From: an uncultured Bacteroidales bacterium | GTDB taxonomy: Bacteria > Bacteroidota > Bacteroidia > Bacteroidales > Paludibacteraceae | Length of the DNA: 49,977 nucleotides | Assembly: GCA_903901975.1 (NCBI GenBank) | Contig: CAIUTB010000152.1 | Location: 1 to 49,977, forward strand | Direction of reading: 5' to 3' | Shown: piece by piece, positions 1-49,977 of the stretch | Layout: each line of letters opens with the position of its first letter | Position numbering within the stretch: the stretch's first letter is position 1 | Notes under the pieces: model-generated | Told to the model about the DNA's origin: nothing | Database searches by the model: none | What the model saw: the letters and a program-made list of their open reading frames with translations, nothing else | Translations under genes and position numbers: made by a program

Positions 1-10
1 GTGGAATAAA

Positions 11-247
11 TTATTTTTGTAAAGCTTCGATATGAGCGATAGCGTCGCCTACTGTACCAATTTTTTCAGCTTGTTCGTCTGGAATAGAAATACCGAATTC
101 TTTTTCGAATTCCATAATCAATTCTACAGTGTCTAATGAATCAGCACCAAGATCATTTGTGAAACTAGCAGCTGCTACTACATCTGATTCTTCTACGCCT
201 AATTTGTCTACGATAATTGCTTTTACTTTAGCTTCTACTTCTGACAT
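11..247 (-). CDS. acpP: Acyl carrier protein
   Basis: Acyl carrier protein holds growing fatty acyl chains on a phosphopantetheine arm in the cytoplasm during type II fatty acid synthesis. The 78-residue product is the usual length. The attachment motif is clear: [10 protein letters not shown], with the modified serine at residue 37. The acidic helix II composition and the [16 protein letters not shown] helix IV region also fit. I chose the ATG at 247; the open frame runs 21 codons further upstream, but that part is basic, AT-rich and unlike any ACP. The gene is transcribed leftwards off the window edge, divergent from purN. In other Bacteroidales fabF usually follows acpP, and it would lie outside this window. 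Confidence 0.97.
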
Positions 248-398
248 AATTTTTGTTTTTAAGTTGATAAATAGAAATTGTTTTATAATTTTGCGGTGCA
301 AAGGAAACAAAATTTATCGAAATAACCTCGTTTTTGATGATAAAAATTGTTATTTTTGCACAAACATCTTACAATTGTGCAGATTTAAACATACCTAA
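248..398. promoter_or_regulatory. Divergent acpP/purN promoter region
   Basis: This 151-bp spacer separates two divergent genes and must hold both promoters. On the plus strand TATTTTTG at 351-358 fits the Bacteroidota -7 box TAnnTTTG and ends 40 bp before the purN start. I see no well-spaced -33 TTTG for it. On the minus strand the best candidate is a CTTTGCA stretch near 295-301, which is weaker. Confidence 0.45.
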
Positions 399-968
399 AT
401 GACCTTAAAAATAGCCATTTTTGCTTCCGGTTCCGGCTCAAACGCTGAAAATATCGTTCGCTCTTTTTTGAATGATTCTAAATTTGAATTTCCTATCATC
501 ATTTCTAACAAAGAAGATGCCTTTATTCACGAACGCGCTAAAAAAATTAACATACCATCGTTCACTTTTTCACGTGAAGACTTTGTAAAAGGGGAACCAA
601 TTCTTACTTTTTTAAAGAAATATGAAATCGATTGTATCGTTCTTGCCGGGTTTCTACTCAAAGTCCCGGAGGTTTTAATTAATGCGTTTCCTGCTAAAAT
701 TATCAATATCCATCCGGCTTTACTCCCGAAATATGGAGGAAAAGGAATGTACGGGCATCATGTTCACGAAACTGTAGCTGCTTCAGGTGATACTGAATCA
801 GGAATTACAATTCACTATGTAAATGCTTGTTACGACGAAGGAAACATTATTTTTCAAGCTAAATGTCCTGTATTGCCAACCGACACACCTGACATGATTG
901 CGGATAAAGTGCATGCACTTGAATATGAACATTTCCCGAGAGTTATTGGGGAACTTTGGGGCAATTAA
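399..968 (+). CDS. purN: Phosphoribosylglycinamide formyltransferase (GAR transformylase)
   Basis: PurN transfers a formyl group from 10-formyl-tetrahydrofolate to GAR, the third step of de novo purine synthesis, in the cytoplasm. The 189-residue product is full length. The phosphate-binding GSGSN is at residues 11-15. The catalytic triad expected from E. coli PurN is visible as N103 and H105 in INIHPALLP and an aspartate near 146 in CYDEGN. A glycine-rich KYGGKGMYG loop follows the His. The ATG at 399 gives the expected N-terminus TLKIAIFASGSGSN. It is a single gene divergent from acpP; purD, a pathway neighbour, lies separately at 27.8 kb. Confidence 0.95.
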   Translation: MTLKIAIFASGSGSNAENIVRSFLNDSKFEFPIIISNKEDAFIHERAKKINIPSFTFSREDFVKGEPILTFLKKYEIDCIVLAGFLLKVPEVLINAFPAKIINIHPALLPKYGGKGMYGHHVHETVAASGDTESGITIHYVNACYDEGNIIFQAKCPVLPTDTPDMIADKVHALEYEHFPRVIGELWGN

Positions 969-1118
969 TTTTAGAAATACGATTTTGAATTTACGATTGG
1001 AATCGTATGATATTTTACTTAACCTAATTATAAATTGCACATCTAAAATCGTAAAAAAATGTTTTTTGTCTGAATAAGTATAGTAGTAAAGTTCTGATTA
1101 GATAACTATTATAAACGT

Positions 1119-1913
1119 TTATCCAATTCTGACCGAAGTCATAGTCAACGAACCCATCACAGCCTTATCGTTAAAAAATGAAACTTCTTCATCGTCACGT
1201 TTCAAAGCAATAGCATAGAGCAATGGCAGAAAATGATCGGGCGTTGGAGCTGCCAATTGCATAGCACTTCCCAACGATTTGTAATTAATTAAAGCTTGAT
1301 GGTTATTCTCCAAAATCAGTTTTTTTATCAACTCATTGGCTTCAATAGCCCAGTCGTGGCCATATTCTTCATCATCGGGTTTATCCCAGGCAACCTGACG
1401 AAGGTTATGAACGATATTTCCACTGCCAACTATCAAAACACCTTTTTCCCGAAAAGCGGTCAGTTCTTTGGCCAGTTCGTAATGTTGCTGTGGAGTTTTG
1501 TGATAATCCAAACTCAACTGAATAACCGGAATATCAGCTTTCGGGTAAATACGGCGAATCACACTCCATGTTCCGTGGTCCAGTCCCCATTTTTCGTCAG
1601 CCAAGACTGTTGTTACTTTAATAGTTTCTATAGCTTCTTTTGCCAACTCAGGATTTCCCTGTGCCGGATATTGCACAGCATACAATTCTTGCGGAAATCC
1701 TCCAAAATCATGAATAGTTTGCGGATGTTGCATGGCTGTTACCTGTGTTCCACAGGTTTCCCAGTGTGCTGAAACCGCAATAATGGCTTTTGGTTTCGGA
1801 AGTTCTTCCCCTAAGGTTCTCCAGGTCTGCACAAACTCGTTTTCCTCAATGGCATACATCGGGCTTCCGTGTCCGACAAACAGCACAGGCATACGCCCTG
1901 TTAAGTTAATCAT
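1119..1913 (-). CDS. ygiD: DODA-type extradiol aromatic ring-opening dioxygenase family protein
   Basis: This belongs to the class III extradiol dioxygenase family that includes E. coli YgiD and plant 4,5-DOPA dioxygenase. These are cytoplasmic metalloenzymes that open catechol rings. The 264-residue product has the family metal ligands in place: H15 in FVGHGSPM, H50 in AVSAHW, and the histidine in TPDHFLPL near the C-terminus. A further conserved histidine lies in GLDHGTW. The physiological substrate in Bacteroidota is not known, so 'DOPA dioxygenase' should be read as a family name. It runs leftwards 30 bp after the SRPBCC gene, with which it may be cotranscribed. Confidence 0.85.
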   Translation of the reverse strand: MINLTGRMPVLFVGHGSPMYAIEENEFVQTWRTLGEELPKPKAIIAVSAHWETCGTQVTAMQHPQTIHDFGGFPQELYAVQYPAQGNPELAKEAIETIKVTTVLADEKWGLDHGTWSVIRRIYPKADIPVIQLSLDYHKTPQQHYELAKELTAFREKGVLIVGSGNIVHNLRQVAWDKPDDEEYGHDWAIEANELIKKLILENNHQALINYKSLGSAMQLAAPTPDHFLPLLYAIALKRDDEEVSFFNDKAVMGSLTMTSVRIG

Positions 1914-1943
1914 AAAAACGTTGATTTAAGTATAGATAACTCA

Positions 1944-2474
1944 TTATTTTTCACTCATCTTTTTCAATCGCGAAAGTCCTAAATCCCAGTCTTTTCCCAT
2001 ATTTTTTTCCAAATTCATAAATAAAATCATGATATTAACTGGATAAGGCATTCCGCCACTCATTCCCCAGGTCGCTTTGGTCGTATTTCCATCGGCAAGC
2101 AACTTTACATAACCTTTCCCATGACTCTCCCGTGGTGTTATGAAATCGAGACTGGTTTCGAATAAAGTAGGTTTCTGTACATTAGTAATAGTCTGACTGC
2201 CAATTCCAACCACTTTGCCATCCCAGCTTTGTTTTGCACCAACTGTACCATCAACGCCGGTTAATCCTTTTTTCATGTTGGGATCGTGATCATTCCATGG
2301 ACTCCATTTATCCATTGCAGTTAAACTGCCCGTTTTTGTCCATACTGAATCAATTGGGGCATTAATGGCAATCGTTTTCTCGTAAGTAAATTCTTTAGGT
2401 ACAAAAAGTGCAACAAGCAATACAAGTGCAATTATTGAAGCAAGTACAATTCCGATAATTTTAAGTGCTTTCAT
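1944..2474 (-). CDS. SRPBCC (polyketide cyclase-like) family protein, membrane anchored
   Basis: The 176-residue product starts with one hydrophobic segment (about residues 4-25, IIGIVLASIIALVLLVALFV). The rest is a START/SRPBCC-type domain: TYEKTIAINAPIDSVW opens the fold, MDKWSPWNDHDPNMKKG follows, and a C-terminal helix ends in LSRLKKM. Such domains bind hydrophobic ligands in a deep pocket, but no ligand can be inferred. The predicted topology places the domain outside the cytoplasmic membrane or anchored to it. It precedes the dioxygenase gene in the same direction with a 30-bp spacer, so the two probably share a transcript; a functional link is only a guess. Confidence 0.8.
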   Translation of the reverse strand: MKALKIIGIVLASIIALVLLVALFVPKEFTYEKTIAINAPIDSVWTKTGSLTAMDKWSPWNDHDPNMKKGLTGVDGTVGAKQSWDGKVVGIGSQTITNVQKPTLFETSLDFITPRESHGKGYVKLLADGNTTKATWGMSGGMPYPVNIMILFMNLEKNMGKDWDLGLSRLKKMSEK

Positions 2475-2605
2475 TTTCTTTGTTTTTTAAATTAATTGTA
2501 ATGTGAAAATTATTATTGAAACAGTTTTAAATCCCCAAAAGTTTAAAATCATTTATACTGTTAGTAATAAATTTATTTTTATTGGAAAATATATTACTTA
2601 CGGGT

Positions 2606-2635
2606 TTTGTAATTCTGCCATTTCGTGTATCTTTG
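2606..2635 (+). promoter_or_regulatory. Promoter of the gamma-carbonic anhydrase gene
   Basis: TTTG at 2606-2609 and TATCTTTG at 2628-2635, 18 bp apart, match the Bacteroidota primary sigma consensus (TTTG-N19-TAnnTTTG). The start codon follows 20 bp later at 2656. Confidence 0.7.
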
Positions 2636-2655
2636 TCATTTGTAAATTTTAAAAG

Positions 2656-3177
2656 ATGGCATTAATAAAATCGGTGCGGGGATTTGATCCGCAATTCGGA
2701 AAAGATTGTTACTTAGCTGAAAATGCTACAGTTGTAGGCGATGTTATTATGGGTGACGGTTGCAGCGTGTGGTTTAATGCAGTTTTGCGTGGGGATGTAA
2801 ATTCCATTCGTATTGGCAATCACGTTAATATACAGGATGGCTCGGTTTTGCATACTTTATTTGAAAAATCGGTTGTCGAAATTGGCGATTATGTCTCTAT
2901 TGGTCACAATGTAACAGTACATGGAGCTAAAATAAATAATTACGCTTTGATTGGCATGGGCGCCACCTTGCTTGATTATGTCGAAGTGGGCGAAGGCGCT
3001 ATTGTGGCTGCCGGTGCTTTAGTCTTGAGCAATACAAAGATTCCAGCGTTTACCTTGTGGGCGGGAGTTCCGGCTAAATTTATCAAAAATGTGGAACCGG
3101 AACAATCGAATGAAATGAATCGGAAAATAGCTCATCAATATGCTATGTATGCAGGTTGGTTTAAAGAAGAAAAATAA
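2656..3177 (+). CDS. Gamma-type carbonic anhydrase family protein
   Basis: This is a left-handed parallel beta-helix protein of the gamma carbonic anhydrase/YrdA/PaaY family. Hexapeptide repeats run through most of the 173 residues (for example VVGDVIMGDGCSVWFNAVLRGD). The three family zinc-ligand histidines are recognisable at about H66, H84 and H89 (LHT, GHNVTVHG). Proteins of this subfamily form trimers with metal sites at subunit interfaces. Many lack measurable carbonic anhydrase activity, so hydration of CO2 is possible but unproven. It has its own canonical promoter and stands 38 bp before the DUF5687 permease gene. Confidence 0.9.
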   Translation: MALIKSVRGFDPQFGKDCYLAENATVVGDVIMGDGCSVWFNAVLRGDVNSIRIGNHVNIQDGSVLHTLFEKSVVEIGDYVSIGHNVTVHGAKINNYALIGMGATLLDYVEVGEGAIVAAGALVLSNTKIPAFTLWAGVPAKFIKNVEPEQSNEMNRKIAHQYAMYAGWFKEEK

Positions 3178-3215
3178 TTTATAGTTAGCAGTTTATAGTT
3201 AATAATACGAATAAT

Positions 3216-4700
3216 ATGTTGGTTGTTGATCTGATAAAACAGGAATGGAGAAAAAGCTTTCGGTCGCAGGGGTTTTACAAAAATCTCGCTGTATCAATCA
3301 TGTTGGGTTTTTTTACGCTTTACATTGCGGCTATTCTTTTAGTGATAGGTTTTTCGCTTACGAAAGTGCTGGAAAAAGCAGATAATGTTTTAACTCCGTT
3401 GGAACTATTTGAAGGTGCTATGCTTTATATGATGCTTTTTGGACTTGCTTTGCGGTTTGTTATGCAACAACTGAACACCTTTGACCTCCCGCCTTATCAG
3501 GTTTTACCTATAAAACGCTCCACGCTGATTAATTTTCTGTTGCTAAAACCACTATTTAGTCCGGCTAATTATTTTCTACTGCTTACGATTATTCCTTTTG
3601 CCATTAAAGGTGTGGCAACCTATTACAGTGGTTCAGTGGCCTTGCGGTTTGTGCTGAGTTTCATTTTAATGGTATGGTTTAATTCGCTCACAGCGGCTTA
3701 TTTAAAGCGGAAATTTGGATCTAACTTATTGTCAATCGTTGTTCTATTCGCAATTCTAACCGGAGTTGCTGCATTGGAATATTTCAAAATATTTTCTCTC
3801 TTCAGTTTTTCAAAAATGCTATATAGCTTCTTTATCTTCAGGGCATTTGGTTTATGGTTTCCCTTAGGATTAGTCATTGCAGCTTTTTTTCTGAACAAAT
3901 GGTTCTTCCACCAAAACTATTATCCTGAAAAATTCAACAGTAAAATAAGAGGGAATAAAACCTCAACTACCGAACTTTCTTTTTTGAAACGATTTGGTGT
4001 CATCGGTGAACTTATATCTATGGAAATAAAGCTGATACTGAGACATAAACGTCCGAAAAGTACCTTGATGGTTTCCGGCTTTTTTGTTTTCTATGGATTA
4101 ATGTTCTATACTAACGATGTTTATGCAAAAAGCAATGGCATGTTATTTTTTGTGGCCATGTTTATGACTGGAATTTTAATGTTAATGTTTGGCCAGTGGT
4201 TAATCAGTTGGGACAGCCGACATTTCGATAGTCTGATGACACGCAATATCCCGATTAAGACTTATATGTTGGCTAATTATTACCTTATGATTGCATTTAA
4301 TATCATCTGCTTTGCAGTCACAACGCCTTATTTTTATTTCGGAATGAAGATTGTGTATTTACACCTCTCGGCTTTTCTATTCAATGTAGGCGTAAATATC
4401 TATTTACTTATGTATTTATCAACCTACAATAATAAACGGATTGACCTGTCAAAGTCCTCAGCAATGAACTATCAGGGAACAACTTATAAAAGTTTTCTGA
4501 TTGTTTTCCCAATAATGTTTTTACCTATGCTTATTGTTTGGACACTTTCTACGTTCTTTTCATTGGCAGTTGCACTCTGGACTTTATCCATTATAGGATT
4601 AACCGGAATTTTGCTTCGCAAACCCTTGATTAATGCTTGTGTAAATCAGTTTAATCGACGAAAATACAAACTGGCAGAAGGATTCAGAGAAAGTGCTTAA
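3216..4700 (+). CDS. DUF5687 family ABC transporter permease
   Basis: The 494-residue product is strongly hydrophobic, with roughly ten to twelve predicted membrane segments in two groups separated by a basic cytoplasmic region near residues 225-290. It fits DUF5687, a Bacteroidota permease family nearly always encoded next to an ABC ATPase. Here the ATPase follows at 4785 in the same direction. The pair would form an exporter, since no substrate-binding protein is present. Similar two-gene cassettes are annotated as ABC-2-type exporters, sometimes with lipid or drug roles, but the substrate cannot be read from the sequence. The spacing to the ATPase is 84 bp, with no terminator visible. Confidence 0.85.
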   Translation: MLVVDLIKQEWRKSFRSQGFYKNLAVSIMLGFFTLYIAAILLVIGFSLTKVLEKADNVLTPLELFEGAMLYMMLFGLALRFVMQQLNTFDLPPYQVLPIKRSTLINFLLLKPLFSPANYFLLLTIIPFAIKGVATYYSGSVALRFVLSFILMVWFNSLTAAYLKRKFGSNLLSIVVLFAILTGVAALEYFKIFSLFSFSKMLYSFFIFRAFGLWFPLGLVIAAFFLNKWFFHQNYYPEKFNSKIRGNKTSTTELSFLKRFGVIGELISMEIKLILRHKRPKSTLMVSGFFVFYGLMFYTNDVYAKSNGMLFFVAMFMTGILMLMFGQWLISWDSRHFDSLMTRNIPIKTYMLANYYLMIAFNIICFAVTTPYFYFGMKIVYLHLSAFLFNVGVNIYLLMYLSTYNNKRIDLSKSSAMNYQGTTYKSFLIVFPIMFLPMLIVWTLSTFFSLAVALWTLSIIGLTGILLRKPLINACVNQFNRRKYKLAEGFRESA

Positions 4701-4784
4701 GAGTGAACAAGTAAACAAGTATACAAGAAAACCAGGATACTTAACCAATTAACCCAATCAACAATTCAATTAATCAACGAACCA

Positions 4785-5480
4785 ATGATACAAGTTACTG
4801 ATTTACAGAAAACATACAACGGCATTAGCGTATTAAATATCTCCAATTTGAGTGTTTCGAAGGGTGAAAGTTTCGGATTGGTTGGAAATAATGGAGCGGG
4901 TAAAACAACTTTTTTCCGCTTGATTCTTGATTTGATTGAGCCGACAACCGGCGAAGTGCTTATTGAAAATCAACCGGTAGTACGAAATGATGAATGGAAA
5001 TCCATAACCGGATCATTTTTGGATGAAGGCTTTCTAATTGACTTTATGACAACCGAAGAATATTTTAGTTTCGTTGGGAAACTGTACCATAAATCCGAAG
5101 GCGATATGACTCTTTTCTTGGAATCGATGAAAGATTTTTTCAACGAAGAAATACTTGGATCAAAGAAACTTATCCGCGATTTTTCGAAAGGGAATCAAAA
5201 GAAAATCGGTATTGCTGCTGCACTTATTGGTGACCCGAAGATTCTGATTCTCGATGAACCATTCACAGCACTCGACCCATCTTCACAAATCCGGTTGAAA
5301 CGCTTCCTCACAGATTTACAAACACGGTTAAATATGACTATGCTTATTTCCAGTCACGATTTGAATCATGTTACAGAAGTATGCAAACGCATCGTTGTGC
5401 TCGAAAAAGGTAAAATAGTGAAAGACTTAAATACGAATGCTGATACCCTGAAAGAGTTGGAATCGTATTTTGCGGTATAG
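4785..5480 (+). CDS. ABC transporter ATP-binding protein
   Basis: This 231-residue nucleotide-binding subunit powers the exporter formed with the preceding permease. It has Walker A GNNGAGKT at residues 34-41 and Walker B ILILDEP with D157 and E158. A D-loop (ALDPSS) and a switch histidine in LISSHDLNH are also present. The signature motif is degenerate: FSKGNQKK replaces LSGGQ, as in many ABC-2 ATPases of this phylum. The domain is complete with no C-terminal extension. The stop codon lies 4 bp from the end of the convergent hydrolase gene, leaving no room for a separate terminator. Confidence 0.93.
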   Translation: MIQVTDLQKTYNGISVLNISNLSVSKGESFGLVGNNGAGKTTFFRLILDLIEPTTGEVLIENQPVVRNDEWKSITGSFLDEGFLIDFMTTEEYFSFVGKLYHKSEGDMTLFLESMKDFFNEEILGSKKLIRDFSKGNQKKIGIAAALIGDPKILILDEPFTALDPSSQIRLKRFLTDLQTRLNMTMLISSHDLNHVTEVCKRIVVLEKGKIVKDLNTNADTLKELESYFAV

Positions 5481-5484
5481 AAAC

Positions 5485-6330
5485 TTACTGTTTTATCGCC
5501 ATATCAAATGTCATAACTTTATCCACTTTATGCTTATTGTACTGTGCTACAACTGTACAGCATTCTGTATAAGTATCGTGTTCAAAGATTATTATCTGTT
5601 TCATCTCAGCAGCTTCATCAAGTAGTATTTTCTTTTCGGCCATAGCGGCAATTGGATTTATGTCGTATGCCGAAATCCATGCCAACGGCACATTAGCTGC
5701 TAATGGAATCACATCGCCCACATAAACGAATGTATTATTTCCGCTATTAATATAAGTCACCAACTGCCCAACGGTGTGACCATTGTAAATTCGCACTTCC
5801 ACTTCAGGGCATATAAATTGATTTTTACCAACCAGTGTTAGTTTGCCCGCTTTATCAATTGGCATCATATTTTCAGTGAAATACGAATCAGCTTCACGCA
5901 CATTCGGACTCAGAAAGTTTTGCCATTGCGACTCTGCCACCCAATGCATTGCATTCGGGAAAACCAGTTCTACATTGTTTTTTTCAGAATTAAACCTGGT
6001 CGCTCCACCACAATGATCGAAATGTAAATGTGTAAAAATAACATCCGTAATATCAGAACTGGAATAACCAATTTTAGCCAACTCGGTATCAAAATTAATA
6101 ATGTTTTTAAAATCATAATATCTCAAATATTCCAGTTGTTTGTCTCCAGTTCCGGCATCTATCAAAATTCGTTTTTCCCCGGTATCGATAAGTAAGCAGC
6201 GCATTGAAACCGTACAATAATTATCAGCACTGCTAGGATAGCGTTTTTGCCATACTTTTTTGGGAACAACACCAAATGCTGCTCCACCATCAACATGAAA
6301 AGTACCGGCTTCTATTTTGTATAATTGCAT
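5485..6330 (-). CDS. MBL-fold metallo-hydrolase
   Basis: A 281-residue metallo-beta-lactamase-fold protein. The dinuclear zinc motif HLHFDHCGG sits at residues 101-109 (H101, H103, D105, H106). Further ligand histidines are likely in IYNGHTVGQ and IIFEHDTY. There is no signal peptide, so it is cytoplasmic. The overall pattern (ILIDAGTGDK, a DYH-like metal site, YVGDVIPLAANVPLAW) resembles the quorum-quenching lactonase/hydrolase branch more than true beta-lactamases, but the substrate is unknown. It converges with the ABC ATPase gene. Confidence 0.88.
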   Translation of the reverse strand: MQLYKIEAGTFHVDGGAAFGVVPKKVWQKRYPSSADNYCTVSMRCLLIDTGEKRILIDAGTGDKQLEYLRYYDFKNIINFDTELAKIGYSSSDITDVIFTHLHFDHCGGATRFNSEKNNVELVFPNAMHWVAESQWQNFLSPNVREADSYFTENMMPIDKAGKLTLVGKNQFICPEVEVRIYNGHTVGQLVTYINSGNNTFVYVGDVIPLAANVPLAWISAYDINPIAAMAEKKILLDEAAEMKQIIIFEHDTYTECCTVVAQYNKHKVDKVMTFDMAIKQ

Positions 6331-6432
6331 GATTTTTTGAGTTCGAAAGTGTAAAGTTTATAAAGTTTGTAAAGTATGTAGCGTATAAAGTTCGTAAATC
6401 CTTAGAATTTATGAACTTATTAAACTTTTTCG

Positions 6433-6440
6433 TACATTTG
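6433..6440 (+). promoter_or_regulatory. Candidate promoter -7 box for the Mur-like/dCMP deaminase/S41 operon
   Basis: TACATTTG is a perfect TAnnTTTG match, 54 bp before the start codon at 6495. A -33 TTTG is not obvious. The DNA just to the left (6345-6400) holds short imperfect tandem copies of a GTATAAAGTTTGTAAAGT-like unit, a common kind of spacer sequence in this phylum. Confidence 0.45.
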
Positions 6441-6494
6441 CGTTCAATAAATATTTTGCACAAAAATAGCTAAAAACTTTCACCTCTCAAGCGT

Positions 6495-7430
6495 ATGCAT
6501 CGAGTACATTTTATTGCTATTGGTAGTTCAGCTATGTACAGTTTGGCCATTGCCATCAGTAAAAAACAAAGTTTTGAGCTCACCGGTTCGGATATTGAAA
6601 TTTTTGAACCTGCACGTAGCAAACTTCAAAAAAATGGCTTATTACCAGAAAAAATGGGGTGGTTTCCTGAGCATATTCACAAGGGATTGTCTGCTGTTAT
6701 ACTTGGAATGGATGTCACAGAGGATAATCCGGAACTAATCCGGGCAAAAGAACTGAAACTAAAGATCTACTCCTTTCCTGAATATATTTTCGAGCAAACG
6801 CGAAGCAAAACAAGAATTGTTGTAGCCGGAAGTTATGGGAAAACAACCACCACTTCTATAATTCTATTTGTGTTGAAAAAATTGAAAATCGATGCTGATT
6901 ATATGATTGATAATCAAACTAATAGTTCAGATAATTTTATTAAACTCACTTACGAATCACGCATTGCCGTATTTGAAGGCGACGAAAATATCACTTCGCC
7001 CATCGATTCTCGCCCCAAATATCATCATTATAAACCTCATATTGCAGTTCTTACAGGTATTGAAGCTGAAAAGACTAAAGAAAATTTAAGCCTGGAGAAT
7101 TACGTAGAACAGTTTCGCAAATTTGTTGATTTAATGGAAGTTCAAGGGCGAATGATTTATTTTGATGGAGACAAAAATCTGAATGAAATAGCCACTAAAC
7201 TTAGGCGCGACATTGTTCCGTTTGCATACCACACTCCTGCGCATAAAATTCTGAATGGAAATACTTTCCTGTTAACTCGATATGGTGATGTCGCTGTTAA
7301 ATTTTCAGAAGAATATAATCTTCAAAATATTGATGCAGCACGAATGGCTTGCCGTCAAATAGGGGTAACTGACGAACAATTTTACTCGGTAATCTCAGAA
7401 TTTACCGGAATGCAAACAACTTTTTTATAG
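6495..7430 (+). CDS. Short Mpl/MurC-like Mur ligase relative lacking the C-terminal domain
   Basis: The 311-residue product aligns with the N-terminal and central domains of Mpl, the ligase that recycles murein tripeptide onto UDP-MurNAc. It shows the N-terminal Rossmann start HFIAIGSSAMYSLA, the P-loop as AGSYGKTTTTS (normally GTHGKTTT), and the acidic motif as FEGDEN. Two things are odd. The ITGIE-DH segment reads LTGIEAEKT, so the usual Asp-His is lost. The protein also stops at FTGMQTTFL, where the central domain normally passes into the C-terminal domain of about 140 residues. The next gene starts only 30 bp on, so no remnant of that domain remains. It may be a degenerate or repurposed Mur-fold protein rather than an active ligase. 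It leads a three-gene operon. Confidence 0.75.
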   Translation: MHRVHFIAIGSSAMYSLAIAISKKQSFELTGSDIEIFEPARSKLQKNGLLPEKMGWFPEHIHKGLSAVILGMDVTEDNPELIRAKELKLKIYSFPEYIFEQTRSKTRIVVAGSYGKTTTTSIILFVLKKLKIDADYMIDNQTNSSDNFIKLTYESRIAVFEGDENITSPIDSRPKYHHYKPHIAVLTGIEAEKTKENLSLENYVEQFRKFVDLMEVQGRMIYFDGDKNLNEIATKLRRDIVPFAYHTPAHKILNGNTFLLTRYGDVAVKFSEEYNLQNIDAARMACRQIGVTDEQFYSVISEFTGMQTTFL

Positions 7431-7460
7431 CAAATACTAAAACAAAAAATTAGGAATAGA

Positions 7461-7880
7461 ATGTCAAAACAACAATCTTTAGACAATCGATATATGCGCA
7501 TGGCTCGAATCTGGGCTGAAAATTCATATTGTGAACGCAGAAAAGTCGGCGCACTACTTGTAAAAAACAAAATGATTATATCCGACGGATACAACGGAAC
7601 ACCTTCGGGATTTGAAAATAAATGTGAAGATGAAAACAATGTTTCCAAACCATACGTTTTACACGCCGAGGCCAATGCCATAAGTAAAGTAGCACGATCG
7701 CACAACAGCAGTGACAATGCAACCTTATACGTCACCGCTTCACCTTGTATTGAATGTGCCAAATTAATCATTCAGGCTGGAATAAAACGGGTAGTTTATG
7801 GTGAACAATACCGCATTATGGATGGCGTTGAATTACTTGAACGTGTTGGAATTGAAATAATCTATTTGGAAAAAGTCTGA
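7461..7880 (+). CDS. Deoxycytidylate (dCMP) deaminase
   Basis: dCMP deaminase converts dCMP to dUMP, feeding thymidylate synthesis in the cytoplasm. The 139-residue product has the zinc-dependent deaminase signature: HAE at 68-70, with H68 as ligand and E70 as proton shuttle, and PCIEC with C96 and C99. The substrate-loop sequence SDGYNGTPSGFENKCED is typical of dCMP rather than cytidine deaminases. The gene sits 30 bp after the Mur-like gene and 49 bp before the S41 protease gene. Proximity of a dCMP/ComE-type deaminase to a carboxy-terminal protease is a recurring arrangement in Bacteroidales. Confidence 0.92.
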   Translation: MSKQQSLDNRYMRMARIWAENSYCERRKVGALLVKNKMIISDGYNGTPSGFENKCEDENNVSKPYVLHAEANAISKVARSHNSSDNATLYVTASPCIECAKLIIQAGIKRVVYGEQYRIMDGVELLERVGIEIIYLEKV

Positions 7881-7929
7881 TTTAGTTTAAACTTTACAAA
7901 CTTACTACCTTACTAACTAAAAAAAAAAT

Positions 7930-9528
7930 ATGAATAAAAGGAATTTTGCATTAGTTTTAATTGTTTTAATATCCATACTTTGCGGTATTTTGTTAGGTAA
8001 TTTGCTTTCGAAAAGAGCAAATGGATCAGGATTATCGGGGATGATGGCACACAGCAAAGTTGATGAATTGCTTTCAATCATTAACTCCCAATATGTTGAC
8101 ACAGTAAATGTAAAACAAACCACGGAAGAAGTGATGACCGATATTGCCTCGAAACTTGATCCTCATACTGTTTACATTCCTGCTGCAGACTTAGCTGCGG
8201 TAAATAGTGAGCTGGAAGGAAGTTTCAGTGGTATTGGTGTTCAGTTTAATATTCAGAACGACACAATAATGATTGTTGCGGTTATCAGTGGTGGTCCATC
8301 TGAAAAAGTAGGTTTATTGGCCGGTGACCGTATTGTTAAGGTGAATGACAGCATTTTTGTTGGTAAAAAAATCAACAATGAAAAAGTGATGAAGAAACTC
8401 CGTGGAAAAGAAGGCACTAAAGTAAAACTTGGGGTCAAACGGCATGGAACACACGAAATTCTTTATTATAGCATTACCCGTGGTGATATTCCTGTTAATT
8501 CAGTGGATATTGCTTATATGATTGAGCCGGGAGTTGGTTTTATCAAAGTCAGCAAATTTGCTGATACAACTTATTCCGAATTTCTGAACGCTATTGCCAA
8601 ATTGCGAAATCAGGGTGCTAAGAAATACATTATCGATTTGCGCGAAAATAGTGGCGGATTCATGGAACAAGCTATTAATATGGTAAATGAATTTTTACCG
8701 GCAGGACGCATGATTGTTTATTCAAAAGGAAAGTCATATCCCCGATCCGAAGCTAAATCAGACGGGAAAGGAAGCTGTATAAATCAACCGATTGTTGTTT
8801 TGATTGATGAATTTTCGGCTTCAGCCAGTGAGATTTTCTCAGGTGCCATTCAGGATAATGACCGTGGACTAATTATCGGACGTCGTTCGTTTGGTAAAGG
8901 TTTGGTTCAACAACAAATGAAACTGTATGATCAGTCCGCCATTCGCCTTACCGTAGCACGATACTACACGCCTTCAGGCCGTAGCATTCAAAAACCTTAC
9001 GAACGTGGTAAAGCAGAAGATTATGAAATGGATATTTTTAATCGCTACAAACACGGCGAATTAGATAGCAAAGACAGCATTCACGTCACTAAAACTGTGA
9101 AATACAAAACAATAGGCGGCCGAACAGTATATGGTGGTGGTGGCATTATGCCCGATATTTTTGTGCCACGTGATACCTCAGAATACACGCCATATCTAAA
9201 CAAGGTGATTAACTATGGTTTTTTATACCAATATGCTTTCCAATACAGCGATAAAAACAGGGAGAAACTTAAACCCATTAAAAACTGGCAACAAATGTCG
9301 ACCTATCTAGATGGACAAAACCTTTTAAGTGACTTTATGGTATTTGCGGCTAATAAAGGAGTTGCAAGCAATCCACGACAAATCAATATCTCTAAAAGAT
9401 TCCTATTGCTGCAGTTGAAGGCATATATTTCAAGAAATTTGCTGGGTGAGCCTGGGTTTTATCCGCTACTTTATAAAGATGATAAAACGGTAAAAATGGC
9501 ACTAGAGGAACTTAAAAAGAAACAGTAA
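7930..9528 (+). CDS. S41 family carboxy-terminal processing protease
   Basis: A 532-residue Prc/CtpA-type serine protease acting in the periplasm. An N-terminal hydrophobic segment (residues about 6-25) serves as signal or anchor. A PDZ domain follows (GSFSGIGVQFNI, then AGDRIVKVNDS near residues 130-145). The S41 catalytic domain contains the SASASEIFSGA serine motif and RSFGKGLVQQ, which supplies the lysine of the Ser-Lys dyad. About 150 residues beyond the catalytic core form a C-terminal extension seen in Bacteroidetes homologs. It is the last gene of its operon; a strong terminator hairpin begins within 10 bp of the stop codon. Confidence 0.93.
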   Translation: MNKRNFALVLIVLISILCGILLGNLLSKRANGSGLSGMMAHSKVDELLSIINSQYVDTVNVKQTTEEVMTDIASKLDPHTVYIPAADLAAVNSELEGSFSGIGVQFNIQNDTIMIVAVISGGPSEKVGLLAGDRIVKVNDSIFVGKKINNEKVMKKLRGKEGTKVKLGVKRHGTHEILYYSITRGDIPVNSVDIAYMIEPGVGFIKVSKFADTTYSEFLNAIAKLRNQGAKKYIIDLRENSGGFMEQAINMVNEFLPAGRMIVYSKGKSYPRSEAKSDGKGSCINQPIVVLIDEFSASASEIFSGAIQDNDRGLIIGRRSFGKGLVQQQMKLYDQSAIRLTVARYYTPSGRSIQKPYERGKAEDYEMDIFNRYKHGELDSKDSIHVTKTVKYKTIGGRTVYGGGGIMPDIFVPRDTSEYTPYLNKVINYGFLYQYAFQYSDKNREKLKPIKNWQQMSTYLDGQNLLSDFMVFAANKGVASNPRQINISKRFLLLQLKAYISRNLLGEPGFYPLLYKDDKTVKMALEELKKKQ

Positions 9529-9536
9529 CCTGAAAA

Positions 9537-9564
9537 AAAAAGTGAGGCACAAACCTCACTTTTT
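9537..9564. terminator. Bidirectional terminator between the S41 protease and a response regulator
   Basis: An 11-bp perfect stem (AAAAAGTGAGG at 9537-9547, CCTCACTTTTT at 9554-9564) encloses a CACAAA loop. It ends in T-runs on both strands and lies between convergent genes. Confidence 0.88.
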
Positions 9565-9589
9565 ATATTTTATTTCAGAAAAACTAATT

Positions 9590-10222
9590 TCAATCAACCA
9601 ACTTATTTGAAATTGCATAATGAGTCAATTCAACATTACTTTTAATCTTTAATTTTTCAAAGATACGAACCCGATAAGTAAAAACGGTACTGATACTAAG
9701 TCTTAAATCTGCTGCAATATCCTTTACTTTCTTTCCGGAAACAAGCATAAGCATAATTTCCTGTTCACGATTTGACAATAATTCGTGTGGAAGTTGATTT
9801 CGCTCAGGCATATAATCAAAGGCTAGTTGTTCAGCCAAATTGGTGCTCAGATAACGCCCTTTAGTATATACTTTTCGAATTGCCACAACCAATTCATCCA
9901 ATGCGGTATCCTTACACAAATAACCTGAAGCGCCGGCTTTTAGAGTACGTAAAGCAAACTTATCTTCGGGATGAATACTTAATACCAAAATGTGAAGATT
10001 TGGTTTAAGATTTTTTATATCTGTCAATAACTCCAATCCACTTCTTCCGGGCATATTCATGTCCAGCAGCATTATATCGCAATCGATTTTATTGATATTC
10101 TCCAGCACTTCATCGCCACTTATTGCTTCGCCGACCACAGTTAAATCTGTTTCTTCTTTGAGGATTTTTTTTAATCCTTCCCGAATTATTTCATGATCAT
10201 CTACAATGAATACTTTAATCAT
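9590..10222 (-). CDS. NarL/FixJ-type response regulator (LuxR HTH)
   Basis: A two-component transcription regulator of 210 residues. The receiver domain (about 1-118) has the acidic pair D8-D9, the phosphorylation site D54 in MLLDMNMPG, and a C-terminal lysine in LCKDTA. The LuxR-type helix-turn-helix is at about 145-205 (LSNREQEIMLMLVSGKKVKDIA, then LSISTVFTYRVRIFEKL). It is a paralog of the regulator at 10591-11223 with the same length and domain boundaries. It has no kinase directly beside it: 368 bp of AT-rich control DNA lies upstream. The HisKA_3 kinases at 11235 and 15077 are the natural partners, since this kinase family pairs with NarL-type regulators. Confidence 0.93.
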   Translation of the reverse strand: MIKVFIVDDHEIIREGLKKILKEETDLTVVGEAISGDEVLENINKIDCDIMLLDMNMPGRSGLELLTDIKNLKPNLHILVLSIHPEDKFALRTLKAGASGYLCKDTALDELVVAIRKVYTKGRYLSTNLAEQLAFDYMPERNQLPHELLSNREQEIMLMLVSGKKVKDIAADLRLSISTVFTYRVRIFEKLKIKSNVELTHYAISNKLVD

Positions 10223-10590
10223 AGTATTTAAATTTAATGAGTTAATAAGCTATATTTTAATTTTGTTGTTTATAAATTTTCGGTTCAATTTACAATGGCT
10301 AATTCTAATTTGAATATGCCCGGTAAATATATGTAAATCAATTATTTGTGTATTACTTAAATTAAGTATTTATCTAAAATAAATACTATTTAGATATTAC
10401 TTTATATCTATTGTATAAAACAGTACTTAATATATTAGTGCAAATGTAGTAATATTTTTCTAAATAATTGAATTTGATATGGATAAGTGTGAAAAAATAC
10501 TACAAAAATAGTTTATTTTGTTATATTTAACCGTCTAACTATTTTTTTTGCAAAAAAAACAGATTAATAGTTTTATATCTGCTCTGATTC
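10223..10590. promoter_or_regulatory. AT-rich control region upstream of the 9590 response regulator
   Basis: No coding potential is visible in this 368-bp region. It holds a 15-bp perfect palindrome TACTTAAATTAAGTA at 10354-10368, an inverted repeat TATCTAAA/TTTAGATA at 10371-10378 and 10389-10396, and a TGTAGTA core at 10445-10451 like those near 14.7-14.9 and 27.3 kb. These are plausible operators, perhaps for the NarL-type regulators. I could not place a convincing minus-strand -7 box. Confidence 0.4.
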
Positions 10591-11223
10591 TTATGTCAAA
10601 ACAAGCTGATTTTCCAAAACATAATGTGCTACCTGAACATTATTTTTCAGTCTTAATTTTTCAAGAACATTTCTTCTGCATTGAGCCACAGTATTGATAC
10701 TCATATTTAGCTCCTTTGAAACTTCCTTGTTTTCTTTCCCACTGGCAAGCATAAGCATTACACAATACTCTTTGTTTGTAAGACTTTTTTGCAACTGCGA
10801 ATCTTCCACCAAGGTATCAAAAGCCAATTGTTCAGCCAATGAAATACTCATATACCTTCGCTTTTCCAATACTTTTCGTATTGCTTTCATTAATTCACTT
10901 AATGCAGAATCTTTACTTAAATACCCTGATGCGCCTGCTTTCAATGCAGGTATCGCAAATTTGCTTTCTGCATTAATACTCACTACTAAGATCTGAATTT
11001 TAGGTTTTTTCTTTTTAATCTCGCTGATTAAATCAATTCCATTACGACCTGGAATATTCAAATCGAGTAAGACTAAATCACATTCGATTTCAGATAAAAT
11101 TTTCATAACATCGTTTCCGTTATCTGCTTCGCCTGCAATTATCATGTCAGGTTCGCTGCTCAGAATTCTTTTTAGACCTTCACGAATAATTTCGTGATCG
11201 TCAACAATTAATACTTTAATCAT
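10591..11223 (-). CDS. NarL/FixJ-type response regulator (LuxR HTH), partner of the PocR-PAS kinase
   Basis: A 210-residue response regulator. Its receiver carries D8-D9 and D54 (LVLLDLNIPGRNG) and a conserved lysine in LSKDSALSEL. The C-terminal LuxR-type HTH reads SLTNKEYCVMLMLASG followed by LNMSINTVAQCRRNVLEKL. The start lies 11 bp after the stop of the kinase at 11235-14570, so the two are almost certainly one transcript and a cognate pair: the kinase phosphorylates D54 and the regulator then binds DNA. It clearly shares ancestry with the regulator at 9590-10222. The DNA-contacting helix differs between the two, so target sites may have diverged. Confidence 0.94.
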   Translation of the reverse strand: MIKVLIVDDHEIIREGLKRILSSEPDMIIAGEADNGNDVMKILSEIECDLVLLDLNIPGRNGIDLISEIKKKKPKIQILVVSINAESKFAIPALKAGASGYLSKDSALSELMKAIRKVLEKRRYMSISLAEQLAFDTLVEDSQLQKSLTNKEYCVMLMLASGKENKEVSKELNMSINTVAQCRRNVLEKLRLKNNVQVAHYVLENQLVLT

Positions 11224-11234
11224 TTTTTTTAAAT

Positions 11235-14200
11235 TTAAAAGTTAGTATTGGTTATAAGTTGATTCCTGATTTCTGTTTCCTGTTTATGATATGGGATACT
11301 AACAACAAGTTTAGTCCCATTCCCTTTTACTGAATTTAGAGTCAGTTCGCCATCTAAAAGTAACACACGTTCCCTTATCCCGATTAAACCATAGGATTGG
11401 GTTTGTACAGTTTCATGTTGATTAAATCCGATTCCATTATCTTCGATACAAAGGATCAGCTCTTCTTTTATTTGAGTGAAATTAATATTTACTACTGTAG
11501 CTCTCGAATGCTTTGACACATTATTTAAGGCTTCTTGTACAATACGAAATAAGGGTACTGATTGTTCTGAATTGAGTACCAATTTTGAAGTATTGGTCTC
11601 AAAATTGCAATTAATTTTGGTCCGTTCCTGAAAGTTGTACAGGTGCTGTTTAACCGCCTCAACAAACCCAATCATATCAAGCACTTCGGGTCGTAAATCG
11701 GTCATTATTCTTCGGGCCGACATAAGCGTGTTATCCATCAGCATGCTCAGCGTTTTAAATTTGGTATTCAGGTCATTGTAATTATCCTCCCGAACAGTCT
11801 TGAGTGTACTTTTCCGTAACAAACCCAGGTCTATTTTCATGGCAATCAGAATTTGACCTAAATCATCGTGTATTTCACGAGCCAGAATATTTCGTTCTTC
11901 TTCTCTAACCGTTTGAAGATGCGATGCAAAATTTTTCAATTCTTCCTGCGATTGTCGTAAAGCTTCTTTATCTTTTTTTCGTAAAGTTATATCCTGTACA
12001 GTTCCTATCATCTGTTTAGGCCGGTTATTTTCATCAAACCTTAGCTCACCTATTGCATGTACCCAACGCACTGCTTTATCATTTAACCGGATGATTTTAA
12101 ATTTCTTATCAAAGCTTGTTTTTGAAGGACTAAACTCATTAGCATAAATATCTGACAGCTCTGTAATCGACTCCGGATGGATTATGGAAGCCAATGTCTT
12201 AAAATTCTTTTCAATTGAATCATCTATCCCGAAAATTTTGTCCAAAATTTCCGAGCATATCCAGGTGTTTTGTTGCAAATCTACTGTCCAGTTACCAATA
12301 TGGGCAATTAGCTGAATTTCTTTGAGGAATTTTTCACTTTCTACTAAAGCATTCTGTGCAATTTTTCGTTTTGAGATATCCCTGAGTGCACCATCGATGT
12401 GAGTCGGATTTCCTTGCTGGTCAAAAATCAATTTTGCATTGATAGAAACATGTTTGAATGTGCCATCATGACCTTTCAGATCCAATTCAAAATCACGGAC
12501 TTCTCCATCTTTATTTATCAACTCTAAAAATTTAATCCGGTCATTCGGGTTTGCGTATAAATCATGAATATATTGATTTGGAATTGTAAAATCATAAAAA
12601 CTGCCGAAAGCTTTAGCTGAGGGACTGATTTCAATAATTCTTCCTGATAATTCAACCTGATAAAAAACATCCTGTATATTTTCGAAAATGCTTCTGTATT
12701 TTTCTTCACTTTTCAGGATTATCTCTTCATTTAGCTTACGTTCAGTAATATCCTGAATAGTACCAACCATTTTCGCAAGTTCCCCTTTTTGGTCAAATAT
12801 TAATTCACCTAAGCCATGAACCCAACGCAAGCTTTTATCTTTTATTCGCAGTATTTGATATTCTTTGTCGAAGTATTGTTTATTCCCAACAACCTCATTT
12901 ACAAAGTAATCATCCATTGTATTTTGCCATTCGGGATGAATTATTGATAACCACCCATTGACAGACTTATCGTAAGTTGATTCTATTCCCAAAATCTCAT
13001 CCAACATTTCGGAACTTTCCCATGTCCCGCTGTTGAAATCAAGAACATAAGATCCTAATTTTGCAATAGTCTGTGTATGAAGAAGAAACAACTCTTTCTC
13101 TTTAAGTTTGTCGCTATTTGTTTTTTGAGTTGTTATATCATCAAAACTGATAACTATCTGGCTAATTTCATTTTTTGAATTAAAAATAGGAAATCCGTTG
13201 ACATTAGTCCAAAGAATATTTTTCGTTTCAGGTCGGTATATTCCAATAATCTGATCTTTTATAGGCTTCTTAGTCTGACTAACTGTATTTACCGGGTATT
13301 CATTCAATGCTAGTGGACTTTCATTTTCGGAAACAAACTTCCATTCGTGATCAATCGCTTTTAATCCTAACATTTGTTGGGTGCTTAAGCCTAAAATGAC
13401 AGAGGCCTGAGGATTATTCAGAATGATGGATGTATCGGCGGCATGAACCACTACTCCCGTGTTAAGGTTATTTATCAACCCGCGGTATTTTAACTCACTA
13501 AGTCTGATAGCCTCCTCTGCTTCATGTTTCTCGGTCACATCTGACAAAACAAGAACTACTCCACAAATAGCTTTGTCTTTATTCCGAATTGGAGCTTCAC
13601 TATCCGAAACATATAATTTTTGTCCTGATTTCGAAATTAATAAAGCATGATTAGCTAATCCAATAATTTTACCGGTTCGAATCACTTGCTCAACTAGATT
13701 TTCAATCGGCTCATTCGTCTTTGAACTAATCAAACTAAACACTTCTTTCAATGGTTTTCCCAGAGCATCGGCCAAATCCCAACCTGACATTGCCTCTGCA
13801 ATCGGGTTCATAGTCAATATGTTAGCTTCTGTGTCGGTAGTAATTACGGCATCGCCAATGGAATTGAATGTTGTTGTAAGTGTTTCCTCACTTTTAAAAA
13901 GTAATTCGTTAATATGCTCTTGTTCCTCGATATCCTTTTTTAATTGATAATTTCTATATGCTTTTTCAGAAACTTCATTTGTGAAAAGCGCTAACAATTT
14001 AGCAATATCCTGAAATTTTTCGATTGACATAAAAGGCACTTGATTCAGTGCTTCAAGGTATTTCTCCCTGTCTACAGCAATTTCGTCGCTGTAATTCATA
14101 ATTTTTGGAATATCAACTCCAAAAGTTCTGATCTGACCAATAATCCAACTGGCGACTTGTTTTCCGTTTATGTTAATCCCGACACTGGCATCCCACAAAC

Positions 14201-14570
14201 CGGAGCTCAAACATTGTTTAACGACAATTCCTGTTGGATTTTCATTGGCAATACCTGCATCAGATTTAATACAGTTAGCTAATCCTTTTTCATTACTCCT
14301 GACTAACTGACACAAAGTACAATAATTACTGGCACCCGTTATTGCTGTTCCGTCGGTATTAATGATTATTGATGCTACTCCTGTAGCATTACTAAACAAG
14401 TCCTGCAATCGTTGAATTTCGTCAATATTGAATATGTCAGTAAACTGAACATCAACTTCTTGCGGTTCAGTTATTGGATAAGGAATGTAGTCTTCAATTT
14501 TCATTTTTTGAGAATATAGTTTTGATTCAATTTTATTATTTAAAAATAAATCAAAATATCTGTATTTCAC
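11235..14570 (-). CDS. PocR-PAS sensor histidine kinase (HisKA_3)
   Basis: A soluble multi-sensor kinase of up to 1111 residues with no membrane segments. A PocR ligand-binding domain lies at about 45-205, with a cysteine cluster in NYCTLCQLV, GLANC and VKQC. Then come about five PAS domains (near 228, 357, 500, 620 and 755), each closed by a DIT/QDITERK-type linker. The HisKA_3 dimerisation segment contains AREIHDDLGQ (phospho-accepting His near residue 900), and an HATPase_c domain with DNGIGF and GLIGIRERV follows. PocR domains are known to sense small molecules such as hydrocarbon derivatives. The ATG at 14504 (MKIEDYIPYP) is an equally good start and removes 22 AT-rich codons. The response regulator follows 11 bp downstream. 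Confidence 0.93.
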   Translation of the reverse strand: MKYRYFDLFLNNKIESKLYSQKMKIEDYIPYPITEPQEVDVQFTDIFNIDEIQRLQDLFSNATGVASIIINTDGTAITGASNYCTLCQLVRSNEKGLANCIKSDAGIANENPTGIVVKQCLSSGLWDASVGININGKQVASWIIGQIRTFGVDIPKIMNYSDEIAVDREKYLEALNQVPFMSIEKFQDIAKLLALFTNEVSEKAYRNYQLKKDIEEQEHINELLFKSEETLTTTFNSIGDAVITTDTEANILTMNPIAEAMSGWDLADALGKPLKEVFSLISSKTNEPIENLVEQVIRTGKIIGLANHALLISKSGQKLYVSDSEAPIRNKDKAICGVVLVLSDVTEKHEAEEAIRLSELKYRGLINNLNTGVVVHAADTSIILNNPQASVILGLSTQQMLGLKAIDHEWKFVSENESPLALNEYPVNTVSQTKKPIKDQIIGIYRPETKNILWTNVNGFPIFNSKNEISQIVISFDDITTQKTNSDKLKEKELFLLHTQTIAKLGSYVLDFNSGTWESSEMLDEILGIESTYDKSVNGWLSIIHPEWQNTMDDYFVNEVVGNKQYFDKEYQILRIKDKSLRWVHGLGELIFDQKGELAKMVGTIQDITERKLNEEIILKSEEKYRSIFENIQDVFYQVELSGRIIEISPSAKAFGSFYDFTIPNQYIHDLYANPNDRIKFLELINKDGEVRDFELDLKGHDGTFKHVSINAKLIFDQQGNPTHIDGALRDISKRKIAQNALVESEKFLKEIQLIAHIGNWTVDLQQNTWICSEILDKIFGIDDSIEKNFKTLASIIHPESITELSDIYANEFSPSKTSFDKKFKIIRLNDKAVRWVHAIGELRFDENNRPKQMIGTVQDITLRKKDKEALRQSQEELKNFASHLQTVREEERNILAREIHDDLGQILIAMKIDLGLLRKSTLKTVREDNYNDLNTKFKTLSMLMDNTLMSARRIMTDLRPEVLDMIGFVEAVKQHLYNFQERTKINCNFETNTSKLVLNSEQSVPLFRIVQEALNNVSKHSRATVVNINFTQIKEELILCIEDNGIGFNQHETVQTQSYGLIGIRERVLLLDGELTLNSVKGNGTKLVVSIPYHKQETEIRNQLITNTNF

Positions 14571-15076
14571 TTATAAACAGGCATTTAATCGCAGTATTGA
14601 AATAGAATTCGGATTGAACCTGAAAGTGCTTATTGAATTTGTGTTCAAATGTAGTCATAATAATTAAAGTATTGATAATTAGGTATATGTAGCATTTCAT
14701 GTAGGAACGCTAAAATAATTACGACACGGTTCGAAAGAATTTAATTCGGGCTGAAAAATCTACTTAATAGTCTACATAAAATTGAGTAAGTTGAGCTTCT
14801 ATTTATTCGATTATAATGTAAGTTTGGTTATTTCAGCGGAAAAGGTTGCTCCGGCTCATAAATTGATATTGTAGTATATTATACCACATGCATTTGAATT
14901 TTTTTCTTGTCAACTAAGCTCTTTCTGATTAATATCAGTATTTATTTTTAGCATAAGTATTCAATAAATATGTTTTATTTATGTTTTATTAACTTGACGG
15001 ATAAAAAAATCCATCATTGAATGATTTATTCAATGATGGAAAGAGAAAGGGAATAAAGTTAGCTGGATTATAGCTG
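14571..15076. promoter_or_regulatory. Control region upstream of the PocR-PAS kinase, with TGTAGYAT sites
   Basis: This 506-bp gap holds no gene. It contains a 19-bp imperfect palindrome TGTAGTAT-ATT-ATACCACA at 14870-14888 with the same 8-3-8 layout as the perfect site at 27352-27370. A related site TGTAGCAT-TTC-ATGTAGGA is at 14688-14706, and an AAATGTAG core is at 14647-14654. The right end is the terminator of the next gene (15003-15040). Confidence 0.45.
15003..15040 (-). terminator. Terminator of the REC-PAS-GAF kinase gene
   Basis: On the minus strand a 13-bp perfect stem (15010-15022 with 15028-15040) and a 5-nt loop are followed by seven T residues. It lies 37 bp past the stop codon of the 15077-19162 kinase and ends the leftward signalling transcript. 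Confidence 0.85.
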
Positions 15077-18000
15077 CTATGAATATGGGGAATACGGAAT
15101 AATTACTTTTATAAGAGTACCTGAATCGGGCGCACTCAAAATTTCCAGTTTTCCTTCGAGCAGGATAACTCTTTCTTTCATTCCCATCAATCCGTACGAA
15201 TCTCTTTTCAAGGGGTCTTTCATATCGAAACCGACACCATTATCTGATATTTCGAGCGTGAGAAAATTATCCTCTTGATTCAGAATAATATTTACTTCTG
15301 TGGCTCTTGAATACTTTGCCGTGTTATTAAGTGCTTCCTGTACAATGCGATACAGTGCAACAGACTGTTGAGTATTCAATTCCAGATTTTCTACATTATT
15401 TGTAAAAATGCAAACGATCTTAGTTCGTTCCTCGTAGCTTATCAAATATTGAGTTACGGTTTCAATATAGCCCAGTATTTCAAGAACTTCGGGCCTTAGG
15501 TCGGTCATAATTCTACGGGCTGATTTGAGTGTATTATCAATAAGCTTGTTCAGATCTTCAAAATTCTTTCTCAGAATTTCAAATTCAGCAGGAAGAATAG
15601 TTTTCTTCACACTATTTTTAAGCAGTCCTATATCAATTTTCATGGCAATGAGAATCTGACCTAAATCATCGTGAATTTCACGTGCCAAATTCCCTCTTTC
15701 CTCCTCTCTTACTTTTTGAAGATGACCAGCAAAATTGGCTAATTGTTCCTGAGATTCAATTAATGCTTTTTCAGATACCTTCCGATCAGTTATGTCAATA
15801 TTAAAACCTGCAATTCCAATAATTTTACCCATGTTATTGATTGGAAAAACTATTTGCTGAAATTGTCGAGGCTCTCCATTCACCTTAAACTCATATTCTT
15901 CATCCAATATCTTATTAGCAAAAACACGGGCATTAATTCGTTCCCACATTTCAATTGTTTCATTATCAATCCGGGGGTCATCTAATGTTGAATGACCAAT
16001 TATTGAACCGTAATGTTCAGTCAATTTTTTATTTTCAAGAATTCCTACACTGTTTACGTCTCTTGCCCATATTTCGAAAGGCGAATTATCGATAAAGGCA
16101 CGAAGTAGCGTTTCACTTTTTTGTAGGGCTTCTTCAGTCAACTTTCGATCGGTAATATCAATCAGACACATCAGAAGTCTTTTAGAACCAGTATTGTTAA
16201 TTATGGATGTTGACCCAAGTAAAGATATATTTTTGGAAACACCTCCAATTTCTAAGGTGGACTGATATTCCACATTTGTTTGACCAAGGCCGGTATTAAA
16301 TGTTTTTTGCATGGCCATCCTCAAGGTACAAGTCCCACATTTCGGACCAAAACCACATCCACGAGAATCGTCAAACGAATTGATACAGCCAACCACTCCT
16401 CCAACAGCACTTCCCTTCATAATGTCTTCAGAAATACCGGTTAAAACCGTAAATGCATTATTGGCAAACAGAATACGCCTTTCTTCATCCACTACACACA
16501 TCATCACAGGCGCATTATCGTAGATAGTTTGTAACTCTAGTCTGCTCTCTTCAAGGGCAAATTCTGCTTCTTTTCGATCAGTTATGTCATGACCGGCTAA
16601 TTGAATTGCCGGTTGTCCTTCATATAGAATTGGCATTACCTTTATTTCCACAAATACTTCAGTTCCATCTAAGCGTATATACTTCTCTTCCACTGAAGGT
16701 AAAATTGTATTAACAGGAGCCATTGCCACCAGCTTCATTCGTTCGAGTACCAACTCAACATTATCGGGATGAATAAAATCAACAATTGTTTTGCCCAACA
16801 ATTCACTGGCATCATTTGCCCTCATCAACCGTAATGCCTCTTTATTTATGTATGTTACTTTCCCATCCACATAAATCGTGATTCCTTCAGGAGAATTATC
16901 CATTAAGTTGCGATATTTTGATTCACTTTCAAACAACGCAATTTCAGAGGCTTTTCTTTCATTTTCGGAATCAAATACATCGAGGGCAAATGAGATATTT
17001 TTAGCTATTTCCAACAATAATTTTTGTTCATCTTCCTGAAAGTAATTTTTTTCAGACGCATACAGTGTGAAAGTTGCATAGCGTTTATTTTTCCTTGAAA
17101 CTGGAGTGGCAAAAGATGACTTATATCCGCGCTTTAACGCCCCATCCCTCCATGGTTTCATCATCTTGTCAGTTGCTATATCATTGCAGAATATGACTCT
17201 GTCCTCAAAATAAGCTAATCCGGTGGGGCCTCTTCCTGTTTTTTCATCCCCGGGTGTAATGTTCAATGATTCAATATATCCATCGTTAAAACCGGCATAA
17301 CAAAAAGGTTTTAGTTTTCCTTCAACTTCATCATAAACTGAAATCCAGCTCATTATGAATTCACCATATTGAACAGCAACCTGACAGATGGTTTCAAACA
17401 GACTTTCTTGATTTCTCGAACTAATAACTGCCTGATTAATCTGACTTTGAAATGCATATAAACGGGCAGTACGAGCAATTTTTGCTTCTGCTATTTTCTG
17501 TTCAGTTATATCAACAATAACTCCTCTTAAACCGGCTTTTTGGTTATTTTTTATTATTGGGTTAATGAAAATCAGACCTGGAAATTCCGAACCATCTTTC
17601 CGAACCATTCTGAATTCTTTATACTCGACAGGAATGTTAGCGAACTTAGAAGCTATACCTTTTTTAACTCTTTCATGTTCTTCCGGCACATGTACAATCA
17701 ATGAATTCTTTCCGATTAATTCATTTATTTTATATCCAAAGAGTGTTTCAGCCTGCTGGTTTACATAGCAAATCTTTCCATCCAGATCAATTTCAAAAAC
17801 TACCTGAGGAAGCAGATTGGACATGTCACGAAATTTTTCTTCACTTTCTTTTAATCGTTCAGCTGCTGACTTTTGCTCTGTAATATCCGCAACAATGCTC
17901 TGAATAGCAGGTTTACCATTAAATATTATTTCTAACGAAGATACTTGTGCGTAAAAAAATGAACCATCAAGTCTTAAAAGTTTTTCTTCAATGGGTGGCA

Positions 18001-19162
18001 ATTTTGTGCCTTGAGAAATTTGCTTGGATCGTTTTAAAACAAGATCCATACTATCTGGATGAACTGTTGATAGAACCGACTTGCCAATAAAATCAGATAA
18101 ATCTGACCCACCAAGCATTTCCACTCCTGGTTTATTCACAAATACAAATTTTCCTTCCTGATAAATGGCTATTCCATTGGGTGAATTTTCAACCAACGAA
18201 CGATATTTTTCTTCACTTTGAAGTAATGCCAGTTCATCTTTCTTCCGTTCGCTAATATCGCGCGTAACCCCATGGAAACCTGCTGGTTTCATTCCATCAT
18301 CTAAATGAATCGACACATTTACTTCTACCCAAATACAACTCCCATTCTTACAAATAGCTTCATACTCAAATTTCATTTCTTTGGGTAATTCTCCTTTCTG
18401 TTGTTTTTCTACGACTCCTGAGCTCACTTCCTGAATATGACGAATCCCATCGTCACTCATAATGCTAAATAAATGTTTTCCAATCAGTTCTTCCGGCTTA
18501 TAGCCTTGCATTTGTTCTATAGCAGGGCTGACATAATCAAAACTGAAATTATTATCCAGGTGCCAGATTACATCACTGGTATTTTCGGCCATAAACCGAT
18601 ACTTTTCTTCGCTTTCCCGAAGCGATTGTTCAATTAGAATACGGGATTCAATCTGATTTTGAATGTCCTCGAGTAAATTGAGTGTTGAAACATTTGCTGC
18701 CTTTAATTCTTTTGTTTTTTCCTCCACTAATATCGATAGATATTCGTTTTGGTTTTGCTTATAGTCTATTGCCTGCTTTATTTTTAGCATGGCTCTTATT
18801 TGTGCCACCAGTTCGCTTTGGTCAATTGGTTTTGACAAAAAAGCCTCAGCTCCGACTTCCAAACCCAATATTCTGCTTTCTTTGTTGCCCTGGAGTGCAG
18901 TTACAAAAACAACCGGAATGTCAGACAGATTGCTGTTCGATTTGAGCTCCCGACACACTTCATACCCATCCATTATGGGCATTATTATGTCCAGCAATAT
19001 CACATCCGGCAATTCGCTTGCAGCTTTTTCCAGCCCTTCCAGGCCACTATTCGCCAAAAACACTGTGGCATGCGGAATTGCTTCGACAATAAGTGCCTCG
19101 ATAGTTGTCAGATTATCGAAATTGTCATCGATAGCTAGAATTTTTATTTGCTTGTTTTCCAT
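15077..19162 (-). CDS. REC-PAS-GAF-PAS hybrid sensor histidine kinase (HisKA_3)
   Basis: A 1361-residue cytoplasmic sensor kinase. An N-terminal receiver (1-130; D12-D13, D58 in ILLDIIMP) precedes three PAS domains (near 185, 318 and 440), a GAF domain (about 575-720) and three more PAS domains (near 735, 860 and 1000). The HisKA_3 segment AREIHDDLGQ and an HATPase_c domain (DNGVGF, GLMGMKERV) end the protein. The fifth PAS has a cysteine-rich stretch (CGFGPKCGTC) that could hold a metal or redox group. The input receiver suggests it is itself a target of another kinase, perhaps the hybrid kinase encoded upstream. No response regulator adjoins it; the orphan at 9590 is a candidate. It is the last gene of the block and ends in a strong terminator. 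Confidence 0.92.
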   Translation of the reverse strand: MENKQIKILAIDDNFDNLTTIEALIVEAIPHATVFLANSGLEGLEKAASELPDVILLDIIMPIMDGYEVCRELKSNSNLSDIPVVFVTALQGNKESRILGLEVGAEAFLSKPIDQSELVAQIRAMLKIKQAIDYKQNQNEYLSILVEEKTKELKAANVSTLNLLEDIQNQIESRILIEQSLRESEEKYRFMAENTSDVIWHLDNNFSFDYVSPAIEQMQGYKPEELIGKHLFSIMSDDGIRHIQEVSSGVVEKQQKGELPKEMKFEYEAICKNGSCIWVEVNVSIHLDDGMKPAGFHGVTRDISERKKDELALLQSEEKYRSLVENSPNGIAIYQEGKFVFVNKPGVEMLGGSDLSDFIGKSVLSTVHPDSMDLVLKRSKQISQGTKLPPIEEKLLRLDGSFFYAQVSSLEIIFNGKPAIQSIVADITEQKSAAERLKESEEKFRDMSNLLPQVVFEIDLDGKICYVNQQAETLFGYKINELIGKNSLIVHVPEEHERVKKGIASKFANIPVEYKEFRMVRKDGSEFPGLIFINPIIKNNQKAGLRGVIVDITEQKIAEAKIARTARLYAFQSQINQAVISSRNQESLFETICQVAVQYGEFIMSWISVYDEVEGKLKPFCYAGFNDGYIESLNITPGDEKTGRGPTGLAYFEDRVIFCNDIATDKMMKPWRDGALKRGYKSSFATPVSRKNKRYATFTLYASEKNYFQEDEQKLLLEIAKNISFALDVFDSENERKASEIALFESESKYRNLMDNSPEGITIYVDGKVTYINKEALRLMRANDASELLGKTIVDFIHPDNVELVLERMKLVAMAPVNTILPSVEEKYIRLDGTEVFVEIKVMPILYEGQPAIQLAGHDITDRKEAEFALEESRLELQTIYDNAPVMMCVVDEERRILFANNAFTVLTGISEDIMKGSAVGGVVGCINSFDDSRGCGFGPKCGTCTLRMAMQKTFNTGLGQTNVEYQSTLEIGGVSKNISLLGSTSIINNTGSKRLLMCLIDITDRKLTEEALQKSETLLRAFIDNSPFEIWARDVNSVGILENKKLTEHYGSIIGHSTLDDPRIDNETIEMWERINARVFANKILDEEYEFKVNGEPRQFQQIVFPINNMGKIIGIAGFNIDITDRKVSEKALIESQEQLANFAGHLQKVREEERGNLAREIHDDLGQILIAMKIDIGLLKNSVKKTILPAEFEILRKNFEDLNKLIDNTLKSARRIMTDLRPEVLEILGYIETVTQYLISYEERTKIVCIFTNNVENLELNTQQSVALYRIVQEALNNTAKYSRATEVNIILNQEDNFLTLEISDNGVGFDMKDPLKRDSYGLMGMKERVILLEGKLEILSAPDSGTLIKVIIPYSPYS

Positions 19163-19212
19163 GGGGTTGGAATTTATTTATTTCTTTCTTAGTGTTCATC
19201 CAGTCTTAGCAG

Positions 19213-19270
19213 CATTGACGCGTTAATCTTCTTTCCGTTAATCCGACAGACCGCAAAGAGTGGTCGTCCG
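19213..19270 (-). repeat. Intercistronic hairpin element, copy 1
   Basis: One of three related elements in spacers of the signalling block. The hairpin core is GACCGC-AAAGA-GTGGTC at 19249-19265 on the plus strand. In transcript orientation it is followed by an AAAG-rich stretch and a TTAACGCGTC segment. It matches copy 2 in the segment TGCGGTCTGTCGGATT. Confidence 0.6.
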
Positions 19271-19280
19271 AATTTCAGAA

Positions 19281-22256
19281 TTATGTCCCATACAACAGGT
19301 TGTCAATAGTAAAAAAGAATTCTTTTTCAACGATTGGTTTCCCAATATAGGCATCAAAGCCGTGAGCCAGAATGGTTTCGCGATCAGAAGTCATAGCGCT
19401 GGCAGTGAGTGCAATTATCGGAACATGATTTAGTCGTGCTATTTGTCTGATTTTCTTAAAAGCTTGAATTCCATCCATTCCCGGAAGAGAAATATCCATT
19501 AAAATCAGATGGGGACTGTGTTTCTTTGCCATCGCTAAAGCCTCTTCACCATTAATAGCTTCCAGTATATTATATTTATCAGCTATAACAGCTTTTACAG
19601 TTAGCATATTATCGCTATTATCTTCAACAATCAATACCGTTGGTTTGCCATTTATTGTTTGAAGCGGTTTAACAGCTGGCTTCTCTTGTTGCTGCGTCTT
19701 ATGAAGCATAGTATCGACAGCAGTGAGTAATTCATTCCGGTCCACATCTCCTTTTTGAATTAACTGATGAATATTGTTTCGTTTCAGGTTTTTTAAATCA
19801 TCCTTCGTAATATGTTTGGCAGTCAGAATTAACACGGGAGTATGTGCTGTTTGTTCGGCATTTCGTAATGTTTCAAGCACCGTGAATCCATCAATACCCG
19901 GCATCATCAGGTCTAAAATCATGGCGTCGGGTACTGATTGGTCAATGATTTCAAGTGCTTCTGTTCCATTGTGTGCAATTTGAATCACGTAGCCTGATTG
20001 TTGCAGGAAATCTTGCATCTGAATAATGGCCGGCTCACTATCATCGACTAATAATATCGTTTTTGCTGAATTCGGTTTATCGCTTAGATATTCCGAACGA
20101 TCCATAGCAATTTTCAGGTCATCAAGGCTAAGCGATTCTTCCTGAATTATGTCTTTCCCATCGTATTCCAGGGCTAAAGAAAGTGTAAACGTAGAACCAA
20201 TATTCGGTGTGCTTTTAACCAATATATTGCCTCCCAGCATATTGGCGTATTTCTTGGCTATAGAAAGCCCTAAGCCAGTGCCGCCATACCGCCGGGAAGT
20301 ACTGGCATCGGCTTGTCGGAATTCCTCAAAAATATGATTCAAATTTCCTTGTGAGATGCCGATTCCGGTATCAGCTATTGATATTTCAACTGTTTTTTCT
20401 TTTTGAACTACCGATATTTCCACCTGACCTTTCTCGGTGAATTTTACTGCATTGCTGATTAGATTTTGTAAAATGTGCCGACATTTGTGCTCATCACTGC
20501 TAATGGAAACTGCTTGATTGATTTCCGATTGAATCAATTTGATGTTTTTTTGTTTGGCTTGAGGCTGAATCATGCTTATCAGTTCAGTAATCAAATCGTT
20601 GGTACTAAATTTTGTAATTTCAACTTCTTCCCTCCCTGACTCAATGCGCGAAATATCCAGAATATCATTGATTAAGGCCAGTAAATGCTTTCCGTTTCGT
20701 TCAATCACTTCCAGGTAGCTGTATTCGTTAATCGGAATTAAATTTTCCAACCGTCGGTTAAGTACCCCCGAAAGGGCAATGACTGAATTGAGCGGAGTAC
20801 GTAGCTCGTGACTCATATTCGACAAGAAATTGGTTTTTAGGCGGTTGGCCTCATTCAATTGTATTTTCTGAACTTCAAGTTCCCGGTTTTGTTCTTTTAA
20901 TTCCTCCGACAGAACAGTCATTTCATTTTTTTGTGATTCAAGTTCGGTATTCTGCGATTCAAGTGTTTTTAGTAATAGCTGAAGTTTTTGAAATGCTAAT
21001 ACACCTGTAACTCTCGCGCTCAGAGTAGCGTGAATATTGTGAATCAGCAGTTTTGACTGTGAACTGTAGGAGCGAATGCTTGCCAGAGAGATGATAGCAA
21101 TTATTTCTTTACCCGCGAGAATGGGAATGGAGATAATTTCTCGTGGTATCAACTTTCCACTTACCGCATGAAACAAAAAACGGGTATCCAGGGGTATTCT
21201 TTCTACCGTTTGAATTTTGCCGGTCGAAAGTACCGAGCCAAATTCACCTTCAAAATTAGTTGCCGTAAATGATTTCCGGGCCGAATTATCCATCCCAAAT
21301 GAATGGAAATGATCAAACTGTTTTTTATCATCGCTCAGCAGATAAACGGCAGCCAGTTGTGAATTTGTTTTGTGTGCAAGTGCCGGAAGTAATGATGCAA
21401 AGAAATTCTTAGGATCTTCCTGAGAAAGCATTAATTCGGAAATATCTGCTGTTTTTTCGCGAAGTTCCGTGTTATCCTGAATGTCTTGAACCATAAGGTT
21501 AAAGGAGCTTGACAGCTCTCCAAATTCGTTTTTTGAATTCAGATTGCTTCGGGCATTTAAGTCTCCATTTTTAAAGCGTTTTGTAGCAGCAGAAATTTCT
21601 TTTATAGAATTACTGAAATTACTGATTAAAAGATAGCTGATCAATACCATAAACACCAGAATAGCAAGAACCAACAATAACAATTGTCTGTCAAGTCCTT
21701 CTTTCAATTGCACGGAGCTAAAATGCAATGAATCTGCCTTTTTTATGGCAAACAAGTTGACATCCCCTATCTCTTTCTTCAATCGCTCTCTTAACAGACC
21801 AACCGAGCCTGAGGGTGCCAGATTCGTTATCACTTTTTCATGCTCTCCCCTGATATCAAAATCTAAATTTTCTTTATTCGCACGATTCCATTTTACAAAA
21901 CTATCTTCTATTTCATCCACATCTTTTATTGGTCCCAAATATTGGCTCCTGAGTATTTCAATTTGTTTATGCACATCAATTTCATTTAGTAACATCTCAT
22001 CCTGTGCCATTTTCTTTTCTATTTCAGATGTCGCAACCATAAAGTCCCTTACATTTAATCGAATACTTAGCACGTCAGCGTTTAATGCCCCAATTGCCTG
22101 TCGCACTTTCAAGGGATGATTATAAAGAGTCTCGGTCTGTTCATGTAATTGGTTCGACTGATGGTATGCCATAAACCCCAAGGAGATGATAAAAAGCAAC
22201 ATAATACTAAAACTTATGCCCAATTGCGTTCCGATATTTAAATCTTTTGTTTTCAT
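19281..22256 (-). CDS. Membrane hybrid histidine kinase (HAMP-GAF-HisKA-HATPase-REC-REC)
   Basis: A 991-residue membrane-bound hybrid kinase. TM1 (about 13-32) and TM2 (about 190-212) flank a four-helix-bundle periplasmic domain like those of chemoreceptors. HAMP (213-265), GAF (275-415) and a coiled coil (420-475) follow. The classical HisKA has its His in NMSHELRTPLN (near 487). HATPase_c carries DTGIGIS and GGTGLGLSIA, and two receivers follow (ILDLMMPG and LMDISLPG). It differs in kinase class from the two HisKA_3 kinases nearby. With two receivers and no histidine phosphotransfer domain, it may pass phosphate to the REC domain of the next protein. CheR is encoded just upstream, which suggests a link between methylation and signalling. 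Confidence 0.93.
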   Translation of the reverse strand: MKTKDLNIGTQLGISFSIMLLFIISLGFMAYHQSNQLHEQTETLYNHPLKVRQAIGALNADVLSIRLNVRDFMVATSEIEKKMAQDEMLLNEIDVHKQIEILRSQYLGPIKDVDEIEDSFVKWNRANKENLDFDIRGEHEKVITNLAPSGSVGLLRERLKKEIGDVNLFAIKKADSLHFSSVQLKEGLDRQLLLLVLAILVFMVLISYLLISNFSNSIKEISAATKRFKNGDLNARSNLNSKNEFGELSSSFNLMVQDIQDNTELREKTADISELMLSQEDPKNFFASLLPALAHKTNSQLAAVYLLSDDKKQFDHFHSFGMDNSARKSFTATNFEGEFGSVLSTGKIQTVERIPLDTRFLFHAVSGKLIPREIISIPILAGKEIIAIISLASIRSYSSQSKLLIHNIHATLSARVTGVLAFQKLQLLLKTLESQNTELESQKNEMTVLSEELKEQNRELEVQKIQLNEANRLKTNFLSNMSHELRTPLNSVIALSGVLNRRLENLIPINEYSYLEVIERNGKHLLALINDILDISRIESGREEVEITKFSTNDLITELISMIQPQAKQKNIKLIQSEINQAVSISSDEHKCRHILQNLISNAVKFTEKGQVEISVVQKEKTVEISIADTGIGISQGNLNHIFEEFRQADASTSRRYGGTGLGLSIAKKYANMLGGNILVKSTPNIGSTFTLSLALEYDGKDIIQEESLSLDDLKIAMDRSEYLSDKPNSAKTILLVDDSEPAIIQMQDFLQQSGYVIQIAHNGTEALEIIDQSVPDAMILDLMMPGIDGFTVLETLRNAEQTAHTPVLILTAKHITKDDLKNLKRNNIHQLIQKGDVDRNELLTAVDTMLHKTQQQEKPAVKPLQTINGKPTVLIVEDNSDNMLTVKAVIADKYNILEAINGEEALAMAKKHSPHLILMDISLPGMDGIQAFKKIRQIARLNHVPIIALTASAMTSDRETILAHGFDAYIGKPIVEKEFFFTIDNLLYGT

Positions 22257-22290
22257 AATCTTTATTTTTTATAGTCTCCGTCCCTTTTTA

Positions 22291-22351
22291 CGGAATGGAG
22301 GCGTTATTTCTTTTTTTTTCGTTAGACCACTGTTTGCCGTCGAACGGATAA
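22291..22351 (-). repeat. Intercistronic hairpin element, copy 3 (diverged)
   Basis: It occupies most of the spacer between cheR and the hybrid kinase. In transcript orientation it has CGAC-GGC, an AAACA loop and GTGGTCT, then an A-rich stretch and AACGCCTCCATTC, which aligns with AATGCATCCATTC of copy 2. An outer CGTT/AACG pair (22320-22323 with 22343-22346) extends the hairpin. Confidence 0.5.
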
Positions 22352-22354
22352 CTT

Positions 22355-23200
22355 TCAAACTCTAAATATTGCCGACTGAGGATATACTTCCCGAAATCCA
22401 TACTTCAAAAGCATTTCCCGTTCGGTATCGCCTGTAACCAAAAAACCATTGGCAGAAAGACTTTTGCTTAATTTCTTAAGAATTTTTTTTCTGATTTCAG
22501 GTTTATAGTAAAACAATATATTGGCACAGAAAATGAGATCAAAATCACCAAAAATAGATGAAGGCGGACATGAATATTGTTTATCCAGTAAGTCGAAGTT
22601 TGAAAACTCAACATGGCGTTTCAATTCATTTTTCACGAAATATCCATCATTTTGCTTGTCGAACCATTGCTGTAATCGTTTTTGAGTCAACTGTCCTATC
22701 TCGAATGGTTGATAATTTCCCTGTTTTGCTTTTTCTATCTGATTTTCAGAACTATCTGTTGCAAAAATCCTGTAATTTATATTTTCTTTCTGCGAACATT
22801 CATTTAAAAGCATTACCAAACTATAGGTTTCCTGCCCTGAAGCGCAGGCTGCTGACCAAATCCTGATTTCTTTCCGGCTAGATTCATTATTTTTGTAAAT
22901 AATGGATGGCAAAATTATTTTCTCCAACACCGAAAATGTAAGTGAATTTCGGAAGAATTCGCTGTAACTAATTGACAATGAATGAATAAAATCTGTCACA
23001 GCTGCCTCAGATTGATCCAATAAATGAACATACTCAGCTTCCGATTTACAGTTTTTTTCGGCAATTTTAGCTTGCAAGGCCTTATTCAAAAACAGTTCAT
23101 CGTATTTCGAAAGGTCTATGCCCTGTAATCGAAAAAGCAAATCAGTTATTTGTTGGTTTTTTTCTTTCATTTTTACTGGTACGAGCGTCATCCCTGTCAT
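22355..23200 (-). CDS. CheR-type protein-glutamate methyltransferase
   Basis: CheR enzymes methylate glutamate side chains of sensory proteins using S-adenosylmethionine. The 281-residue product has the all-alpha N-terminal domain (FRLQGIDLSKYDELFLNKAL) and the SAM-binding motif IWSAACASGQETYSLVMLL, plus ATDSSENQIEKAK and FDLIFCANILFYY. The usual CRNVLIYF motif has Ala in place of Arg. No CheB methylesterase and no conventional chemoreceptor is encoded in the window, so the substrate may be the neighbouring sensors, for example the helical-bundle region of the hybrid kinase. The first ATG (23200) sits against a repeat element; the ATG at 23170 (MKEKNQQ) is an equally good start. Confidence 0.88.
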   Translation of the reverse strand: MTGMTLVPVKMKEKNQQITDLLFRLQGIDLSKYDELFLNKALQAKIAEKNCKSEAEYVHLLDQSEAAVTDFIHSLSISYSEFFRNSLTFSVLEKIILPSIIYKNNESSRKEIRIWSAACASGQETYSLVMLLNECSQKENINYRIFATDSSENQIEKAKQGNYQPFEIGQLTQKRLQQWFDKQNDGYFVKNELKRHVEFSNFDLLDKQYSCPPSSIFGDFDLIFCANILFYYKPEIRKKILKKLSKSLSANGFLVTGDTEREMLLKYGFREVYPQSAIFRV

Positions 23201-23203
23201 AAC

Positions 23204-23264
23204 CGAATGGATGCATTAATTCTTTCTTTATTAAATCCGACAGACCGCAAATAGCGGTCGCTCG
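23204..23264 (-). repeat. Intercistronic hairpin element, copy 2
   Basis: This fills nearly the whole 67-bp spacer between the PAS sensor and cheR. It has a perfect 6-bp hairpin GACCGC-AAATA-GCGGTC at 23243-23259. In transcript orientation the hairpin is followed by TGTCGGATTTAA, an AAAG-rich stretch and TTAATGCATCCATTCGG, ending at the cheR start. Confidence 0.65.
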
Positions 23265-23267
23265 CAT

Positions 23268-25277
23268 CTATTCCACTATCTTATATTTTGGGTTTTCCCC
23301 TGAAACTACAAGTAATTCATTAATTTCTTTTTTCAAATCTATCATGCTAAGTTCTCTTCCAACCGTCAGCTTGAAAAAACGAGTCATTTCGACCATTTTT
23401 TCGTTGAGTTCCAGTTCGATTTTTTTCCGTTCCGTAATATCCTGAATTGTTCCTGTCATGGCAGATATCACATTGTTTTCAATCGTCAACTCTCCCAAAC
23501 CCAATACCCAACTGATTTTTCCATCTGATTTCCTTGAGACCCTGTATTCTTTATTAAATCGTTGTCGCTGACCCAGCACCTGATTTGCAAAATAATCATT
23601 CATCATTTCTCTGTCTTCTTCTGCTAACAGTTCTAACCAACCTTCCAGGTTTCTGACATACTCTTTGTCGATGCCAAAGATAGTATCCAGTACTTCCGAC
23701 GAACTCCACAAACCGCTTGTCATGTCAAGATGATACGAACCAATGTTAGCTGCTTCTTGTGATTGTCTGAAAAATAGTTCACTTTCAGTAAGTTTTCTTT
23801 CATCAATTAACCTGTCAGTAATATCTAAGCCCATTCCTAAAATTTGAAGAGGCGATTGGTCTTCATTTCGGGAATAAATAATTTCAATGCTTTCAATCCA
23901 TTGCCATTCGCCCGCTTTGTTTTTCAGTCTGAATTGATGGACAATCTGTTCTCCATCACTTAATTCAGAATAGGCAGGCACTATTTTAGTTCTAAAATTA
24001 ATATAGTCGTCGGGGTGCATTAAGCTTGACATTATCGCATCGCCAAAGTCCTGAACTTCCTGAACCGAATATCCTAACACTCTTTCAATACGATCATTTG
24101 AGTAAACAAATCGCCGATTCATTATATCATAAATATAAATCATTCCGGGATTAAGATTCACTAATTTCTCTATAAAATTAGTTCTTTCCTGCAGCATGAT
24201 TTCAGATTTTTTTTGTTCGGTTAAATCATATCCAAATGCCCAGAATTCATCGCTAATCGTTTTGCCTACCCAGGCGATAATTTTTTCTGAGCCATCTTTG
24301 CAGGTACAAATACATTCCAATATCGCAACATCCGTGTTGTTCTTTTCAGCTTGTTCAATGTTATATGACCATTGATCAAATATCTTTTGGCGGTATTTCT
24401 CGTCCGGAAACGCTTTTATCCACCATTGCCCAACTGTTGGCACATCCTCCTTCGAAAAGCCGAATATCTTATAAAAAGCTTCATTTATATAACTTGCTTT
24501 TTGTTCGGTACCAATTGATGCATAAATTGCAATTGGTGATAATTCTGCCACTGCCTTAAATTTTGCTTCACTTGTTCGAAGTCTTTCATTAATCTCATTC
24601 TGTTCAGTAATATCCCGAATTACGACTAATATCCCTTCTTCTGCATTGTATTCTATTTTTGTTTTGCTTAATTCAGCTATGAAAATCGAATTGTCGATTC
24701 TTTTTAGTCTGAACTCAAAATTTCGTATATTTTGTCCAATCTCCTGATTCTCTTTAAACGTATTTAAAGCTTTCGGAATATCGGATTCGGCAACAAATTC
24801 GAAAAAATTCCGACCAATCATTTCTTCCGGTTTCATACCAAAGAGGTCGACACTTGTCGGCGAGGCATAAATTATTTCAGCTTTATTGTTTGCAATTGAA
24901 ATAAAATCCTTTGTTTGTTCGGTTATCGACCGAAATTTATTTTCACTTTGAAGTAGTGTTTCTGCTGCCTTCTTTTGCACGGTAATATCTTGTATAATGC
25001 CAAAAACTACCTCTTTTTCTTGATCAAAAATGGCTACTGAATGAATATCTTTTAGCTCAGAAGTATCAGCTGTTTTAATTTTGAATTCAATATCATAAGG
25101 AACATTTTTTTCAATCAGATTTTTTAAGGCCTTATCCATCATGGCGCGATATTCCGGCAGCGGTATTTGTTTAATATCTTCATAATTATATGAACTCTTA
25201 TCAAGCCCGTATAACAAATTCGCACCCTCCGACACAAGCATTATCTTTGTATCTAAATGAAATTCCCAATTGCCCAA
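23268..25277 (-). pseudogene. PAS-only sensor protein, C-terminal part (frameshifted from the preceding frame)
   Basis: This open frame (up to 669 codons) is the continuation of the gene at 25201-27132. It begins inside a PAS domain at GNWEFHLDTK, whose expected start (ELASKIG) is encoded in the other frame. It contains the rest of that PAS and four more PAS domains (starting near codons 110, 235, 362 and 495). The end is a short coiled coil with RFFKLTVGREL and DLKKEINELL, a linker that normally leads to a kinase or output domain. Here the protein stops about 15 residues later with no kinase, cyclase or methyl-accepting domain. The apparent TTG start is an artefact of the frameshift. It could act as a kinase-less scaffold, or be dead. 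Confidence 0.8.
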
Positions 25278-27132
25278 TTTTTGACGCTAATTCTGCTCTG
25301 TTAAGTCTTTCCAAACTTTCTTTTTGATTTTGAACCACAAATTTTCGATTGACATAAAGTGCTACCTGATTAGCGAAAAGTTCAACAATTTCAGGGTTTT
25401 GAAGAATGGACACAGCATCAAAGTACAAGCAAAAATCTCCGATACGTTTGTTTTTTCTCGAGATATTTACAATTGCTATTTCTCCCAGATTCAGCGTCTT
25501 CTCTATTATTTTTGAAATTGTTTTTGGTAAAACCTTCCCAATTAAAGCCGGTAAATTTTCAAATTTTGTTATAATATTCGCTTTTATACTTTCATCCCTT
25601 ACCCGATCAAATTTCCAAATTTTATCTTTCAGATTATAGCCCATAAATTGTGCTGCCCGTGAATAAATATCGTTCATTCCCGACATGGCAACAGTTCTGA
25701 AATCAAGTCCGTTTGGTTCGAACAAATTAAAAGAAGCATATTTTGCCCCTGATATTTCCCTCATTTGTTCACAAAGGTTTTCGTAATCTATATCAACTTC
25801 TGAATCTTCAATTAATACAGAATTATTTTCAAGCAAAATATTTAATAATTTCTTGTTTTTTAAAATCTTTTCTTCAGCAATTTTTCGATCATTGATATTC
25901 CGGAAATTAATCAGAATGGATTCTACATTGGGGTCGGCCAATAAATTACTAATAGTACTTTCAATCCACAACCATTCACCATTTTTATGCTTAAACCTGT
26001 ACTCGATGATTGGCACATAAGTCGAATCTTCTAACAATTTTGTCAGATGAACTAAAACCCCTGCTAAGTCATCAGGGTGAGTAATATCATTGGGGTGAGT
26101 TGAAATCAAATCAACTAATTCATATCCAAACATTTTCAATGCATTTGGACTGATATATTCAAACAATCCATTGCTGTTTAAAAGGACAAAACCATCGGGT
26201 GATTTTTCGATTAGGGCCTGATAATGTTTGCTTACTCGTTGAACCTCATGCTGTGCAGCTTTTTTATCCTGAATATCAAAGCAATGTCCAATATATCCGA
26301 TAAATTCACCCAAACTGTTATAGTTGGGAGTACCCATATCTATCAACCATTTGTATTCACCGCTGGCATGCCTTAAACGGTATTCCATACTAAATGCTTC
26401 GCGCTTATCAAAGGCTGTGACATAAGTTTCCAGGCAATGATCAAAATCATCGGGGTGTACACCTTCCGCCCATCCGTTACCAAGTTCCTGATTTAAGGTT
26501 CTGCCTGTAAACTCAAGCCAGGGTTCATTGAAATAATTACAGAGTTTATCAATACCTGATGTCCAGATAAGTGCCATCCCATTATCTGCAAGTGCATGAT
26601 ATTGTGCTTCCTTTTCCTTTAAAGCTCTTTCAGTAAGTTTTCGCTCTGTATTATCCTGAATTGATGACCGTAGTCCTATTACTTCGGCATTATCAGAATA
26701 AATAAGTCTGTCCATTACAAGAATAGATATTTTCGTTCCATTCTTCCTTACAAAATCTCTTTCGAAAGGCGTTGAACTTATCTGATGTTTTTTCAACTTT
26801 TCCGTTATCACTTCTATCGAAAAAGCTTTATCCGCCCCTAACTCCCAGATAAATTGTCCTTTTAGCTCTTCAAAAGTGTAACCAAGCATGTTTAACTCGG
26901 TTTGATTCATACGTGTGATACGGCCTTCTAAATCAATTTCATGATACCCAATTGGAGCATTTTCGAATAAATCGATGAATTCTAACTCTTTTTGAGCATA
27001 CTCTATTTCTCTTTTTTTACATTCACTAATATCACCTGCCTGTTCGTTGAATCTTTTCAGGTCATCGGTTTCATCCATTGACTTATTTAGGTCGAATGCT
27101 ACACTTATTGTGGACTTAGCTAATTTTTTCAT
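25201..27132 (-). pseudogene. PAS-GAF sensor protein, N-terminal part (frameshifted)
   Basis: The N-terminal 620 or so codons give three PAS domains (starting near 48, 170 and 300) and a GAF domain (about 425-605, including ISGAKYASFNLFEPNG and a final LFANQVALYV helix). A fourth PAS opens with AELASKIG. The frame then turns into non-PAS sequence (QLGISFRYKDNACVGG) and stops, while the correct PAS continues one frame over. A single extra base in GGG at 25273-25275, or in the T-run at 25278-25282 (plus-strand coordinates), explains this. Repaired, the protein would have about 1260 residues with eight PAS and one GAF. It is the first gene of the leftward block, with TGTAG sites upstream. A sequencing error at a short homopolymer is possible. 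Confidence 0.82.
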
Positions 27133-27351
27133 TGAAAAAAGGATAAAGATAATTACTTATCAGATGTCATATATTCTCCTACATTTACGGCTAAAATTTG
27201 TAAAATCTGATTATGTCTGGCAAATATAAGCATAATTAATTCTACTAAATACGCAATTCTTATGTCTTTTCAAGTTAAATCTGTATTAATTACATTATTT
27301 TATATAATAACACAAACTTATTGTAAATCAGCAGATTAAAATGTAGTAAAA

Positions 27352-27370
27352 TGTAGCATATAATGCTACA
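27352..27370. promoter_or_regulatory. Perfect 19-bp palindrome, candidate response-regulator operator
   Basis: TGTAGCAT-ATA-ATGCTACA is a perfect 8-3-8 palindrome. The same layout recurs, one mismatch off, at 14870-14888. Its length and symmetry fit a dimeric NarL-type regulator. Confidence 0.5.
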
Positions 27371-27587
27371 GTCATCAAACAATTGTACTACATGACTAAA
27401 TGTTAACTAAAAAAACTAACTTTGTCCTACTGGTTTAAGAGTATTTGAATATCCAAAAAATGCTTTAAAAATATCGGGATTTCAAGTTAAAAGGTATATA
27501 TTCATTAAAATGGTAGACCAAAATAGAAATTATGTTATAAAACACACTTTTAGTCCGCATTTACTAGGTTTGAATTAAATAATGACT

Positions 27588-27680
27588 TATCTTTGCATCG
27601 TGATTTTTTCATAGTATTAGATTTAAGGTTAACAAAGATTGGTAGTATGCCGTGAGGCAAGCTACCTTTCGTCTTTTATA
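27588..27680 (+). ncRNA. Possible small RNA or leader element upstream of purD
   Basis: A TATCTTTG box at 27588-27595 (with TTTG at 27569-27572, a short 15-bp spacing) would start a transcript near 27602. A compact hairpin follows: GGTAG at 27641-27645 pairs with CTACC at 27662-27666. Inside it GCC/GGC closes a GTGA tetraloop across a small symmetrical internal loop. The sequence CTTTCGTCTTTT follows and could end the transcript. I do not recognise the motif as a known riboswitch. Confidence 0.25.
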
Positions 27681-27797
27681 GGGGTTTAGAATTTCAAAAC
27701 ACAGTTTTCCACTCTTATTTATATTTTCCATATCCTTCATTTCTTCCCTCCGTTTTTCAAATCCTCAAAATTTCTAATTTCCTAATCCTAATTTCGT

Positions 27798-27828
27798 TTT
27801 GAAAATTGCTCAATTTTCGCTACTTTTG
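27798..27828 (+). promoter_or_regulatory. purD promoter
   Basis: TTTG at 27798-27801 and TACTTTTG at 27821-27828, 19 bp apart, match the Bacteroidota consensus exactly. The start codon lies 26 bp after the -7 box. Confidence 0.78.
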
Positions 27829-27854
27829 CAAGTCAAAATTCTAAACAAAACCCT

Positions 27855-29123
27855 ATGAATATCCTTCTCCTTGGCTCAGGCGGACGCGAACATGCAATGG
27901 CTTGGAAAATTGCCCAAAGTCCAAAATTATCAACGCTTTACATCGCTCCGGGAAACCCGGGAACAGCCACCGTGGGAACCAATCTGCCCATTGCTGCCGA
28001 TAATTTCCCGGCATTGAAAACTGCTGTATTGAATTATAAAATTGATATGGTGGTGGTTGGTCCTGAAGATCCACTGGTAAAAGGAGTGGTGAACTTTTTT
28101 GCAGAAGATGCCGATTTAAAGAATATCCCGGTTGTTGGACCTGACAGGGTAGGTGCTCAGCTCGAAGGAAGTAAAGATTTTTCAAAACAATTTATGTTCC
28201 GCCACAATATACCAACTGCCGGATATTTAAGCGTTACAGCAGGAAATATTACAGAAGGAATTGACTTTCTGAAAAGTCTGCAAGCACCTTATGTACTGAA
28301 AGCCGATGGGTTGGCCGCCGGAAAAGGGGTATTGATTCTGAGTGATTTGAATGAGACAATTTCGGAATTGAAAGCCATGCTCGATGGAAAATTCGGTGCT
28401 GCCAGCAAAACGGTGGTTATCGAAGAGTTTTTAGAGGGTATTGAATGCTCGGTTTTCGTGATTACAGACGGAAAAAACTATAAAATTCTGCCAGAAGCAA
28501 AGGATTATAAACGCATTGGCGAAGGTGACAAAGGTTTGAATACCGGTGGTATGGGTGCTGTTTCGCCAGTTCCATTTGCCAATGCTGAGTTTATGCAAAA
28601 AGTGGAAGACCAAATTATTCGCCCAACGGTAGAAGGACTTTACAGCGAAGGAATTATTTACAAAGGTTTTATCTTTTTCGGACTGATAAAAGTAAAGGGT
28701 GAACCCTTCACCATAGAATATAACGCCCGGATGGGTGACCCGGAAACTGAAGTGGTGATGCTCAGATTAAAAAGTGACTTTGTCGACTTGCTCGAAGGTG
28801 TTGCCCACGGCAATCTGAATGAAAAAATGCTTGAATTTGATGAACGCACAGCAGTTACAGTTATGCTGGTTTCGGGTGGTTATCCCGAAGAATTTGAAAA
28901 AGGAAAAGTAATTTCGGGCATTGAAAGTATTGAGGATAGTATCATTTTTCATGCCGGTACAACAGAGAAAGAAGGTAATATAGTTAGTAGTGGCGGTCGT
29001 GTGATGGCAATTAGTTCCTATGGCAATACAAAAGACGAAGCATTAGCCGTCTCTTTTTCTAATGCTCAAAAAATACAATACGAAGGAAAATACTTTAGAC
29101 GCGATATTGGGTTTGATTTATAA
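27855..29123 (+). CDS. purD: Phosphoribosylamine-glycine ligase (GAR synthetase)
   Basis: PurD joins phosphoribosylamine to glycine using ATP, the second step of purine synthesis and the one just before PurN. The 422-residue product is full length. Visible landmarks are the N-terminal [14 protein letters not shown], the domain-B ATP-grasp region with [15 protein letters not shown], the family signature [11 protein letters not shown], and the C-terminal domain with [11 protein letters not shown]. The start follows a canonical promoter by 26 bp. The downstream spacer to the NtrC-like gene is 51 bp and has no terminator, so readthrough is likely. Confidence 0.97.
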
Positions 29124-29128
29124 ACTAA

Positions 29129-29167
29129 AATTCGTATAATTCGTTTTTTTTAATTCGTATAATTCGT
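29129..29167 (+). repeat. Short direct repeat before the NtrC-like gene
   Basis: The 16-mer AATTCGTATAATTCGT occurs at 29129-29144 and again at 29152-29167, separated by a T-run. The second copy ends 8 bp before the start codon. It may bind something or may be simple spacer slippage. Confidence 0.5.
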
Positions 29168-29174
29168 AGTTAAA

Positions 29175-30326
29175 ATGGCAAAAATACTGGTAATCGACGA
29201 CGAACGCAGCATCCGAAACACGCTGAAAGATATATTGGAATTTGAAAAACATCAGATAAGTTTAGCAGAAAATGCGAAACAAGCACTGGATATGCTTCAG
29301 AGTCAGACTTTTGATTTGATTTTTTCGGACATAAAAATGCCCGAAATGGATGGAATCGAGTTGCTCGGTCATTTCATGGAACGCGAAATTGAAGCTCCGA
29401 TAGTAATGATTTCCGGTCATGCTAACATCGAAACTGCGGTTGAATGTATCAAGAAAGGAGCTTTTGATTTTATTACCAAGCCTATTGACCTGAACCGATT
29501 GCTAATAACCGTTCGAAATGCACTGGAACGAAATTCGCTTGTGTCAGAAACCAAAACGCTGAAAAAGAAAATTGCCAAAAGGCATCAAATGGTTGGGAAT
29601 TCAGCAGCTATACAAAAGGTTAGAATGATGATTGAACGTGTCGCTCCAACCGACGCACGCGTACTCATAACAGGTGATAATGGGACAGGAAAAGAAATCG
29701 TTGCACGTCTGCTATTCGAAGGAAGCAACCGCACCGATGCACCTTTTGTGGAAGTAAACTGTGCTGCCATTCCTTCGGAACTGATTGAGAGTGAATTGTT
29801 TGGTCACGAAAAAGGTGCTTTTACATCCGCCATAAAACAACGAATCGGGAAATTTGAACAAGCCGATAGTGGAACGATTTTTTTAGACGAAATCGGCGAT
29901 ATGAGTCTCTCGGCTCAAACCAAAGTACTACGCGTGTTACAGGAAAATGAACTAACCCGTGTAGGTAGCGACAAAAGCATTAAAGTAAACGTTAGGGTAC
30001 TTGCAGCCACTAATAAAAACCTCAAAAAAGAAATCGAAGCGGGAAATTTCCGCGAAGATTTATTCCATCGTCTGAACGTTATTCCTATTCAGGTACCGGC
30101 TTTGGATGAGCGAAAAGAAGATATTCCTTTATTAATTACTCATTTTTGCGAACTGATTTGCAGCGAACAAGGCATTCAGCCAAAAGCTTTTGAAAACTCA
30201 GCAGTTGAAATGCTTCAAAATCGTTCGTGGACGGGCAATATCCGCGAATTACGGAATATGGTGGAACGATTAATAATTCTGGGAGGAACGGCAATTAGCA
30301 AAGAAGATATTGAGATGTTTGGGTAG
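29175..30326 (+). CDS. NtrC-family sigma-54 response regulator without a DNA-binding domain
   Basis: The 383-residue product has a receiver (D8-D9; D52 in IFSDIKMPEMDG) and an AAA+ sigma-54 activator domain. The latter shows Walker A GDNGTGKE at 167-174, Walker B TIFLDEIGDM, and an R-finger region in FREDLFHRLNVI. Two features are unusual. The sigma-54 contact loop reads GAFTSA (214-219) instead of GAFTGA. The protein also ends at SKEDIEMFG just after the lid helices, with no Fis-type HTH. Members without a DNA-binding domain are known to act from solution without enhancer sites. No partner kinase is adjacent. It converges on ychF across a terminator. Confidence 0.92.
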   Translation: MAKILVIDDERSIRNTLKDILEFEKHQISLAENAKQALDMLQSQTFDLIFSDIKMPEMDGIELLGHFMEREIEAPIVMISGHANIETAVECIKKGAFDFITKPIDLNRLLITVRNALERNSLVSETKTLKKKIAKRHQMVGNSAAIQKVRMMIERVAPTDARVLITGDNGTGKEIVARLLFEGSNRTDAPFVEVNCAAIPSELIESELFGHEKGAFTSAIKQRIGKFEQADSGTIFLDEIGDMSLSAQTKVLRVLQENELTRVGSDKSIKVNVRVLAATNKNLKKEIEAGNFREDLFHRLNVIPIQVPALDERKEDIPLLITHFCELICSEQGIQPKAFENSAVEMLQNRSWTGNIRELRNMVERLIILGGTAISKEDIEMFG

Positions 30327-30328
30327 CA

Positions 30329-30438
30329 CCCCCAGCCCCTAAAGGGGAGTAAGAAAAGACTTTTTCTTAAAAAATATTAAATGCCAATAATCTCATGATT
30401 ATCGGCATTTTTTCTTTCTCCCCTTTAGGGGTTGGGGG
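30329..30438. repeat. Inverted pair of CCCCTTTAGGGG-type repeats enclosing a terminator
   Basis: A CCCCC-AG-CCCCTAAAGGGG element at 30329-30347 and its near-perfect inverse at 30420-30438 (20 of 21 bases over the shared block) bracket the gap between two convergent genes. The same element family occurs as an inverted pair at 41850-41941. Confidence 0.7.
30379..30413. terminator. Bidirectional terminator between the NtrC-like gene and ychF
   Basis: A 14-bp stem with one mismatch (30379-30392 with 30397-30410) and a TCAT loop, ending in a T-run on the plus strand and with an A-run upstream. Confidence 0.8.
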
Positions 30439-30441
30439 AGC

Positions 30442-31539
30442 TTACACATTAAACCTGAAATGCATAATGTCGCCGTCGGTGACCACGTATTCTTTCCCTT
30501 CAACATTCATTTTACCCGCTTCTTTACAGGCAGCTTCAGATCCCAGGCTTGTAAAATCGTTGTATTTAATAACTTCTGCACGGATAAAGCCTTTTTCGAA
30601 ATCGGTATGAATTACACCGGCGCATTGCGGTGCTTTCCAACCTCTTCCGAATGTCCATGCACGCACTTCCTGCACTCCGGCTGTGAAATAGGTCTGTAAA
30701 TCGAGTAAATGATATGCTGCACGAATCAACCGTGAAACTCCCGACTCTTTCAAACCAACTTCCTCCAGAAACATTTGACGTTCTTCGTAGGTTTCCAGTT
30801 CAGCAATATCAGCTTCGGTAGCAGCTGCCACAATTAGAATTTCAGCATTTTCATCTTTTACTGATTCGCGTAATGCTTCCACATAAGCATTTCCGCTTAC
30901 GGCAGATGCTTCGTCTACGTTACAAACGTACATGACCGGTTTATCAGTCAATAAATAAAGGTCTTTTACCAGCTTTTTATCCAATGGATCAAGTTTCACA
31001 GTACGAGCCGATTTGCCCTGAATCAATGCTTCACGATATTGAACATAAATGTCATAGACCGTTTTAGCCAGTTTGTCGCCGGCTGCAGCTTGTTTTTGAA
31101 CTTTATTTATCCGGCTATCAACCGTTTCGAGGTCTTTCAATTGGAGCTCTGTATCAATAATTTCTTTGTCACGAACCGGATTTATACTTCCGTCAACATG
31201 AACAATATTTTCGTTATCAAAACAACGTAACACATGTAGAATAGCGTCAGTTTCACGAATATTGGCCAAAAATTTATTTCCAAGCCCTTCACCTTTGCTT
31301 GCACCCTTTACCAATCCTGCGATATCGACAATTTCCACGGTGGTAGGCACTATGCGTTGCGGGTGAACCAGTTCGGCTAATTTATTCAATCGTTCATCGG
31401 GAACAGTTATCACACCCACGTTAGGTTCTATTGTACAAAATGGGAAATTTGCAGCTTGCGCTTTAGCATTTGAGAGACAGTTGAATAAAGTAGATTTACC
31501 TACGTTGGGCAAACCCACGATACCACATTGAAGAGCCAT
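30442..31539 (-). CDS. ychF: Redox-regulated ATPase YchF (Obg-like ATPase)
   Basis: YchF is a universally conserved P-loop ATPase of the Obg family that binds ribosomes and has been linked to stress and translation quality control. The 365-residue product is complete: G1 GLPNVGKST near residue 8, G3 DIAGLVKGASKGEGLGN, and YVCNVDE in place of the guanine-specific NKxD, as expected for an ATPase. The coiled coil spans about 120-200. The C-terminal TGS domain contains LQTYFTAGVQEVRAWT and ends at MHFRFNV. It is monocistronic with a TATCTTTG box on its strand at 31622-31615. Confidence 0.96.
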   Translation of the reverse strand: MALQCGIVGLPNVGKSTLFNCLSNAKAQAANFPFCTIEPNVGVITVPDERLNKLAELVHPQRIVPTTVEIVDIAGLVKGASKGEGLGNKFLANIRETDAILHVLRCFDNENIVHVDGSINPVRDKEIIDTELQLKDLETVDSRINKVQKQAAAGDKLAKTVYDIYVQYREALIQGKSARTVKLDPLDKKLVKDLYLLTDKPVMYVCNVDEASAVSGNAYVEALRESVKDENAEILIVAAATEADIAELETYEERQMFLEEVGLKESGVSRLIRAAYHLLDLQTYFTAGVQEVRAWTFGRGWKAPQCAGVIHTDFEKGFIRAEVIKYNDFTSLGSEAACKEAGKMNVEGKEYVVTDGDIMHFRFNV

Positions 31540-31614
31540 ATTTATTTAGTTTGAAAGTTGAAAGTAAAAAGTTAGAAAGTTGAATGCACAGTGACATTCA
31601 ATTTTAAGCAGCTA

Positions 31615-31622
31615 CAAAGATA
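31615..31622 (-). promoter_or_regulatory. ychF promoter -7 box
   Basis: TATCTTTG on the minus strand fits TAnnTTTG and lies 75 bp before the ychF start. A CAAA (TTTG on this strand) at 31646-31649 is a slightly distant -33 candidate with 23-bp spacing. Confidence 0.5.
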
Positions 31623-31687
31623 CGACAAAAAATTGGTGCTGGAAACAAAGGTTTATATTGGTTAGTGCTGAATCCAATTATTATGAC

Positions 31688-31695
31688 TACCTTTG
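31688..31695 (+). promoter_or_regulatory. DEAD-box helicase promoter -7 box
   Basis: TACCTTTG is a perfect TAnnTTTG match. It implies a 5' leader of roughly 100-150 nt before the helicase start, a length seen in cold-regulated helicase genes, although I identified no specific leader motif. Confidence 0.5.
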
Positions 31696-31797
31696 CACCC
31701 GATTTTAAAACAACTGCGCGTTGTGAGTAACTATCCGAATTTCACTGCTTTATAATAGTAGTATGCTTACCAAAATGGTACACGTTTTCATTAGAGA

Positions 31798-33786
31798 ATG
31801 AAAAATTCGCCGGATAACAGCTCAAAGACGTGTGCTAAAAACAAACAAATGACATTTAAAGAATTGAATTTGAAGGACGATATATTATCGGCCATCGAAG
31901 AACTTGGCTACGAGCAACCTATGCCCGTGCAAGCACAAGCCATCCCGTTTATGTTGGAGAAAACTGCCGATTTAGTTGCATTAGCTCAAACCGGAACCGG
32001 AAAAACTGCAGCTTTCGGGCTGCCGGTGTTGAATATGATTGATTCCAGTCGCAAACAGGTACAAGCCCTCGTGCTTGCCCCAACCCGCGAATTGTGTATT
32101 CAAATTGCCAACGACCTGAAAGGCTACTCCAAAAACATGCGTGGAATGCGTATTGTGCCGGTGTATGGTGGCGAAGACATTCGTACCCAACTACGCCAGT
32201 TGGATACCCCTCCACAAATTATTGTTGCTACTCCGGGTCGTCTGATCGATTTAATTGAACGCGGTAAAATTGAACTCGGAAGTATTGACTTTTTGGTACT
32301 TGATGAAGCAGATGAAATGCTGAACATGGGTTTCAAAGAAGATATTGAAACCATTTTGGAACGCACGCCCGATACCCGTCGTACCATGCTTTTCTCGGCT
32401 ACCATGCCGAAAGAAATTGCCAATATAGCCAAACGCTATATGAAGAATTTTGAGGAAATCACCGTTGGTACAAAGAATTCAGGAGCTGAAAACGTAGAAC
32501 ACATTTATTATGTTTCACAAGCAAAACAACGCTACCTGGTGTTGAAACGTATTGTGGATTTGAATCCGGATATTTACGGAATTGTATTTTGCCGTACCCG
32601 TCAGGAAACTAAGGAAGTGGCTGATCATTTAATGCACGACGGTTACAATGCCGATGCGTTGCATGGTGATTTGTCGCAGGCACAACGCGATACGGTCATG
32701 CAGAAATTCCGTATCCGTAATATTCAATTGCTGGTAGCTACCGACGTGGCTGCACGCGGACTTGATGTTAGTGACCTGACACACGTTATCAACTATAACC
32801 TTCCGGATGATGTGGAAATTTACACACACCGAAGCGGTCGTACAGGTCGTGCGAATAAAAAAGGGGTTGCGGTTTCGATTATTCACTCTAAGGAAAAGTT
32901 CAAAATCAAAGATATTGAGCGTATGCTCCGCAAGACTTTTGAACAACAACAAATCCCTAACGGATTGGAAGTTTGTAAGAAACAATTGTTCTATATGATA
33001 GACCGCATGCAAAATGTGGAAGTTAGTGAAGAACAAATTGCACCTTATGTTCCGCAGATTATGAAACAGTTGGAAGACCTGTCGAAAGAAGAAATTCTGA
33101 AACGTTTCGTATCCCTGGAATTCAATCGTTTCCTTGATTATTACAAAGATACCGAAGATTTGAACTATCACGAACATGTGAGAGAACGTGGCGAACGTGC
33201 CGAAAGACCAGAACGTGGCGAACGTGGCGAACGCGGAGACCGTCCTGAAAGAGCTGATCGTGGAGAACGCGGAAGCAGACCCGGCAACAAGGTTCGGTTG
33301 AAAATGAATGTAGGTGAAAAAGAAGGTATTGATCCAAAACGTTTCCTGGGTATCATTAATGATGTCACGGGCGACAAATCCATCAGTATTGGTTCAATTG
33401 AAGTGACCAATAAATTTACTTTCTTCGATGTTTTTTCCGATCAGGTAGAAAAAGTGGTATTGGCCTTTGCCGGTGAAACCGATTATGTTGTTTCGGAAGC
33501 AAAAGGAAGTAAATCGTTTGAAGAAGGTGGAAGCCGTAAACCGGAATATCGTCAACGTAGTAGTTACGGTGGTGGCGAATCCCGCTCAGGTGGTGGCGGT
33601 GGCTATCGTGGTGGCGACAGAAGTAGTGACCGGGGTGATCGCCCTGCACGTCCGGCAGCAAGTGCCGGTGGTGGCGACAAACCATGGCGTAACCGCGATT
33701 TAGGTGACAGAAGCAGCCGTCCATCAGGAGGTGGCGGCGGAGGTGACCGCAGAAGTTCAGGTGGAGGTTACAAGAAAAGATATTAA
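31798..33786 (+). CDS. DEAD-box ATP-dependent RNA helicase with DbpA-like RNA-binding domain
   Basis: A cytoplasmic RNA helicase of the DeaD/CsdA group, acting in ribosome assembly, RNA decay and cold adaptation. The 662-residue frame shows the Q-motif (MPVQAQAIPF), motif I AQTGTGKT, motif II DEAD, motif III SAT, and motif VI HRSGRTGR. A charged RGER/RPER repeat (about 460-500) follows. A DbpA-type RNA-binding fold (about 500-570) and a Gly/Arg/Ser-rich tail (SYGGGESRSGGGGGYRGG) end the protein. The tail probably binds RNA loosely. The second ATG at 31849 (MTFKELNLKDD) matches where homologs start and is probably the true one. A good terminator follows. Confidence 0.95.
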   Translation: MKNSPDNSSKTCAKNKQMTFKELNLKDDILSAIEELGYEQPMPVQAQAIPFMLEKTADLVALAQTGTGKTAAFGLPVLNMIDSSRKQVQALVLAPTRELCIQIANDLKGYSKNMRGMRIVPVYGGEDIRTQLRQLDTPPQIIVATPGRLIDLIERGKIELGSIDFLVLDEADEMLNMGFKEDIETILERTPDTRRTMLFSATMPKEIANIAKRYMKNFEEITVGTKNSGAENVEHIYYVSQAKQRYLVLKRIVDLNPDIYGIVFCRTRQETKEVADHLMHDGYNADALHGDLSQAQRDTVMQKFRIRNIQLLVATDVAARGLDVSDLTHVINYNLPDDVEIYTHRSGRTGRANKKGVAVSIIHSKEKFKIKDIERMLRKTFEQQQIPNGLEVCKKQLFYMIDRMQNVEVSEEQIAPYVPQIMKQLEDLSKEEILKRFVSLEFNRFLDYYKDTEDLNYHEHVRERGERAERPERGERGERGDRPERADRGERGSRPGNKVRLKMNVGEKEGIDPKRFLGIINDVTGDKSISIGSIEVTNKFTFFDVFSDQVEKVVLAFAGETDYVVSEAKGSKSFEEGGSRKPEYRQRSSYGGGESRSGGGGGYRGGDRSSDRGDRPARPAASAGGGDKPWRNRDLGDRSSRPSGGGGGGDRRSSGGGYKKRY

Positions 33787-33800
33787 GATTGAATCTATAG

Positions 33801-33834
33801 AAAAAGGATAATTCGGAAACGGGTTATCCTTTTT
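33801..33834 (+). terminator. Helicase terminator
   Basis: An 11-bp perfect stem (AAAAAGGATAA at 33801-33811, TTATCCTTTTT at 33824-33834), a 12-nt loop and a T-run, 15 bp after the stop codon. Confidence 0.87.
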
Positions 33835-33953
33835 TTCTGCTATATTTTTTACTCAGTTTTTGCGATTTTTTTATATTTGCAATTTGAAAAATAATTTGCC
33901 CGAAGCATCAATAATTTTTTAATTTTTTAATTTGTCATTTATACCTTTATTCT

Positions 33954-34520
33954 ATGCAAATACAACAAATTCAGAATAAAATATACGAAATTCGAGGGCA
34001 AAGAGTGATGATAGATCGAGATTTAGCCGAAGTATATGATGTTGAAACACGCATTTTAAACCAAGCAGTAAAACGGAATATTGAAAGATTTCCTGAAGAT
34101 TTTATGTTTCAGTTAACTGATTTAGAATTTAAAAATTGGAAATCACAAATTGTGATATCCAATTCGATAAACATGGGTTTACGAAATAGACCTTATGCTT
34201 TTACTGAATTGGGAGTAGCAATGTTAAGCAGTGTGTTAAACTCAAAAACTGCCATTCAGATAAATATGGGAATAATGCGTGCTTTTGTAGCTATTCGTCA
34301 ATCGCTCATTAGCAAACCTGCGAGTGAAATTACTCAACTTTAGGCTGAATTTAATGAACTGAAAGCCTATATTGAAGAGGTTTTTACAGACTACAACGAC
34401 ATAAACGAAGATACCCGTATGCAGATGGAGCTGATAAATCAAACCTTAGCCGAGTTACATACCGACCAAAAATTAATTTCAAAACCCCGAAAGAAAATCG
34501 GATTTATAACTGAAGAATAA
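33954..34520 (+). pseudogene. ORF6N-domain gene interrupted by an in-frame stop codon
   Basis: The first 129 codons encode an ORF6N domain ([20 protein letters not shown], then [17 protein letters not shown]), a DNA-binding-type domain common in phage and mobile-element genes of Bacteroidota. A TAG at 34341-34343 stops the frame after SEITQL. The same frame then continues for 59 codons to a TAA at 34518-34520, encoding the C-terminal coiled coil (AEFNELKAYIEEVF, ending in IGFITEE). This matches the intact paralog at 34659, so a point mutation is the simplest cause. The short product might still fold, since the ORF6N domain itself is complete. A TATATTTG box lies at 33872-33879. Confidence 0.85.
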
Positions 34521-34582
34521 TTTTGACTTTCAAATGAAATTGTAAAATTATCTTTATATTTGCAATTCATTAAAACAACTCG
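34357..34582 (+). repeat. 226-bp direct repeat, copy A
   Basis: It covers the 3' end of the broken ORF6N gene and about 60 bp beyond. It matches 35080-35305 at an offset of 723 bp with only four mismatches, although the upstream halves of the two genes are much less similar. Confidence 0.9.
34555..34562 (+). promoter_or_regulatory. Promoter -7 box for the second ORF6N gene
   Basis: TATATTTG lies inside repeat copy A, 96 bp before the start codon at 34659. Copy B carries the same box (near 35278-35285), so the duplication also copied a promoter. Confidence 0.4.
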
Positions 34583-34658
34583 TCCACTCTATATCCAGCG
34601 ACATTACAAATTTGGAAAACAGTAGCTTTTATTTCAACCCAAAATTACTAATCCATTT

Positions 34659-35243
34659 ATGAATGAAAATTTACAACTCCAACCCTCCATTATCCAAAAT
34701 AAGATTTATACCATCAGGAATCAAAAAGTAATGCTGGATTCTGATTTGGCAGAGCTTTATGGAGTTGAAACCCGAGTATTGAATCAGGCAGTTAAGAGGA
34801 ATATAGAGCGATTTCCTGATGATTTTATGTTTAAATTAAGTGAATATGAGTGGCAAAGTATGTCATCACAATTTGTGATGACATCGAAATCGAAACGACC
34901 AATTTCTGCTTTACCTTATGCATTTACAGAACATGGAGTTACAATGTTGTCGGGAGTTTTGAGAAGTACGATAGCTATAAAAGTCAATATACAACTTGTT
35001 CGTACATTTATTGCTATTCGTCAGTTGGTGCTTAACAATCCAAACGATAAAATCTCTGAACTAAAAGCCGAACTCAACCAACTGAAAGCCTATATAGAAG
35101 AGGTTTTTACAGACTACAACGACATAAACGAAGATACCCGTATGCAGATGGAGCTGATAAATCAAACCTTAGCCGAGTTACATACCGATCAAAAATTAAT
35201 TTCAAAACCCCGAAATAAAATCGGATTTATAACTGAAGAATAA
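34659..35243 (+). CDS. ORF6N-domain protein
   Basis: The intact 194-residue paralog of the preceding pseudogene. The ORF6N domain covers residues about 10-95 ([49 protein letters not shown]). A C-terminal coiled coil (ISELKAELNQLKAYIEEVF) probably mediates dimerisation, and the tail is KLISKPRNKIGFITEE. Genes of this kind are numerous in Bacteroidales mobile elements and are thought to bind DNA; no precise function is established. The identical 3' halves of the two genes point to recent gene conversion or unequal crossing over. Confidence 0.85.
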   Translation: MNENLQLQPSIIQNKIYTIRNQKVMLDSDLAELYGVETRVLNQAVKRNIERFPDDFMFKLSEYEWQSMSSQFVMTSKSKRPISALPYAFTEHGVTMLSGVLRSTIAIKVNIQLVRTFIAIRQLVLNNPNDKISELKAELNQLKAYIEEVFTDYNDINEDTRMQMELINQTLAELHTDQKLISKPRNKIGFITEE

Positions 35244-35305
35244 TTTTGACTTTCAAATGAAATTGTAAAATTATCTTTATATTTGCAATTCATTAATACA
35301 ACTCG
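35080..35305 (+). repeat. 226-bp direct repeat, copy B
   Basis: It covers the 3' end of the intact ORF6N gene and about 60 bp after it, 98% identical to 34357-34582. Confidence 0.9.
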
Positions 35306-35387
35306 CCCGCTGTAGCGACAGCGGCAATCCATATTTGCAAAGCGTTAGCTTTTATTTCAGTTCCAGAAACATCGACACTTTTTTGAA

Positions 35388-35451
35388 CTAGAAGAAATAA
35401 GTTAGTAAACGCCTGCGCCTAAACGGCGTGGGCTTTAACTTATTATTCTAG
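35388..35451. repeat. Long imperfect hairpin in the spacer before the ion-channel gene
   Basis: The 329-bp gap 35244-35572 holds no gene, but this 64-nt stretch folds into one hairpin. A lower stem pairs CTAGAA-GA-AATAAGTTA with TAACTTATT-A-TTCTAG. A 9-bp upper stem (GCCTGCGCC with GGCGTGGGC, including two G-T pairs) closes a TAAAC loop. A small separate hairpin CCGCTGT/ACAGCGG sits near 35307-35324. It could be a miniature element, a structured leader or a barrier to readthrough. Confidence 0.5.
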
Positions 35452-35572
35452 TTAGGCAGTCGATGGCCTCTGGAGCGTGATACAGTTAAATGTCCCACGC
35501 TTTTTTTATGTTCATATGCTATTCTAGCCAAAATGTTATTTTGCTATATTAATTTTATTTATAATTCAAGAC

Positions 35573-36376
35573 GTGGAAAAATTAAAGAAGATATTCTTAA
35601 ATGATTATTTTATTTTATGTTTAGTAATTGCAAATGCAATTCTGATATTTGTACAAGAGTTTCAATTAAATGGAAGTTTTCTTGATTATTTTGAGTCATT
35701 ATTTACAATTTTGTTTGTAATCGAAATGATTGTCAAAATAAAAGAGTTTGGTTTATCAAATTATATTTCTGATTATTGGAATAGGCTCGATTTTGTTTTA
35801 GTAATCCTATCTATACCATCTTTGGGGATTATTTTCTTTAATGATAGCACATTACATTTAAATATATTTTTAACTCTTAGGGTATTCAGAGTTTTCAAAT
35901 TTTTTAGACTAATAAGATTTTTTCCTAATGTCAATCCACTAATTACTTCAATTAAAAGAGCTTTAAAAGCCTCATACATTGTTATTGCCGGATTTTTCTT
36001 GCTGACATTTATTGTTTCATTAGTTACATGTTCATTATACAGAGAAATTGCCCCTGAATACTTTAATAACCCAGTAAATTCATTCTATTCAATCTTTAGA
36101 TTATTTTCCGTAGAAGGATGGTATGAAATACCTAACTTAATAGCTTCAAGATCTGGGGTATTAATTGCTTTTTTATCAAAACTTTATTTCAGTGTACTAT
36201 TATTATGTGGTGGTATTTTGGGAATGTCTCTTGTGAACTCAATTTTTGTAGATGCAATGGTTAGTGATAATAATGATGATCTAAGGAGCGAAGTATCTGT
36301 ATTGACTAAAAAAATAGATATCTTGACAAACAAAATAGAAGAATTATACAATAATCAAACTAAACTTAAAAATTAA
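35573..36376 (+). CDS. Voltage-gated ion channel (BacNav-like ion transporter)
   Basis: A 267-residue six-segment channel protein of the inner membrane, working as a tetramer. S1 starts near residue 12. S4 is textbook, with a positive charge every third residue (R103, R106, K109, R112, R115). The pore has the filter-like sequence SVEGW at 179-183, comparable to TLESW in bacterial sodium channels. S6 is at about 205-228. A C-terminal coiled coil (LRSEVSVLTKKIDILTNKIEEL) is the usual tetramerisation element. Sodium selectivity is likely but not certain, given Gly for Ser in the filter. The start is GTG. The nuclease gene begins 4 bp after its stop. Base composition is clearly more AT-rich than the housekeeping neighbours. 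Confidence 0.88.
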   Translation: MEKLKKIFLNDYFILCLVIANAILIFVQEFQLNGSFLDYFESLFTILFVIEMIVKIKEFGLSNYISDYWNRLDFVLVILSIPSLGIIFFNDSTLHLNIFLTLRVFRVFKFFRLIRFFPNVNPLITSIKRALKASYIVIAGFFLLTFIVSLVTCSLYREIAPEYFNNPVNSFYSIFRLFSVEGWYEIPNLIASRSGVLIAFLSKLYFSVLLLCGGILGMSLVNSIFVDAMVSDNNDDLRSEVSVLTKKIDILTNKIEELYNNQTKLKN

Positions 36377-36380
36377 AGCC

Positions 36381-37445
36381 ATGGATTTCAAAGATCAAAT
36401 TAAGCAACTAGGCGAAAGAGTTGTAAGACTCAAAGACCAAATTCAGACCGAAGAAGCAACCAAAAACGCTTTTATTATGCCATTTATTCAAGCTCTTGGA
36501 TATGATGTGTTCAACCCGCTTGAAGTTGTACCAGAATTTACTGCAGATCTTGGTATTAAAAAGGGAGAGAAAGTTGATTACGCAATTATGAAAGAAGGTC
36601 AACCTATTATTTTAATTGAGTGTAAATGGTGGGGTGAAAATTTAGATGTCCATAACTCCCAACTGTTCAGATACTTTCATACAACGAAATCTAAATTTGG
36701 TCTTTTGACAAATGGTATTCAGTTCAGATTTTTTACTGATTTGATTGAAACAAATAAAATGGATGAAAAACCATTCTTAGAATTTGATTTCACAAATATG
36801 AAAGAACAAACTGTTTTTGAATTAAAGAAATTCCACAAATCGTATTTTGATTTGAATAGTATTGTAAATTCAGCCAGCGAACTCAAATACTCAAATGAGA
36901 TAAAATCAATTTTAACGAATGAGATTAATGATCCTTCTCCTAGTTTTGTAAAGTTTTTTGTTAGTCAGGTTTATACAGGAAAAGCAACTGAGAAAGTAAT
37001 GAATCAATTTACCGAAATTGTAAAAAGATCATTAAATCAGTTTGTTAGTGATATTATTAGTGACAGACTTAAGTCTGCACTAGAAAAGGAAAACATAAAA
37101 GACCAAGAACAGGTAAAACAAATTGAAGAACAAGCAAAAGAGGAGGAAAACAAAATTTTCACAACAGAAGAGGAAATGGAAGGCTTTTTCATTGTGAAAT
37201 CAATTTTAAGAACAAAATTTGACAGTAATAGAATTTATTTCAGAGATTTTCAAAATTTCTTTAGCGTGCTTTTAGATGATACAATTAGACAAACCATTTG
37301 TAGACTTTGGTTTAATGATGAGAAAAAGTATATCGGAATAATTGATGAAAATAAAAAGGAGAACAAGTTTGAATTAACAAAGCTAGATGATATTTATCAT
37401 TATTCAGAACAAATAATAAAAGCTACCGAAAGATTATTAAAATAA
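36381..37445 (+). CDS. HsdR N-terminal-type PD-(D/E)XK nuclease
   Basis: A 354-residue stand-alone protein resembling the nuclease domain of type I restriction subunit HsdR, without the helicase motor. The PD-(D/E)XK site is visible: E24/E25 in QTEEATKNAF, D66 in EKVDYAI, and E80-x-K82 in ILIECKWW. A charged helical region (about 225-265) leads to a C-terminal domain ending in ATERLLK. No HsdM or HsdS gene is present. It is 4 bp downstream of the channel gene, so they are probably cotranslated. Members are widespread and of unknown role; defence or nucleic acid repair are possible. The AT-rich composition and ORF6N neighbours suggest horizontal transfer. Confidence 0.85.
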   Translation: MDFKDQIKQLGERVVRLKDQIQTEEATKNAFIMPFIQALGYDVFNPLEVVPEFTADLGIKKGEKVDYAIMKEGQPIILIECKWWGENLDVHNSQLFRYFHTTKSKFGLLTNGIQFRFFTDLIETNKMDEKPFLEFDFTNMKEQTVFELKKFHKSYFDLNSIVNSASELKYSNEIKSILTNEINDPSPSFVKFFVSQVYTGKATEKVMNQFTEIVKRSLNQFVSDIISDRLKSALEKENIKDQEQVKQIEEQAKEEENKIFTTEEEMEGFFIVKSILRTKFDSNRIYFRDFQNFFSVLLDDTIRQTICRLWFNDEKKYIGIIDENKKENKFELTKLDDIYHYSEQIIKATERLLK

Positions 37446-37580
37446 CAAACTTGATCCCCTAGTTGAGCGTAAGCTGTAACTAAGACGCTCGATGTTCGGC
37501 GTATGGCTGCCGTTAATCGGCATGTACCATCTGCCTACGTCGCAGCTAAAAGCAAAGCTCCGGCTTTGCAAATTAATACC

Positions 37581-37616
37581 AATCGGCTGAATTTCATTCA
37601 AGAAATTCAGCCGATT
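37581..37616. terminator. Strong hairpin with CGGCTGAATTTC core (left copy)
   Basis: A 15-bp perfect stem (37581-37595 with 37602-37616) and loop ATTCAA, 136 bp after the nuclease gene. The T-tract is weak. The same core recurs in the terminator at 41275-41310, so the two bracket the FISUMP-SusD gene. Confidence 0.7.
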
Positions 37617-38024
37617 TAGTTTACATAGGAAATAGGGTTCAAAAAAAAAACTATATTCCTTTACAGACTAGCTTCAGCGATTGTAATTCAGGGATGAATG
37701 ACCCAACGAGAGGATGAACTGACATTCATCCATGGATGCCAATATAATTAATAATTTCGGCTGAAATTCCATATGGGATTTTCATCCGATTTTTCATACC
37801 ATTTCCCTTTTAATACCCATAGGATTTACTTATGTTCCTAATATTGAGTTTTACTATATAAATTACAGCAAATAAGTAACGGGTAATTTTCTGTTTTTTT
37901 TGCACTCTTTTCTTCTACTTTCAATAAAAACGAGTGATATCGGACATACTCTAATTCGTTGAAATAAATAAGAATAATTATTGAATTTTAATGTCATATT
38001 TTCATAATATTTTAAAATTATTTA

Positions 38025-38032
38025 TATATTTG
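38025..38032 (+). promoter_or_regulatory. Promoter -7 box of the FISUMP-SusD gene
   Basis: TATATTTG fits TAnnTTTG and predicts a 5' leader of about 135 nt before the start at 38176. No clear -33 box is visible. Confidence 0.5.
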
Positions 38033-38175
38033 CAACTCTTAGGCTGAAGCCCTCATCTCCTGCTGACACACTCCTGGCAATCCAAGTCCTGTACGAGTGA
38101 TAAAAGTTTTTGTATCTGATAATCCGGTTATTATTTTGCTAATCTTAATATTATAAACAATCTAATTTAAGTATT

Positions 38176-41100
38176 ATGAAAAAAGAAACTTTTTTATCCC
38201 GGTTGATCTTAAGCGTATTATTTTTAATGTTCAGTTTCTGCGTGAATGTTTACGCTTTTAATTACACTATCTCATTTACGGCTACCGGTGCCGTTACAAC
38301 TATTGAGAGTGTGACAGTCAGGAATCTTACACTGAATAGCACTGTGATTGTGCCTGCCGGAAATGTGTTGAATCTGAAAGATGCAACGGCACTCATCCCG
38401 CTGAATGCATTGGATGATAATATCCACTTTTACTCAAATCAGGCAAACGGTACTACCGCATTGACATTCTATTCAAAACAGGCTGGCCTAACCCAGTTAA
38501 ATGCTTTTGCTGTAGATGGTCGGAAAGTAGCCGGAATAAATCAGTTTTTATTCGAAGGTTCTAATTCTTTTATGTTGTCATTACCCCCTGGAGCTTATAT
38601 TATTCAGGTAGCAGGCAAGGGCTACAACTATGCTGCTAAAACGATTAGTAAATCCCTTAACCTGGGAAATGCCTCAATTATTTTTACGGGCAATGAAAAA
38701 CCGCTTGCAAGTGTTTCACAGAAAATCAAATCGGGTGGAGGAATAACAACTCTGTTCTGCGGTACCGGCGACAGGCTTCTTTTCAAAGCAGTTTCAGGAA
38801 ATTATACAACCGTCTTGATGGATTCTCCTTTTGACCATACCGTAAACTTTAACTTTGTAGCATGTAAGGATGCTGATCTGAATAATTACTCAACTGTCAA
38901 CATTGGTACGCAAACCTGGATGGTTGAAAACCTGAGAACCACAAAATACCGAAATGCTGATCCAATTCCCGGCATTAGCAATAATGCTGCCTGGGCTGCT
39001 TTAACTACCGGTGGACGACGAGATTACAACAACGATACTTCAAATGGAATTAAATACGGACATCTCTATAACTGGTATGCTGTAAGTAATCCGCTTAATA
39101 TTGCACCCACAGGTTGGCATGTGCCCACAGATGCTGAATGGACACAACTTGTTGATTTTTTAGGTGGTACAGCCACTGCAGGTGATAAATTAAAAAGTAC
39201 TACTGACTGGTTTAGTACTACTGCCGGAGTAACCAATGAAACCGGATTTACAGCCTTACCGGGTGGATATTGTGATGGAGCAGGAGCGTTTAATAGTATT
39301 GGTATGACGACAGGTATTTGGTGGACAAGCTCTCAAAATACAAGCCTTAATGCATGGGATTGGATACTTAATTATAACTCTGCCACAATAACACGAAATT
39401 ACAGTGATTTTATTAACGGTTTTTCTGTGCGTTGTGTTCAGGATATAAGTATTCCCGTAGTCAGCACATATCCTGCTCTAAAAATATATGAATCGAGTGC
39501 TCAAAGTGGTGGTACTGTAAACTCATTCGGAGGAACAATTCTAAGCAGTTTTGGAATTTGCTGGAGTACTTCGCCAAACCCTACAGTAGGTGATAATCTG
39601 CTAAAATATGTTCAGAATGCAACTGGTCCAACTTTAGATTTTAATAGCTCATTAAAAGGATTAACCGGTTCAACTACCTATTATGTCAGAGCATATGCCA
39701 CGAATAGTGTTGGTACCGGATATGGCAATCAGGTCGTTTTCACGACTCAGCCATTCGTACAGGATATTGTTTTCCAAAAGATTTATTCGACATTGGGATT
39801 AACCGGTAACCAACAACCTTCCGGTGATGGGGATGTTGGAGGTATTGATGAAGTATCAACTTCCTTTGTTCGTCTGATCTGGAATTTGAATGAATTAACA
39901 ACGGATGAAGCAATTTGTGCATGGGGCGACTCCGGTATACCAGAATTGAATTTTAATTCCTGGTCAGCTTCACTCGAACAATTAAACGGGTTATATAAAC
40001 GTTTGTATTTTAATGTGCTCTTATGCAATCATTTCCTTGTTCAAACAGCTTTGTTGAGTGATTTAAATACATTAAAACAACGTGCTGAAATTCGTTATAT
40101 TCGTGCTTTGAATTACTACTATTTGCTTGATATGTTTGGTAATGTTCCGTTTACGGAGGCTGAGATACTTCAAAATTCGGTCGGACAGAAACAACGTGCC
40201 GACTTGTTTAATTATATAAATAAACAATTATTCTTATGTGAAAGCGATATGTACAGCCCAAAAGCATCTGAAAAACCATACTATCGGGTTGACAAGGTTG
40301 CAAACTGGATGCTTCGTTCGAGACTCTATCTCAACGCTGAGGTATATACCGGAACTGCCCGTTGGGATTCAGCAGCTATTTATTCCAAAAAGGTAATTGA
40401 TTCAGGCTATACTTTATGTCCAGTTTTCAGACAATTATTTATGGCTGATAATGCCGGATCAGTTGATGGCTCAACAGTGAACAAGGCCGCAAACGAAATT
40501 ATTTTCCCTATTTATACCGATGGAGTGAATTCCAGAAGCTGGGGTTCGTCCTTATTCCTTATAGCTTCAACACATACATTTGGTATGGCAAACTGGGGCT
40601 CAAATGCCGGGTGGGGAGGTAACAGAGCGCGTGCTGCACTAGTTAAGAAATTCTTTCCTACCGGATCGACCTTTTTTACAGATGCCAGTGACTTAACAAC
40701 AGCTATTCTTGCCAGTATGAAAGATGCAAGAGCATTATTCGATAAGAAATCACTAAGCAGTACCTTGGATATTTCAACAATAACTAATTTCAATCAAGGT
40801 TATCAGGTAATTAAATACAGCAATGTTCGTGCAGATGGTGCTGCAACATCGGATCTACAGTTTGTAGATACCGATGTGCCATTAATGCGTGCTGCTGAAG
40901 CATATATGAATTATGCCGAGGCTGTTGTGCGTGGTGGAGTTGTAATAAGTGGATATTCAGCAATTGATGCCGTAAATGCTTTACGTACAAGAGCCGGTGC
41001 TCCTGTATTTAGTACCTTAACTTTGCAAAATATCATTGATGAAAGAGCCCGTGAGTTTTTCTTTGAAGGCTATCGTCGCCCTGATTTGATTCGTTTTGGA

Positions 41101-41247
41101 CAATTTGGCGGTTCTGGCAGTTATGTCTGGGACTGGAAAGCTGGAGTTGCAACCGGAATTAACTTTAATTCCTATCGTAATGTTTTCCCTATTCCTCAAT
41201 CCGAAATTGATACTAATCCAAGCTTGATACAAAATCCGGGTTATTAA
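38176..41247 (+). CDS. Secreted FISUMP / Ig-like / SusD-domain fusion protein
   Basis: A 1023-residue exported protein joining two families. A signal peptide (1-27, cleavage after VYA) has no lipobox, although a Cys is present in FSFCVN. A beta-rich region follows to about 230. Then comes a FISUMP domain (about 235-423: MVENLRTTKYRNADPIP, GHLYNWYAVSN, GWHVPTDAEWTQL, SVRCVQD) and an Ig/Fn3-like domain ending TTYYVRAYATNSVGTGYGN. From about 525 to the end it is a nearly complete SusD/RagB glycan-binding protein (AEIRYIRALNYYYLLDMFGNVPF, DERAREFFFEGYRRPDLIRFG, final FPIPQSEIDTNPSLIQNPGY). SusD proteins normally are outer-membrane lipoproteins paired with a SusC porin; neither anchor nor SusC is present here. 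Role unknown; an adhesin or glycan binder is plausible. Confidence 0.85.
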   Translation: MKKETFLSRLILSVLFLMFSFCVNVYAFNYTISFTATGAVTTIESVTVRNLTLNSTVIVPAGNVLNLKDATALIPLNALDDNIHFYSNQANGTTALTFYSKQAGLTQLNAFAVDGRKVAGINQFLFEGSNSFMLSLPPGAYIIQVAGKGYNYAAKTISKSLNLGNASIIFTGNEKPLASVSQKIKSGGGITTLFCGTGDRLLFKAVSGNYTTVLMDSPFDHTVNFNFVACKDADLNNYSTVNIGTQTWMVENLRTTKYRNADPIPGISNNAAWAALTTGGRRDYNNDTSNGIKYGHLYNWYAVSNPLNIAPTGWHVPTDAEWTQLVDFLGGTATAGDKLKSTTDWFSTTAGVTNETGFTALPGGYCDGAGAFNSIGMTTGIWWTSSQNTSLNAWDWILNYNSATITRNYSDFINGFSVRCVQDISIPVVSTYPALKIYESSAQSGGTVNSFGGTILSSFGICWSTSPNPTVGDNLLKYVQNATGPTLDFNSSLKGLTGSTTYYVRAYATNSVGTGYGNQVVFTTQPFVQDIVFQKIYSTLGLTGNQQPSGDGDVGGIDEVSTSFVRLIWNLNELTTDEAICAWGDSGIPELNFNSWSASLEQLNGLYKRLYFNVLLCNHFLVQTALLSDLNTLKQRAEIRYIRALNYYYLLDMFGNVPFTEAEILQNSVGQKQRADLFNYINKQLFLCESDMYSPKASEKPYYRVDKVANWMLRSRLYLNAEVYTGTARWDSAAIYSKKVIDSGYTLCPVFRQLFMADNAGSVDGSTVNKAANEIIFPIYTDGVNSRSWGSSLFLIASTHTFGMANWGSNAGWGGNRARAALVKKFFPTGSTFFTDASDLTTAILASMKDARALFDKKSLSSTLDISTITNFNQGYQVIKYSNVRADGAATSDLQFVDTDVPLMRAAEAYMNYAEAVVRGGVVISGYSAIDAVNALRTRAGAPVFSTLTLQNIIDERAREFFFEGYRRPDLIRFGQFGGSGSYVWDWKAGVATGINFNSYRNVFPIPQSEIDTNPSLIQNPGY

Positions 41248-41274
41248 GTTTATTTAAAAAACAAACTAAATTAT

Positions 41275-41310
41275 ATCCGGCTGAATTTCTGAAGTGAAGT
41301 TCAGCCGGAT
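41275..41310 (+). terminator. Terminator of the FISUMP-SusD gene
   Basis: A 15-bp stem with one G-T pair (41275-41289 with 41296-41310) and loop TGAAGT, 28 bp after the stop codon. It shares the core CGGCTGAATTTC with the hairpin at 37581. Confidence 0.78.
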
Positions 41311-41368
41311 TATTATTGGTTAAGAACCATTACTTTTTTTTCCTGTCCTATAAATTGAAACAAACAAT

Positions 41369-41376
41369 TATCTTTG
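41369..41376 (+). promoter_or_regulatory. Promoter -7 box of the alaX-mtgA-lipB operon
   Basis: TATCTTTG fits TAnnTTTG and ends 22 bp before the start codon at 41398. Confidence 0.6.
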
Positions 41377-41397
41377 CACTGAAAATTGTAAATCCCT

Positions 41398-41871
41398 ATG
41401 AAAGAACCGTTACTCAACGAAGCAAAAAAAGACTATTGCGAACCGATGCATACTTGCGAGCATATTTTGAACGAAACTATGGTTCGGATGTTTGGTTGCG
41501 GTCGGTCAGTGAATGCGCATATTGAGCGCAAGAAAAGCAAATGCGATTATATGCTGTCTCAAGCTCCTACCGAAGAGCAGATTATTGAGATTACCAACCG
41601 CGTAAATCAGGTTATCGACAGTCATTTGCCGGTCTATGAGGAATTAATGAGTAGGGAAGATGCTTCGAAAATAGCTGATTTATCGAAACTTCCTGAAGAT
41701 GCATCTGAAACACTTCGGGTTGTCCGTGTGGGTGACTACGATGCCTGTGCCTGCATTGGTCAGCATGTGGATAATACTTCTGAACTGGGATGTTTTGAAA
41801 TTATAAGCCACGATTTTGAAAACGATCGTTGGAGAGTCCGGTTTAAACTAACCCCTAAAGGGGAACTTTGA
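41398..41871 (+). CDS. AlaX-like alanyl-tRNA editing protein
   Basis: A 157-residue stand-alone homolog of the editing (SAD) domain of alanyl/threonyl-tRNA synthetases. Such proteins hydrolyse mischarged tRNA, typically Ser- or Gly-tRNA(Ala), in trans. The zinc site is intact: HTCEH (H18 and H22) and CIGQH (C119 and H123). The glycine-rich N-terminal region of AlaX-M/L is absent, so it is a short form. The last residues, LTPKGEL, are encoded by a CCCCTAAAGGGG repeat element inserted at the 3' end, so the native C-terminus was probably different. The stop overlaps the possible mtgA start region. Confidence 0.85.
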   Translation: MKEPLLNEAKKDYCEPMHTCEHILNETMVRMFGCGRSVNAHIERKKSKCDYMLSQAPTEEQIIEITNRVNQVIDSHLPVYEELMSREDASKIADLSKLPEDASETLRVVRVGDYDACACIGQHVDNTSELGCFEIISHDFENDRWRVRFKLTPKGEL

Positions 41872-41941
41872 AATCTATGTCTATGAAACCAAAACAAAAA
41901 AATACAAACTCGAAAGTCCCCTTTAGGGGGTGGGGGGTGGC
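41850..41941. repeat. Inverted pair of CCCCTTTAGGGG-type repeats spanning the alaX/mtgA junction
   Basis: ACCCCTAAAGGGGAACTTT at 41851-41869 and the inverse GAAAGTCCCCTTTAGGGGG at 41912-41930 bracket about 40 bp of A-rich DNA. They are the same family as 30329-30438, but here they are read as codons of both flanking genes. Confidence 0.75.
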
Positions 41942-42665
41942 TCGTATCTGGAGATTATTCCGAAACCTTGTTCTTATCTCTATTGTTATCAGTATTGTGT
42001 GGGTTTTAATCGATTGGTTTACGCCTGTTATTGTTACTCCATTGATGGTGCAACGTTCTGTTGAATTTGTATTCAAGGGCGAGATGCCAAAAAACAGCAA
42101 AACCTGGGTGTCTATTGACGATATTTCGCCCAATATGGTGCAGGCAGTCGTAACTTCCGAAGATAATTTGTTTCTTTCTCATTATGGATTTTCCTTGGAT
42201 GATATGACCAAGGCTTTTGAGCATAATCAGAAAGGCAAACGTATTCGTGGCGGTAGCACCATTTCACAGCAAACTGCCAAAAACGTATTCCTTTTTCCAC
42301 AGCGCTCCTATGTTCGTAAAGGACTGGAAGCTTATTTTACGGTGTTGATTGAACTTGTTTGGTCGAAAAAGCGCATTATGGAAGTGTACCTCAATGTGAT
42401 AGAAATGGGCGATGGTATTTATGGCGTTGAAGCAGCCTCACAGGAGTATTTCGGAGTTCACGCCTCTCAGTTATCCAGATCTCAGGCAGCATCCATTGCT
42501 GCTTGTCTACCTAATCCACGACGGTTTAATGCCGGACATCCTTCGGGCTATATTCAGCGTCGCAAAGCGCATATTTTGAGTTTAATGGATAAAATTGGAC
42601 AGATAAATTTCGAAAATACTGTAGCTCCTGTAAAACATAAACATAGGCGAAGACAACAGAACTAA
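41877..42665 (+). CDS. mtgA: Monofunctional biosynthetic peptidoglycan transglycosylase
   Basis: MtgA polymerises lipid II into glycan strands at the outer face of the inner membrane. The GT51 motifs are clear: SEDNLFLSHYGF with the catalytic Glu, RGGSTISQQTAKN, RKGLEAYFTVLIE, KKRIMEVYLNVIEMG and GVEAASQEYFG. One membrane segment (LVLISIVISIVWVLIDWF) is near the N-terminus. The start is uncertain. The frame opens at TTG 41868, with ATGs at 41877 and 41883, but residues such as KVPFRGWG derive from a repeat element. A GTG at 41937 (VARIWRLFRN) would exclude it and may be the original start. It lies in an operon with alaX, lipB and the VF530 gene. Confidence 0.92.
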   Translation: MSMKPKQKNTNSKVPFRGWGVARIWRLFRNLVLISIVISIVWVLIDWFTPVIVTPLMVQRSVEFVFKGEMPKNSKTWVSIDDISPNMVQAVVTSEDNLFLSHYGFSLDDMTKAFEHNQKGKRIRGGSTISQQTAKNVFLFPQRSYVRKGLEAYFTVLIELVWSKKRIMEVYLNVIEMGDGIYGVEAASQEYFGVHASQLSRSQAASIAACLPNPRRFNAGHPSGYIQRRKAHILSLMDKIGQINFENTVAPVKHKHRRRQQN

Positions 42666-42669
42666 TTTT

Positions 42670-43347
42670 ATGAAACACAGCATACAATACTTCGACTGGG
42701 GATTAACCGAATACAACGAAGCCTGGTCAAAGCAGGAAATCCTGTTTAACGATACTATCGCCAGAAAGTTGCAGAATGAAGCTACTGATAATTACCTTAT
42801 TTTCTGCGAACATCCACATGTCTATACATTGGGTAAAAGCGGTGACGAACACAATATGTTGCTTGATTTCATTCAGCTTCAGGCCAAAGATGCTCAGTTC
42901 GTCAAAACCAACCGGGGTGGCGATATTACTTATCACGGTCCCGGACAAGTAGTGGGCTATCCAATTTTCGATCTGGCTAATTTTAATCTTGGTTTAAAAC
43001 AATATATCCACAATGTTGAAGAAGCCATCATTAATACCCTCTCTACTTATGGCATTGCCTCCACTCGTTTGGATGGTGCTACCGGTGTTTGGCTCGATGT
43101 GGGCAAATCCACCTGTCGTAAAATATGTGCTATTGGGGTTCGAAGTTCCCGCTTTGTAACCATGCACGGCTTCGCGCTGAATATAAATACGCAACTGGAA
43201 TACTTTAATTATATCAATCCCTGCGGATTTGTGGATAAAGGTGTAACTTCGATGCAAAAAGAACTCGGTGCAGCGGTTGATATGGTAGAATTGAAAATCC
43301 GGCTGCGCAGCGAAATAGAAAAACAGTTTTTAGTTCTCAGTATCTAG
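42670..43347 (+). CDS. lipB: Octanoyltransferase
   Basis: LipB moves octanoyl groups from acyl carrier protein to lipoyl domains of 2-oxoacid dehydrogenases and GcvH, starting lipoate synthesis. The 225-residue product is full length. It has the signature RGGDITYHGPGQVVGYPI (82-99) and the catalytic pair K151 (KICAIGVR) and C185 (INPCGFVDKGVTS). The start lies 4 bp after mtgA. LipA is not in the window. The link to cell-wall synthesis genes looks like simple operon sharing. Confidence 0.95.
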   Translation: MKHSIQYFDWGLTEYNEAWSKQEILFNDTIARKLQNEATDNYLIFCEHPHVYTLGKSGDEHNMLLDFIQLQAKDAQFVKTNRGGDITYHGPGQVVGYPIFDLANFNLGLKQYIHNVEEAIINTLSTYGIASTRLDGATGVWLDVGKSTCRKICAIGVRSSRFVTMHGFALNINTQLEYFNYINPCGFVDKGVTSMQKELGAAVDMVELKIRLRSEIEKQFLVLSI

Positions 43348-43352
43348 TATTT

Positions 43353-43577
43353 ATGGCAGAACAATCAACAGATCCCTTGCACGGCATTACACTTAAAGCC
43401 ATACTGGAGAAACTTGTGGCTTATTATGGCTGGGAGGAACTGGATAAACGGATTCGTATAAATTGTTTTAGCATAAATCCCAGCATCAATTCCAGTTTGA
43501 AATTTTTGCGTAAAACACCCTGGGCAAGAACGAAGGTGGAAGAATTATATATTTCGTATATTGTTAGTATTAAGTAA
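43353..43577 (+). CDS. VF530 family (DUF2132) small DNA-binding-like protein
   Basis: A 74-residue protein fitting the VF530/DUF2132 family: DPLHGITLKAILEKLVAYYGWEEL at the start, then INCFSINPSINSSLKFLRKTPWAR and a short C-terminal helix. The family has a compact helical fold and was annotated as possibly DNA-binding; its function is not established. It is the last gene of the alaX-mtgA-lipB operon, 5 bp after lipB. No clear terminator follows. Confidence 0.85.
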   Translation: MAEQSTDPLHGITLKAILEKLVAYYGWEELDKRIRINCFSINPSINSSLKFLRKTPWARTKVEELYISYIVSIK

Positions 43578-43691
43578 TTTCACTCAGGTGTTATAGTTAT
43601 GAACAGTTACTTTTATTATATATTGATAATCAGACCATTAAATTGTTCATAACTCTGTTGAAAAGTTGTTTGCAAAAACGGGCTAAAAAAC

Positions 43692-43723
43692 TTGCAAATC
43701 GCATCTTCAATATAGTATATTTG
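43692..43723 (+). promoter_or_regulatory. Promoter of the long non-coding RNA
   Basis: TATATTTG at 43716-43723 is a perfect TAnnTTTG. CTTG at 43691-43694 lies 21 bp upstream as a -33 box. Transcription would start near 43730, at a UUCG-capped hairpin. Confidence 0.6.
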
Positions 43724-43728
43724 CAGCA

Positions 43729-45126
43729 TGAGTTTCGACTCAAAACACAAAATACGTGTTGAGCGTTCTTTGAAATACTGATACATCAAAAAAAGTCAAT
43801 AATTAAATATTAACTCCAGATTCAGCGGAGCAAATTTATTTTATGTGAAGAACGAACTGACTATTAATACAAGTTATCTCCGTAATTGTTTACGCAAGTA
43901 AGCAATGAGATGTATAACAATGCTAATGGTTTTACGGTCTCTTACTAAAATAGAATTCCCAATGGGTCAGACTCTATAAATATAATTATGGTGCGTTTGA
44001 ATAAAACGTAACCCTGTCTCTAAGACAGGAAAGCCGGGTAGTCGGGGAAGGGAATTCTATAAAAAGTAATTCGTTACTTATATTCATTTTCGGTCACAAA
44101 AGTAGAAACAGCAATGTTTTGAACTTGTTTCAAAAAATTCCGGACGAGCAGTACAAAAAAATTAAAAGTCGCGGTAGTTCAGTATTTAATAATTTAAATG
44201 AGTTTATTATTGAACGAATTTTATTTTTTGGTAATACTACCAACAGAGTAAAACAGTCGAGAGTAAATGAACTGTATTAGTAAAAGCTTAATAGCGATAT
44301 TGAGATTATGCTAATAAGATGAAGCCAACGAAGTCAGTGGGTCTGAATGCAAAAAATTTAATACCAGAACACAGGAAAAACCGAAACCGCTTTAACAGGG
44401 GGTAGGCGTTCGACCGACGTGAGAAGGGATAAATTGTCGGAGAGCTAAAGGGATAGGCAACTATCCACAGATGCGAAACCGTAAAAAGCATCAGAGTCAA
44501 CCAATTTTCAGGGTAATTTTGCAATAACAAAGTGACTGTAAAGACACCTATATTGTCAAAATCTGGAGCTATGCAAATAGTGGTAAACCCGGAATGTTGG
44601 AAATGATAACGAACAGCAACTCATCCACCGCTATTTTTATTGGTCAAACAATGAAAATATTGATACAGAATTTCAATTTCTATTGACAGGTGATTTGAGT
44701 GCTTTGAGTAGAAGTGATTCGACTGTAAAACCGTAAAGGAAGATAAAGCGGAACACAAACTTTGCAGCAACAGGTTTAAAAAAACTAACGAGCAATCGTT
44801 TGTAAACAAATCTGATACAATTTGGATATTGTCAACAAGTGGTTTTGAAAGAAACTGCATACAACAAGCTAAATTTAGTAAAGTTAAAAACGAATCGAAG
44901 TCAGATGTGGCTGCAATAAGCAATCTGCGGAGTAGGAGAGAATGGACAAATTGGTAAAACAGTTTGGAAAATTAATCCGAAGCAGAAAGATACAGCAGTA
45001 ATATGCAGGCTAACCGCCGGCATTTTAAAACAGATCCAAATCAAACTCATGGTGGCTAAATCAGTATTATAAGATATTAACATAGTAATTGTGTTCAAAA
45101 GAGGGTGCCCTAAAAGGCACCCTCTT
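43729..45126 (+). ncRNA. Candidate long structured non-coding RNA (about 1.4 kb), class unknown
   Basis: No frame here codes for a recognisable protein, and the plus strand is purine-rich. The 5' end is a hairpin with a TTCG loop (43729-43742), then an AACAC/GTGTT hairpin, then a boxA-like GTTCTTTGAAATAC (43765-43778). Other helices include ATTGTTTAC-GCAA-GTAAGCAAT (43885-43906, GNRA loop) inside ATCTC/GAGAT; TAGAATTCCC (43951-43960) with GGGAATTCTA (44050-44059), enclosing CCTGTCT/AGACAGG and CGTTT/AAACG; AAGTAA-TTCG-TTACTT (44064-44079); GGTAGT/ACTACC (44173, 44236); GGATAG-GCAA-CTATCC (44451-44466); and a 10-bp helix 44575-44584 with 44627-44636. The loop of the GATGC/GCATC hairpin (44470-44492) contains ACCGTAAAA, complementary to 43930-43938. 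It is not tmRNA, RNase P RNA or a group II intron by any motif I can find. Confidence 0.55.
45098..45126. terminator. Strong hairpin at the end of the long RNA
   Basis: AAGAGGGTGCC and GGCACCCTCTT form an 11-bp perfect stem with loop CTAAAA. The T-tract is short on both strands (the minus strand has CTCTTTT). It would separate the long RNA from the DhaL-DegV gene. Confidence 0.6.
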
Positions 45127-45256
45127 ACTGTTAATATACCCTCTTGCACAAATACGGCATTTTCTTGTATCCCCATACGCTCGATTCCGTATTGAAATAC
45201 TCATTCAAATAAAACTTATTTGTCTTTATACTGTTTGTTGTTGTAAATACAGCTCA

Positions 45257-47050
45257 ATGATAAATAAACCAATCTCGCAACTTGACGGTCGCCTATTATA
45301 TTACGCTTTCAAGGCAGGCGGTCAAAGAATTCTCCAACAACAAGCTGAAATAAATAAAATCAATGTTTTTCCCGTAAACGATAAAGATACCGGTACTAAT
45401 TTAGCATCCACTATTCGTTCTGTGTTAGATAACACAACACCACACAAATCCTATAAAACAACCCTGAATCGAATTGCTGAAAATGCATTGATGGGTGCAC
45501 GTGGAAATTCGGGGATAATTTTTGCTCAGTTTCTTTATGGAATGAATCTTGGAACAACTGAAAAAGGAATTATTTCGGTTTCGGAATTTGTTGATAGTGT
45601 GCTAAAATCAATTCCATTCATGTACGAGGCTGTTGCAGATCCGATTGAAGGTACTATGATTACAGTAATTAAAGAATGGTCGGAATCAATTGCCTCTAAT
45701 CCAAAATCAACTGATTTCCGTAAATTTATTGTAGAATCGCTCGAAGCTTTGAATAAATCGTTGGAAGAAACGAGGCATATGATGAAATTACTTCGACAGA
45801 CTAATGTGGTTGATGCCGGTGCTAAAGGGTTTGTCGTTTTTATAGAGGGAATAATTGAATTTATACGAAGCAATAATATTCGAAAATTCGTATCACAACC
45901 AAATGAAACTTTAGTTTTGCTACATGATGAAGACCTACACGAGGGTGAAATAACGTTCAGGTATTGTACAGAGGCAATTCTAAAAAATCTGAAGGTGACA
46001 AGGTCTGAACTTCAGAATCTTCTTAGAAAAGATGGCGATTCCGTAGTTGTGGCGGGTTCTGAAAGCCTTACCCGAATTCATATTCATACAAATGACCCGG
46101 CTGAATTGTTTTATAAATTGAAAGATGTTGGAACAATTGCTTTTCAAAAGGCCGACGATATGATTCAGCAAAATGAAGCTGCCACCAATAGGAAGTGGAA
46201 TATTGCATTGGTTACAGATTCCACCTGTGACTTGTCGCAAGACTTAATTGATTTTTATCAGATTTATACCCTTCCGTTGAATATCAATTTTGGAGATAAT
46301 CATTATCTGGACAAGGTAACCATAACGCCCGATCATTTCTACGATTTACTGGAAAGTAGTCCTGATTTTCCCAAAACGTCACAAATAAACGAACATAGCT
46401 TTGTAAATCTCTATTCTCATTTGGCATCCCATTATGATGCTATTATTTCTATTCATCTTACTTCGCATTTTAGCGGAACCTATCAGAATAGCGTAAAAGC
46501 TGCAGAAAAGATATCTTCTGAATTCAATAAACCGGTATATTCAATTGATTCTAAAACCCTTTCAGGTTCGCTGGGATTGTTGACCCTACGTATTGCAAAG
46601 TCTATAGAAGCCGGTTTGTCACCTTCTGAAATAGTAGAATCTGCAAATAAGTGGAGATCTGATGCTAAGATATTTGTCAGTGTAAAAGACCTGAAGTATA
46701 TGATAAAAGGTGGGCGCGTTTCCAAACAAAAAGGCTTTATAGCCAATCTGCTGAACGTCAAACCTATTGTGTCGATGGCCGAATCAGGGAAATCCGTTTT
46801 ATTTGGGCAGGCTTTTAGTCAGCAGGCTAATATAAATAAGGTAATGAAGCATATCCTGAAAATTAGTGTGGGAAAAACAGTGTGGAATTATATTGTACTG
46901 CATGCTCATAATGAGTCTGGTGCAGATATTTACATTCAAAAAATGCTCGAACTAACAGGCAAAAGACCTGTTTCAGTAGTTGATATCTCACCGGTAATTG
47001 GAATGAATGCAGGCAACGGAACAATTGCAGTCGCTTTATTGTTTGATTAA
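45257..47050 (+). CDS. DhaL (DAK2)-DegV fusion, fatty acid kinase-like
   Basis: A 597-residue protein that appears to fuse the two halves of the fatty acid kinase system. The N-terminal DhaL domain (about 1-200) is FakA-like, with FPVNDKDTGTNLAST (usually PDGDTGTN; both metal-ligand aspartates remain) and GARGNSGIIFAQFL. A middle domain (about 205-300) follows. The C-terminal DegV domain (about 310-597) is FakB-like, with LVTDSTCDLS, FPKTSQINEHSF, SIHLTSHFSGTYQNS, and IGMNAGNGTIAV at the end. FakB holds a fatty acid while FakA phosphorylates it to acyl phosphate, a precursor for phospholipid; plsY lies downstream, which fits. I chose ATG 45257; the frame stays open to 45089 but the extra part is low-complexity. 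Confidence 0.9.
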   Translation: MINKPISQLDGRLLYYAFKAGGQRILQQQAEINKINVFPVNDKDTGTNLASTIRSVLDNTTPHKSYKTTLNRIAENALMGARGNSGIIFAQFLYGMNLGTTEKGIISVSEFVDSVLKSIPFMYEAVADPIEGTMITVIKEWSESIASNPKSTDFRKFIVESLEALNKSLEETRHMMKLLRQTNVVDAGAKGFVVFIEGIIEFIRSNNIRKFVSQPNETLVLLHDEDLHEGEITFRYCTEAILKNLKVTRSELQNLLRKDGDSVVVAGSESLTRIHIHTNDPAELFYKLKDVGTIAFQKADDMIQQNEAATNRKWNIALVTDSTCDLSQDLIDFYQIYTLPLNINFGDNHYLDKVTITPDHFYDLLESSPDFPKTSQINEHSFVNLYSHLASHYDAIISIHLTSHFSGTYQNSVKAAEKISSEFNKPVYSIDSKTLSGSLGLLTLRIAKSIEAGLSPSEIVESANKWRSDAKIFVSVKDLKYMIKGGRVSKQKGFIANLLNVKPIVSMAESGKSVLFGQAFSQQANINKVMKHILKISVGKTVWNYIVLHAHNESGADIYIQKMLELTGKRPVSVVDISPVIGMNAGNGTIAVALLFD

Positions 47051-47071
47051 TAATATTAAAAAAAAGTATAT

Positions 47072-47845
47072 ATGATTCCATTAATTGTTCAGGGTTTTCT
47101 TCTGATTTTAGCTATGATGTCCACTTTATGGATTATCAGTGTGATTCTCAAAAATGCGAGTATTGTTGATCTTTTTTGGGGCTTAGGCTTTGTTGCTGTC
47201 AATACATTTTATTTTATTAATACTGATATTACAGCAGCCAAAACAATACTTATGGTGCTTGTAACCATTTGGGGGTTAAGGTTATCTATTTATTTGGCAT
47301 GGAGAAATATTGGTAAAGAAGAAGATTTCAGGTATAAAGAATTTCGAAAAAAATACGGAGAGAAAAATTACTGGTGGATAAGCTTTTTCCAGACATTCCT
47401 CCTACAGGGTATTTTGATGTGGATTATTTCAATGACATTATATGGCGTGAATCGTTATTCAACTTCTCACGAATTAAGTATTATTGATTACGTAGCGGTA
47501 ATTGTGTGGCTTGTTGGGTTTGTTTTCGAAGCCGGAGGCGATATGCAATTAGCACGATTTAAATCAAATCTTTCAAATAAGGGAAAAGTGCTTAATAGGG
47601 GTTTTTGGCATTATACACGCCACCCCAATTATTTTGGTGATTCTGCGGTTTGGTGGGCTTATGCCTTGTTTTGTTTGTCAGCAGGTAGCTTTGGCTTAGT
47701 TGCAGGGTCAGTAATTATGACATTGTTGATTATAAAAGTTTCCGGGGTCGCCTTGCTCGAAAAATCATTGAAAGTTCAAAAGCCTGAATATACAGATTAT
47801 ATTAAGCGGACAAGTTCATTTCTTCCCTGGTTTCCCAAAAAATAA
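47072..47845 (+). CDS. DUF1295 membrane protein (steroid 5-alpha-reductase-like fold)
   Basis: A 257-residue integral membrane protein with about six predicted segments. The DUF1295 hallmarks are present: ASIVDLFWGLGF near the start, LRLSIYLAWRN, and the C-terminal catalytic-like region GFWHYTRHPNYFGDSAVWWA followed by LLEKSLKVQKPEYTDYIKRTSSFLPWFPK. The latter resembles the NADPH- or SAM-binding part of steroid 5-alpha-reductases and isoprenylcysteine methyltransferases. The substrate is probably a lipid but unknown. It follows the DhaL-DegV gene by 21 bp and precedes plsY in one operon, which supports a lipid role. Confidence 0.9.
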   Translation: MIPLIVQGFLLILAMMSTLWIISVILKNASIVDLFWGLGFVAVNTFYFINTDITAAKTILMVLVTIWGLRLSIYLAWRNIGKEEDFRYKEFRKKYGEKNYWWISFFQTFLLQGILMWIISMTLYGVNRYSTSHELSIIDYVAVIVWLVGFVFEAGGDMQLARFKSNLSNKGKVLNRGFWHYTRHPNYFGDSAVWWAYALFCLSAGSFGLVAGSVIMTLLIIKVSGVALLEKSLKVQKPEYTDYIKRTSSFLPWFPKK

Positions 47846-47860
47846 ATACAAAATTATACT

Positions 47861-48127
47861 ATGACATTCATTCTTAATAATCTCTGGTTAATACTTTTTG
47901 TTGTATGGGGTTTACCCCTGAGCATGTATCGTAGTAAATTCCGCAAAATAGTTTATCAAACCAATAGTTGGATTATTAATATTAAACCGGTCTTTCTGAA
48001 AGAAATCAAAGCTTTAATTGGAAATATCTATCCGGAGAATCATTCTTATCTGAAATTCAGGAATTTCTACCGATTTTATCTGGCTTTGTATTTCGTGTTG
48101 TTTCTTCTGTATCTTTATTTTAAATGA
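47861..48127 (+). CDS. Small two-segment membrane protein of unknown function
   Basis: An 88-residue protein I do not recognise. It has an N-terminal hydrophobic helix (NNLWLILFVVWGLPLSMY), a basic middle part (YRSKFRKIVYQTNSW) and a C-terminal hydrophobic helix rich in Phe, Tyr and Leu. The stop codon overlaps the plsY start (ATGA), so translation is coupled. The gene is 15 bp after the DUF1295 gene. Codon use is like the neighbours. A helper or regulator of lipid synthesis is possible on position alone. Confidence 0.75.
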   Translation: MTFILNNLWLILFVVWGLPLSMYRSKFRKIVYQTNSWIINIKPVFLKEIKALIGNIYPENHSYLKFRNFYRFYLALYFVLFLLYLYFK

Positions 48128-48735
48128 GAATTATAGTTGAAATATCGTTGATATTGTTGGCGTATCTTTTTGGCTCTATACCATTTGGGTATCTTTTTAC
48201 ACTTAAATTTGCCGGAAAGAATATCCGTGAGCTAGGAAGTGGGAACATAGGCTCTACAAATGTTCGACGTGTAGCTGGAGCTAAAATTGCCTTTTTGACT
48301 CAAGTTTGCGATATGCTGAAAGGACTTCTGTCGGTTGCAACAATCCTACTTTTTCAATATACAAAGTGCTATACATTTAGTGAAACATATATTTATCAGA
48401 TTGCATTCGCTTCTATTTTGGGTCATAACTTTAGCATATTCTTGAATTTTAAAGGTGGCAAAGGGGTGAATACAACGCTGGGAGCATCCATTTTACTCAG
48501 TCCAATTACCGTTCTGGTTGCTGTTTTAGTTTTTTATATAGTTAAATTGAGCACGAAATATGTGTCTTTGGGTTCCATTTGCCTGTCCGTAACACTTCCG
48601 GTGTGTGAATTTATGATTCATAAATCGACCATGCTTTTTGTGTATTTCCTTTTTTCTTCAGCTCTCATTATTATTATGCACCTTCCAAATATCGCACGGT
48701 TAATCAATGGGAATGAAAATAAATCCCAAAATTGA
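48124..48735 (+). CDS. plsY: Acyl phosphate:glycerol-3-phosphate acyltransferase
   Basis: PlsY moves an acyl group from acyl phosphate to glycerol-3-phosphate, the first step of phospholipid synthesis, in the inner membrane. The 203-residue product has about five membrane segments and the three family motifs: SGNIGSTNVRRV (motif 1), FKGGKGVNTTLGA (motif 2) and KYVSLGSICLSVTLP (motif 3). The start overlaps the stop of the small membrane gene by 4 bp. With a fatty acid kinase-like gene at the head of the same operon, the acyl phosphate donor could be made by that neighbour. Confidence 0.95.
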   Translation: MRIIVEISLILLAYLFGSIPFGYLFTLKFAGKNIRELGSGNIGSTNVRRVAGAKIAFLTQVCDMLKGLLSVATILLFQYTKCYTFSETYIYQIAFASILGHNFSIFLNFKGGKGVNTTLGASILLSPITVLVAVLVFYIVKLSTKYVSLGSICLSVTLPVCEFMIHKSTMLFVYFLFSSALIIIMHLPNIARLINGNENKSQN

Positions 48736-49085
48736 TTTATTTTATCCTTTGAATTAAAAAAAATAAATCAACAAATAGTGCTTATCTTAATAATTTTCTG
48801 CTCAAATAAGTTAATAAATATACGTTTGTTGCTTATTTTGTATTGATAATCCAATTATTGGATTGAATTCCATTGTATATTATAACCGAAAATTCTTGTT
48901 CGCCCCATTGCTTTTGGAGAAAAATTTGCTTTTGAAAGATTCTTTTTTCAGTTTAAAATAGCACTTATTCGACAAATGTATTGGTGATTAAATAATAATT
49001 TAAAAATAATTTCATTGTGATTCAATTTATTATCAGCTATTTAAATAAATAGTATATTTTATATCAGGATTATTTCAATAAATGA
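48736..49085. other. Gene-free AT-rich spacer before the rRNA promoters
   Basis: I see no gene here. The only structure is a short palindrome AATCCAATTATTGGATT near 48848-48864, which lacks a T-tract and is a weak terminator candidate for plsY. Confidence 0.5.
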
Positions 49086-49117
49086 TTTGTTTTATAATAA
49101 AAAAGTATCTACTTTTG
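49086..49117 (+). promoter_or_regulatory. rRNA operon promoter P1
   Basis: TTTG at 49086-49089 and TACTTTTG at 49110-49117, 20 bp apart, fit the Bacteroidota consensus. Confidence 0.75.
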
Positions 49118-49235
49118 CACCCGCTTTACAAGAGAGTCCTGTTACGTTTCTGGTTGAAAGGATGTTGTTAAAAGGGCGTTTTTTAAAATGAGGGATTGAC
49201 AAATTAGAAATTAAATAGATATTTTTTTAAAAAGT

Positions 49236-49266
49236 TTTGGTAGTTTAGAAATTTGGATTACCTTTG
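49236..49266 (+). promoter_or_regulatory. rRNA operon promoter P2
   Basis: TTTG at 49236-49239 and TACCTTTG at 49259-49266, 19 bp apart, form a second consensus promoter. The leader to the mature 16S end would be about 360 nt. It contains a boxA-like GATCTTTGGAAATAC at 49430-49444. Confidence 0.8.
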
Positions 49267-49631
49267 CAGTCCGTTTCGCTCAAATTTTTTCGAAATGAGT
49301 AAAACAAAACAAGTTATCAAATCGGGAGCGATTAGATAATCACACAAGAAGTCTTGATAAACAAATCACTGTGAAGTGGTCTTACTAATTTGAAATTGCA
49401 AAATTGAGAATTGGAAATTGTCAAGCATCGATCTTTGGAAATACATGAACAACAAATAATGTAGTATAAGGAAGGGAACATTTTTTACAAATGGGAGATT
49501 TTCTATAGTTTGCCGTTGACCTTTAAAAGTTGGCAGTTAAATACAGAGAATCAAATTATTTTTTTTTTATACCACGTCAATTTTCTAATAAATCAAAAAA
49601 GAGATAGCATCCGAGCAAATAATAAAAAGAT

Positions 49632-49977
<346 letters not shown>

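Follow-up and report, generated by a model that had tools for sequence, protein, structure and literature searches.

Comparative sequence analysis identifies positions 43692-45126 of the window (the whole 49,977-nucleotide stretch of DNA analysed here) as the putative stand-alone gene of a giant structured non-coding RNA, which forms a new class with no match in Rfam. To our knowledge, bacterial RNAs of more than 1 kb are very rare once rRNAs and introns are set aside. A sequence-only reading had proposed a long structured non-coding RNA at this place, and had been unable to assign it to a named class. Both points are borne out: the region has homologues in which the frames are broken, covariation over 14 sequences is strong, and the search against Rfam found no covariance-model match in the stretch at the gathering threshold. 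A permissive search (E≤10, positions 43500-45260) returned 6 sub-threshold matches, none of them to OLE, GOLLD, ROOL, an intron or an rRNA. The comparison with these three RNAs made in that reading is an analogy only, given the absence of a model match. Among the publications listed as matches (on structured RNAs of Paludibacter or Bacteroidales, GOLLD, ROOL, OLE, boxA and DnaA boxes), judged by title or the opening of the abstract, we found no account of this RNA.

Extent, distribution and coding potential

The non-coding unit occupies approximately 43593-45135 of the window and includes a promoter at one end and a final hairpin at the other (Table 1). By Pfam, its neighbours are lipB-VF530 on one side and a DAK2/DegV gene on the other. 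Sequence conservation starts at about 43593, some 100 bp before the promoter, and stops just past the final hairpin. The gene for the VF530 DNA-binding protein (43353-43577), which lies between lipB and the RNA, was seen in this position in the window's own genome only among 30 lipB loci.

A DNA search of 60 genomes, the window's own included, gave matches in 17. Fifteen of these, counting its own, belong to its genus, which we take to be Paludibacter, and the other two are short, weak matches outside it. Identity was 72-81% across almost the entire stretch in nine other genomes, and five more of the genus matched in part. Under strict filters, a covariance model of the core (R1) was positive in 16 of 48 genus genomes and a model of the control element plus leader (R2) in 19 of 48, own included in both counts, with exactly one R2 match in each of the 19. 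The remaining 29 genomes, among them the single-contig G016, had no R2 match under these filters, and the RNA therefore appears to be dispensable. Models and alignments were built without certain sequences: A1 and R1 without G018, G069 (a near-duplicate of G026) and G034, whose RNA is truncated by the contig end, and A3 and R2 without L070 and G013. Eighteen sequences, window included, span both ends of the RNA.

Outside the genus the RNA was hardly encountered. Run over 295 genomes of the order (own included), R1 produced elsewhere only two weak partial matches (G246, 31 bits; G150, 25 bits). An exact core pattern searched in one genome per species, over 84,980 species, retrieved 15 stretches, 13 of which contain the RNA by blastn; the other two, L024 and L036, sit within genes and are not the RNA. 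There was no blastn match to the stretch in 50,697 phage records, no exact core pattern in viral contigs, and no match to the stretch in the plasmids searched. Elsewhere in the window, positions 27600-27680 gave a borderline Rfam match to the Bacteroidetes sRNA family BTncRNA_FopS (56.1 bits, with a cut-off of 56).

The absence of a protein frame from 43692-45126, as read from the single sequence, also holds in relatives. When five long open stretches of the window (a set that does not include, for instance, a 99-codon minus-strand stretch, 44904-45200) are compared with 13 homologues, stops occur in 64 of the 65 combinations, the sole open one being a single stretch in L063. Gaps in the alignment are not a multiple of three in 715 of 823 cases. 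The predicted product is an RNA and not a protein, with no coding frame kept among those tested. The size of the region, its AT-rich sequence and its GNRA loops would also fit the remains of a decayed protein gene, a group II intron or an rRNA. However, the stops speak against a decayed gene, the Rfam search found neither an intron nor an rRNA match in the stretch even at E 10, and compensatory mutations, which imply that selection acts on pairing, speak against decay in general. We find such an origin scarcely credible. A group II intron would be expected to match an intron model and to contain a reverse transcriptase or its remains; here there is no Rfam intron match and no long frame kept among those tested.

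Conserved fold and modular architecture

Covariation was examined in 14 full-length sequences, window included; the shorter sequences of G026, G028, G069 and G068 were left out. RNAalifold predicted 387 pairs with an energy of -449.7 for this alignment, compared with means of -211 (sd 12.8, best -238) in 14 refolded tree-simulated alignments and -192 (sd 5.6, best -204) in 14 refolded column-shuffled ones. The real alignment contains 246 double-change (compensatory) cells. Refolded nulls averaged 49 (tree-simulated, maximum 75) and 76 (shuffled, maximum 94), and the highest number in any null was 110, reached among 100 tree simulations scored on the fixed structure. On that fixed structure 89.6% of cells pair, vs. 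61.5±1.3% in the 100 simulations (null double changes 86±10), a comparison biased toward the real alignment because the structure came from it. No null run reaches the real alignment in fold energy, in number of double changes or in the fraction of cells paired. The structure thus far exceeds chance, and its covariation is above the phylogenetic expectation.

Seven helices had been picked out from the single sequence, and four of them are conserved. These are the GCAA hairpin at 43885-43906 (116/122 cells paired, 13 double-change cells), the TTCG hairpins at 44064-44079 (65/70, 3 double-change cells) and 43729-43742 (66/67, with both sides changed in G028), and the strong final hairpin (Table 1). 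The other three are not conserved as drawn. The 10-bp closing helix 43951/44059 (91/140 cells paired) and the 10-bp helix 44575/44627 (76/133) are near chance, because the tree-simulated null itself pairs at a mean of 62%, and the GCAA hairpin at 44451-44466 pairs in only 38 of 83 cells; close to it, RNAalifold places a hairpin in another register (44450-44468, 82/97 cells paired). The best-supported long-range helix, which joins a boxA-like leader to the 3' end, was absent from that list.

Table 1. Features of the RNA locus and loci of a second RNA (window coordinates, except where a locus is named)
Feature	Position	Strand	Observation
Upstream control element	43593-43684	+	TTATNAACA box 43597-43605, inverted TGTTNATAA box 43644-43652, then TGTTGAAAAGTTGTTTGCAAAAAC
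Promoter, TTG-N21-TATATTTG	43692-43723	+	TATATTTG in 17/17 loci, window included
RNA (predicted)	43726-45126	+	about 1.4 kb; relatives range from about 643 to 1710 nt
UUCG-capped leader hairpin	43729-43742	+	4 bp paired in 16/16 sequences; G028 has double changes at two of the pairs
Second leader hairpin, AACAC/GTGTT	43746-43761	+	97.5% of cells paired; one double change
boxA-like element, CGTTCTTTGAAATACTGAT	43764-43782	+	TCTTTGAA in 18/18 sequences, window included
Closing helix, 5' strand	43767-43782	+	pairs with 45060-45074
GCAA-capped 10-bp hairpin	43884-43907	+	128/136 cells paired; double changes seen at 4 of the pairs
Core domain, most conserved	43964-44180	+	hairpins 43992-44010, 44013-44029, 44064-44079
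Core closing pairs, GACU/AGUC	43970-43973/44167-44170	+	kept in 14/14 rows
Middle domain, expandable, fast-evolving	44203-45043	+	reduced or missing in G028 and G068; enlarged in G027
Closing helix, 3' strand, ATCAGTATTATAAGA	45060-45074	+	pairs with 43767-43782
Final 10-bp hairpin, 3' end, terminator-like	45100-45125	+	135/139 cells paired; 11 double-change cells
Second RNA, L217	about 4970 down to about 4540	-	
Second RNA, L213	4714-5150		
Second RNA, L218	3857-4270		

Members of about 643 to 1710 nt share the leader, the closing strands and the final hairpin, and differ by contraction or expansion of the middle. The core is less constant: R1 hardly detects it in G018 (34.7 bits) and finds nothing in G068, which makes a single fixed catalytic core unlikely. 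The G068 member (L220, about 2364-3006, approximately 643 nt) has the leader, closing strands and final hairpin, with no R1 core match. In the RNA of G026 (L015), two segments of 80 nt each (2295-2374 and 2392-2471) are 80% identical to each other, which suggests that the expandable middle may grow by module duplication. By eye, several relatives have a second hairpin and a T run after the final hairpin; a simple terminator scan did not include the final hairpin (45100-45125) among its calls.

GNRA and UUCG loops occur in GOLLD, ROOL and OLE, and the RNA described here resembles these classes in being long, highly structured and capped by such loops. It differs in its greater length of 1.4 kb, in having its own leader and end closure, in having been seen in one genus only, and in the lack of an Rfam match. 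Unlike GOLLD and ROOL, which are borne by phages or prophages, it had no match in phage records, viral contigs or plasmids, and no phage family was recognized in 17 neighbouring proteins. PMC12286853, which deals with three classes, presents GOLLD as the largest; many GOLLD RNAs are longer than 800 nt, and GOLLD and ROOL are described there as having no known cellular role.

Control element, leader and end closure

The earlier reading had placed a consensus promoter at 43716, and the TATATTTG sequence found there recurs in all loci compared. We take TTG-N21-TATATTTG to be the Bacteroidetes-type promoter consensus. A promoter scan matched 43692-43721, although its total of 8 matches compares with 6.4 expected. 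Together, the conserved promoter and the terminator-like hairpin lead us to infer that the RNA is transcribed. Upstream of the promoter lie a TTATNAACA box and an inverted TGTTNATAA box, which resemble DnaA boxes. The left box is present in 17/17 loci and the right in 16/17, with TGTTCACAA in G002 (both partly by eye), and they are followed by a TGTT-AAAAGTTGTT-like stretch. The spaced pair occurs twice in the window's own genome, here and once within a sigma-factor-like frame (by eye), and a reversed control pattern is equally frequent; rarity is therefore no proof, and the argument rests on conservation. The boxes suggest that transcription may respond to DnaA or a similar regulator.

The leader begins with a hairpin right after the start, UUCG-capped in most sequences, in the position of the boxB-like stem of rrn leaders. 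The second leader hairpin and a pairing of 43744-43751 with 45088-45095, an alternative given by RNAalifold, may exclude each other. Next comes the conserved element that we call boxA-like, on the assumption that boxA in other bacteria resembles TCTTTGAA-type sequences. We stop short of calling it boxA, as its match to the leader of the window's own 16S rrn (about 49429-49462) is modest and gapped (local score 29; 30 of 2000 dinucleotide shuffles scored as high). Within its own genome the exact 14-mer recurs at no rrn-type site; its one other match there, near a hydrolase-like frame, was taken as chance.

Part of the boxA-like element pairs with the 3' end. In the 14 sequences (RNAalifold), an inner helix of 8 bp joins 43775-43782 (ATACTGAT) to 45060-45067 (ATCAGTAT) with 109/112 cells paired, and an outer helix of 6 bp joins 43767-43772 to 45069-45074 with 78/84. 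None of these pairs shows a double change in those 14 sequences, which therefore cast no vote. Four sequences not used in the fold (G026, G028, G069 and G068) served as a held-out set. Read from the letters, the clade of G026, G028 and G069 has TTACTG on the 5' side and CAGTAA on the 3' side, a compensation of A-U to U-A, with two of the eight inner pairs lost at the far end of the helix. G068 has 5' ATACGGAT and 3' ATC(A)CGTAT, a compensation of U-A to G-C with one bulged base. The four held-out sequences hence contain two independent compensations, over a span of about 1.3 kb in the window and about 0.6-1.1 kb in the short forms. On this comparative evidence the boxA-like 5' leader pairs with the 3' end and closes a molecule of about 1.3 kb. 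Another candidate, 5' CATGAGTTT with 3' AAACTCATG, is perfect in the window and was rejected; by eye, its 3' side is variable, but its 5' side is nearly invariant.

The arrangement of a leader hairpin, a boxA-like sequence soon after the start and a helix between 5' leader and 3' trailer recalls pre-16S rRNA, although there is no rRNA inside the present molecule and the sequence resemblance is modest. According to PMC10250234, the rrn leaders of E. coli contain boxB and boxA together with a leader-trailer helix that is essential, and whose disruption abolishes subunit translation activity; the closing strand there is boxC, whereas here it is the boxA-like strand itself. We favor, with moderate confidence, a model of a boxA-antiterminated, end-closed RNA scaffold. 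Transcription would start at the TATATTTG promoter. As in rRNA operons, the leader (hairpin, hairpin, boxA-like sequence) would recruit the NusB/S10 antitermination machinery and thereby let a transcript that is not translated evade Rho. The emerging 3' end would then capture the boxA strand, which would stop antitermination and fix the molecule in its closed fold, in a manner comparable to the pre-16S leader-trailer helix. The mature RNA would serve as a trans-acting scaffold, either of RNA alone or of RNA and protein.

A second RNA, an origin of replication and movement between lineages

R2 also matched nine genomes of other families, at 47-57 bits, among 393 genomes of the order (own included). 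These loci (L211-L219) have the same kind of boxes and promoter at nearly equal spacing, followed by a different conserved start, CATCAAGTGAGGGATAAAAGGC, and no long frame. The second RNA is about 330 nt long and ends in a hairpin CGGGAA..TTCCCG. An alignment of eight sequences over 330 columns has a fold energy of -82.7, vs. -36.7±4.1 in 40 shuffles. Rfam gave no match at the gathering threshold in these loci, and R1 found nothing above 14 bits in three of them. A dnaG-related gene is the next gene downstream, convergent, in 5 of 9 loci (three identified with Pfam and two through their blastn similarity to those), and L212, the sixth such contig, ends inside matching DNA. The two RNAs share the type of upstream boxes and promoter and a strong conserved structure, but differ in sequence, start, length (the second is shorter), host families and the dnaG gene downstream.

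Boxes of this kind could instead mark an origin of replication, with the RNA assisting its opening. The inverted TTATNAACA-type boxes are present in almost all loci, the second RNA with the same element adjoins dnaG in five loci, and GC skew in the window switches sign at about 27 kb. However, the sign of the skew is constant across the RNA in G005 (175 kb read, with the RNA at 83 kb) and G069 (187 kb, with the RNA at 136 kb), on which ground we reject this reading for Paludibacter, and an origin is needed by all genomes, yet 29 of the 48 genus genomes lack an RNA match. We therefore regard an origin here as highly improbable. GC skew near the second RNA in G344, and in stretches of G016, gave no decision either way. 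In four of four contigs the RNA strand is the locally G-rich strand. At about 27000-28000 of the window, the skew turns from negative to positive along with gene strand, in AT-rich intergenic DNA upstream of a purD-like frame (by eye), possibly an arm or origin boundary.

The neighbours of the RNA are ordinary chromosomal genes, and they vary. Pairs of RNA loci have a flank gene (within 1.5 kb) in common in 5/120 cases upstream and 2/120 downstream, far below tmRNA (21/66 and 8/78) and RNase P RNA (57/105 and 69/105); the genomes compared are 16 of the 19 with the RNA, 13 of 17 for tmRNA (12 for upstream genes) and 15 of 17 for RNase P RNA. This variability, together with the patchy presence of the RNA (19/48 genus genomes), is what a mobile or selfish RNA element would produce, that is, an ORF-less unit of control element, promoter, RNA and terminator moved by a trans factor at no benefit to the host. 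The RNA data also reject the clade of G000, G005, G017, G032 and G071 (p-AU 0.0009), which has a support of 98/97 in a protein tree built on two linked genes, lipB and mtgA. Conversely, the protein data reject G013+G024+G017+G071 (p-AU 0.0005 in 30 genomes, 0.028 in 10), a group chosen after a quick RNA tree (SH-aLRT 92) and not resolved in a careful 10-genome RNA tree. Within the genus, the RNA has had another history than lipB+mtgA and than the genes beside it. The variable neighbours and the conflict between the RNA and lipB+mtgA trees make movement probable, and the RNA has probably moved between lineages within the genus, a conclusion with moderate support from these comparisons.

Selfish mobility is a stronger claim, and several observations weigh against it. 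Each of the 19 positive genomes has a single match; exact flanking repeats of at least 9 bp are absent save for one 10-mer in 1 of 16 loci; and no transposase, integrase or phage family was found among the neighbour proteins scanned (7 from the window and 10 from elsewhere), the remainder being judged by eye. RNA distances partly follow those of rnpB (Mantel r 0.62, a value reached by 2 of 5000 permutations), a result that is only indicative since the rnpB set contains an overlong G019 extraction of 2929 bases, and those of lipB+mtgA (r 0.56, 37 of 5000), so that much of the descent is vertical. Both flanks are common to G026 and G069 and to G018 and G032, and the RNA data reject neither a wider seven-genome grouping (p 0.07) nor G013+G024+G002 (p 0.31). 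A selfish element is in our view unlikely, while still deserving serious attention. Forty-one genomes, own included, have lipB; mtgA adjoins it in 29/29 other lipB loci compared, with VF530 not beside it, and no precise empty site was found at these 29.

The promoter element is unexpectedly common to a second structured RNA in other families, and the likeness to rRNA biogenesis makes an expression route for very long untranslated RNAs directly testable. Returning to the end-closed scaffold, the widest interpretation is one that we offer tentatively and think doubtful as a whole. This giant RNA class, longer than GOLLD, ROOL and OLE, would borrow ribosomal antitermination and end closure and be driven by a replication-linked (DnaA-box-like) promoter, and the same promoter would drive at least two structured RNAs across Bacteroidales, one of them beside a primase gene. 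If true, Bacteroidales would possess an unrecognised layer of RNA linked to replication or growth state.
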